From the NCBI GenBank assembly GCA_005879795.1, contig VBKJ01000103.1:1-42059 (forward strand): DNA of 42,059 nucleotides, read 5' to 3'. How positions within the stretch are numbered: position 1 is the first letter of the stretch; each line of letters starts with the position of its first letter. A program made the translations under genes and the position numbers. The stretch is from Deltaproteobacteria bacterium (GTDB lineage Bacteria > Desulfobacterota > Binatia > DP-6). Under the pieces are notes generated by a model. The model had not been told where the DNA came from. It did no database searches and saw only the letters and a program-made list of their open reading frames with translations. Of the stretch, positions 1 to 42,059 are shown piece by piece.

Positions 1-335
1 TGCAGCTCGGCATCCAGCAGTACCAGGACGATCCGAACTTCCAGGGCGACATCATCCTGCTCGAGCCGGGCGAGACCGATCTCGCCTTCTTCAAGATGGC
101 GCCGCTCAATCTGTGGGCGGGGCGCAGCGCGGGGGCGCACGGCTATCTCTCGGTGACGCAGGCGATCGAGGCACACTACGAGATGATCCGGCAGATCCTG
201 CAGACCTACGGCGTGCTCATGACCCGCAAGGAGGTGCGCGAGGGCCTCGAGCGGCTGCTGCGTCACGAGCCGAGCGAGGGGCCCGAGGACGTGCTCCTCC
301 GCGACGTGCCGAAGCGGGAGCTCCGCGTGGCTTGA
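1..335 (+). CDS. C-terminal fragment, possibly a patatin-like phospholipase
   Basis: This is an open frame entering from the left edge (first full codon at base 3) and ending at TGA 333-335; only about 110 C-terminal residues are visible. It contains a GDIILLEPGETD stretch followed by an aromatic segment (FFKMAPLNLW) and a helix with HGYLSVTQAIEAHYEMI. A strand of the GDI-x-I type followed by a helical tail with an HGY motif recalls the end of bacterial patatin/TGL-type lipases, but the GxSxG and DGG catalytic motifs lie outside the window, so the family call is tentative. The next small gene starts one base after this stop, which suggests co-transcription. Third-position GC is high throughout, so this is real coding sequence. 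Confidence 0.6.
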   Translation, partial: QLGIQQYQDDPNFQGDIILLEPGETDLAFFKMAPLNLWAGRSAGAHGYLSVTQAIEAHYEMIRQILQTYGVLMTRKEVREGLERLLRHEPSEGPEDVLLRDVPKRELRVA

Positions 336-336
336 G

Positions 337-669
337 ATGGAGCTGCGGGAGGGGCTCGTCGTCCTCGCCGTTCTGCTCCTCGCGTCGGCTGGCGGTGCCG
401 AGCCGCCCTCGCCACCCGCGCCGTCGCGCCTCGGCCGGCCGGTGCTGCAGGCCCCCCGGACGGAGGAGGGCCAGACCGCCCCGGCGGGAACCGGCGGGCA
501 GCCGGGCGGCGGCGAGGAGAAGGGCTCCAAGCGCCTCGGCCGCCCCATCCTGGTGGTACCATCACCCCATGTCGGGGGAGCGGCGCGGCGAGCGGTGCCC
601 GCGCACTCCGCTTCCGAGCAGCGCCGTCAGCCGGGCGGCGGCGCGACCAGCGCGGGGCACCAGCCATAG
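337..669 (+). CDS. small putative exported protein with repeated RLGRP motif
   Basis: A 110-residue ORF begins at an ATG one base after the preceding stop. Residues 1-22 look like a signal peptide (a short charged start, then a hydrophobic LVVLAVLLLASAGGA stretch). The rest is rich in Pro and Gly and carries the same motif twice: SRLGRPVLQAP near residue 32 and KRLGRPILVVPSP near residue 67. GC at third positions is strong up to about base 555 and weaker afterwards, so the natural protein may end differently, for example through a frameshift near the second motif. No known family recognised. Its position suggests it is the last gene of the operon entering from the left. Confidence 0.45.
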   Translation: MELREGLVVLAVLLLASAGGAEPPSPPAPSRLGRPVLQAPRTEEGQTAPAGTGGQPGGGEEKGSKRLGRPILVVPSPHVGGAARRAVPAHSASEQRRQPGGGATSAGHQP

Positions 670-702
670 CCCGGTACCGCGGGGGCGCCGTGCGGATCTC
701 CC

Positions 703-2175
703 GTGAGTGAGGCTCCGTCCGGCGTCGTCAGGAGCTCGGTGCCCGCGCGCATGGACCGACTCCCCTGGGCCCGGTTCCACACCAGGTTGGTGGTTGCGCT
801 CGGCACGGCGTGGGTGCTCGACGGCCTCGAGATCACGATCGCGAGCCTGGTCGGGCCCGTGCTGCAGAGCCAGCACTCGCTCCACCTGAGCAGTGTCGAC
901 GTGGGCAGGTCTGCCTCCGTCTACCTCGTCGGGGAGGTTGCGGGAGCGCTGTTCTTCGGCTACCTGTCGGATCGGCTCGGCCGCCGCAAGCTCTTCATCG
1001 CCACCCTGGGCCTCTATCTCGTGGCGAACGGTTTGACCGCGCTCGCGTTCACCTACGTGACGTTCGTGTTCTTCCGCTTCTTCGCGGGCGCGGGCATCGG
1101 TGGTGAGTACGCCGCGATCAACTCCGCCATCGACGAGCTCATCCCCGCGAAATACCGCGGGCACACCGACCTGGCCATCAACGGGACGTACTGGCTCGGC
1201 GCCATCATCGGCGCGCTCGGGGAGTACGTCCTGCTCGACCCGAGGATCCTCCCGCTCGACCTCGGCTGGCGCATCGGCTTCTTCCTGGGCCCGGTGATCG
1301 GCGGCCTGATCTGGAGGCTGCGAGGCGCGCTGCCCGAGAGTCCGCGCTGGCTGCTCACGCACGGATACGCCGAGGAGGCCGAGCGCACGGTGGCGGAGAT
1401 CGAGCGTCAGGTCGAGGCATCGGGCCACCGGCTGACGCCCGTCGACGAGCGCCAGGCCCTCGAGGTGCGGACGCAGCGCCCGCTGGCCTACGTCGCGCTG
1501 GCCAAGGTGCTCTTCGGGAGATATCCCGCGCGCTCGGTGCTCAGCCTGACCCTCATGACGAGCCAGTCCGTCCTCTACAACGCGATCTTCTTCACCTACG
1601 GCCTCGTCCTCACCCATTTCTACGGGGTGCCGGCTCCGGCGGTGCCGAAGTTCTTCTTCGCGTTCGCGGCGGGCAACCTGCTCGGTCCGCTCGCCCTCGG
1701 ACGGCTCTTCGATACGATCGGCCGCAGGCAGATGATCGCCGGCACCTACGCCAGCTCCGGCCTGCTGCTCGCCCTCTCGGGCTACCTGTTCCAGGTCGGC
1801 GCGCTCGACGCCGCGACGCAGACCGCGCTCTGGTCGGGCATTTTCTTCATCGCTTCGGCGGCGGCGAGCTCGGCCTACCTGACCTGCAGCGAGATCTTCC
1901 CGCTGGAGATCCGGGCGCAGGCCATCGCGTTGTTCTTCGCGATCGCGCAGGTCTGCGGGGCGGCGGGTCCGTGGATCTTCGGTCACCTGATCGGCGACCA
2001 GCAGCACCCGGACCCCACGCGCCTCTTCTACGGCTACCTCTTCGCCGCGGTCATCATGGTTCAGGCCGGCGTCGTCGAGGCGCTGATCGGCGTGAAGGCC
2101 GAGCGGATGCCCCTGGAGGACATCGCGGCGCCCCTGTCCGCGGTCGGAGGCGTGCCGAAGAGCAACTACGAATGA
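703..2175 (+). CDS. MFS transporter, sugar-porter/metabolite:H+ symporter type
   Basis: The product is a 490-residue integral membrane protein with about 12 hydrophobic segments, an integral inner-membrane carrier by family. The N-terminal part has VVALGTAWVLDGLEITIASLVGP (TM1). The cytoplasmic TM2-TM3 loop has the MFS signature GYLSDRLGRRKLF, and its pseudo-repeat GRLFDTIGRRQM lies in the second half. An ESPRWLL motif follows TM6, as in the sugar-porter and metabolite:H+ symporter subfamilies. The substrate cannot be read from the sequence. The start is uncertain: the GTG at 703 gives the longest form, while the ATG at 751 (MDRLPWARFH) is also compatible; neither has a strong Shine-Dalgarno. 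It converges on the response regulator gene that ends at 2200. Confidence 0.9.
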   Translation: MSEAPSGVVRSSVPARMDRLPWARFHTRLVVALGTAWVLDGLEITIASLVGPVLQSQHSLHLSSVDVGRSASVYLVGEVAGALFFGYLSDRLGRRKLFIATLGLYLVANGLTALAFTYVTFVFFRFFAGAGIGGEYAAINSAIDELIPAKYRGHTDLAINGTYWLGAIIGALGEYVLLDPRILPLDLGWRIGFFLGPVIGGLIWRLRGALPESPRWLLTHGYAEEAERTVAEIERQVEASGHRLTPVDERQALEVRTQRPLAYVALAKVLFGRYPARSVLSLTLMTSQSVLYNAIFFTYGLVLTHFYGVPAPAVPKFFFAFAAGNLLGPLALGRLFDTIGRRQMIAGTYASSGLLLALSGYLFQVGALDAATQTALWSGIFFIASAAASSAYLTCSEIFPLEIRAQAIALFFAIAQVCGAAGPWIFGHLIGDQQHPDPTRLFYGYLFAAVIMVQAGVVEALIGVKAERMPLEDIAAPLSAVGGVPKSNYE

Positions 2176-2199
2176 ACGCTCCGACCGGCCTCCGCCCGA

Positions 2200-2580
2200 C
2201 TACCGCGTGCAGAGGCGCCCGATCAGCTCGAGGAATCGCTCGGGGTCTGCCGGCTTGGGCAGGACGGCAGCTGCGCCGAGGCGCGACGCCTGAGATGCGA
2301 GAGGATCGGCGGACAGGACCACGACGGGAATGGACGCGAGCTCACGGTCGCTGCTTTGCGCCGCCCGGAAATCCCAGCCGCTCATCCGGGGCATCATCAG
2401 GTCGAGCACGATCAGACACGGGTGCACGTCACCCTGGCGCAGCAGCCTGAGTGCCGACACGCCGTCCCCCGCCTCCGCCACGCGGTAGCCCTCGGCTTCG
2501 AGAAGAGCGACGAGTGCCTGGCGCACCTCGACGTTGTCCTCGACGACCAGGACGGGAGCCGCGGGCCGCTCGGCAGTCAT
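2200..2580 (-). CDS. single-domain response regulator (receiver only)
   Basis: The protein is 126 residues and consists of one REC domain. It shows the acidic pocket VVEDN near residues 12-16, the phospho-acceptor in IVLDLMMPRMSGW, the conserved Ser in VVVLSADPLA and the switch Lys in VLPKPADPERF. There is no output domain, so it probably acts by protein contact or as a phosphate relay or sink. The ATG at 2580 is chosen because the conserved domain begins a few residues later; the longer frame up to 2676 adds an Arg-rich stretch unlike a REC N-terminus. It is divergent from the second receiver gene starting at 2946 and lies close to a hybrid kinase, a plausible partner. Confidence 0.88.
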   Translation of the reverse strand: MTAERPAAPVLVVEDNVEVRQALVALLEAEGYRVAEAGDGVSALRLLRQGDVHPCLIVLDLMMPRMSGWDFRAAQSSDRELASIPVVVLSADPLASQASRLGAAAVLPKPADPERFLELIGRLCTR

Positions 2581-2945
2581 CCAGAGCTGTTTCGGCTCAC
2601 GTCGTCGATCCCTCAAGGGCCGCCTTCCCGCCGACGATCGGTTCAGCAACGAACGACGTGGCCGGTCCCCCGACAAGTTTGTAGCTCCCGCTCGACGCGC
2701 GCCATACCGGCAAGCGGCAAGGCAAGCGGCTGCTCCTTCTCACGTGGAGGGGTGAGAACAGCCTCCGGATTGTGGTGAGGGCACGAGCCCACGGGCTGTA
2801 CCTTCCACAGCCCTTCGCGCGCGCCCTCCCTCGGCACGGTGCCTGCAGACACCCCCTGCGAACTCCACGTTGATCCGGGCCGCGGCCCATGTCCGCATCG
2901 GCGGGCGCGGCTGGCAACGCGGTGACCGGAGGAAGGGAGCGACCC
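2581..2945. other. intergenic region between two divergent response regulator genes
   Basis: These 365 bases lack a convincing gene. Two inverted repeats are visible: TTCTCAC at 2737-2743 with GTGAGAA at 2752-2758, and GGGCTGT at 2793-2799 with ACAGCCC at 2807-2813. Both could be operators or RNA hairpins for the flanking divergent genes. The ribosome-binding site for the right-hand gene (GGAGGAAGGGAG, 2928-2939) is at its end. No clear -35/-10 pair was found. Confidence 0.4.
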
Positions 2946-3407
2946 ATGTTGAACCCACGGCTCGCGAAGCCCACCCGGACGCGCGGGCAGCAGGAGGAGT
3001 TCGCACGCCTTCCCTTGCTCGACGGCGTGCATGTGTTGGTGGTCGATGACGACCAGGACGCGCGGGAGGCGGTCGCGGCAGTGCTCGAGAGCTGCGGTGC
3101 CGAGGTCGTCACCGCCGCAGGTGCAGCCGGGGCGCTCGAGTCGCTCCGCAGCGCGCGACCCGACGTCATCGTGAGCGACATCGCGATGCGGGCCATGGAC
3201 GGGCATCAGCTGATTCGCTGCATCCGGACGCTCGGTCCGGAGCGGGGAGGGAGAACTCCCGCCGCGGCGCTGACGGCGTACGCGACGCCCGCGGACCGCA
3301 CCCGGGCGCTCCTGGCCGGCTTCCAGGTCTACCTCGCGAAGCCGTTCGACCCTCCGGAGCTCGTTACGCTCGTGGCGCACCTCGCCGGCCGGGCTCCGTC
3401 GGCCTGA
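2946..3407 (+). CDS. single-domain response regulator (receiver only)
   Basis: The protein has 153 residues: an N-terminal tail of about 30 residues, then one REC domain. Visible are the acidic pair in VLVVDDDQD, the phospho-acceptor in VIVSDIAMRAMDG (Arg replaces the usual Pro after the Met), the Thr/Ser position in AALTAYAT and the Lys in YLAKPFDPPEL. The ATG at 2946 is preferred over the ATG at 2889 because a strong GGAGGAAGGGAG site lies 6 bases upstream of it. It ends 47 bases before the hybrid kinase gene and is very similar to that kinase's own C-terminal receiver, so the pair is likely one phosphorelay module created by domain duplication. Confidence 0.88.
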   Translation: MLNPRLAKPTRTRGQQEEFARLPLLDGVHVLVVDDDQDAREAVAAVLESCGAEVVTAAGAAGALESLRSARPDVIVSDIAMRAMDGHQLIRCIRTLGPERGGRTPAAALTAYATPADRTRALLAGFQVYLAKPFDPPELVTLVAHLAGRAPSA

Positions 3408-3454
3408 CGGAGGCCGCAGCGGCTTCGCTAGACGGCGCTGCGCGCGGAGCGGAC

Positions 3455-6202
3455 GTGTCCGATGCTGGGTCACGAGCGGGGATCGGGCTGACGCCTCGCC
3501 CGCGCGAGTTCGATCCGACGCTCATCGCGCGGCTGGACGCCTTCTCGCGCGGGGCGAGCACCTTCGTCGTCGCCGTGGGCAGCCTCGTCCTCCTCGGCTG
3601 GGTGCTCGGCGTCGGAGCCGTCGAGAGCGTCTTCCCGGGGTTCGGCGTGATGAAGGCCAACGCCGCCCTGTGCTTTGTCCTGGCGGGTGCCTCGCTCTGG
3701 CGGGAGCGGGCCGGGCGCGACACGCCGGGGCCGCGCCTCGCCGCCCAGCGATGCGCCCTGGCCGTGGCGGTGGTCGGCATCATCACGCTCAGCGAGCATC
3801 TGCTCGGCTGGAACCTGCACATCGATCAGCTGCTGGTACGTGACGCCCCCCGCGCCGTCGCCACCACGCTGCCGGGGAGGATGGCGCCCGCCGAGGCGGG
3901 GAGCTTCCTCCTGGTCGGCGTCGCGCTCCTGCTCATCGCTCAGGGGAGCGAGCGATGGCTGCGGTCGAGCCAGTGCCTGACCCTCACCGCGGCCCTGATC
4001 TCGTGGGAGGCCCTGCTCGGCCACGCCTACGGCGTCGCGCTCTACGCCGTCCCCTCGTACCGGTTCACGCACGTCGGCGCACACACGGCGCTCGCGTTCA
4101 CTCTGCTCTGTCTCGGCACATTGGCCAGCCGGCCCCGGAGCGGGGTGATGGCGATCTTCACCTGCGACAGCGCCGGGGGCTACATGGCCCGCCGGGTCCT
4201 CCCTGCCGCCGTCGGCGTCCCGTCGTTGCTCGGCTGGCTGTGCCTGGAGGGCGAACGCGCGGGATTCTATGACACCGCGGCGGGCGTAGCGCTCATGGTG
4301 GTGGCGACGCTGGTCTTCTTCGCCGCCCTGATCGCGTGGAACGCCCGGGCGCTGGAACGGGTCGAGGACGAGCGTGCCCAGCTCGACCGGGAGCAGAGCG
4401 CGCGCGCCCAGGCCGAGGCGGCGGAGCGGCGTGCCGCCTTCCTCGCCCAGGCGAGCGCCGCGCTCGGCGCCTCGCTCGATTGCAACTCCACCCTGAAGAG
4501 CGTCCCCGACCTGGCCGTGCCACGGGTGGCCGACTGGTGCGCCGTGAGCGTCCTCGACCCCGCAGGGACGATCCGGCAGCTGGCCGTCGGGCACGTGGAC
4601 CCCTCGAAGGTGGAGTTCGCGTGGGAAGTAGAGAAGCGCTACCCGGCCAGCCTGAATGCGCCCTACGGGCCGGGGCGCGTGATCCGCACCGGGGCCTCGG
4701 AGCTCGTGAGCGAGATTCCCGACTCGCTGCTCGAGGCGGTGGCTCAGGACGAGGAGCATCTGCGGCTGCTCCGCGCTCTCGGTGTCGCCTCGTACATGGT
4801 CGTGCCGCTGATCGCGCGCGGTGAGACGCTGGGAGCGATCGCCTTCGGGTCCGCGGACCCGGATCGCCGCTTCGCTCGGACCGACCTGGCCGTCGCGGAG
4901 GAGCTCGCGCACCGTGCCGCTCTCGCTGCCGACAACGCGCGTCACTACGAGGCCGAGGGCCGCGCACGCGCCGCAGCCGAGGCGGCCAGCCGCGCCAAGG
5001 ACGCGTTCCTGGCCACCGTCTCGCACGAGTTGAGAACACCGCTTTCGCCGATCCTCGCCTGGGCCCGGATGCTCCGCCAGGGGAACCTCGGCGAGGAGAA
5101 GACACGGCGGGCGCTCGAGGTCATCGAGCGGTGCGCGCGGTCCCAGGCGAAGCTCATCGAGGACCTGCTCGATGTCTCCCGCATCATCACGGGGAAGCTC
5201 AGGCTGGACGTGCGACCCGTCCAACTGGCTCCCGTGGTCCAGGCGGCCGTGGAGGTCGTCCGGCCGGCGGCCGAGGCGAAGGGGCTCACGCTGCGGGCGC
5301 TGCTCGACTCCGAGGCCGGGGCAGTCGCAGGAGATGCCGAGCGTCTCAAGCAGGTGGTCTGGAACCTGGCGTCCAACGCGGTGAAGTTCACGCCGACGGG
5401 CGGGCACGTCGAGGTGCAGCTGGCGGGGGTCGACGGGCGCGTCGAGATCAGGGTGAGCGACACCGGTCAGGGAATCCCGCCAGACTTCCTGCCCCAGATC
5501 TTCCAGCGCTTCGAGCAGGCCGACAGCACATCGACGCGCGCTCATGGCGGGCTCGGGCTGGGTCTCGCCATCGTGCGGCACATCGTGGAGCTGCACGGGG
5601 GGACGGTGCGCGCGGAGAGCCCCGGCGAGGGCGGCGGAGCGGTCTTTACCGTGAGGCTCCCTCTCCCCGTGGCGCAGGCGGGGCGCGAGCTGGAGCGCCG
5701 GCCCCCGGGCTCCGGCGCGCCGGCCTGCCCGCCCGAGCTCGCCCCGCTCGACGGCGTGCGCGTGCTGGTCGTCGATGACGAGCCCGACAACAACGACGTC
5801 GTTGGCGCGCTGCTCTCGTCCTGTGGCGCCGAGGTTCGGCTCGCCGGGTCGGCGCGACGGGCGATCGAGACGCTGGCGGAATGGAGGCCCGATGTGCTGG
5901 TGACGGACATCGCGATGCCCAACGAGGATGGCTACGACCTGCTCGCCAGCATCCGCGCTCAGCAGGGTGAGCAAGCGGAGATTCTCGCCGTGGCGCTCAC
6001 GGCCTACGCGAGCAGAGAGGACCGCATCCGGCTCTTGTCTGCCGGGTTCCGGGCCCACGTGCCCAAGCCGGTGGACCCGACCGAGCTGACGGCCGTGGTG
6101 GCGAACCTCGGGCGCGCGGCCCAGCGGCTGCGGGCGGAGGCCGGGGACCGCGCGAGGACGCGCCCCGTTCCCCGCACCGCCCCCGTCTCGTCGTCCGGAT
6201 AG
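3455..6202 (+). CDS. membrane-bound hybrid sensor histidine kinase (7TM-like, GAF, HisKA, HATPase, REC)
   Basis: A 915-residue inner-membrane sensor kinase that should autophosphorylate and pass phosphate to its own receiver. Domains in order: several hydrophobic segments (residues about 30-295), a short coiled coil (about 300-330), a GAF domain (about 340-490), a HisKA dimerisation domain with HELRTPLSP (His524 as phospho-acceptor), a HATPase_c domain with the N-box NLASNAVKFTP (about 638) and GQGIPP and GLGLGLAIV boxes, then a REC domain with phospho-acceptor Asp818 in VTDIAMP. It starts at GTG 3455 with GGAG five bases upstream. The receiver begins with the same LDGV-VLVVDD sequence as the stand-alone regulator just upstream. 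The signal sensed is unknown. Confidence 0.93.
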   Translation: MSDAGSRAGIGLTPRPREFDPTLIARLDAFSRGASTFVVAVGSLVLLGWVLGVGAVESVFPGFGVMKANAALCFVLAGASLWRERAGRDTPGPRLAAQRCALAVAVVGIITLSEHLLGWNLHIDQLLVRDAPRAVATTLPGRMAPAEAGSFLLVGVALLLIAQGSERWLRSSQCLTLTAALISWEALLGHAYGVALYAVPSYRFTHVGAHTALAFTLLCLGTLASRPRSGVMAIFTCDSAGGYMARRVLPAAVGVPSLLGWLCLEGERAGFYDTAAGVALMVVATLVFFAALIAWNARALERVEDERAQLDREQSARAQAEAAERRAAFLAQASAALGASLDCNSTLKSVPDLAVPRVADWCAVSVLDPAGTIRQLAVGHVDPSKVEFAWEVEKRYPASLNAPYGPGRVIRTGASELVSEIPDSLLEAVAQDEEHLRLLRALGVASYMVVPLIARGETLGAIAFGSADPDRRFARTDLAVAEELAHRAALAADNARHYEAEGRARAAAEAASRAKDAFLATVSHELRTPLSPILAWARMLRQGNLGEEKTRRALEVIERCARSQAKLIEDLLDVSRIITGKLRLDVRPVQLAPVVQAAVEVVRPAAEAKGLTLRALLDSEAGAVAGDAERLKQVVWNLASNAVKFTPTGGHVEVQLAGVDGRVEIRVSDTGQGIPPDFLPQIFQRFEQADSTSTRAHGGLGLGLAIVRHIVELHGGTVRAESPGEGGGAVFTVRLPLPVAQAGRELERRPPGSGAPACPPELAPLDGVRVLVVDDEPDNNDVVGALLSSCGAEVRLAGSARRAIETLAEWRPDVLVTDIAMPNEDGYDLLASIRAQQGEQAEILAVALTAYASREDRIRLLSAGFRAHVPKPVDPTELTAVVANLGRAAQRLRAEAGDRARTRPVPRTAPVSSSG

Positions 6203-6321
6203 CGGCGCCGGCTGCTGGGCTAGTTCGGCGACCATTACCGGGCGTCGACTCTCCTCGACGCTGGCGCCGGGCGGCTGCTATTCTCCCGCCGCTGCTCCCC
6301 CCGGACGCCCGGCACCTCCTC

Positions 6322-7488
6322 GTGACGCGTGCGCTGCGCGGGTTCGCGGACGGGCTGGTGAGCGTGCTGCTCGCCGGCTACCTCACCCGGCTCGGCTTCA
6401 CGCCCCTCCAGGTCGGCGCGATCGTGACCGGGACGCTCCTCGGCTCGGCCGCGCTCACGACGACCGTCGGTCTGGCCGGTCAGGCGCTCGAGCGCCGCCG
6501 CGTGCTCCTCTTCGCCGCGCTCCTGATGCTCGCCACCGGGCTCGGCTTCGCCGGCCTGCGCGCGTTCTGGCCGCTCCTCGCGGTCGCGGTGGTCGGCACG
6601 CTCAACCCCACCGCGGGGGACGTGAGCGTCTTCCTGCCGGTCGAGCAGGCGGTGCTCGCGGAGACCGTGGGCGGCAGCGAGCGCACCGCCGTGTTCGCCT
6701 GGTACAACGTTGCCGGCACGCTCGCGGGTGGGCTCGGCGCGCTCGCGGGCGGCGTACCCGACGTGGTCGCCCGACTGGCGGGCGTCGATCCGCTCGCGGC
6801 GGAGCGCGGCGGCTTCGTCTTCTACGCGGCCGTGGCCGCCGTGGTCGCGCTGATCTACCAGCGGCTCTCCCCGTCCGTCGAGCGCGCGGTGCGGACGGGG
6901 CAGGCGCCGCTCGCGCGCTCGCGCCGCGTCGTGCTCCGCCTGGCCACGCTCTTCAGCCTCGACGCCTTCGGCGGCGGCTTCGTCGTGCAGTCGCTGCTCG
7001 TGCTCTGGCTCTACCGCCGCTTCCAGCTCTCGGTGGCGAGTGCGGGCGCGATCTTCTTCGGCGCGGGGATGGTGGGCGCGCTCTCGCAGTTCCTCTCCGC
7101 GAAGCTCGCGGCGCGCATCGGGCACGTGCGCACGATGGTCTACACCCACCTGCCTGCCAACCTCTTCCTGCTGGCGGCCGGCGTGGTGCCGAGTGCGCCC
7201 CTTGCGGTCGCCTTCCTCCTCCTGCGCGCCTCGATGTCGCAGATGGACGTGCCCGCCAGGCAGGCGTACGTCATGTCCCTGGTGCCGCCCGAGGAGCGCA
7301 TGGCGGCCTCGAGCGTTACCAACGTGCCCCGCAGCCTGGCCGCCGCGATCCCGCCGCTCTTCACGGGCATCCTCCTCGACCGCTCCTCGTTTGGCTGGCC
7401 TCTCGTGCTGGGCGGCGCGCTGAAGGCGCTCTACGACGTCCTCCTCCTGGTGCAGTTCCGCACTCTCCGTCCGCCGGCGGAGCCATGA
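6322..7488 (+). CDS. MFS transporter
   Basis: This 388-residue protein has about 11-12 hydrophobic segments, typical of the major facilitator superfamily, acting in the inner membrane. The TM2-TM3 loop is degenerate relative to the classic GxxxDRxGRR motif. GTG 6322 opens the recognised frame, but the reading frame continues upstream with LLPPDARHLLV, which looks like part of TM1, so the true start may be a little upstream at a non-ATG codon. It ends 27 bases before the convergent M20 amidohydrolase gene. Substrate unknown; drug or metabolite efflux is possible but not shown by the sequence. Confidence 0.82.
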   Translation: MTRALRGFADGLVSVLLAGYLTRLGFTPLQVGAIVTGTLLGSAALTTTVGLAGQALERRRVLLFAALLMLATGLGFAGLRAFWPLLAVAVVGTLNPTAGDVSVFLPVEQAVLAETVGGSERTAVFAWYNVAGTLAGGLGALAGGVPDVVARLAGVDPLAAERGGFVFYAAVAAVVALIYQRLSPSVERAVRTGQAPLARSRRVVLRLATLFSLDAFGGGFVVQSLLVLWLYRRFQLSVASAGAIFFGAGMVGALSQFLSAKLAARIGHVRTMVYTHLPANLFLLAAGVVPSAPLAVAFLLLRASMSQMDVPARQAYVMSLVPPEERMAASSVTNVPRSLAAAIPPLFTGILLDRSSFGWPLVLGGALKALYDVLLLVQFRTLRPPAEP

Positions 7489-7515
7489 GCGGGCTCGTCG
7501 AAAGGCCGTAGCCCT

Positions 7516-8676
7516 TCAGCGGCCGCGCGCCTGCAGCCGGGCGGCGAGCGCCGGGTCGCACGCCACGTCGACCGCCGTCCACGCGAGCGCGAGCGCCCCG
7601 TCGGCCACCGCTCGATCCGCCGGCGCCGTCACGCAGTGGGCGGTGAACTCGGGCTGGTGGTTCACCGCCGGCAGCGAGGCGATGCCGATCATGGGGTGGA
7701 TGCTCGGGAGGGCGTGCGACACGTTCCCCATGTCGGTCGAGGCGGCGGCGCGCTCGATGAGCACGCCCAGGTCGGGGAAGGAGCGTCCGACGGCTTCGGC
7801 GTTGCGGCGGTAGACGGCGGCGAGCGCCGCGTCGCAGCGGACCTCGGCGTAGGGCTCGCCGCTCGGCTTCACCTCCAGCGTGGCGCCGGTGGCGAGGGCG
7901 CCGGCCTCGAAGCAGTGCAGCACCTTGGCGCGGATGTCGTCCAGCTCGGCGAGCGTGCGGGCCCGCACGATGTAGTCCGCGGCCGTGTGCGCTGGCACGA
8001 CGTTCGGGGCGTCGCCGCCGTCGGTCACGATGCCGTGGATGCGGTCGCCCTGGCGGATGTGCTGGCGCAGGAGGCCGATTGCCGTCTGTGCCACGGTGAG
8101 CGCATCGGCGGCGTTGATGCCGAGCTCCGGGAAGGCGGACGCGTGCGCCGACTTGCCCGTGTAGCGCACCTCGAACTCCCACCATGCCAGCGTCGCCGGC
8201 TCGACCACGTCGACCGGCGCCGGATGCACCATCATGGCCGCGTGCACGCCCGCGAAGGCGCCGCGCTCGAGGAGCAGGATCTTGCCGCCGCCGCGCTCCT
8301 CGGCCGGGGTGCCGACGACGCTCACCGTGAGGCCGACGTCGTCGGCGACGCGCGCGGCGGCGATGCCCGCCCCGACGGCCATGGCGGCGATGAGGTTGTG
8401 CCCGCAGGCGTGGCCGATGCCGGGGAGGCAGTCGTACTCGGCGCACAGCGCCAGGTGGAGCGGCCCCGCGCCGGCGCGCGCCACGAACGCCGTCGGCAGG
8501 TCGCAGACGCCGCGCTCGACGGTGAAGCCGGTGGCGTCGAGGGCCTCGGCGCACCAGGCGGACGCGCGCTCCTCCTCGAAGGCGAGCTCGGGATGGGCGT
8601 GGATGCGGTGGCTCAGCGCGACCAAGCGGTCCCGGTGCGCGGCGACCCGCTCGCGGACGGCGGCCCTGGCATCCAT
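7516..8676 (-). CDS. M20 family metallo-amidohydrolase
   Basis: The protein is 386 residues with the fold-defining motifs of M20 peptidases/amidohydrolases of the AbgB and IAA-amino-acid hydrolase kind: SHRIHAHPELAFEE near the N-terminus, GIGHACGHNL (metal ligand His), GTPAEERGGGK (catalytic Glu) and the dimerisation insert YTGKSAHAS. Such enzymes hydrolyse amide bonds of N-acyl or aryl-amino acids in the cytoplasm; the substrate is not identifiable. The start at ATG 8676 is chosen because GGAGGT lies four bases upstream; the longer frame to 8772 adds a non-conserved stretch. It is transcribed alone, convergent with the MFS gene. Confidence 0.93.
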   Translation of the reverse strand: MDARAAVRERVAAHRDRLVALSHRIHAHPELAFEEERASAWCAEALDATGFTVERGVCDLPTAFVARAGAGPLHLALCAEYDCLPGIGHACGHNLIAAMAVGAGIAAARVADDVGLTVSVVGTPAEERGGGKILLLERGAFAGVHAAMMVHPAPVDVVEPATLAWWEFEVRYTGKSAHASAFPELGINAADALTVAQTAIGLLRQHIRQGDRIHGIVTDGGDAPNVVPAHTAADYIVRARTLAELDDIRAKVLHCFEAGALATGATLEVKPSGEPYAEVRCDAALAAVYRRNAEAVGRSFPDLGVLIERAAASTDMGNVSHALPSIHPMIGIASLPAVNHQPEFTAHCVTAPADRAVADGALALAWTAVDVACDPALAARLQARGR

Positions 8677-8770
8677 GGCGACCTCCGACTCCAGTTGCCG
8701 GAAGGGGGTGCCCGCCGTCAAGGGCGGGGCCGAGGCCCCATTTCGCCTTCGTCCGCCTACCATGGTATTC

Positions 8771-8784
8771 AAACGCTCGGTTAG
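8771..8784. promoter_or_regulatory. possible operator upstream of the M20 gene
   Basis: A locally AT-richer patch carries AAC-GCTCG-GTT, an inverted AAC...GTT with a 5-base centre, about 95 bases before the M20 start. TetR-type regulators often bind such short dyads, but there is no regulator gene beside it and the dyad is short, so this is a weak call. Confidence 0.2.
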
Positions 8785-8929
8785 CTAAGAGGGTGGCGGC
8801 GGCGGTCGTCGAGCTGGAGCGGCGGCTGGTCGCGGTCGAGCGCGAGGGCCGGGAGCGCCTTCGCCAGGCACGGCGGCTGCGCCAGGGCGTGCGGCGCGCG
8901 CGGGCCTGCAGCGGGTCGCGGGCCGGGCA

Positions 8930-9211
8930 TCAGCGCGGCTTCACCGCCTCGAAACGCTCGGCGCGCTCGCAACGATAGCGAAGCTCGGCCTCGGCAGGCC
9001 CGAGGCGCGGGCCGTCGCGGCGCTCGCGCTCGTCACGCAGCAGGTCGGCGACCGACTTGCTGCGCGCCTGCTCGCAGAGGTAGCTCGTGTCGTAGTCGCG
9101 GAGCTTCTTCCAGCGGCCGAGAGGGGTGTCGGGACGGTGCGCCTCCGGGTTGAAGAGGAGAAGCCAGCCGCCGGAGAGAATCAGTGCACCCGCGTGCCGC
9201 CCGGTCCGCAT
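8930..9211 (-). CDS. small hypothetical membrane-anchored or exported protein
   Basis: The ORF encodes 93 residues. Residues 8-20 are hydrophobic (ALILSGGWLLLF), giving a membrane anchor or signal sequence. The rest is hydrophilic, with PDTPLGRWKKLRDYDTSYLCEQAR, where a Trp/Asp/Cys-containing helix precedes a charged tail. I recognise the general type (short exported proteins with a W-x-DT-x-CE pattern) but no named family. No obvious ribosome-binding site is seen before the ATG at 9211. It lies downstream of the ABC exporter genes on the same strand, 41 bases from the permease stop, so it may be the third gene of that operon. Confidence 0.6.
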   Translation of the reverse strand: MRTGRHAGALILSGGWLLLFNPEAHRPDTPLGRWKKLRDYDTSYLCEQARSKSVADLLRDERERRDGPRLGPAEAELRYRCERAERFEAVKPR

Positions 9212-9252
9212 GCCGGGCAGGGTGCGCCACGCGCTCCCTCGGTGTCAAGCGA

Positions 9253-10011
9253 TCAGGGGAGCACGCGCCGCGTGACCCAGCGCTGGGCGACGACGAAGGC
9301 CGCGCCGGTCGCGATCACCATCCAGGCGAGGTCGGCGGCGACACCGAGCGCGACGCTGCCGCTCGCGAGCGCCCGGCACACGTTCACCGCGTGGGTGAGC
9401 GGCAGGAGCCACGCGAACGAGCGGGCCCACACCGGCAGGCTGTCGAGCGGGAAGAACACCCCCGAGAAGAGGAACATCACCGAGATGCCGAGCGTGAAGT
9501 AGTAGTTGAAGAAGTCGTACGAGGGGGCGCGCGCGGTGACCATCATGCCGAGGCCGCCGAACATGAGCCCGACCAGGAACCCGACCGGCACGAGGGCCAG
9601 GGCCAGCGGGCTCGCGACCAGGCCGCAGAGCGCGGTGAGCAGCAGCACGAAGCACACCGAGAGGGCGCTCTTCGAGGCCGCCCACAGGATGTCGCCGGCC
9701 ACGATGTCGGCAACCGAGCAGGGCGTGGCCAGGATGGCGGCGTAGGTGTTCTGCTCGGTCATGCGGGTGAAGGAGCCGAAGGTGGTCTCGAAGGTGGCGC
9801 TGTTCATGGCCGTGAAGGCGACCATCCCGGGGGCGAGGAAGGCCGCGTAGGGCAGCCCGTCGATGCGGGCGACGTAGCGGCCGAGCCCGTAGCCGATGGC
9901 GAGAAGATAGAAGATCGGCTCGCCGAGGGCGGCCACGAAGAACGAGGGCGCGTAGCGCTTCCAGGATTCGAGGTTCCGCCGCCAGACGCGGAGGGCGCGC
10001 AGCGTGGGCAT
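9253..10011 (-). CDS. ABC-2 type permease, NodJ-like
   Basis: This 252-residue membrane protein has about six hydrophobic segments. The N-terminal WKRYAPSFFVAALGEPIFYLLAIGYGLG and the internal TEQNTYAAILATPCSVADIVAGD are typical of the NodJ/DrrB ABC-2 permease family. By family it forms the membrane pore of an exporter powered by the ATPase encoded just upstream. The start ATG follows the ATPase stop by nine bases, with GAGG as a likely ribosome-binding site, so the two are translationally linked. NodIJ-type exporters move lipids, lipo-oligosaccharides or drugs; the cargo here is unknown. Confidence 0.92.
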   Translation of the reverse strand: MPTLRALRVWRRNLESWKRYAPSFFVAALGEPIFYLLAIGYGLGRYVARIDGLPYAAFLAPGMVAFTAMNSATFETTFGSFTRMTEQNTYAAILATPCSVADIVAGDILWAASKSALSVCFVLLLTALCGLVASPLALALVPVGFLVGLMFGGLGMMVTARAPSYDFFNYYFTLGISVMFLFSGVFFPLDSLPVWARSFAWLLPLTHAVNVCRALASGSVALGVAADLAWMVIATGAAFVVAQRWVTRRVLP

Positions 10012-10020
10012 GCTCTCGCC

Positions 10021-10956
10021 TCAGTCCCGGAGCGCGTGCCCCGTCAGGGTCAGGAACACATCCTCGAGGGTGGCGCGCCGGCGCGCGAAGTCGAGGCCGT
10101 CGAGCGCGCCGAAGAGGTGTGGCCCGGCCTCGCCGTCGCGGAGATAGAGGTAGAACACCTGGCCGACGCGCTCCCTGCGCCACGGGCCCGCGCCGAGGCG
10201 CGCCACGGTGCGCGCGTCCTCGGCCTCGACGCCCGAGAGGTAGACCTCGACGACATCGGAGCCCACCTGCGCCGCGACCAGCTCCGCCGGCGTGCCCTCG
10301 GCGACGATGCGGCCGTGGTCCATGATGATGAGCCGGTCGCAGAGCTGTGCCGCCTCCTCCATGTAGTGCGTGGTGAGGAGGATGGTCGTGCCCTGGCGCT
10401 TGAGCGTGCGGATGCGCTCCCAGACCATCCGTCGCGCCTGCGGATCGAGGCCGGTGGTCGGCTCGTCGAGGACGAGGAGGCGCGGGTCGTTGAGCAGCGC
10501 CCGCGCCAGCATGAGGCGGCGCTTCATGCCCCCCGAGAGCGTGCGGATGCGCGCGCCACGGTGCTCGGCCAGCTCGGCGAAGCGCATGAGCGCGGTGGCG
10601 CGCGTGGCGGCCGCGCGCCGCGCGATGCCGAAGTAGCTCGCATAGACGATCAGGTTCTGCTCGACACTCAGGTCGGGATCGAGACAATCGTCCTGCTGTA
10701 CGATGCCGAGCCCTGCCTTGATGGCCGCGTGGTTGGCCGGCGAGGCGGGCAGCCCGAGGACGGCCAGGGCGCCGGCGCTCGGCGCGGTGAAGCAGGTGAC
10801 CATCCGGATCGTGGTCGTCTTGCCGGCCCCGTTCGGGCCGAGGAGGCCCAGGCACTCGCCTCGCGCGAGCGCCAAGGAGACGTCGCTCACGACCCGGCGG
10901 GCGCCATAGTCCTTGCACAGCCCGCGCGCGTCGACGATCGGCGGGGTCCCGTCCAC
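10021..10956 (-). CDS. ABC transporter ATP-binding protein, NodI-like
   Basis: The 311-residue ATPase has Walker A GPNGAGKTTT near residue 40, a Q-loop in GIVQQDD, the LSGGMKRR signature, Walker B in LLVLDEPTTGLDP and the switch His in LTTHYMEEA. The order and the C-terminal extension match the NodI/DrrA subfamily. It energises the ABC-2 permease encoded nine bases downstream. The GTG at 10956 gives MDGTPP followed directly by the first beta strand; no strong Shine-Dalgarno is seen. It is divergent from the DAHP synthase gene, and the 90-base gap must hold both promoters. Confidence 0.95.
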   Translation of the reverse strand: MDGTPPIVDARGLCKDYGARRVVSDVSLALARGECLGLLGPNGAGKTTTIRMVTCFTAPSAGALAVLGLPASPANHAAIKAGLGIVQQDDCLDPDLSVEQNLIVYASYFGIARRAAATRATALMRFAELAEHRGARIRTLSGGMKRRLMLARALLNDPRLLVLDEPTTGLDPQARRMVWERIRTLKRQGTTILLTTHYMEEAAQLCDRLIIMDHGRIVAEGTPAELVAAQVGSDVVEVYLSGVEAEDARTVARLGAGPWRRERVGQVFYLYLRDGEAGPHLFGALDGLDFARRRATLEDVFLTLTGHALRD

Positions 10957-11046
10957 GGCGGCATCTTAGGAGGCCGGGGACGTCGCGCAACCCGCCGGCG
11001 GCGCGGCGCTTGACCCCGGGCTCGGGCGCCCGGAGACTCGGACGCG

Positions 11047-12087
<1,041 letters not shown>

Positions 12088-12141
12088 GCGGCGCTATTGC
12101 TGCAGCACGATCCGACCACGCAGCACCTAAAAGCCCTCCGG

Positions 12142-12351
12142 TCAGGGTCCGCAGCTCGTCCAGTCGATCTCCCAGAAGCGCGGCACGGGCGCGGCCAGCT
12201 CCAGGTGCCCGCCGAAGCATTCGAAGCTCGGCTGATGTGCGAGCCGCTCCTTCACGCGATGGATGAACTCGTCGACCGGCGTGTCGCCGGGGTCGCCCAG
12301 CTCGAGGCGGCGGCGCTGCCCGCACTTCCTGCAGCTCACGTCGACGCGCAT
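12142..12351 (-). CDS. small zinc-ribbon-like hypothetical protein
   Basis: The ORF encodes 69 residues. CRKC at residues 7-10 and a later C45-FGG-H49 give a C-x2-C...C-x3-H set that could bind zinc. The middle is a helix (TPVDEFIHRVKERLAHQP), and the end is aromatic and acidic (PRFWEIDW). The spacing of the possible ligands and the well-formed secondary-structure pattern argue for a real gene, although it lies inside the frame of a much longer antisense ORF. No named family recognised. It is convergent with aroG and divergent from the copper monooxygenase-like gene. Confidence 0.58.
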   Translation of the reverse strand: MRVDVSCRKCGQRRRLELGDPGDTPVDEFIHRVKERLAHQPSFECFGGHLELAAPVPRFWEIDWTSCGP

Positions 12352-12444
12352 GGGACCGAGTCTGCCACATCGACAAAGTGGCGAGAACGGCTTGACGTCG
12401 CGGGGGTTGGTCGGGCATGGTCGCGGCGGGGAGACGTGCCGGGT

Positions 12445-13644
12445 ATGGAGCGAGCGTGGACCATCCTCGTCCTCGCGCTCACGCTCACGGCGGCGGCCGT
12501 TCCGGCGGGCGCCAGGGAGCGGGTCGTGCATCTCAAGGTCGGGCCGTTCCGCATCGAGGCGCGCCGCGACCGCGAGGTGTGCCAGGCGGTGCGCATTCCC
12601 CACGCCCGCGGCCTCGACGTGGTCGCCTACGAGACGCGCTCGCGCACCGCTCGTGACGTGGGGACGCACCACTTCGTCGCCTACGCCTACCAGGGCAGGG
12701 ACAGCGCCGCGTTCCCGAGCAAGCTGGTGGACGATCCGGGCTGCAACGGATTCGGGCCCGCCGACTTCTTCAAGAGCCGCGTCTTCCTGGCCGGGTCGGG
12801 CGGCGAATACGTGCACGGCCGCTGGGCGATCACGAGCGGCGGCGTGCCGCCGGCGCTGGTGCAGCCGCTGCCGAACTCCGCCGACGCCCCGGACGAGGCC
12901 GTCATCGTGCTCAACTCGCACTACTTCAACAACAGCCGCAAGGCGGCGCGAGGCCTCGTGAAGCTCACCCTCCGACTCGCGCCCGCGGACCCGAGCAAGC
13001 GCGCTCTCCGCATGCTGACCGCGGCCGATGCGAGCCGCTACATCATGGTGCCCCCCGGCGACACCCGCACCGTGAGCGCGACCTGGCAGGCGGATGGGGC
13101 GCCCGACGAGGTCACCGAAGGCGGCTTCAACCCTGCCGGGGACGTGTGCGTCCTCTACCTCACCGGCCACATGCACAAGCGCGGCACGCTCTTCGCCCTC
13201 GACTACGAGGAGGACGGGAAGGACCCGCACCCGCTGCTGCGCGCGACCGACTACGTGCACCCCGGCGTCGTCTACTACGGTCGCGGCTTCCTCCTGCGTG
13301 CCTACACCGCGGCGAACGGCCATCCACGCTTCCGCTACTCGTGCACGCATGCTAACGGCTCGGCCTACGAGCCGGTGAAGATGGGATGCGAGGCGCAGGC
13401 GGCTGTGGTGCCCGGGATATCGTGGGTGGCGGGCGAGGCGCTTGGCCTCTCCCCGCTCGAGACCCATGCCCGGCCCTGCGGCCTCGACGGCGTCAACTGC
13501 GTCGGCTACGGGACCGGTCGCTGCGTCGAGGCGAACCTCGTCTTCGGACCGCTCTCCGACGACGACATGTGCATCCTGCCCGGCGCCCTCTTCGACCCGC
13601 TGCCGGGTGTGCCACCCGAGCAGGCCTGCGACCCGTACTCGTGA
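12445..13644 (+). CDS. exported copper type II monooxygenase-like protein (PHM/DBH fold)
   Basis: The product is 399 residues with a signal peptide (residues 1-23, WTILVLALTLTAAAVPAGA). It shows the ligand pattern of copper type II, ascorbate-dependent monooxygenases such as peptidylglycine alpha-hydroxylating monooxygenase: a His-His pair (His75-His76 in GTHHFVAY) and a third His (His159 in LNSHYFNN) for the first copper, then His242-x-His244 (TGHMHKRG) and Met375 (SDDDMCIL) for the second. Cys residues are numerous, as expected for an exported disulfide-rich protein. By family it would hydroxylate a substrate at a C-H bond with O2; the substrate is unknown. The ATG at 12445 is used because the signal peptide starts there; the longer frame from 12097 is not coding. 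Its stop overlaps the next gene. Confidence 0.75.
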   Translation: MERAWTILVLALTLTAAAVPAGARERVVHLKVGPFRIEARRDREVCQAVRIPHARGLDVVAYETRSRTARDVGTHHFVAYAYQGRDSAAFPSKLVDDPGCNGFGPADFFKSRVFLAGSGGEYVHGRWAITSGGVPPALVQPLPNSADAPDEAVIVLNSHYFNNSRKAARGLVKLTLRLAPADPSKRALRMLTAADASRYIMVPPGDTRTVSATWQADGAPDEVTEGGFNPAGDVCVLYLTGHMHKRGTLFALDYEEDGKDPHPLLRATDYVHPGVVYYGRGFLLRAYTAANGHPRFRYSCTHANGSAYEPVKMGCEAQAAVVPGISWVAGEALGLSPLETHARPCGLDGVNCVGYGTGRCVEANLVFGPLSDDDMCILPGALFDPLPGVPPEQACDPYS

Positions 13645-14147
13645 TGCGGACCTCCTGGCTCGCCGCCGCCCTGCTGGTCGCTCTGCTCGCGGCCCCCGCC
13701 GCCGCCGGGTTCAACCGGAATTTCCTCGTGCCCTCGTTCCAGAGCTGCACGGGGCCGCAGACCTGCTTCCCGCCGCGGCACGACTCGAGCTTCACGTTCG
13801 GGAGCGCGGTGCTGAAGACGCCGGTCTCCCGCTTCCTGCGGAGCCGGAAGACCGCGTTCATCCTCGAGCTGAAGGGCGTGCGCGACGCGGCCGGCAACCT
13901 GGCGAGCGGGGTCCAGTTCACGGTCGTGCTCGCCACCGGACAGGTCACCGTGCCGGGCATCGGCACGTTCCCGCCGGGCGCGCTCCCCGACGTCCGCATG
14001 CCCTTCATGGTGGAGCGGGGGAAGGCGATGGTCGTCTACGAGACGCCCGACGTGCCCCGCGGCACCGTGGTCGAGGGCGGCGTGGTCACCGTCCTCGACC
14101 CCGACGGGAGACGGCTGGCCACCATCGGCAGCCAGGCCGCGCCGTAG
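13644..14147 (+). CDS. exported hypothetical protein coupled to the copper monooxygenase-like gene
   Basis: The protein has 167 residues with a signal peptide (residues 1-21, LAAALLVALLAAPAAA). The mature part appears to be beta-rich with two Cys near the N-terminus (SCTGPQTC) and a GVQFTVVLATGQVTVPGIG strand pair. I recognise no family. Its ATG overlaps the TGA of the upstream gene (TGATG), so the two are almost certainly co-translated and may work together outside the cytoplasm. It is convergent with the START-like gene, with six bases between the stops. Confidence 0.7.
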   Translation: MRTSWLAAALLVALLAAPAAAGFNRNFLVPSFQSCTGPQTCFPPRHDSSFTFGSAVLKTPVSRFLRSRKTAFILELKGVRDAAGNLASGVQFTVVLATGQVTVPGIGTFPPGALPDVRMPFMVERGKAMVVYETPDVPRGTVVEGGVVTVLDPDGRRLATIGSQAAP

Positions 14148-14153
14148 CCGCGC

Positions 14154-14732
14154 TCAGCCCGACGTGCCGCCGGCGGCGCGCTTCTTCACGCCCTGGGCGG
14201 CGGCCAGAAAGGCCTCCTTGGTGCCCGCGGCCAGGACGCCGATCGGCACCGACTGCGCCATCCCCTGGCCCTCCTTCACCAGGAACTTGCTGCGCACAAG
14301 GCAGCGTTTGCCGTCGGGCGACGGCTCCAGCTCGTAGTGGCCGTCGTTGTAGTTGAGATCGCTGTTGAGCGTCTTGAAGTCGATCTCGTGCTTCTCGGGG
14401 TGGAAGGTCCACTCGACCTTGGCGTTGGACTGCCGGCCGATGACCCGCTGCGCGATCTGGGCGGTCTTTGAGGTCGGGGTCACGTTGAGGAGATTCGCCC
14501 GGTCCACACCGGGAATGAAGTCGGGGTAGTGCTCGATGTCGACGAGGGCGTCGTAGACGGCCTGGCAGCCCGCGTCCACCAGCGACCAGTACTCGAGCTG
14601 GACGCCCTCGTTCACCTTGGCGCTCTTCTCGCGCAAGACCAGGTTCTCCGGCGCGTTCCAGTCGACGCCGCCCTCGCTGCAGGTCACGAGGAGCAGCGAA
14701 AAGGCGAGGAGGGTGCAGCGCGTGATCCGCAT
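14154..14732 (-). CDS. exported SRPBCC/START-like protein
   Basis: The protein has 192 residues. The N-terminus is a signal sequence (LLAFSLLLVTC); the Cys at residue 18 could be a lipid-attachment site, but Thr before it is unusual for a lipobox. The remainder has the order of a polyketide-cyclase/START-like domain: AVYDALVDIEHYPDFIPGV, then strands with KVEWTFHPEKHEIDFKTLNSD and a closing helix with KEAFLAAAQGVKKR. Such domains bind lipids or hydrophobic ligands. The start ATG has a strong AAGGAGG site seven bases upstream. It is transcribed towards the copper monooxygenase pair and is not in an operon. Confidence 0.78.
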   Translation of the reverse strand: MRITRCTLLAFSLLLVTCSEGGVDWNAPENLVLREKSAKVNEGVQLEYWSLVDAGCQAVYDALVDIEHYPDFIPGVDRANLLNVTPTSKTAQIAQRVIGRQSNAKVEWTFHPEKHEIDFKTLNSDLNYNDGHYELEPSPDGKRCLVRSKFLVKEGQGMAQSVPIGVLAAGTKEAFLAAAQGVKKRAAGGTSG

Positions 14733-14805
14733 GATCGCGTCCTCCTTGCGGAGAAATGGGTGGTCGTCGGCCCCCGCCTAACACTGCCGTCCGCTCGCGG
14801 TCAAC

Positions 14806-14877
14806 GGGCGCGGGGACACGGGCGCGGGGACCCCTGTCGAGGGCGCGGGCACCCTGTGCGCGGGTACCCGGTTCGGG
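14806..14877. repeat. degenerate GC-rich direct repeats upstream of the amidohydrolase gene
   Basis: GGGCGCGGGGACAC is followed at once by GGGCGCGGGGACCC, then by diverged copies (GGGCGCGGGCACCC and GCGCGGGTACCC). The four units of about 13-20 bases lie between the divergent START-like and amidohydrolase genes. This may be simple slippage; no regulatory role can be shown. Confidence 0.5.
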
Positions 14878-14922
14878 GGGCTCGGGCTGGGGCCGCCGTG
14901 CCCGCTGTGCTACGGTCCGCGA

Positions 14923-15747
14923 ATGTCGGACGCTCCCGAGCGGCCGAAGGCGATCGACTGCTGGCTCAATCCGACCACCGGGCTCGCCGAGCAGCCCCCC
15001 GAGTTCCTGGTCCGCGTCGCCCGCGACTACTTCCACCGCGAGAAGGAGGCCTTCACCCCGACGCCGATCGAAGAGCTCCTGCGCCAGATGGACGCCGCCG
15101 GCGTCGAGCGCGCGATCATCACCATGAACCCCCACGATCCCGCGCCGATCGCCGAGCTCGCGCGGGCCTTCCCGGGGCGGTTCATCTGCTCGACGACGAT
15201 CGACCCGATGGCCGGCATGGAAGCGCTCCGCCTGCTCGAGCGACTGGTCGCCAGACACGGCCTCCGGCTCGCGCGCGTGGTGCCGTTCCTCGTGAATCGA
15301 CCGCCGAACGACAAGGTCTACTATCCGCTCTACGCGAAGTGCATCGAGCTCGACCTGCCGATCTCGGTCAACACCGGTATCCCGGGCCCGCCGATGCCCG
15401 CGGAGCCGCAACGGCCGCTCCACCTGGACGAAGTGTGCCTCTTCTACCCGGAGCTCAAGCTCATCATGGCGCACGGCGCCGACCCGTGGTGGGGTGAGGC
15501 GATCCGCCTCCTGCTCAAGTACCCGAACCTCTACATGATGACCTCGGCCTACGCGCCGAAGTACCTGCCTCAGGAGCTGATCCACTTCATGAACACGCGC
15601 GGCGCGCACAAGGTCCTTTTCGCCTCCGACCATCCGTTCCTCTCCTTCGAGCGCTGCCTCACCGAGGCGGTCGCGCTGCCCCTGCGTGAGGGCGTGCTCG
15701 CCAGGTACCTGCGCGAGAACGCGCTCGCGCTCTTCCGCTGGGACTGA
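14923..15747 (+). CDS. amidohydrolase family 2 (ACMSD-like) protein
   Basis: The 274-residue protein has a TIM-barrel metal-dependent hydrolase or decarboxylase outline of the Amidohydro_2 family. Visible are an early DCWLNP segment in place of the usual HxH metal motif, GVERAIITMNP, LPISVNTGIPGPP, IMAHGADPWW (barrel His) and VLFASDHPFLSFER (C-terminal Asp). The weak N-terminal metal motif suggests either a single-metal enzyme or altered chemistry. Family members include ACMSD and resorcylate decarboxylases and enzymes on acyl-CoA-linked degradation routes; the substrate is unknown. No strong ribosome-binding site precedes ATG 14923. The PH-domain gene starts six bases downstream. Confidence 0.85.
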   Translation: MSDAPERPKAIDCWLNPTTGLAEQPPEFLVRVARDYFHREKEAFTPTPIEELLRQMDAAGVERAIITMNPHDPAPIAELARAFPGRFICSTTIDPMAGMEALRLLERLVARHGLRLARVVPFLVNRPPNDKVYYPLYAKCIELDLPISVNTGIPGPPMPAEPQRPLHLDEVCLFYPELKLIMAHGADPWWGEAIRLLLKYPNLYMMTSAYAPKYLPQELIHFMNTRGAHKVLFASDHPFLSFERCLTEAVALPLREGVLARYLRENALALFRWD

Positions 15748-15753
15748 ATCGAC

Positions 15754-16242
15754 ATGGGCCACATCGACAAGCACCTCGCTCCGGGCGAGCGTGTCGTCCT
15801 CCGCACGCGTCTCCATCCGGTGATCTTCGCGGGCACGGTGGCGTTCGCGGCTTTCGTGCTGGGGGTGGTCGCGCTCATCGTGAGCCGCAACGAGCTCGCC
15901 GCCCGGACCGTGGCGCTGCTCTGGCTCGCGGGCGTGCTGGTCGCGCTCGGCTCCCTGCTGCCGCCCTACGTGCGCTGGCAGACCTCCGAGTTCGCGGTCA
16001 CCGACCGGCGCGTGCTCGTCAAGATGGGTCTGCTCTCGGTGCACACGCTGGAGCTGCCCCTTGCCCAGGCGCGGATCGAGGTGGAGCCGACGATCGGGGG
16101 CCGCCTGCTCGGCTACGGCACGCTCCGGATCGTGGGCACGGAGGGGGCCGACGAGGCGTTCGCGCGCGTCGCGCGCCCACAGGCGGTGCGCGAGGCGGTG
16201 GTCCGCCAGGCGCCGGGCTCACGCGTCGCCCGCACGCGCTAG
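15754..16242 (+). CDS. bacterial PH-domain membrane protein (bPH2/DUF304-like)
   Basis: The protein has 162 residues. Two hydrophobic segments (about residues 23-43 and 53-72) precede a domain with WQTSEFAVTDRRVLVKMGLLSVHTLELPL, the typical start of bacterial PH-like (bPH_2) domains, ending in GYGTLRIVGT. These proteins sit in the cytoplasmic membrane; their role is mostly unknown. It starts six bases after the amidohydrolase stop and is probably in the same transcript. Confidence 0.85.
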   Translation: MGHIDKHLAPGERVVLRTRLHPVIFAGTVAFAAFVLGVVALIVSRNELAARTVALLWLAGVLVALGSLLPPYVRWQTSEFAVTDRRVLVKMGLLSVHTLELPLAQARIEVEPTIGGRLLGYGTLRIVGTEGADEAFARVARPQAVREAVVRQAPGSRVARTR

Positions 16243-16261
16243 CGAGACGAACGCCCGCGGC

Positions 16262-16612
16262 TCAGGCGGTGCCGATCTCGCGCAGCACGAAGCGGCCGCC
16301 GTACGGGATCTCGAGCGAGAACGTGTCGCCGCGCGCGTTGTCGATGGCGTCGATGACGAAGTGGTCCGAGGCCAGGTAGCGCGCGTGGTCGGGATGGGCA
16401 TAGACCGCGATGCCGCCGGCCTCGCCCAGTGGCACGTCGAAGCCCTCGATGACGTTCGAGCGGCGGCAGAGCACGGGGTTGGTGCCCCCGCAGCAGCCCC
16501 CGCTGATCATGAACGCGAGCGGATCCTCGGCGGAGTCGGCGGCGCCGCGCACCCGCTCGAGGAGACGATGCGCCCGCGGGGTCAAGCCGGCGCAGGCGGG
16601 CATGCGGCTCAC
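16262..16612 (-). CDS. DUF779 family protein
   Basis: The protein has about 116 residues (113 if the ATG at 16603 is used). The hallmark is FMISGGCCGGTNPVL, a Cys-Cys motif of the DUF779 family, followed by a beta-rich region with YAHPDHARYLASDHFVIDA. DUF779 genes are known as frequent neighbours of aldehyde dehydrogenase genes. Here the GTG at 16612 overlaps the aldehyde dehydrogenase stop (GTGA), which indicates translational coupling, so I use that start. The Cys pair could take part in metal or redox chemistry, but the function is not established. Confidence 0.87.
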   Translation of the reverse strand: MSRMPACAGLTPRAHRLLERVRGAADSAEDPLAFMISGGCCGGTNPVLCRRSNVIEGFDVPLGEAGGIAVYAHPDHARYLASDHFVIDAIDNARGDTFSLEIPYGGRFVLREIGTA

Positions 16613-18123
16613 ATGCCGAAGAAGTCCATGGTGAAGTCGTTCAGGTCGACCCACACCTGCTTCAGCCGGGTGAGGTGCTCCACCATGGCGTTCCCGTTCT
16701 CGCGCCCGTAGCCCGAGAGCTTGTAGCCGCCGAAGGGCGAGTTGGCCTCGATCATGTGCCAGGTGTTGATCCACACGGTGCCGGCCTGCAGGCGCTTGGC
16801 GAGGCGGTGCGCGCGCTTCAGGTCCTTCGTCTGCACGCCCGCGGCGAGCCCGTAGATGACGTCGTTGCCGATGCGGACCGCGTCGTCCTCGTCGTGGAAC
16901 TTGAGGATGCTCGCCACCGGCCCGAAGATCTCCTCCTGGGCGATCTGCATCTTGTTGTCGACCTCGGTGAAGACCGTGGGCTCGAAGTAGAAGCCCTTGG
17001 CGAGGGCGGGATCCGTGGGCGGCCCGCCGCCGCAGCGGAGGTGCGCGCCCTCCTTCTTGCCGATCTCGACGTAGCGCTGGACCTTGCGCTGCTGCTCCTC
17101 GGAGACGAGCGGTCCCATGCGGGTCGCGAAGTCGAGCGGGTCACCGACCTTGATCTGCTGCGAGCGCTCGACGAAGCGCTCGACGAAGCGCTCGTACATG
17201 GTGTCCTGGACCAGGATGCGGGTCCCGGCCGAGCAGATCTGGCCCGTGTTCAGGTAGATTCCGAAGAGGGCGTTGGTGACCGCCGTCTCCAAGTCCACGT
17301 CGTCGAAGATGATGTGGGGCGATTTCCCGCCCAGCTCGAGCGTGACGGTTTTCAAGTTGCTGGCCGACATCTGCACGATCAGTCGGCCGGTCACGTACTC
17401 GCCAGTGAAGGCGATCTTGTCGACCGCGGGGTGCGAGGCGAGGGCGGCGCCCGCCGTCGGCCCGAACCCGGGCACCACGTTGAGTACGCCCTCGGGCAGC
17501 CCGGCCTCGGCGGCCAGGCGGGCCAGCTCGAGGCTGGTCATCGGCGTGTGCTCGGCGGGCTTCAGGACCACCGTGTTGCCGCAGGCAAGCGCGGGCGCCG
17601 TCTTCCAGGTCGCCATGAGGAGGGGCGCGTTCCAGGGCGTGATGCCGCCCACCACGCCGAGCGGCTCGCGCAGCGTGTAGCCGAGGAAGTCGCCGGGACG
17701 GAGCGCCGGGCTGGTGAGCCCGTGCAGCTTGGTCGCCATGCCGGCCCAGTAGCGGAAGACCTCCGCGGCGAGCGCGCCCATGCCGCCGGTCATGAGGATC
17801 GGCATGCCCATGTCGAGCGTCTCGAGACGACCGAGCTCGGGAGCGCTCGCCTCGAGCAGATCGGCGATCTTGTTGAGGAGGCGGGCACGCTCACCGGCGG
17901 GCGTGCCGGACCACGTGCCCTCGTAGGCGGCGCGCGCGGCAGCGACGGCGGCGTCGATGTCCGCCTTGTCACCCTCGGCGACGACCGCGACCACGGAGCG
18001 GTCGTGCGGGCTGATGCTCTCGAAACGTTTGCCGGACCGGCTGTCGACGAACTTGCCGTTGATGAACAGCTGATACCGGCGCGCGCCGTTCTCGGCGCCG
18101 AGGGGCTGAGCGGTGCCTGCCAT
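16609..18123 (-). CDS. NAD(P)-dependent aldehyde dehydrogenase
   Basis: The 504-residue cytoplasmic enzyme oxidises an aldehyde to the carboxylic acid. It has the family's key residues: the cofactor loop near FTGEYVTGRLI, the general base Glu263 in LELGGKSPHIIF, and the catalytic Cys297 in NTGQICSAGTR. The C-terminal oligomerisation strand with SPFGGYKLSGYGRENG is complete, so the gene is intact. An AAGGAGG site lies about seven bases before ATG 18123. Its stop overlaps the DUF779 start, a known gene pair. The closest types by motif are broad-range betaine/phenylacetaldehyde-type enzymes; the exact substrate is uncertain. Confidence 0.97.
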   Translation of the reverse strand: MAGTAQPLGAENGARRYQLFINGKFVDSRSGKRFESISPHDRSVVAVVAEGDKADIDAAVAAARAAYEGTWSGTPAGERARLLNKIADLLEASAPELGRLETLDMGMPILMTGGMGALAAEVFRYWAGMATKLHGLTSPALRPGDFLGYTLREPLGVVGGITPWNAPLLMATWKTAPALACGNTVVLKPAEHTPMTSLELARLAAEAGLPEGVLNVVPGFGPTAGAALASHPAVDKIAFTGEYVTGRLIVQMSASNLKTVTLELGGKSPHIIFDDVDLETAVTNALFGIYLNTGQICSAGTRILVQDTMYERFVERFVERSQQIKVGDPLDFATRMGPLVSEEQQRKVQRYVEIGKKEGAHLRCGGGPPTDPALAKGFYFEPTVFTEVDNKMQIAQEEIFGPVASILKFHDEDDAVRIGNDVIYGLAAGVQTKDLKRAHRLAKRLQAGTVWINTWHMIEANSPFGGYKLSGYGRENGNAMVEHLTRLKQVWVDLNDFTMDFFGM

Positions 18124-18216
18124 CGCCAGGCCTCCTTCCGAGCGCCCTACTTAGTGGGACCCGCGCCGGGGGTCAATCCGGTGGCGTGGCCCCTCGGCGT
18201 GGCCGCGGGAGAGGGC

Positions 18217-18405
18217 TCAGGAGGCGCGAGCGCGCCGGCGCTCACGGCTGCCGCGAGCGTCGCGCGCCAGCTTGTCCTGCAGCGCGCTCACCACGAAGTC
18301 CATCACCGAAACGTCGGACTTGACGCAGTAGAGTTTGAGCTCCCGATGTAGCTGCTTCGGTATACGCGTCGCCAGCTGAACCCAGACCTCGCCTTCGCTC
18401 GCCAT
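18217..18405 (-). CDS. ribbon-helix-helix protein (CopG/ParD-like), copy A
   Basis: The protein has 62 residues. The core VQLATRIPKQLHRELKLYC followed by VSVMDFVVSALQDKLAR has the pattern of a ribbon-helix-helix DNA-binding protein: one short strand, then two helices. A GAGGA site lies four bases before ATG 18405. It is a clear paralogue of the gene ending at 18666. No toxin gene lies next to it, so it is more likely a transcription regulator, or an orphan antitoxin, than half of a normal toxin-antitoxin pair. Confidence 0.78.
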   Translation of the reverse strand: MASEGEVWVQLATRIPKQLHRELKLYCVKSDVSVMDFVVSALQDKLARDARGSRERRRARAS

Positions 18406-18443
18406 CTTTCCTCGCCTTCACCGGTCGCGACGGACTCGGTACG

Positions 18444-18475
18444 TGCATAGCTATCCTTCCAGAGAACGCTATGCA
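18444..18475. promoter_or_regulatory. inverted repeat upstream of ribbon-helix-helix copy A, candidate operator
   Basis: TGCATAG (18444-18450) and CTATGCA (18469-18475) form a perfect 7-base inverted repeat, 39 bases before the start of copy A, in a locally AT-richer stretch. Ribbon-helix-helix proteins commonly bind such dyads in their own promoters. Autoregulation is an inference. Confidence 0.35.
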
Positions 18476-18665
18476 AGTGTGCAGATGCCAGGAATTGCTG
18501 CATGTCTCGGTCCCTCGCCAATGCGGGCGTGGTTGGCACGCTGCGTCAGGAGCGCGGCGTGCTCACCTCCAGCCGGGAGGCGGCGCATTGGGAGAGACGG
18601 AGCCCTGCGTACGTACGTGGGTACGCGCTGGTAGACGGGGTGAGTGCGCCCGCCCGGGTTCCGGC

Positions 18666-18860
18666 TCAGGCTCGCGAGCGCTGGACGCCGCGCTTGCTGC
18701 TGCGCGCTCGGGCGAGCTTCTCGGCGAGAGCCCTGCGCACGAAGCTCTGCATGCGGACGTCGTTCCGCACGCAGAACTCTTTGAGCCGGCGGGCGATGCG
18801 GCGCGGAATGCGCGTCGCGAGCTGCACCAGCTCCTCGTCGTGCTGAGCAACGAGTCTCAT
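18666..18860 (-). CDS. ribbon-helix-helix protein (CopG/ParD-like), copy B
   Basis: The protein has 64 residues. Its core VQLATRIPRRIARRLKEFC plus MQSFVRRALAEKLARA aligns without gaps to copy A (shared VQLATRIP, a Cys at the end of helix 1, and the L-KLAR end). The Arg-rich tail could add DNA contacts. No strong ribosome-binding site is visible before ATG 18860. About 260 bases of non-coding DNA separate it from copy A. It starts 44 bases from the end of the amidase gene on the same strand, so it could also be co-transcribed with that gene. Confidence 0.75.
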   Translation of the reverse strand: MRLVAQHDEELVQLATRIPRRIARRLKEFCVRNDVRMQSFVRRALAEKLARARSSKRGVQRSRA

Positions 18861-18904
18861 CTCGGTTTAGGTTGCTCGCCAGCCGAGCCAGTGTCAATGA
18901 CGGA

Positions 18905-20701
18905 TCAGAGTGGTGGGGCGGAGGCGTGCAGGAAGGCCGCCACACCCTCCACCACCGCGTCGGCCAGCAGCTCGTGGTAGCGCCGGTCCTGGGTACGGGC
19001 GGCCTCGCCCGGGTGCGTCAGGTAACCGATTTCGATGAGCGCGCTGGGGGCTGGGTTGCGCACGAGGATCCCGAAGGACCCGGGCCGCGCTTCGCCGCGC
19101 ACGCCGCCGACCCGGCTCTGCAGGGCGTGGTCGAGGCAGCGGCCGAGCAGGGCGGCACGCCAGCTGCCACCGGGGGTGCTGGCGGTCCGCACCCCGCCGC
19201 CGCCGTAGAACACCTCGAGCCCCTGTGCGCTCGGGTCGCTGCACGCGTTCGCGTGCAGCGAGATGAAGAGCGTGGCCCCGTCGCCCGGCATTGCAATGCG
19301 CCGCTCGATCGGGACGAAGGAGTCGCCGGTGCGTGTCAGCAGCACGTCGACGGGAAGGCGCGTTGCTAGCCGGCTCGCGACCATCTGCGTCACCTCGAGC
19401 ACGATGTCCTTCTCGAGCACGCCGCCGATGCCTGCGGCGCCCGGGTCGCGCCCGCCGTGCCCGGCGTCGAGGACGATGAGGGGCGGATGCACCACCAGAG
19501 GACGGGTGGCCTTCCGCGGCTTGACCTGCGAGCCCGGTGACTGGGGGCGCCGTGGCGACGTCGGCGGCTGGGATGTGCCGTCTGCCGGCGGGTTCGTCGC
19601 TTCGGGGGTCGCGAGTGCCGAGGGTGCGTCGGAGGGCAGCGGCGGCGCCTCGGGCGCCGAGGGTCCCTCGGAGGGCAGCGGCGGAGCCGGGGGCGCGGAC
19701 GGGGCGGGTGCCTCCGTCGTCGCCACCCTGGGCGCGGGCGCCTGGGGCTCGAGCATGATCGTCGCGTCCCCCTGACGGAGCGCCAGGCGCGCGGAGGGGG
19801 ACGCGGCCTCGAGGTGAGGCGCGGCGTCCGCCGGCGGGTTCGTCGCCGGGGGCGCCGAGGGCGCCTCGGAGGGAGGGGGCGCGGAGGGGGCAGGCGCCTC
19901 GGTCGCCGCCACGGTCGGCGCGGGCGCCTGGGGCTCGAGCATGATCGTCGGGTCCCCCTGACGGAGCGCCAGGGGCACGGAGGGGAGCGCGGCGTCGAGG
20001 TGAGGCGCGTCCGCCGGCGGGTTCGTCGTCTCCGGTGCCGAGGGTCCCTCGGTGGGCAGCGGCGAAGCCGGGGGCGCGGACGGGGCAGGCGGCTCGGTCG
20101 CCGCCACGGTCGGCGCGGGCGCCTGGGGCTCGAGCATGATCGTCGAGTCCGCCTGGCGGAGCGAGAAGGACACGGAGCGGGGCGTGGAGTCGAGGTAAGG
20201 GGCGGCGTCCGCCGGAGGGTTCGCCGCCTCGGGGGCCGTGGGTGCCGAGGGTCCCTCGGCGGGCAGCGGCGGAGCCGGGGGCGCGGGCGGGGCAGGCGGC
20301 TCGGTCGCCGCCACCGTCGGCGCGGGCGCTTGGGGCTCGAGCGTGATCGTCTCGCCCTCCTGGCGGAGCGAGAAGGGCACGGCGCGCTCGAGCTCGACGA
20401 CGACGCGTGCCGTGGTCGGGCCGAACTGCGCGGCGCGGACGCGCAGCACGGGCCCGGCGCCCGGGGTCACGTGGAGCAGCCCGCCGTCAAGCGCTGCGCC
20501 CCTCAGGTCGATGTAGATGCGCGCGGGGGCGCCGCCTTGGGCGGGAAGGCGGTGCGCCGTGGCCGACACGGCCGCCGACAGGTGGAGCCGCACAGCAGGG
20601 GCCCGGTCCCCCACCACGTCGATCCGTTCTAGCCTGGGCGTGGCGGCCAGTGTGGGCTCCGCCACCGCCAGCATCACCATCACCAACACCCGCAGGCGCA
20701 T
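18905..20701 (-). CDS. amiC: N-acetylmuramoyl-L-alanine amidase with AMIN domain and repeated linker
   Basis: The 598-residue cell-wall hydrolase cleaves the amide between muramic acid and the stem peptide. It has a signal peptide (residues 1-19), an AMIN domain (about 24-125) that places such enzymes at the septum or envelope, a long Pro/Ala-rich linker (about 125-395), and an amidase_3 domain with zinc ligands in LDAGHGGRDPG (His415), the Glu in LEKDIVLE, SLHANA, and the catalytic Glu of LIEIGYLTHP. The linker is unusual: the last beta hairpin of the AMIN domain (FSLRQ...TI-LEPQAPAP) occurs four times at 62-69 residue intervals. E. coli AmiC is about 417 residues, so the extra length is all linker. 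It is divergent from the small exported-protein gene. Confidence 0.93.
   Translation of the reverse strand: MRLRVLVMVMLAVAEPTLAATPRLERIDVVGDRAPAVRLHLSAAVSATAHRLPAQGGAPARIYIDLRGAALDGGLLHVTPGAGPVLRVRAAQFGPTTARVVVELERAVPFSLRQEGETITLEPQAPAPTVAATEPPAPPAPPAPPLPAEGPSAPTAPEAANPPADAAPYLDSTPRSVSFSLRQADSTIMLEPQAPAPTVAATEPPAPSAPPASPLPTEGPSAPETTNPPADAPHLDAALPSVPLALRQGDPTIMLEPQAPAPTVAATEAPAPSAPPPSEAPSAPPATNPPADAAPHLEAASPSARLALRQGDATIMLEPQAPAPRVATTEAPAPSAPPAPPLPSEGPSAPEAPPLPSDAPSALATPEATNPPADGTSQPPTSPRRPQSPGSQVKPRKATRPLVVHPPLIVLDAGHGGRDPGAAGIGGVLEKDIVLEVTQMVASRLATRLPVDVLLTRTGDSFVPIERRIAMPGDGATLFISLHANACSDPSAQGLEVFYGGGGVRTASTPGGSWRAALLGRCLDHALQSRVGGVRGEARPGSFGILVRNPAPSALIEIGYLTHPGEAARTQDRRYHELLADAVVEGVAAFLHASAPPL
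19743..20345 (-). repeat. four-copy in-frame repeat in the amidase linker
   Basis: The sequence TGGGGCTCGAGC (complement of codons for LEPQAP) recurs at 19743, 19929, 20124 and 20331, that is at spacings of 186, 195 and 207 bases, all multiples of three. Each unit encodes LRQ-x3-TI-LEPQAPAP plus a Pro-rich spacer ending in NPPAD. The right-most copy is the natural end of the AMIN domain; the others look like duplications of it. Confidence 0.8.
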
Positions 20702-20740
20702 CCTTTCAGATGTACGCCGGGTGCGCAGCCGGTGTCCAGC

Positions 20741-20773
20741 GGGGCGGCAGCGGGGCGGCAGCGGGGCGGCAGC
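20741..20773. repeat. three perfect copies of an 11-base tandem repeat
   Basis: GGGGCGGCAGC is repeated exactly at 20741, 20752 and 20763 in the gap between the divergent amidase and small exported-protein genes, and runs straight into a strong hairpin. It is probably polymerase slippage in GC-rich DNA. Confidence 0.75.
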
Positions 20774-20814
20774 GGGGGTGCTCTCCCTCGGACAGCACCC
20801 CCGCGGGGCGAGGG
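20772..20814. repeat. strong hairpin with an alternative pairing, REP-like
   Basis: GCGGGGGTGCT (20772-20782) and AGCACCCCCGC (20794-20804) form an 11-base perfect stem with an 11-base loop. The loop's CCCTCG (20785-20790) can instead pair with CGAGGG (20809-20814), so two structures exclude each other. No T-run follows, so it is not a standard terminator; it may be a dispersed palindromic repeat or a leader structure. Confidence 0.55.
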
Positions 20815-20943
20815 TGAGGACGAGACGAACCGGGCCCGCGTAACTTTCCTTGCCGGAGGGCCGTTGCTATACAACCGCCCGGTATTACGCAGGCGGCACG
20901 ATCTGCATCCAATGGCTGCGCGCAAGCGCAAGGAGGCTCACGC

Positions 20944-21207
20944 ATGAAGCTCGGCACGCTTGTGATCGGTGTAGGGCTGTTGCTGGGGACGGCGGGTCCC
21001 GGGTTCGCCGGGACGGTGAACTGCAAGCAGGTGAACAAATACCTGGGGACCGGACGATCGGTGTCGGATGTCGCTCAGACGATGGTGATCGACGAGGCGG
21101 ACGTGAAGAAGTGTCAGGAGCAGGCCGCGAGCGAGGGCGCAGCGGGTGGCGCGAAGGACGCGGCGAAGCCCGCGGGCGATGCGGCCACCAAGGACAAGCC
21201 CAAGTAG
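20944..21207 (+). CDS. small exported hypothetical protein
   Basis: The protein has 87 residues. A signal peptide (residues 1-22, LGTLVIGVGLLLGTAGPGFA) precedes a short domain with TVNCKQVNKYLGTGRSVSDVAQTM and a second Cys in DVKKCQEQ, then an Ala/Lys-rich tail (AAGGAKDAAKPAGDAATKDKPK). The two Cys may form a disulfide in the periplasm. An AAGGAGG site lies six to seven bases before ATG 20944, one of the best in the window, so the gene is very likely expressed. Function unknown. TATACA at 20868-20873 could be a -10 element, but I see no good -35 partner. tadA follows 10 bases downstream. Confidence 0.82.
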   Translation: MKLGTLVIGVGLLLGTAGPGFAGTVNCKQVNKYLGTGRSVSDVAQTMVIDEADVKKCQEQAASEGAAGGAKDAAKPAGDAATKDKPK

Positions 21208-21217
21208 GACGATCCGC

Positions 21218-21745
21218 GTGGGTGGCGATCGGAGGCCCGATCGCCACCCGTCGTTCGTACACGAGCCCCCGACGGATCCGCACCTCGACGCCGATCGCCG
21301 CTGGATGGAGGAGGCGATCCGCGAAGCCGCCGCGGCGGGCGCGCGCGGCGAGGTCCCGATCGGGGCGGTGGTGGTGCTGGGCGATCGGCTGCTCGCGCGC
21401 GCGGGTAACGCGAGCGTGGCCGTGCACGATCCGACGGCGCACGCGGAGGTGCGGGCGCTGCGCGCGGCCGCACACGCGGCCCGAAACTACCGTCTCTTGG
21501 AGACGACCCTGTACGTCACCCTGGAGCCGTGCGTGATGTGCATGGGCGCGGCGCTCCACGCCCGTGTGGCGCGCCTGGTCTATGGCTGCGCAGACCCGAA
21601 GGGTGGCGCCGCGGGCTCCCTCTTCGACCTCGCGAGCGACCAGCGCCTCAACCACCGCATCGCAGTCACGGCCGGCGTGGCCGAGGACGGCTGCCGTGCC
21701 CTGTTGCGGGAGTTCTTCCGGACGCGTCGCGTGCCCTCGACGTAG
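21218..21745 (+). CDS. tadA: tRNA-specific adenosine deaminase
   Basis: The 175-residue enzyme deaminates A34 to inosine in tRNA-Arg(ACG). Zinc and catalytic motifs are clear: the HAEV tetrad (His ligand and proton-shuttle Glu) in DPTAHAEVRAL and the PCVMC pair in TLEPCVMCMGAAL. The C-terminal RIAVTAGVAEDGCRALLREFFRTRR is the usual closing helix. GTG 21218 is chosen because the family's first helix (RRWMEEAIREA) begins before the ATG at 21305; the frame also extends further up into the previous gene, but that part is not conserved. It is probably co-transcribed with the small exported-protein gene. Confidence 0.94.
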   Translation: MGGDRRPDRHPSFVHEPPTDPHLDADRRWMEEAIREAAAAGARGEVPIGAVVVLGDRLLARAGNASVAVHDPTAHAEVRALRAAAHAARNYRLLETTLYVTLEPCVMCMGAALHARVARLVYGCADPKGGAAGSLFDLASDQRLNHRIAVTAGVAEDGCRALLREFFRTRRVPST

Positions 21746-21778
21746 CGACGCGCGCATGGCCCCCGCGCCGCGGCTGTG

Positions 21779-21898
21779 CTAGGAGGCTGTCGGGAACACC
21801 ATGGCGGCTGCGGCGAGAGATCCTGGGGCTGCGAACGGCGTGCTCGCTCCGCGGCTCGTTCACCTCGCTCACCATGGTTAACCCCCACGGCCTCCTAG
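21779..21898. mobile_element. 120-bp MITE-like element with terminal inverted repeats
   Basis: The ends are inverted copies of each other over about 26 bases: CTAGGAGGCTGTCGGG at the left and, on the other strand, CTAGGAGGCCGTGGGG at the right, both continuing to an ACCATGG. A TA dinucleotide sits just inside both outer C/G bases, which fits a TA target duplication as made by IS630/mariner-type transposases. There is no coding capacity. It ends 13 bases before tRNA-Ser(CGA). Confidence 0.5.
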
Positions 21899-21911
21899 GC
21901 AGGGCCGCGCC

Positions 21912-21999
21912 GGAGAGGTGCGTGAGCCCGGTTGAAACGGCACGACTCGAAATCGTGTGAGCCCTCGTGGCTCCGGGGGTTCGAATCCCCCCCTCTCCG
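21912..21999 (+). tRNA. tRNA-Ser(CGA)
   Basis: The acceptor stem pairs GGAGAGG (21912-21918) with CCTCTCC (21992-21998), with discriminator G at 21999. The anticodon stem CACGA/TCGTG encloses the loop CTCGAAA, giving anticodon CGA (21948-21950) for codon UCG. A long variable arm (GAGCCCTCGTGGCTC) and the T-loop TTCGAAT confirm the class II serine type. CCA is not encoded (CTA follows), so a CCA-adding enzyme is needed. Confidence 0.95.
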
Positions 22000-22359
22000 C
22001 TAGAGATTGCAGATCCTTCGCTACACCCTGAACGCCGGCATGACCAGCGTATCGTCTTGAAGCGAGAATCCTGGCGCAGCTGGAAGAGCCGCTGCGCACG
22101 CTCGACCTCCGCGCGACAACCGTGTGTTATCCCCAGGTGTGGATAAGCCGGGATGTGCCACGAGGGTCAGGCGATTGTCGGTGGTCTTGGCGTGCACGTA
22201 CATGGCGCGCAGTAGGTTCGTTGAGTAGCGGTCCGTCTGATCGCACCTTGACGCGCTTCGGCTTCCGGCGTTAGGAGACTGTCGCGTGCGGTTCGTGGCG
22301 CGGGACGTAACTCGCTCCGTCACCGCCCGCTGGGTAGGAGTCTAGCTAGCAGACCCGCG
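22000..22359. other. non-coding stretch downstream of tRNA-Ser(CGA), probable decayed insertion
   Basis: I find no convincing gene in these 360 bases. They contain an inverted pair of DnaA-box-like 9-mers (22127-22146) and TAGGAGACTGTCGCG (22272-22286), which matches 13 of 15 bases of the end of the MITE-like element at 21779. This fits a degraded mobile segment next to a tRNA gene. Confidence 0.4.
22127..22146. promoter_or_regulatory. inverted pair of DnaA-box-like 9-mers
   Basis: TTATCCCCA (22127-22135) and TGTGGATAA (22138-22146) face each other with two bases between. The second is a perfect complement of the consensus TTATCCACA and the first differs at one base. Two such sites in phase are unlikely by chance in DNA this GC-rich. 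There is no AT-rich unwinding region or dnaA gene here, so it is not a standard oriC. Confidence 0.45.
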
Positions 22360-22821
22360 ATGAGATGCTCCCTCGACCATGCTCGGGCGCACCGGGTCGA
22401 ACAGGCTGCGCAGCGGTATGGAATCGATCTGACCGTGGCGCGGGAGCGAATGTTCCTCCGCCTCGTCGCCGCGCAGGGGCTTGTCGTCGCCCGGCAAGCG
22501 CGGGGCGACGTCGCCTACCTCGTGCGCCATTTGAGGCGCTGGGTTCTCCTGTGCGTCAGTGAGCGGCAGCGACGGATTCGCACCTTTCTGCCGCTTGGCC
22601 CGGAGGCGTGGTTGCGGCAACGGAACGGGGATCGCCTGTCGGTGGGGACCGTGATCGACGCGATCCTCTCGGCGCATCGGCAGGCGATCCGGACCCCGCT
22701 CGCGCCGCCCCGGCCGACGGAGAGCTCAGAAGCCTATCGCGGCCGGATTGAAGCGGCCGTTACGGAGCGGATCGCAAGGCTGAGGGATCGACGTGGGCAA
22801 GAGAGACCGCGGGCTGCGTAA
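22360..22821 (+). CDS. hypothetical protein in the tRNA-Ser-linked segment
   Basis: The ORF encodes 153 residues. The N-terminal part has a helix with RVEQAAQRYGIDLTVARERM, followed by strands (GDVAYLVRH, RRWVLLCVS, RRIRTFLPL) and an Arg-rich C-terminal helix (YRGRIEAAVTERIARLRDRR). The helix-plus-three-strand order is faintly like small RelE-fold/DUF4258-type proteins, but I cannot claim that family. Third-position GC is lower than in neighbouring genes, consistent with foreign origin. No good ribosome-binding site is visible; the ATG at 22365 is in another frame. It may be a relic. Confidence 0.4.
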   Translation: MRCSLDHARAHRVEQAAQRYGIDLTVARERMFLRLVAAQGLVVARQARGDVAYLVRHLRRWVLLCVSERQRRIRTFLPLGPEAWLRQRNGDRLSVGTVIDAILSAHRQAIRTPLAPPRPTESSEAYRGRIEAAVTERIARLRDRRGQERPRAA

Positions 22822-22871
22822 ACTGCTGCAGTTGCGGCCGTTTCGTTGCGCCGATCGCTCCGGCTTTACAG

Positions 22872-22898
22872 GGGCTCGAATTCCCGACTCTCCGCTCG
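22872..22898. repeat. degenerate direct repeat of the tRNA-Ser 3' end, candidate att remnant
   Basis: This 27-base segment matches the T-arm and acceptor 3' end of tRNA-Ser(CGA) (21975-22001) at 22 of 27 positions without gaps, including TCGAAT and the terminal TCTCCGCT. It is what integration of a mobile element at a tRNA 3' end leaves behind, here strongly decayed. The enclosed segment is about 0.9 kb. Confidence 0.45.
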
Positions 22899-22914
22899 GC
22901 TGAGCGGCGCGCCC

Positions 22915-24426
22915 TCAGGCACGGGCGGCGCGCAGCGCGGCGCCGTCGAGCGCGCTGATCAAGTCGCCCAGCTCGCGCGGCTCGGTGAGCGCGCGCGCGA
23001 GAGCCGCGGCGATCTCGGGCGCGAGGGCGCCGACCCCAGCCGAAGGCACGAGAGCCAGCGCCAGGACGACGGCGAGCGGGGCGTGGAGCGCCGCAGCGTC
23101 GGCCGGCTCGCGCCACTCGACCCCGTCCAGATCGGCGAGCACGAGCGTCGACGGAGGGGCGTGGAGGAACCGCTCCGGGGCGGCATCGGGGAGGGCGGCG
23201 CCCGCGAGTGCCAGCGCGCGCAGGATACGGGCCGCGGCGGCGGCGAGGAGAAGGCCGCGGGCGACCTCGAACGGGGTTGCGCCGTCGAGGACGAGCGGTC
23301 TGCCCGGGCCGCTCACGGCGACATAGGGGATGGCGCTCGCGACTCCGTGCTCGACGACCGGGGCGACGGCGGGGAGCGCGAGGGCCGCCTGCTGGCGCGC
23401 CTCGGCGGCGAGACGCTCGGCTTCGGGCGTCGCCGCCGTGCGGAGCCAGACCGGGCGCTGCCCATCGAGCCAGAACGCCGGGGCGAGGCGGCCGCGCGCC
23501 GGCAGCTCGCCGGCAAGCGCCACGCGGCCCAGGCGGCGGGCGTCGAGCGCGGCGCGCCAGCGCACCGCGGCGCCCACGTCCTGCCGCGTGCGGTGGAGAT
23601 CGTCCAGCACGACCCGCGCCCGGTCATCCGCATGGCGCTCGAGGAGCTGGGCGGCGCGTCGGAGAGCGAGGCGCGGGTAGGTGCGGCCCGCGCGGGGCAG
23701 GGTCGCGAGGAGCGCTGCGGCGGCACGGTCGGCGAGCGCAAGCGGCGTCTCGGGACGGAGCGCGAGCTCGAGCAGCCCGGCGCGCAGACCCTCGGGGTAG
23801 GCGCGCAGCACGGGATCCGGCGCGGACAGGACCTGCTCCATCCCGCGCGCGAGCAGGGTGGGGGCCTCGGGCGCGGCCGGGTCTTCGAGGAGCCGGCGAT
23901 GCACCGCGCGCAGCGGGGCGAAGGCATCCGTCACCTCGGGCGGCAGGGTCGCGGCTGCGGCGTCGAACGCGCGGCGGAAGGGTGCGGTGGCGAGCAGGTT
24001 GAACAGGACCTGGATGCGCTCGTGATCGACGAAGGTCGCGATCAGGACCTGGAGAAGGCGTGCGAGGCGCGTGGGCGACAGGCTCTCGAAGTCGATGCGG
24101 CGGACCACCTCGCCGAAGGCCGCGGCCGCTTCGGCGCGTGACCGGACCAGCGCCAGCGTCTCCAGGTACGCGAGCAGAACCCCGACGTCCGCGGTGAGCC
24201 GGATGACACCCGCGAGCATGCGCGCACGCGCTGCCGGGTCCGAGCGCAGGGGCTCGCGCTGGACGGCCGCCTCGATCACGCCGCGCTCGACCTTGGCGAG
24301 CAGATGATGGCACACCCCGCGCTCGCTCGGCTCGCGCTGGCCGTTCACGAGCAGGTCCTCAGCGGCATTGAGCCTCAGGCGCAGGAGGTCCTTGTAGCGG
24401 CGCAGGAAGGACAGATGCTCCCTCAT
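22915..24426 (-). CDS. large hypothetical protein, helical N-terminal part and possible pseudokinase C-terminus
   Basis: A protein of about 503 residues. The first two thirds are almost all helix, rich in Leu, Ala and Arg (REHLSFLRRYKDLLRLRL; RLARLLQVLIATFVDHERIQVLFNLLATAPF). The last third resembles a degenerate protein-kinase fold: a segment with EAERLAAEARQQAAL and APVVEHGVASAIPYVAVSG, then LPDAAPERFLHAPPSTLVLADLDGVEW, where kinases have HRDLKPEN...LIDFG. The catalytic Asp and DFG are changed, so activity is unlikely. This is inference from pattern. ATG 24426 is preceded by GAGGTG; the ATG at 24606 would add about 60 low-complexity residues with weak coding bias. The frame continues across tRNA-Ser(GGA) but cannot be coding there. 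Confidence 0.7.
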   Translation of the reverse strand: MREHLSFLRRYKDLLRLRLNAAEDLLVNGQREPSERGVCHHLLAKVERGVIEAAVQREPLRSDPAARARMLAGVIRLTADVGVLLAYLETLALVRSRAEAAAAFGEVVRRIDFESLSPTRLARLLQVLIATFVDHERIQVLFNLLATAPFRRAFDAAAATLPPEVTDAFAPLRAVHRRLLEDPAAPEAPTLLARGMEQVLSAPDPVLRAYPEGLRAGLLELALRPETPLALADRAAAALLATLPRAGRTYPRLALRRAAQLLERHADDRARVVLDDLHRTRQDVGAAVRWRAALDARRLGRVALAGELPARGRLAPAFWLDGQRPVWLRTAATPEAERLAAEARQQAALALPAVAPVVEHGVASAIPYVAVSGPGRPLVLDGATPFEVARGLLLAAAAARILRALALAGAALPDAAPERFLHAPPSTLVLADLDGVEWREPADAAALHAPLAVVLALALVPSAGVGALAPEIAAALARALTEPRELGDLISALDGAALRAARA

Positions 24427-24715
24427 CTCCGCCACCTCGGTCGCCTCCAGCCGATCGCTGCCGCTCGTGGTGGCGGCGAGGCGGCTCACCTCGGGGACGA
24501 CCGCGGCCGGCGCACGCGAGGCGGAGGGATGGTCGCCTCCTCCGCGTCGCCGCGGCGACCGCCGATGGCGGCCCGGCGGATGTGGCGAGGGTGGTATGCC
24601 GTCCATGCCGCCCCGAGGGGCTACCACATTCTGCGCCCCACGCGCACTCGACGGCCCGCAGCCGTGCCCCATCCCGCTTGCACCTCTCGTCGCCATTTGC
24701 GACGCTTGGCGCGCC

Positions 24716-24801
24716 GGAGAGGTGCCCGAGCGGCCGAAGGGGCACGCCTGGAGAGCGTGTGTACCTACCCGGTACCGAGGGTTCGAATCCCTCCCTCTCC
24801 G
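24716..24801 (+). tRNA. tRNA-Ser(GGA)
   Basis: Acceptor GGAGAGG (24716-24722) pairs with CCTCTCC (24794-24800), discriminator G at 24801. Anticodon stem CACGC/GCGTG encloses CTGGAGA, so the anticodon is GGA (24750-24752), reading UCC and UCU. A long variable arm (GTACCTACCCGGTAC) and T-loop TTCGAAT are present. CCA is not encoded. It has the same acceptor stem as the tRNA-Ser(CGA) gene 2.8 kb upstream. Confidence 0.96.
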
Positions 24802-24915
24802 CTCGACCAACATTCCTGGGGGCCCGTCCGCTGCTCGCGCGCTGCCGCGCGCTCCGCTGCCCCCAAGACCCCGTCGGCCAGCTCGAGCGCTCTCGCGCTC
24901 GGCCTCCATCTTGCC

Positions 24916-24944
24916 TTGCGCCCTTCATCGAACGTGGGTACTGT
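24916..24944 (+). promoter_or_regulatory. candidate sigma-70-type promoter of the SRP RNA gene
   Basis: TTGCGC (24916-24921) and TACTGT (24939-24944) are separated by 17 bases. Transcription would start near 24951, about 10 bases before the first paired base of the SRP RNA. Confidence 0.45.
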
Positions 24945-24960
24945 GACGCTCGCCCCGCGG

Positions 24961-25086
24961 GCGTCGGGCGGTGGCGGCTAGGTCCTGCGCAAGAAGGCGT
25001 CGCGAACCCCGTCAGGTCCGGAAGGAAGCAGCGGTACCGAATGTCCTCCTGTGCCGCAGGGCGCCCTAGCCGTTACCGCCGGACGC
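24961..25086 (+). ncRNA. ffs: signal recognition particle RNA (4.5S type)
   Basis: The RNA component of the signal recognition particle, which with Ffh targets membrane proteins. The conserved tip is unmistakable: GTCAGGTCCGGAAGGAAGCA at 25011-25030, with GCGGTA directly after it. The two ends pair over a long distance, GCGTC...GGCGGCTAGG at the 5' side with CCTAGCCGTTACCGCC...GACGC at the 3' side, giving a single long hairpin of about 126 bases, without an Alu domain. Exact ends are estimated from the pairing. Placement directly before dnaX is common in bacteria. Confidence 0.93.
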
Positions 25087-25111
25087 CTCTGGCCTCGCCG
25101 CGTAGTAGTAG

Positions 25112-26695
25112 ATGACATACCAGGTGCTCGCCCGGCGGCTTCGGCCGCAGCGCTTCGCAGACGTGGTCGGGCAGGATCACGTGACCCGTACCCTGCAGGC
25201 TGCCATCGCCGCGGGCCGCGTGGCGCACGCCTTCCTCTTCAGCGGCCCGCGCGGCGTCGGCAAGACCACCACGGCGCGGCTGCTCGCCAAGGCCCTCAAC
25301 TGCGAGCGGGGCCTGACGCCGGAGCCCTGCAACGCCTGCTCGAACTGCAGGGAGATCGGCGACGGCACGGCCTTCGACGTCCTCGAGATCGACGGCGCCT
25401 CGCACACCCAGGTCGACAAGATGCGCGACCTGATGGAGACGGTCGCGCACCTGCCGCTCAAGAGCCGCTTCAAGATCTTCATCATCGACGAGGTCCACAT
25501 GCTCTCGTCGCACTCCTTCAATGCGCTCTTGAAGACGCTCGAGGAGCCGCCGGCGCACGTGAAGTTCGTCTTCGCCACCACCGAGCCGCACAAGGTGCTG
25601 GCGACGGTGATCTCGCGCTGCCAGCGCTACGACCTCCGGCGCATCGGCCTGGGCGAGCTGCGCGCGCACCTCCGGCGCACGGCCGACGCCGAGGGGCTCG
25701 CGCTCTCGGAGGAGGCGCTGGCCCTCGTGGCGCGGGAGGCGGAGGGGAGCCTGCGGGACGCGCAGTCCCTCCTCGAGCAGGTGCTCACGGCCGCGGGCGG
25801 TGCGGCCGACGCCGCCACCGTGCGACAGGTGCTCGGCGCGGCGGACCGGCGGCTCGTGCTGGCGGTGGCCGACGCCATCCTGGGCGGCGACCCCGCCGCC
25901 TGCGTCCGCCACCTCGGCGAGCTCCATGCGCACGGCTACGACGCGCAGCGCTTCTGCCGTGATCTCCTCGAGCATTTCCGCCACCTGGCCGTGCTGGCCG
26001 CGACCGGCGAGCGCGCGCTGGTGGCCGACCTGCCGGAGGCGGACGTGGACGCACTCGCCGCGCAGGCCGAGCGCCGCTCGGCCGACGACCTGCAGCGTTT
26101 CTTCCGTCTCCTCCTCGAGGCGGACGAGGCGCTCGCGGCGCCCGCGCGCAGCGTCGACCCGAAGCTGGTCCTCGAGATGTGCGCGGTGCGGCTCGCGACG
26201 CTGCCGTCGCTCCTGCCGCTGGACGACATCCTCCGCCGCCTGGAGGCCCTGGGCGGGGGAAACCCCGCCGCTCCCGGCCCGGCACCTGACGGCGCCTTGC
26301 GCGAGAGCGCACCGCCGTCGCCCGGTGGCGACCTGTGGGAGCGGTTCCTGGCCCGCGTACAGGAGGCAAAGCTGGTCGCGCCCTACATGATGCTCGTGAG
26401 CGGCACGCTGCTCGGGGCCGACGGCGAAGCGCTCCGCATCGGAATCGAGAACGAGGCGGCGCGGCGGGAGCTGTCGCGCAAGGAGACCCTGCAGCGCCTG
26501 CGCGCCATCGCGAGCGAGGTCGCCGGACGCGAGCTCCGGGTGGAGGTGGGTCCGCTGCCGAGCGAGCACGCCGGCCAGGCGCCTCTCGCGCAGGCCCGGC
26601 GGCGCACCGAGGAGACGCTCGCCGATCCGATGGTGCAAGCCGCGGTCGAGATCTTTGGCGCCGAGGTGCGCGGCGTGCGGGACCGGCGCCGGTAG
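25112..26695 (+). CDS. dnaX: DNA polymerase III subunit gamma/tau
   Basis: The 527-residue clamp-loader ATPase of the replicative polymerase. The N-terminal AAA+ domain has Walker [10 protein letters not shown] (about residues 44-52), a four-Cys zinc module (Cys64, Cys73, Cys76, Cys79), Walker B with [10 protein letters not shown], and sensor 1 in [10 protein letters not shown]; the arginine-finger SRC motif is in VISRCQRYD. Domain III follows, then a Pro-rich hinge near residue 390 and a short tau-like C-terminus. It starts at ATG 25112, giving the typical [15 protein letters not shown]. No strong ribosome-binding site is seen. It begins an operon with ybaB and recR. Confidence 0.97.
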
Positions 26696-26701
26696 CGCGC
26701 G

Positions 26702-27028
26702 ATGGGTAAGGGCTTCGACCTGGGTGGGCTCTTCCGGCAGGCGCAGCAGCTGCAGGAGAAGATCGCGAGCATCCAGCAGGAACTGGCCGAGCGCACGGTC
26801 GAGGCGAGCGCGGGCGGCGGCATGGTGACCGCCGTGGTGAGCGGGAAGCTCGAGGTGGTAGGGCTCCACATCGACCCCTCTCTCCTCGAGAAGCCCGACG
26901 CGGACATGCTCCGGGACCTCGTCGTGGCGGCGGTGAACGCGGGCCTCCGGGCTGCGCAGCGCATGCTGTCGGAGGAGATGGGGAAGCTGACCGGCGGCCT
27001 CGGCATCAAGCTCCCGGGGCTGGGCTGA
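26702..27028 (+). CDS. ybaB: YbaB/EbfC family nucleoid-associated protein
   Basis: The 108-residue protein forms small dimers that bind DNA in the nucleoid. The family pattern is clear: a long N-terminal helix ([26 protein letters not shown]), the strand pair [22 protein letters not shown], and a C-terminal helix with [15 protein letters not shown]. It starts six bases after dnaX and is followed by recR after three bases, the conserved dnaX-ybaB-recR operon. Confidence 0.96.
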
Positions 27029-27031
27029 GCC

Positions 27032-27628
27032 GTGGCCCAGCCGCCCTCCATGACGCGCCTGATCGAGCAGCTCATGCGGCTGCCGGGGATCGGCGAGAAG
27101 ACGGCGGCCCGGCTCGCGTTCCACATCCTGCGCGCCGACCGGCCGTACGCGCGGGCGCTCGCCGAGGCCGTGCTGGCGGTCAAGGAGGAGACCCGCCTCT
27201 GCTCGGTCTGCTTCGCACTCACCGAAGCGGATCCGTGCCCGATCTGTACCGATCCGGCGCGCCTTCCCGACGCGATCTGCGTCGTGGAGGAGCCGGCCGA
27301 CCTGCTCGCCGTCGAGCGCGCGCGAGAGTTTCGCGGCCGCTATCACGTGCTGCACGGCACGCTCGCGCCGCTCGACGGCGTGGGGCCCGACGAGCTCAAG
27401 ATCGAGCCGCTCCTGGCTCGCCTTCGCGCCGGCGCGGTGCGCGAGGTGATCGTCGCCACCAACCCCACGACCGAGGGCGAGGCGACGGCGCTCTACCTTG
27501 CCCGGCTGATCAAGCCTCTCGGCATCCGCGTGACCCGCATCGCGCATGGCATTCCGGTCGGGGGCGACCTCGAGTACGCCGACGTGGTCACGGTCGGCCG
27601 CGCCCTCGAGGGCCGCCGGGAGATGTAG
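27032..27628 (+). CDS. recR: recombination mediator protein RecR
   Basis: The 198-residue protein works with RecF/RecO in loading RecA at gaps. Domains in order: the helix-hairpin-helix [20 protein letters not shown], the four-Cys zinc finger (CSVC...CPIC with [16 protein letters not shown]), and the Toprim domain with [19 protein letters not shown] and [15 protein letters not shown]. The start is GTG 27032, three bases after the ybaB stop. Length matches the family (about 198-200). Confidence 0.97.
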
Positions 27629-27739
27629 GGAGGCCGCCGCCGAGCAGGCCGACGGGGTTTGGCCGCATCGGAGCAGCGCAGCGCGCGGGAGCCGCGAGCA
27701 GCGGACGGGCCCCCGAACAAGCCTGACGGCGACGGCGGT

Positions 27740-27769
27740 TTGCGCACCCCCGGCGCTTTCGCCTATAAG
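27740..27769 (+). promoter_or_regulatory. candidate promoter of the split tRNA-Asn gene
   Basis: TTGCGC (27740-27745) and TATAAG (27764-27769) are 18 bases apart, nine bases before the first base of the tRNA. The good -10 hexamer stands out in this GC-rich region. Confidence 0.5.
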
Positions 27770-27777
27770 CTCGTCGT

Positions 27778-28098
27778 TCCCCGGTAGCTCAGTAGGTAGA
27801 GCGATCGGCTGTGGCCATGACGCAGCCTCACCGGGAAACCGGTGAGTGAAAAGCGGGTGAATTCAGGGAAGCCTAAGTGCAGGGTCGGGGCATATGGTAA
27901 CCCTGAGCCGAGCCCTCCGAGAACGCAGGGCGGAGGGAAGGTGCAGAGACTAGGGAGTGACGGAAGGATAATCTCCCCACGAGCGCCCGCCGCCTACAGG
28001 CCGTCCGGCCCACGGCGATGAGATAGTCCACCCCCGTCGGAAACGGCGGGACCGGTGTAACCGATTGGTCGCTGGTTCGAGTCCGGCCCGGGGAGCCA
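27778..28098 (+). tRNA. tRNA-Asn(GUU) interrupted by a group I intron in the anticodon
   Basis: Exon 1 is 27778-27812 and exon 2 is 28058-28098; joined they give a 76-base tRNA with every canonical arm. The acceptor pairs TCCCCGG with CCGGGGA (discriminator G, CCA encoded at 28096-28098); the D arm is GCTC-AGTAGGTA-GAGC; the anticodon stem is ATCGG/CCGAT with loop CTGTTAA, hence anticodon GTT; the variable loop is TGGTC; the T arm is GCTGG-TTCGAGT-CCGGC. The intron falls between anticodon bases 35 and 36. Without splicing the tRNA cannot work, and if no second tRNA-Asn gene exists the intron's self-splicing is essential. The gene follows recR by about 150 bases. Confidence 0.93.
27813..28057 (+). 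ncRNA. group I self-splicing intron (Azoarcus-like, IC3-type)
   Basis: A 245-base intron without an ORF. P1: exon GGCTGT (27807-27812) with GCAGCC (27822-27827), giving the required U-G pair at the 5' splice site; the last intron base is G (28057). P2: TCACCGG/CCGGTGA closed by GAAA (27828-27845). P3: GCGGGTG (27853-27859) with CGCCCGC (27984-27990). P4: TCAGGG (27863-27868) with CCCTGA (27901-27906). P5 and P5a: GCC/GGT and GTGC/GCAT. P6a: CCCTCCG/CGGAGGG (27913-27937). P7: GACTA (27948-27952) with TAGTC (28024-28028), inside the conserved GTGCAGAGACTA and GATAGTCC elements. P8: 27991-28017. P9: CCCGTCG-GAAA-CGGCGGG (28033-28050). The core closely resembles the Azoarcus tRNA-Ile intron as I remember it. 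Confidence 0.93.
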
Positions 28099-28174
28099 AA
28101 TCCGAAGAGGGTCGTCGGAGGTGACTCCGGCGGCCCTTTTCCTTTCGCGCCCGGCGTGCGATGAGCGCGGGGGG

Positions 28175-29122
28175 ATGACGGCCGCGATCACGCGCGCGAT
28201 CCACACCAACGGCATTCGCATGGCGGTCAGCGAGCAGGGCGAGGGCCCGCCGGTGGTGCTTTGCCACGGCTTTCCCGAGATCGCTTACTCGTGGCGCCAT
28301 CAGATTCCGGCGCTCGCCACGGCCGGCTTCCACGCCATCGCACCCGATCAACGCGGCTACGGCGCGACGGAGCGGCCGGCGGCCGTCACCGACTACGACA
28401 TTCGCCATCTGACCGACGATCTCGTCGGGCTCCTCGACGCGCTCGGTCTCCAGCGCGCGGTCTTCGCCGGCCACGACTGGGGTGGCATCGTGGTCTGGCA
28501 CATGGCGCTCCTCCACCCGGCGCGCACCGCGGGCGTGATCGGGGTCAACACGCCGTACTTCCCGCGTCCGTCGGCGCCGCCCCTCACGCTCATGCGCGCC
28601 ATGTGGGGGGAAAACTACTACGTCGTCCACTTCCAGAAGCCGGGCGAGGCGGACACGGCCCTGGTGCGCGACGTCCGGCGCGTGTTCACCCAGCTCATGC
28701 GCTCGGGCGTGCCGCTCGAGGAGACCCGCAAGCTGTGGCACCGCCGGAACCTGGTCGAGGCTGTCACGGGAGCCGAGCTGCCGGGCCGCCCGCTCCTCTC
28801 CGAGGAGGAGCTCGGGGTCTACGTGCGCGCCTTCGAGCGCACCGGCTTCACGGGCGGGATCAACTGGTACCGTAACATGGACCGGAACTGGGAGACGACG
28901 CCCGAGCTCGCCGGGGCGACGATCGCCGTCCCGTCGTTGATGATCACCGCGGAGCACGACCCCGTCCTGCGGCCCCAGCTGGCCGAGGCGATGCGCGACC
29001 TCGTGCCCGATCTCGAGACGGTCATGATCCCGGGCTGCGGCCACTGGACGCAGCAGGAGCGACCCGGCGAGCTCTCCCGCATCATGATCGACTGGCTCAC
29101 GCGCCGCTTCCGCCGGGCCTGA
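28175..29122 (+). CDS. alpha/beta hydrolase, probable soluble epoxide hydrolase
   Basis: The 315-residue enzyme has the epoxide-hydrolase arrangement of the alpha/beta fold: oxyanion-hole HGFPE, the sequence APDQRGYGATERP, nucleophile Asp101 in AGHDWGGIVVW, a cap domain with GFTGGINWYRNMDRNW (the Tyr that polarises the epoxide), the acid region AEHDPVL, and the base His290 in GCGHWTQQERP. By family it opens an epoxide to a diol with water in the cytoplasm; the natural substrate is unknown. ATG 28175 follows a GCGGGGGG tract; the earlier in-frame codon at 28121 adds a non-conserved N-terminus and almost touches the tRNA gene. It stands alone, 76 bases from the tRNA end. Confidence 0.92.
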   Translation: MTAAITRAIHTNGIRMAVSEQGEGPPVVLCHGFPEIAYSWRHQIPALATAGFHAIAPDQRGYGATERPAAVTDYDIRHLTDDLVGLLDALGLQRAVFAGHDWGGIVVWHMALLHPARTAGVIGVNTPYFPRPSAPPLTLMRAMWGENYYVVHFQKPGEADTALVRDVRRVFTQLMRSGVPLEETRKLWHRRNLVEAVTGAELPGRPLLSEEELGVYVRAFERTGFTGGINWYRNMDRNWETTPELAGATIAVPSLMITAEHDPVLRPQLAEAMRDLVPDLETVMIPGCGHWTQQERPGELSRIMIDWLTRRFRRA

Positions 29123-29203
29123 GTACCGCCGACGCCGAGCCGGCCGGATCCGTCCCGGGAGTTTGACTTCCCGGCGCCGGCCGGCGTTCAGTGCGCCGCG
29201 ACC

Positions 29204-29839
29204 ATGTGGCGCGGAGGCATCGGGCTCGTGCTGCTGCTCGGCACGGCGCACGTGATGGCGCGCGTGGCCGGGGCGCGCGCCGCCGCCGACCTGTCGAAGG
29301 CGGTGCCGATCGCGCTCCTGGCGGGGCTCGTCGCGGCCGAGCCAGCCCCCGTCGGCCACGCGTACCGCTGGCTCGTGTTCGCCGGGCTCCTCTGCTCGCT
29401 CGGGGGGGACGTCTGCCTCCTCTTGCCGCGCGGCTTCGTCGCGGGCCTGCTCCACTTTCTGGTGGCGCACCTCCTCTACATCGCAGCCTTCGCGCGCGAG
29501 GCGGCGTGGAGCGCGTCCGCATGGGCGCTGCTCGCACCCTTCGCGCTCGGCAGCCTCGCGATGCTCCGCTACCTCTGGCCGCATCTCGGGCGCGACCGGG
29601 CCCCGGTCGGCGTCTACGTGAGCGTCATCGCCGTCATGGGCTGGCGTGCGGCGGTGCGCGCGACGGCCGCGCCGAGCGCGAGCGGCGAGCTCGCGCTCGC
29701 CGGCGCGCTCCTCTTCATGCTCTCCGACGGGCTGCTCGCGACCGACCGCTTCGCACGCCGGCTGCGGGCGGCCGATGCCACGGTCATGACGACCTACTAC
29801 GCCGCGCAGACGCTGATCGCGCTCTCGGTGCGCGGCTGA
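29204..29839 (+). CDS. YhhN/TMEM86 family protein, lysoplasmalogenase-like
   Basis: The 211-residue membrane protein has about eight hydrophobic segments. Conserved features of the YhhN family are the Lys in DLSKAVPIAL, the acidic membrane motif LLCSLGGDVCLLLP, FLVAHLLYIAAF, and LFMLSDGLLATDRF near the C-terminus. Characterised members hydrolyse the vinyl-ether bond of lysoplasmalogens. Bacterial members are widespread, but substrates are rarely shown, so the enzyme activity is inferred. It is convergent with comF, with an 11-base gap. Confidence 0.88.
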   Translation: MWRGGIGLVLLLGTAHVMARVAGARAAADLSKAVPIALLAGLVAAEPAPVGHAYRWLVFAGLLCSLGGDVCLLLPRGFVAGLLHFLVAHLLYIAAFAREAAWSASAWALLAPFALGSLAMLRYLWPHLGRDRAPVGVYVSVIAVMGWRAAVRATAAPSASGELALAGALLFMLSDGLLATDRFARRLRAADATVMTTYYAAQTLIALSVRG

Positions 29840-29850
29840 TCTCCAGCGCG

Positions 29851-30576
29851 TCACGGGGCCCGGCCGACCGTGTAGACGTCGACGCGGGCGGCGCCGGCGG
29901 CGAGGAGCGCGCGGGCGCACGCGTCGGCCGTCGCTCCGGTCGTGAGCACGTCGTCCACGAGCACGATCGAGCGCGCGCGGCACAGGCGCGGGGCCCGCAC
30001 GGCGAACGCGCCGTCCAGGTTCCTCCGGCGCTCGGCGGCCGGCAGCCGCGCCTGCACGTCGGTGGCGCGGGTGCGCACGAGGAGGCGCGGCGCGAGCGGC
30101 AGCCCGCGCCGCCGGCCGAGCGCGCGCGCGAGGAGGAGCGCCTGATTGAAGCCGCGCGCGCGCAGGCGCGCGGGGTGGAGGGGAACGGGAACCAGGAGCG
30201 CGTTGGGACGGAAGGGATAGCGCTCCGCGAGCAGCGCGCCGAGCGCGCCGGCCAGCCGCCGCCGGCGGCGATACTTGAGACCCTGGACCGCCGCCGCGAG
30301 CGGATTGAGACCGGAGGCCGAGGGGAGATACAATGCGGCTGCACGCGCAGCGGTGAAGGCGGGGGGATGGTGGGCGCAGCCGGGACACGAATCGCTCGGG
30401 CAGCTCGCTCCGAGCGGGACGCCGCACGAGCGGCAGAGGGGCGCGGGCGGCGCCGCCATCGCGGCGCGGCAGCCCGCGCACAGGCACGAGCGGTGGCCGA
30501 GCGGCAGCGGAGCCTCGCACGCCTCGCAGTGCGGGGGAAAGAGGAGGTCGGGCAGTATCGGGAGCCAGCGCCGCAT
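29851..30576 (-). CDS. comF: ComF family phosphoribosyltransferase-like protein
   Basis: A protein of about 241 residues. The N-terminus has the ComF zinc module with four Cys pairs (FPPHCEACEAPL, CLCAGC, CRSCG, CPGCAHH). The PRTase part has KYRRRRRLAGALGALLAE, PVPLHPARLRARGFNQALLLAR, and the PRPP loop VLVDDVLTTGATADAC. In naturally competent bacteria ComF helps bring in single-stranded DNA; elsewhere its role is unclear. The start at 30576 gives MRRWLPILPDLLFPPHC, the normal N-terminus; an ATG at 30603 adds nine residues. Confidence 0.93.
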   Translation of the reverse strand: MRRWLPILPDLLFPPHCEACEAPLPLGHRSCLCAGCRAAMAAPPAPLCRSCGVPLGASCPSDSCPGCAHHPPAFTAARAAALYLPSASGLNPLAAAVQGLKYRRRRRLAGALGALLAERYPFRPNALLVPVPLHPARLRARGFNQALLLARALGRRRGLPLAPRLLVRTRATDVQARLPAAERRRNLDGAFAVRAPRLCRARSIVLVDDVLTTGATADACARALLAAGAARVDVYTVGRAP

Positions 30577-30650
30577 GGCGAACCGAGGGCGGCGCGACAC
30601 CATTGTGAGGCTGTGCGGCGCTCAAGCAACCGGGGCGGAGGAGGTGAGCG

Positions 30651-30794
30651 GTGAGGAACTTCTGGGCCGGCGTCTTGCTCGGGGTGGCGGCGGCGTACTG
30701 GTACTGCACCCAGGGGGACCACGTGCGCGCGGTCGCTGCGTCGTGGTGGGCGCGTGCCTCGGCGCCGCCCCCGTTCACCCACGAGAAGCCCTGA
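30651..30794 (+). CDS. 47-residue single-pass membrane protein
   Basis: A short gene with an excellent ribosome-binding site (GGAGGAGGTGAGC) directly before GTG 30651. The product begins MRNFWAGVLLGVAAAYWYC, a hydrophobic segment that would span the membrane, followed by about 28 mostly polar residues ending in HEKP. Codon use has high third-position GC. It starts 74 bases from comF on the opposite strand and precedes the yqeY-like gene by 66 bases. Function unknown. Confidence 0.6.
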   Translation: MRNFWAGVLLGVAAAYWYCTQGDHVRAVAASWWARASAPPPFTHEKP

Positions 30795-30860
30795 GGCGCT
30801 GTGCCGGTTTCGCGCCGCCGCGCTTTACAACCTCGCGACTTCTCCTTACCCTAACGCGCG

Positions 30861-31319
30861 ATGCCCGCACTCACGGAGCAGCAGCTCGCCGACGACCTGA
30901 CGCGCGCCATGAAGGCGCGCGAGATGTCGCGCGTCTACGTGCTGCGCGGTCTCCTCACCGCGGCCAAGAACCTGAAGGTCGAGCGGCGGGGCGCCGCGCT
31001 CGCGGAGGCGGACCTGGTGCAGCTCGTGCGCCGCGAGATCCGCAAGCGCGAGGAGGCCGAGGAGTTCGCCGTCAAGGCCGGCCGCAGCGAGCTCGTCGAC
31101 CAGAACCGCGCGGAGCGCGTGTTCCTCGAGGCGTATGCGCCGGCGCCGCTAGCCCCCGCCGAGCTGGAAGAGGCCATCCGCGCCATCGCAGCGCGGCCGG
31201 CGGAGCGCACTCTGGGCGCGATCATGGGCGCGCTGCGCGAGCGGTTCGCCGGCCGCTTCGACGGCCGGCAGGCAAGCGAGATCGCGCGCCGCGTACTGGC
31301 CGAGCCCGCCCGCGCCTGA
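30861..31319 (+). CDS. GatB/YqeY domain-containing protein
   Basis: The 152-residue protein is almost all helix. Family motifs are LADDLTRAMKAREMSRVYVLRGLLTAAKN, the RREIRKREEAEEFAVKAGR segment, and LGAIMGALRERFAGRFDGRQASEIARRVL at the end. The C-terminal fold is shared with the tail of GatB, the tRNA-dependent amidotransferase subunit, but stand-alone YqeY proteins have no settled function. It is followed by greA after seven bases, suggesting an operon. Confidence 0.94.
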   Translation: MPALTEQQLADDLTRAMKAREMSRVYVLRGLLTAAKNLKVERRGAALAEADLVQLVRREIRKREEAEEFAVKAGRSELVDQNRAERVFLEAYAPAPLAPAELEEAIRAIAARPAERTLGAIMGALRERFAGRFDGRQASEIARRVLAEPARA

Positions 31320-31326
31320 GGAGCTC

Positions 31327-31806
31327 ATGGAGCTGCCGGTCATCGCCCGGCTCAAGAAGGAGCTGGCGGATCTCAGGTACGAGCTGAACGTCAAGCTGCC
31401 CAAGGAGCTCGAGGCGGCCCGCGCGCACGGCGATCTCTCCGAGAACGCCGAGTACGAGGCCGCGAAGGCGCGGCAGGACTATGTCCGCTCGCGCATCGGA
31501 CAGCTCGAGGGGCGGGTGCGCGAGCTGTCGATGTACAACGTCGCTTCGATCCCGCGCGACGTGGTCGCCTACGGCAGTCGGGTCACGGTGGAGGACGACG
31601 CCGGGGAGTCGATGGCTTACGAGATCGTGTTCCCCGAGGAGGTGGACGCGGGCAGGGGGCAGATATCCCTCTCCTCGCCGCTCGGACGCGCGCTGCTCAA
31701 CAAGGCGGTAGGCGACGAGGTCGAGGTGCAGACGCCGAGCGGCAAGCGGACGTATCAGATCCTCGAGCTCGTGACGCTGCACCACCTGCAGCAGGGCGAG
31801 CGGTAG
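31327..31806 (+). CDS. greA: transcription elongation factor GreA
   Basis: The 159-residue factor inserts its coiled coil into the RNA polymerase secondary channel and stimulates cleavage of backtracked RNA. The N-terminal coiled coil (LKKELADLRYEL...LSENAEYEAAKARQDYVRSRIGQLEGRVREL) carries the acidic tip (GDLSENAEYE), and the C-terminal FKBP-like domain ends with SPLGRALLNKAVGDEVEVQTPSG. GAGGAGCTC precedes ATG 31327. The start reads MELPVIARLKKEL, a little shorter than the E. coli N-terminus. Confidence 0.96.
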   Translation: MELPVIARLKKELADLRYELNVKLPKELEAARAHGDLSENAEYEAAKARQDYVRSRIGQLEGRVRELSMYNVASIPRDVVAYGSRVTVEDDAGESMAYEIVFPEEVDAGRGQISLSSPLGRALLNKAVGDEVEVQTPSGKRTYQILELVTLHHLQQGER

Positions 31807-31909
31807 CGGGACGCTTTCCCCCGGTCCGGCGCGGCCGGGCCCCTGCCGGCCCCCGGCGCCGAACCGGCGGGGTTGAGGGGTGAAACGGCAGTATTGTACG
31901 GTACGCGCC

Positions 31910-31935
31910 GCTCGCGCCCGCAGGCGGGCGCGAGC
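31910..31935 (+). promoter_or_regulatory. strong hairpin 14 bases before the acyl-CoA ligase start
   Basis: GCTCGCGCCCG (31910-31920) and CGGGCGCGAGC (31925-31935) are perfect complements: 11 pairs around a 4-base loop CAGG. There is no T-run, so it is not an intrinsic terminator. It would lie in the leader mRNA of the ligase gene and could also be a DNA operator. Confidence 0.45.
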
Positions 31936-31949
31936 TGGGAAGGGCGCGC

Positions 31950-33758
31950 ATGTCGTACGCGAACCTCGCAGAGATGTTCTTCGAGCGGGCCGACGAGCTG
32001 ACCACCCGGCCGCGCTACCGCTACCGTACCGAGGACGGCTGGCACGAGGTCACGTGGCGGGCGATGGCCGAGCGCGTGCGCGCCATGGCGGCGGGCCTGA
32101 TCGCCATGGGCGTGTCCCCCGGCGATCGCGTGGCGCTCCTCTCCAACACGCGCCCCGAGTGGATGGAGATCGACTTCGCCATCCTCGCCTGCGGCGCCCT
32201 CACCGTCCCCATCTACCAGTCGAACCTGCCCGCCGAGTGCGGCTACATCATCGCCAACTCCGAGTCCTCGGTGGTATTCGTCGAGAATCCGAAGCAGCGC
32301 GCGAAGATCGAGGAGGTGACCCAGCGCGGCTTCGAGCTCGACGGCGTGCGCCAGACGATCGGCGTGCGGGCGGTGGTCACGATCGAGGGCGACCCGGGCG
32401 CCGGGCAGTCGCTGGCAGCGCTCATGGAGCGGGGCCGCGTCGCCTTCGGACGCACGCTTGCGGAGATCGAGGGGCGGGTTGCCGCCTTGCGGCGCGACCA
32501 GCTCGCCACGATCGTCTACACCTCGGGCACGACCGGGCCGCCCAAGGGCGTGCTCCAGACCCATGGCAACCACCTCGCCACGATCGAGTCGCTGCTGAAG
32601 GTCGGCATCGCGCGCGAGGGCGACGTCGACTTCTTCTTCCTGCCCCTCGCTCACTCCTTCGCGCGCCTGATCGAGTACTACGGGATCGCGGCCGGGACGG
32701 TCACCGCCTTCGCGCGCTCCATCGACACGCTGGCAGAGGACCTTGCGACCTCTCGCCCGCACCTCGTGCCAGCCGTGCCGCGCATCTACGAGAAGCTCTA
32801 CGGGCGCATCCAGGGGGCGCGTGACGCCGGCGGGGCGCTGCGACGGGCGCTCTTCGACTGGGCGGTGGGTGTCGGCCGGGCGCGTAGCAGACACGAGCAG
32901 GAGGGCCGGCCGGTCCCCCGGCTGATGGCGTTGCAGCACGCGGTCGCCCACCGCCTGGTCTTCTCCCGCATCCATCAGCTCCTCGGCGGCAACATCCGGT
33001 ACATGACCTCGGGCGGCGCGCCGCTCTCGCGCGAGATCGCCGAGTTCTTCCACGCCATCGGCATCCCGATCCTGGAGGGCTACGGGCTCACCGAGACGAC
33101 CCCCAGCCTGACGGTGAACCGGCCGGACCGCTTCAAGCTCGGGACCGTTGGCCTGCCCCTCGACTGCTGCGAGCTCCGGCTCGCGCCCGACGGCGAGATC
33201 CTGGCGCGCGGCGCCAACATCGCCCTCGGCTACCACCGCCGGCCCGAGGCCACCGCCGAGAGCTGGGACAGCGAGGGATGGTTCCACACCGGTGACATCG
33301 GCGAGTTCGACGCGGACGGCTTCCTGCGCATCACCGACCGGAAGAAGGACCTGATCAAAACCTCGGGCGGCAAGTACGTTGCCCCGCAGAAGATCGAGAA
33401 CCTGCTCAAGCTCCAGCCGCACGTGAGCCAGGCGGTGGTGATCGGCGACAACCGCAAGTACTGCACGGCGCTCGTCACGCTCGATCAGGAGGAGGTCGCG
33501 CGCTGGGCGAGCGTGCAGGGGCTGCGGTTCGCGTCTCCGGAGGAGATGGCGGCGCATCCCAGGGTGCGCGAGCTGATCGAGGGCGAGGTGGCGGCGGCGA
33601 ACCGGGAGCTCGCCTCCTACGAATCGATCAAGTACTTCCGCATCCTGCCCCGGGACCTCTCCACCGAGACGGGCGAGCTCACCCCGAGCCTCAAGGTGAG
33701 GCGCAAGGTGATGGCGGAGCGCTATCGCGCGCAGATCGAGGAGATGTACGCGGGCTGA
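31950..33758 (+). CDS. long-chain fatty acid--CoA ligase (AMP-dependent synthetase)
   Basis: The 602-residue enzyme activates fatty acids to acyl-CoA with ATP through an acyl-adenylate. The A-domain motifs are clear: the ATP loop YTSGTTGPPKGV (near residue 190), EGYGLTETTP (near 375), GWFHTGDIGEFD, and ITDRKKDLIKTSGGKYVAPQKIE with the hinge Asp and the C-terminal domain after it. The length and SGGKYVAP motif fit the FadD15/long-chain type found in actinobacteria and deltaproteobacteria. GGGAAGGG lies before ATG 31950. A single gene between greA and the rimP cluster; it probably feeds beta-oxidation or lipid synthesis. Confidence 0.95.
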   Translation: MSYANLAEMFFERADELTTRPRYRYRTEDGWHEVTWRAMAERVRAMAAGLIAMGVSPGDRVALLSNTRPEWMEIDFAILACGALTVPIYQSNLPAECGYIIANSESSVVFVENPKQRAKIEEVTQRGFELDGVRQTIGVRAVVTIEGDPGAGQSLAALMERGRVAFGRTLAEIEGRVAALRRDQLATIVYTSGTTGPPKGVLQTHGNHLATIESLLKVGIAREGDVDFFFLPLAHSFARLIEYYGIAAGTVTAFARSIDTLAEDLATSRPHLVPAVPRIYEKLYGRIQGARDAGGALRRALFDWAVGVGRARSRHEQEGRPVPRLMALQHAVAHRLVFSRIHQLLGGNIRYMTSGGAPLSREIAEFFHAIGIPILEGYGLTETTPSLTVNRPDRFKLGTVGLPLDCCELRLAPDGEILARGANIALGYHRRPEATAESWDSEGWFHTGDIGEFDADGFLRITDRKKDLIKTSGGKYVAPQKIENLLKLQPHVSQAVVIGDNRKYCTALVTLDQEEVARWASVQGLRFASPEEMAAHPRVRELIEGEVAAANRELASYESIKYFRILPRDLSTETGELTPSLKVRRKVMAERYRAQIEEMYAG

Positions 33759-33783
33759 GCGGGCGGCGACTTCGTTCGGCCCG

Positions 33784-33812
33784 TTGCGGGGTTACGAGCC
33801 CCGTGTTATAGA
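33784..33812 (+). promoter_or_regulatory. candidate promoter of the rimP-nusA-infB operon
   Basis: TTGCGG (33784-33789) and TATAGA (33807-33812) are separated by 17 bases. It lies in the only gap before rimP large enough for a promoter and would make a leader of about 70 bases that includes the hairpin at 33844. Confidence 0.5.
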
Positions 33813-33843
33813 TCCCGGCTCTCCGGCCTTCACTGACCAAACC

Positions 33844-33863
33844 GAGTGGGCCCCCGCCCACTC
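33844..33863 (+). promoter_or_regulatory. leader hairpin before rimP
   Basis: GAGTGGG (33844-33850) pairs with CCCACTC (33857-33863) around a CCCCCG loop and is followed by TTTCATTTT. A GTGGGC...GCCCAC-like hairpin just before rimP is, from memory, a frequent feature in bacteria; it can serve as an attenuator or mRNA-processing site. The T-rich tail would allow partial termination. Confidence 0.5.
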
Positions 33864-33887
33864 TTTCATTTTGGAGGAGCAGGGTTC

Positions 33888-34382
33888 ATGGATCGGCCCG
33901 CGGTGACCCAGCGAGTCTGGGAGGTCGCGGAGCCCCTCGCGCTGGCGGGGGGCCTCGAACTCGTGGACGTGCAGTATCGCCCCGAAGCCGGCCGCGTCGT
34001 GCTGCGGCTCCTGCTCGACCGCCCCGAGGGCGGCGTGACGCTCGACGAGCTGGGGCGCGTGTCGCGGGAGCTCGGTGACCTGCTCGACGCGCACGACGCC
34101 GTCCCCGGGCGCTACCACCTCGAGTGCTCCTCGCCCGGCATCAACCGGCCGCTCCTGCGCGAGGCGCACTTCCACCGTGCGCTCGGCGAGCGCGTGCGGG
34201 TGCAGACGCGCGCGCCGATCGGCGCGCGCCGGCACTTCCGCGGCACGCTCGAGGCCGCATCGGCGGAGGAGATCACGCTCCACGATCCCGATGCCGGACG
34301 CATCGCCATCCCGCTCGGGGCGATCGACAAGGCCCACATCGACCACGACTTCAGCCGGCCCGCAGGGCCGCCGCACGCGTGA
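33888..34382 (+). CDS. rimP: ribosome maturation factor RimP
   Basis: The 164-residue protein assists assembly of the 30S subunit. The N-terminal domain has LVDVQYRPEAGRVVLRLLLDRPEGGVTLDEL, followed by the family motif YHLECSSPGINRPLLREAHF, and the C-terminal SH3-like part has GTLEAASAEEITLHDPDAGRIAIPLGAIDKAHID. A GGAGGAGC site lies before ATG 33888, which is why the longer frame from 33846 is not used. Its stop overlaps a GTG that could start nusA. Confidence 0.95.
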   Translation: MDRPAVTQRVWEVAEPLALAGGLELVDVQYRPEAGRVVLRLLLDRPEGGVTLDELGRVSRELGDLLDAHDAVPGRYHLECSSPGINRPLLREAHFHRALGERVRVQTRAPIGARRHFRGTLEAASAEEITLHDPDAGRIAIPLGAIDKAHIDHDFSRPAGPPHA

Positions 34383-34393
34383 ACGAGCCTCTC

Positions 34394-35742
<1,349 letters not shown>

Positions 35743-35746
<4 letters not shown>

Positions 35747-36024
35747 GCGTGCACGAGCCGGTCCGCACTTGCGTCGGCTGTGGCGCGCGTTCCCCGCAAC
35801 GGGCGCTCGTGCGCTTCGTCGCCGGTCCCGCCGGCCTCCGCGTCGACGGGCGCCGGCGTGCGCCCGGGCGCGGGGGCTACCTGCACGCGAGCCCGGAGTG
35901 TTGGCGCGCCTTCGCCCGCCGCCGCGGCCCGGTGCGCTCGCTCCGCGTGAGCCCAGCGCCGGCGGAGCGCGCGGCGCTCGTCGCGGCGCTGGCGGCGGCG
36001 GAGGCGGAGCGGGGCGAAGGGTAG
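35743..36024 (+). CDS. rnpM: YlxR/RnpM family RNA-binding protein
   Basis: The 93-residue protein has the family signature [19 protein letters not shown], then [19 protein letters not shown]. Members bind RNA and, in Firmicutes, RNase P. It lies between nusA and infB as in many bacteria. The GTG at 35743 overlaps the nusA stop (GTGA); a second GTG at 35749 is possible. The infB start follows four bases after its stop. Confidence 0.92.
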
Positions 36025-36028
36025 CACC

Positions 36029-38764
36029 ATGTCGAGGCGCATCCACGAGCTGGCCAGGGAATGGGGGGTGCAGCCCAAGGACCTCTTGGCGACGCTCGAG
36101 AAGGTGGGTATTCGGGGCAAGCGTTCCCAGAGTTCGCTCGCCGACGACGAGGTGCAGCGCGTGCACGACGTGCTCGGGCTCGGGGCGCGCCCCAGGGTGG
36201 TCGTCGGCACCGAGCGGGTGGTCGCGGAGCGGGTCGTGACCGAGCGCGATGCCGGCGGGGACCACCTGGTCACGGCGCGCGAGCAGACGACCGAGACGCG
36301 GCTGCGCCCCAACGTGATCCGCCGGCGCACGGCGCGCGAGGTGCTCAAGCGCGAGGACCTGCCGCCGCCGAGCCCGGCCGACAGTGTCGTGAGCGAGGTG
36401 CCACCCGCGCTCGACCTGGAAGCGAGCGTCCCGCCGCCGCTCAGCGAGGTGCCACAGGCCGCGGTCGAGCCGCCGCCTCTCGCCGCGGAGGCCGCCCCGC
36501 CGCCGGCCGCGACGGCCCCGGCGCCGCCGGCCGCGGAGCACGCGCTGCCGCCGACCCCTGCCGCCGGCGCGCCGGAGCCCGCCGCGCCGAGTGCGTCGGC
36601 CACCGTGCCGGCCGGGCGCCCGGCGGTGGCCCGCCCGGCACCGGGCCCCGTGCCGGCGCCGCCTCCGCCCGGTTTCGAGGAGATGCGCGGGGTCAAAGTC
36701 CTCGGCAAGATCGACCTGCGCCGGCCCACGGCGCCCGCCCCGTCGCCCGCGGTCCGCGGTGCCGCCGAGCCGGCGCCGAGCGCCGAGCCGGCGGCCGGTG
36801 ACGGCGCCCCCAAGAAGAAGAAGGGCCGCAAGGTCATCAAGAAGTCCGACATGCTCGACACCATGGAGCGGGACTTCCTGCGCCCGGGCAAGCGCCCGCA
36901 GAAGCGGCGCGCGCTCCCCGGCAAGGAGCAGAAGAAGACCGAGATCACGGTCCCGCGCGCGTCGAAGCGGGTGGTCCGCATCTCGGAGGTCATCACGGTT
37001 GCCGACCTGGCCCGTGCCATGGGGGTCAAGGCGGGCGACGTTCTCAAGAAGCTCCTCGACATGGGGATGATGGCGACCATCAACCAGGCGCTCGATCACG
37101 ACACCGCGGCGCTGGTCGCGGCCGAGTTCGAGCATCAGGTCGAGAACGTCGCCTTCGACGTGGAGCAGATGCTCGAGGCCGCCGAGGCCGAGGGAGGCGA
37201 GGAGAAGGGCGCCGTGCGCGCGCCGGTCGTCACCATGATGGGGCACGTCGACCACGGCAAGACCTCGCTCCTCGACGCGATTCGCTCGACCAACGTGGCC
37301 GAGGGCGAGGCCGGCGGCATCACGCAGCACATCGGCGCCTACACGGTCGAGGTGAACGGCCGCCAGGTGACCTTCCTCGACACGCCCGGCCACGAGGCCT
37401 TCACCGCCATGCGCGCGCGCGGCGCCAAGGTGACCGACATCGTGGTGCTGGTGGTGGCGGCGGACGACGGGGTCATGCCGCAGACCGTCGAGGCCATCAA
37501 CCACGCGCGCGCGGCCGAAGTGCCAATCATCGTCGCGATCAACAAGGTCGACAAGTCGGACGCGAACCCCGAGCGCGTGAAGCAGGAACTCGGCAACCAC
37601 GGCCTCGCGCCCGAGGAGTGGGGCGGGGACACGATCATGGTGCCGGTCTCGGCGAAGACCCGGGAGGGTATCGCGCAGCTTCTCGACATGATCCTGCTGC
37701 AGGCGGACGTCCTCGAGCTCGAGGCCAACCCGGGCCGCCTCGCCAAGGGGACGATCGTCGAGGCCCGTCTCGACCGTGGCCGCGGCCCGGTGGCGACCGT
37801 GCTGGTGCAGGAGGGGACGCTGCGGCCCGGCGACGCCTTCGTGTGCGGCACGCAGTACGGCCGCGTGCGCGCCATGATGAACGACAAGGGACAGCGCATC
37901 GAGGCGGCCGGTCCGTCGACCCCGGTGGAGATCCTGGGCCTCGGCGGCGTGCCCGAGGCGGGCGACACCTTCGTCGGCGTGCAGGACGACCAGAAGGCGC
38001 GGCAGGTCGCCGAGCATCGCCGTACGAAGCAGCGCGAGGCCGAGATGGCGAAGACCGCCAAGGTCTCGCTCGACGAGCTCTACCAGCAGATCCAGACCGG
38101 CCAGGTGAAGGAGCTGAAGGTCGTCCTGAAGGCCGACGTGCAGGGCTCGGTCGAGGCGACGAGCGAGGCGCTGCGCGCGCTCTCGAGCGGCGACGTGCGC
38201 CTCACCGTGCTGCACGGCTCGGTGGGCGGCATCACGGAGTCGGACGTGCTCCTCGCCTCGGCCTCCAACGCCGTCGTGATCGGCTTCAACGTGCGGCCGG
38301 AGCCGAAGGCCGCGGCGCTCGCCGAGCGCGAGGGGGTGGACATCCGCCTCTACACCATCATCTACGAGGCCCTGAACGACGTGCGCGACGCGCTCGAAGG
38401 GCTCCTCGAGCCGACGCTGCAGGAGAAGGTGCTGGGTCGGGCCGAGGTGCGGCAGACGTTCACTGTCTCGGGCATCGGCCAGGTGGCGGGCTGCTTCGTT
38501 GCCGAGGGTAAGATCCCGCGCGGCACCAAGGCGCGCCTCCTGCGCGACCACGTGGTCGTGCATGACGGGCGGATCGCGAGTCTCAAGCGCTTCAAGGAGG
38601 ACGTGCGCGAGGTCGCGGGCGGCTACGAGTGCGGCATGTCGCTCGACGGGTACCAGGACATGAAGGTGGGCGACGTGATCGAGGCCTACGAGGTGGAGCA
38701 GGTGGCCCGCCGGCTCGCACCCGCTGCAGCCAAGGGCGCGCAGGCGGCCGAGCGGACGGCCTGA
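36029..38764 (+). CDS. infB: translation initiation factor IF-2
   Basis: The 911-residue GTPase brings initiator tRNA to the 30S subunit. It has the N-terminal IF2_N motif ([24 protein letters not shown]), a disordered Pro/Ala-rich stretch (about 115-265), a Lys-rich linker and a second IF2_N repeat ([25 protein letters not shown]). The GTPase domain has GHVDHGKT (405-412), DTPGHEAF and NKVDK. Domains II to IV follow, ending with [26 protein letters not shown]. The gene is intact and of normal length for a long-N-terminus IF-2. Confidence 0.97.
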
Positions 38765-38790
38765 CGGGCGCGGCGCCGCGCCGCGAGCGT

Positions 38791-38873
38791 GAGGGATACA
38801 GCGCCAGCGCGAGCGAGGGTTACAGCGCGAGCGCGAGCGAGGGATACTGCGCGAGCGCGAGCGAGGGATACAG
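38791..38873 (+). repeat. 24-base tandem repeat between infB and the DUF503 gene
   Basis: Units start at 38791, 38815 and 38839, each 24 bases with the pattern GAGGGATACAGCGCGAGCGC plus GAGC, with one to two differences between copies, followed by a partial fourth unit GAGGGATACAG (38863-38873) that runs directly into the next ATG. Each unit contains GAGGG, so the last partial copy supplies the ribosome-binding site of the following gene. There are no spacers of unique sequence, so it is not a CRISPR. Confidence 0.85.
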
Positions 38874-39161
38874 ATGGTGGTCGGCGTGCTCCGGCTCGAG
38901 CTGCTGCTGCCCGAGAACCACTCGCTCAAGGGCAAGCGCAGCGTGCTCAGGACCATCAAGGCACGCGTGCAGAGCAAGTTCAACGTCTCGATCGCGGAGT
39001 GCGCCGACCACGATCACTGGCAGCGCACGACCCTGGGGGTGAGCCAGGTGGGGGTGGACGAGCGGCACGTGGACGCCTGCCTCAGGGAAGTCGTGCGCTT
39101 CATCGACGGGCTCGAGCTCGCCCAGCTGGGCGAGGAGCGCCTCGAGTTCCTCCATTACTGA
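38874..39161 (+). CDS. DUF503 (YlxP-like) protein
   Basis: The 95-residue protein shows the family pattern MVVGVLRLELLLPENHSLKGKRSVLRTIKARV and FNVSIAECADHDHWQRTTLGV, then a C-terminal helix. DUF503 genes are regularly found between infB and rbfA, hinting at a role in ribosome biogenesis that is not established. Its Shine-Dalgarno is GAGGG from the tandem repeat, six bases upstream. Confidence 0.95.
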   Translation: MVVGVLRLELLLPENHSLKGKRSVLRTIKARVQSKFNVSIAECADHDHWQRTTLGVSQVGVDERHVDACLREVVRFIDGLELAQLGEERLEFLHY

Positions 39162-39168
39162 GGGCGCG

Positions 39169-39531
39169 ATGGCCGAGCGCCGCCCCGAGCGCGTGGCCCA
39201 CCTCGTCCAGGCCGAGCTGGCGGCGCTCTTCCTGCGCCGGGCGAACGACCCGCGGCTGCGCGACCTGACCGTGACCGCCGTGCGCATGTCGCCCGATCTG
39301 CGCGTGGCGCGCGTGTACGTGCGCACGCTCGGCGACACGGCGGACGCGCGCGCGGCGGCGCTGCGCGCGCTCGCGCGTGCGGCGACGTTCCTGCGCGGGC
39401 AGGTGGGACGGGCCCTCGGGCTGCGGGTCACGCCGGAGCTGCGCTTCGAGTACGACACGCAGCCCGACATCGCCCGCCGGGTGGACGACCTGCTGCGCGC
39501 CGCGGCAGCCCGGGACGAGGACGAGGAGTGA
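39169..39531 (+). CDS. rbfA: ribosome-binding factor A
   Basis: The 120-residue protein binds the 30S subunit during maturation of the 16S rRNA 5' end. The KH-like fold is visible: [60 protein letters not shown]. Its stop overlaps the truB GTG start (GTGA), so translation of the two is coupled. Confidence 0.95.
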
Positions 39532-40418
39532 CCGGCGTCCTCCTGGTCGACAAGCCCGAGGGGACGACATCGGCCGGGGTGATCCGCACCCTCAAGCCGC
39601 GGCTCGGCCGGACCAAGGTCGGGCACCTGGGCACCCTCGACCCGTTCGCGAGCGGCCTCCTCCCGCTCTGCCTCGGCGAGGCGACCAAGGTGGCGCGCTA
39701 CCTCCTCGCCGAGGAGAAGGCCTACGAGGGGACGATCAGCCTCGGCACCGCGACCGACACACTCGACCGCACCGGCTCTCCGATCGCCACGGCACCCGTC
39801 CCGCCGCTCGCACAGCCCGAGCTCGACGCGGTCGCCGCGCGCTTCACCGGACGCCAGCAGCAGGTGCCGCCCATGTACTCGGCGCTCAAGCGCGACGGCG
39901 TGCCCCTCTACGAGCTCGCCCGCCGCGGCCTCGAGGTCGAGCGCGCGCCGCGCGAGATCACGATCGAGCGCATCGAGCTGGCGCTCAGCGGACCGGACCG
40001 GATCGACTTCCGCATCGCCTGCTCGAAGGGGACGTACGTGCGCGTGCTGGCGGCCGACGTGGGGCGGGCGCTCGGGACGGTCGCCCACCTCGAGCGCCTG
40101 CGGCGGACGCGGGTCGGCGCCTTTCGCGTCGAGGACGCGACGGCGGTCGACGCCCTCCTCGGGCTCGCGCCCGGCGCCACGTTGCCGGTCGTGGCCGTCC
40201 GCGACGCGCTCGCCGGCTATGCGGCCTTCTCGGCTCCCTCCGATGCGCTCGGCCGCCTGCGCCGCGGCCAGCAGGAGCCGCTCGCGCGTCTGCCCGCGCC
40301 GCGCGCCGCGGGCGAGACGGCGCTCCTGCTCGACCCCGCGGGCAACGTGGCGGCGGTCATCGAGGCCGCGGGGGCGCGCGCGGCCTGGCGCCTCGTCCGC
40401 CTGCTCGGGGTGTCGTGA
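39528..40418 (+). CDS. truB: tRNA pseudouridine(55) synthase
   Basis: The 296-residue enzyme makes the universal pseudouridine 55 in the tRNA T-loop. Motifs are [13 protein letters not shown], the catalytic-Asp motif [35 protein letters not shown], the [21 protein letters not shown] segment, and [19 protein letters not shown]; a short PUA-like C-terminus follows. Start GTG 39528 overlaps the rbfA stop. The nrnA-type phosphatase gene often found between rbfA and truB in related clusters is absent. Confidence 0.96.
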
Positions 40419-40537
40419 GGAGGAGATGCTGCCCTGATCAGCCAGCGCCGAGGAGGACACCAGCTTTACAAGGCACAAACGCCATGTTAGGAGAGCCGGC
40501 TCAAATAGCGAGATACGAACGAGACGAAGAGGGCGGG

Positions 40538-40807
40538 ATGGCAGTCGTGCAGGAGCGCACGCAGGAGATCGTGCAGGCGTATCGCCGGCACGCGAGCGAC
40601 ACGGGGTCGCCCGAGATCCAAATCGCGCTCCTCACCAACCGCATCGGGTACCTGACGGGGCACTTCAAGGTGCACCAGAAGGACCACCACTCCCGTCGTG
40701 GGCTGCTGAAGCTCGTGGGACAGCGTCGCCGCCTGCTCGACTACCTCAAGCGGCGCGATTTCCAGCGCTACAAGAGCGTGATCGAGCAGCTCGGGATCCG
40801 CAAGTAA
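40538..40807 (+). CDS. rpsO: 30S ribosomal protein S15
   Basis: The 89-residue small-subunit protein binds 16S rRNA helices 20-22. The sequence contains the S15 signature [40 protein letters not shown] and the usual C-terminus. ATG 40538 is preceded by GAGGGCGGG. The 119-base gap before it may hold an rpsO promoter and, as in E. coli, an autoregulatory leader; TTTACA at 40465-40470 is a possible -35, but no good -10 is seen at the right distance. pnp follows, the conserved rpsO-pnp order. Confidence 0.97.
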
Positions 40808-40881
40808 CTCCCCGTCCTTCCTTCCTTCCCTCGCGAGTGCTCGAGATGCTGCGGCCGTCGGCCGCGGAGGAGTCATCTTTG

Positions 40882-42059
40882 ATGTCGCAGCCCGGACACC
40901 AGCGAGTCCAGATCGAGTTTCACGGCCGTCCGCTGACGGTCGAAACCGGCCGCATGGCCAGGCAGGCCGGGGGTGCCGCCCTCGTGCAGTTCAGCGAGTC
41001 CGTCGTGCTGGTCACGGCGACGGCGCTCGCCACGGCGCGCGAGGGCATCGACTTCTTCCCCCTCACCTGCGACTACCAGGAGAAGACCTTCGCCGCCGGG
41101 AAGATCCCGGGCGGCTTCTTCAAGCGCGAGGGGCGACCGGCGGAGAAGGAGATCCTCACCTCCCGCCTGATCGACCGCCCCCTCCGCCCGCTCTTCCCGA
41201 AGGGCTTCAACTGCGAGACGCAGGTCATCGCCACCGTGCTCTCGCACGACAGGGAGAACGACCCCGACGTCCTCGCGCTCCTGGGCGCCTCGACCGCGCT
41301 CGTCCTCTCCGACATTCCGTGGAACGGTCCCATCGCGGCCGTGCGCATCGGGCGCGTGGGCGGCCGGTTCGTCATCAACCCCACCACCAGCCAGCTCGCT
41401 TCGAGCGACATGAACGTCATCGTCGCGGGCAGCCGCGACGCCATCGTCATGGTCGAAGGCGGCGCCCACATGGTGCCCGAAGCGGTGCTGCTCGAGGCGC
41501 TCTTCACCGCTCACGAGGCGCTCCAGCCGCTCATCGCGCTGCAGGAGGGCCTGCAACGGCTGGTCGGCAAGGCCAAGCGCAGCGTGACGCCGCCCGCCGT
41601 CGACCCCGAGCTCGAGCGGCAGGTGCGCGAGGCGGCGCTGCCGAGCCTCCGCGCGGCGCTCGCCAGGTCGGGCAAGCAGGAGCGCTACGACGCCCTCGAT
41701 CAGGCGCGCGACGAGGTGGTGGCGCGCCTCGGCGCAGGAACAGCCGAGCGCGCCAAGCAGGTGGCGGGCATCTTCGATCACATGAAGAAGGACGTCGTAC
41801 GCGAGGCGATCGTGCAGCAGAAGCGCCGCCTCGACGGCCGCGGGCTCGCCGACGTGCGCCCCATCACCTGCGAGGTCGAGGTCCTGCCGCGCACGCACGG
41901 TTCGGCCCTCTTCACGCGCGGCGAGACGCAGGCGCTCGTGGTGGCGACGCTCGGCACCTCCTCCGACGAGCAGAAGATCGATGCGCTCATCGGCGAGCAG
42001 TACAAGAAGTTCATGCTGCACTACAACTTCCCGCCCTTCAGCACGGGCGAGGTCAAGTT
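40882..42059 (+). CDS. pnp: polyribonucleotide nucleotidyltransferase (PNPase), 5' part
   Basis: About 392 codons are visible and the frame runs off the right edge. PNPase degrades mRNA from the 3' end using phosphate. Seen are the first RNase PH-like domain (VETGRMARQAGGAALVQFSESVVLVTA; DFFPLTCDYQEKTFAAGKIPGGFFKREGRP; LIDRPLRPLFPKGF), the all-helical linker (about 240-320) and the start of the second PH domain (RLDGRGLADVRPITCEVEVLPRTHGSALFTRGETQAL). GGAGGAG (40866-40872) is the ribosome-binding site of ATG 40882. The KH and S1 domains lie outside the window. Confidence 0.97.
   Translation, partial: MSQPGHQRVQIEFHGRPLTVETGRMARQAGGAALVQFSESVVLVTATALATAREGIDFFPLTCDYQEKTFAAGKIPGGFFKREGRPAEKEILTSRLIDRPLRPLFPKGFNCETQVIATVLSHDRENDPDVLALLGASTALVLSDIPWNGPIAAVRIGRVGGRFVINPTTSQLASSDMNVIVAGSRDAIVMVEGGAHMVPEAVLLEALFTAHEALQPLIALQEGLQRLVGKAKRSVTPPAVDPELERQVREAALPSLRAALARSGKQERYDALDQARDEVVARLGAGTAERAKQVAGIFDHMKKDVVREAIVQQKRRLDGRGLADVRPITCEVEVLPRTHGSALFTRGETQALVVATLGTSSDEQKIDALIGEQYKKFMLHYNFPPFSTGEVK

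Follow-up and report, generated by a model that had tools for sequence, protein, structure and literature searches.

A group I intron in the anticodon of a bacterial tRNA-Asn(GUU) gene, at a probable homing site

The stretch of DNA analysed here (42,059 nt; the window) carries a tRNA-Asn(GUU) gene that is interrupted within its anticodon. We are highly confident, from the sequences taken together, that a group I intron, very probably self-splicing, splits this gene between U35 and U36, at what is probably a homing site; the copy in the window is read as a passenger there. The few bacterial tRNA genes known to carry introns thereby gain a further host tRNA and a further insertion point within the anticodon. 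The surprise is the spread of such introns and the endonuclease that part of them share rather than the window's own copy.

The split gene and its intron

The earlier note had placed a split tRNA-Asn(GUU) gene at positions 27778 to 28098, with the insertion between anticodon bases 35 and 36, and these points held: the coordinates were correct on direct reading of the sequence (Table 1), ARAGORN called the joined exons as a tRNA-Asn(gtt) of 76 bases, and among 4,000 trial excisions (40 start positions combined with lengths of 200 to 299 nt) that of 27813 to 28057 alone restored the anticodon arm (CGGCTGTTAACCG), which sets the insertion point between U35 and U36. After this excision ARAGORN found a cloverleaf with a GUU anticodon; the CCA end is encoded, as it is in only part of the relatives. 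The tRNA, described earlier as perfect, was nearly so, with weak pairs flagged by ARAGORN in the T arm (one) and at the top of the anticodon stem (one). No tRNA was called by ARAGORN at default settings in the unspliced gene (27778 to 28098), and with its intron option the program misread the gene as tRNA-Thr(tgt). Because split genes escape ARAGORN, genomes that carry them may look devoid of tRNA-Asn.

Table 1. Coordinates of the split tRNA-Asn(GUU) gene, its intron and upstream features in the window
Feature	Position	Strand	Remarks
recR	27032-27628	+	Pfam; upstream neighbour of the split tRNA-Asn gene
Possible -10 box, TATAAG	27764-27769	+	8 nt before tRNA-Asn
5' exon, tRNA-Asn(GUU)	27778-27812	+	Ends at anticodon base U35; ARAGORN, joined exons
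Group I intron, 245 nt	27813-28057	+	Final base is the terminal G; RF00028, 68.4 bits; unique excision
3' exon, tRNA-Asn(GUU)	28058-28098	+	Starts with U36; CCA at 28096-28098
P1	27807-27827	+	Exon strand 27807-27812 (GGCUGU) with guide strand 27822-27827 (GCAGCC); U-G at splice site; 9-nt loop
P2	27828-27845	+	GAAA loop; both-side changes in 7/7 pairs
P3	27853-27859 / 27984-27990	+	100% of cells paired; 2/7 pairs change on both sides, 5 invariant
P4	27863-27868 / 27901-27906	+	99.2% of cells paired; encloses P5
P5	27872-27873 / 27896-27897	+	100% of cells paired; inside P4
P6	27907-27908 / 27941-27942	+	
P6a	27913-27918 / 27932-27937	+	Both-side changes in 6/6 pairs
P7	27948-27952 / 28024-28028	+	Guanosine-binding helix by homology; invariant in 22/22 introns
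J7/3 hairpin	27953-27957 / 27973-27977	+	Span 27953-27977
P8	27991-27994 / 28014-28017	+	100% of cells paired; 2/4 pairs change on both sides
P9	28033-28050	+	GAAA loop; both-side changes in 7/7 pairs

The genes upstream in the window were dnaX, ybaB and recR by Pfam. A small SRP RNA lies at 24976 to 25074, flanked by tRNA-Ser(GGA) and dnaX, as is usual in bacteria. A consensus promoter scan upstream of the split gene returned no promoter, and a loose TATA-like pattern was found 8 to 27 nt upstream of 10 of the 11 split loci in the window's own family (f1, seven genomes) and family f7, in a scan run without a control.

The earlier identification of the insert as a group I intron was supported by the Rfam covariance model RF00028, which matched positions 27803 to 28050 over its whole length (model positions 1 to 253) with 68.4 bits against a gathering threshold of 50 (E = 2.1e-15); this was the only match reported in the 4.1-Mb assembly. 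The helices listed in the earlier note (P1, P2, P3, P4, P5, P6a, P7, P8 and P9) were all present, and the U-G pair at the splice site and the terminal G could both be read directly in the window. An extra hairpin between P7 and P3 (J7/3) was missing from that list. No P10 was seen by eye in the window's intron.

The structure was written from the window sequence and counted on 22 aligned introns, comprising 12 RF00028 matches in tRNA-Asn genes (families f1, f7 and f5), three further loci of the class and seven from named records. These were 22 of the 25 short introns with a single J7/3 hairpin; L071, L086 and L124 were left out. Of 1,249 cells, 97.0% were paired (84.0% in shuffles), both-side changes occurred in 33 of 57 pairs (16.9 in shuffles), and the covariation score was 0.403 (0.143 in shuffles); none of 500 shuffles reached the observed value on any of the structure measures, and sliding the partners by 1 to 3 columns left only 35 to 48% paired. 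Rows that are kin may exceed shuffles without any structure, and a structure derived from a single row favours itself; despite both caveats, the gap to the shuffles is large. In the core helices P3, P4, P6, P7 and P8, 97.7 to 100% of cells were paired. In P2, P6a, P9 and the J7/3 hairpin no pair lacks a both-side change, and each of the five J7/3 pairs shows one in at least one row. Of the J7/3 cells 80% were paired, the 3' strand of this hairpin being displaced by the alignment in some rows. The U-G pair of P1 was kept in 22 of 22 introns, the outermost pair failed in 3 of 22, and five of the six P1 pairs were invariant, so that no covariation evidence comes from these five or from P7, the catalytic centre. 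Simple pseudoknot-free folding of the locus bettered the shuffles only modestly (z score of -2.25, with 3 of 100 shuffles equally good). Three f7 introns (L041, L042 and L045) have an insertion of about 60 nt in the P5 region.

In the precursor RNA, P1 would pair U35 with a guide-strand G. As in the group I family generally, free guanosine bound by P7 would attack after U35, and U35 would then attack behind the intron's last G; U35 and U36 would thereby be ligated and the GUU anticodon, unreadable before splicing, restored. The intron very probably removes itself. The tRNA introns of archaea and eukaryotes are removed by a tRNA endonuclease and a ligase, and such proteins might be supposed to excise the present insert in place of its own catalysis; the full group I core with its covariation and the bacterial nature of the host, whose 16S sequence matches the bacterial model, make this highly improbable.

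Split and intact tRNA-Asn genes in the class of the window

RF00028 matched 16 places in 15 of the 58 class genomes searched, the window's own genome (G000) included, with 14 genomes above the cut-off. Thirteen of the 16 places were split tRNA-Asn genes by script. By eye, other introns of the class lie in tRNA-Leu(UAA)-like genes (L043 and L044) and in a tRNA-Ile-like gene (L046).

In a pattern scan of 148 class genomes, 19 had a split tRNA-Asn gene (five of seven in f1, all six in f7, four of 16 in f5 and four of 25 in f2), 111 had an intact one and 19 had neither. G000 was the only genome with both. The split and intact patterns thus almost exclude each other in the class (Fisher's exact test, P = 4.7e-12, with genomes that are not independent). 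No further tRNA-Asn was seen in 18 of the 19 genomes with the split pattern, as judged by an intact pattern of incomplete sensitivity, which was missing in 19 of 129 non-split genomes (10 of these 19 being <90% complete). Of 395 genomes sampled from the window's own phylum, five had the split pattern, two of them outside the class. Two split-gene pattern matches lie 2.4 kb apart on one contig (G044:C32:69127-69185 and 71542-71600; L234 and L237). Because most intron-bearing relatives had no other tRNA-Asn gene that we could see, splicing is probably essential there for the reading of AAU and AAC; where no other such gene exists, every Asn codon would hang on the activity of a ribozyme.

An assembly chimaera or sequencing artefact might be suspected in a draft assembly of 280 contigs. 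The same tRNA carries the intron behind recR in four other f1 genomes, and it carries it in six f7 genomes; as the relatives agree, the artefact is ruled out, and we assign it a negligible probability.

The earlier note had counted against its reading RNA-seq with only unspliced transcripts alongside a second, uninterrupted tRNA-Asn gene. The gene, which is half of that combination, is present in the assembly, on another contig (C5:7045-7117, GUU anticodon), and, if real and expressed, it would make splicing non-essential in this particular genome. It also opens the reading that the split gene has become a pseudogene in decay, its intron perhaps no longer splicing, with the C5 tRNA-Asn reading the Asn codons; tetranucleotides do not separate C5 from the rest of the assembly (r = 0.86 against the pooled contigs; 0.81 to 0.89 for pieces of the window). 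Against this, C5 is a contig of 7.2 kb with a GC content of 66% (72% in the window), the contamination estimate of the assembly is 3.9%, and the integrase and a 490-aa protein of C5 had only weak partial matches (25 to 41% identity) in four of 18 other genomes tested, the 490-aa protein in three and the integrase in one. The C5 tRNA-Asn differs by eye from the other class tRNA-Asn stretches matched, and its four plasmid matches are from Actinomycetota (84 to 86% identity over 56 to 62 nt). The split gene has an undamaged intron core and undamaged tRNA ends, and of the six other f1 members four retain the intron and yielded no intact copy; the remaining two (80 and 82% complete) showed neither pattern. 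Decay of the split gene is therefore unlikely, and a gene that is still spliced is the preferred reading. C5 may be either a misbinned contig or a mobile island. On the same contig, a tyrosine recombinase frame shares its terminal part with the 3' half of the intact tRNA-Asn(GUU) (L047, 5797-7117), an arrangement suggestive of an integrase next to the tRNA that it targets or, again, of a misbinned contig.

Upstream sequence of at least 700 nt was available for 78 of the 88 split loci reconstructed here and below from the matches listed. recR was matched in 15 of the 88, at 43 to 152 nt from the tRNA in 13: every locus of f1 (five) and of f5 (four), L039 alone among the six of f7 and, outside these families, L103 (Rokuibacteriota), L077 (Omnitrophota) and L105. 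It was more distant in L040 (f7; 1.3 kb) and in L110 (Omnitrophota; 2.0 kb). In five of the six f7 loci and in three f2 loci recR is not adjacent to the split gene, so that a single common locus is not established class-wide.

A core tree was built from 54 of the 88 introns after the J7/3 stretch had been cut out; the other 34 were dropped because the script missed their core motif. The 11 f1 and f7 introns formed one set (SH-aLRT 99) and the four f5 introns another (support 98). Introns of f5, f2, Nitrospirota and Rokuibacteriota fell together with most of those having two J7/3 hairpins or none (support 90, not starred). Deep branches were weak and long rows were present, and only the f1-f7 and f5 sets were used; they weakly suggest at least two introductions of the intron into the class.

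Spread beyond the class and endonucleases in the P1 loop

The earlier note had implied that an intron in tRNA-Asn is a rarity, a view that did not stand. At least 88 homologous genes split at 35/36 were reconstructed, 18 in the class and at least 70 in named records from many phyla; in these relatives G|TAA at the end served as search key and the script demanded TGT ahead of the insert, so that the ends are not independent tests. A scan of the GTDB genome collection for the split-gene pattern gave at least 118 stretches, and 70 of the 80 listed yielded a complete split tRNA-Asn. Among the first 96 loci, 13 lacked a full split tRNA-Asn: three of the class, judged by eye to be two tRNA-Leu-like genes and a tRNA-Ile-like gene, and 10 named loci, in which no 5' exon was found or the tRNA was a different one. 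Seven later class loci gave five more. Many Patescibacteria lineages were represented among the matches listed, together with Omnitrophota (at least six), Elusimicrobiota (at least four), Nitrospirota (at least three), Cyanobacteriota (at least two) and Planctomycetota, Ignavibacteriota, Rokuibacteriota, Aminicenantes and a deltaproteobacterium (at least one each). Archaea were represented among them by at least two Pacearchaeota (L056 and L060). Single metagenome contigs among the named records may be misbinned. An intact tRNA-Asn pattern was also present in four of 50 split-gene genomes examined out of the 70 named among the matches listed. In phage and plasmid records no relative of the intron was visible to the search; matches in two phage and five plasmid records covered the 3' part of the tRNA only (query positions 281 to 321).

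The 88 introns from the matches listed ranged from 179 to 1,858 nt, with a median of about 262 nt. The longest is that of a Nitrospira tRNA-Asn gene (L080), in which the longest frame has 201 aa and is not HNH. By the stretch between P7 and P3, three architectures were distinguished, with one hairpin (A), two (B) or none (C). Regular expressions assigned 36 of the 88 to A, 30 to B and 21 to C, and left one unsure; by eye, L095 was moved from A to C, and L099 and L114 were regarded as unsure (the letter of L114 was kept, and L099 was marked "B?"). The window's intron and all 18 tRNA-Asn introns of the class belong to architecture A.

By a scripted test, an HNH frame was present in the P1 loop of 18 of these 88 introns, L038, L219, L064 and L123 among them (two frames, in L114 and L228, are broken), and remnants were seen in three more (L060, L073 and L090). 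In the introns inspected the frame starts just past the 5' splice junction and extends as far as the guide strand of P1 or into it. The 18 proteins have about 95 aa and share 42 to 77% pairwise identity. Two that were tried matched phrog_2255 and phrog_3106 (E = 1e-19 to 1e-29, with 5e-29 for one protein and 1e-29 for the other), profiles of phage HNH endonucleases, which the shorter intron proteins cover only in part; Pfam HNH stayed below its cut-off for all three proteins tried. HNH frames occur with architectures A, B and C, and one identity across architectures is 71% (L095 against L119), compared with at most 77% within A.

Since relatives carry HNH frames in introns at 35/36, this position of tRNA-Asn is probably a homing target, at which the relatives' endonuclease would presumably cut intron-free tRNA-Asn genes. 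Six open reading frames of at least 20 aa overlap the window's intron, none of them HNH-like by eye, and an HNH query gave no match in the seven f1 genomes, a set without a positive control. We read the window's copy as a putative fixed passenger. The presence of one HNH family with three ribozyme architectures at one place suggests that endonuclease and ribozyme may have been re-paired. The wider proposal, to which we give an even chance, is that 35/36 is one homing site common to bacteria and DPANN archaea, where a single family of HNH proteins of about 95 residues would have served all three architectures by such re-pairing, and that several lineages would have lost the endonuclease, leaving the intron as the sole obligatory route to tRNA-Asn.

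Family f5 offers a natural test bed for homing. recR lies upstream of intact tRNA-Asn in five of 30 intact class loci, all of them in f5 (L172 to L176), and these look like empty sites at what is seemingly the same locus as the split genes. Behind recR, the f5 locus is found empty, with an endonuclease-bearing intron or with an endonuclease-free one.

Relation to known introns

In bacteria, the group I introns of tRNA-Leu(UAA), tRNA-Ile(CAU), tRNA-Arg(CCU) and tRNA-fMet are small, lie in the anticodon loop, pair U with G at the 5' splice site and end in a G. The tRNA-Asn introns resemble them in all these respects and differ in the host tRNA, tRNA-Asn(GUU), in the site, 35/36, and, in two of the three architectures, in one or more J7/3 hairpins. 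The usual subgroup of bacterial tRNA introns is IC3, whose core is not known to have extra hairpins between P7 and P3; in subgroup IA, P7.1 and P7.2 occupy this stretch. The window's intron was not filed as IC3 because of its extra J7/3 hairpin. Compared with the IA pattern, it has one hairpin between P7 and P3, and architecture B has two. In the tRNA-Leu-like and tRNA-Ile-like introns of the class the J7/3 hairpin was absent by eye.

The full-text literature searched, outside which preprints and most subscription papers lie, held no mention of a group I intron in a bacterial tRNA-Asn in the text consulted. The tRNAscan-SE 2.0 paper mentions, in the part consulted, group I introns of tRNA-fMet and tRNA-Ile2 (PMC8450103); "Asn" is absent from the text seen of a 2014 review (PMC3984707), and the examined text of a 2025 intron database does not mention such an intron in bacteria (PMC11835236). 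In the sections consulted, a survey of chloroplast anticodons counts tRNA-Asn with those tRNAs that lack group I introns (PMC9840617), and a survey of cyanobacterial tRNAs gives introns only in tRNA-Arg, tRNA-Gly and tRNA-Lys besides the known ones of tRNA-Leu and tRNA-fMet (PMC5733544). A preprint by Nakagawa et al. (2025) reportedly describes tRNA group I introns at a new site in Patescibacteria, a group in which we found many tRNA-Asn introns; the site may be tRNA-Asn 35/36, in part of its range.

A parallel in spread comes from tmRNA, another tRNA-like gene, whose group I introns, in the part of the report consulted, occur in 21 phyla and mostly lack an endonuclease (LAGLIDADG genes in 23 of 844 founding introns; an endonuclease in 36 of 883 overall; PMC11915505). 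Those introns interrupt the T-loop, whereas the endonuclease frames of the tRNA-Asn introns are HNH and lie in the P1 loop. The archaeal group I introns of an earlier survey were all in rRNA genes (39 of 39, in the text consulted; PMC6125680); their hosts, of the DPANN type, resemble the Pacearchaeota found here (L056 and L060), in which the intron lies in tRNA-Asn.
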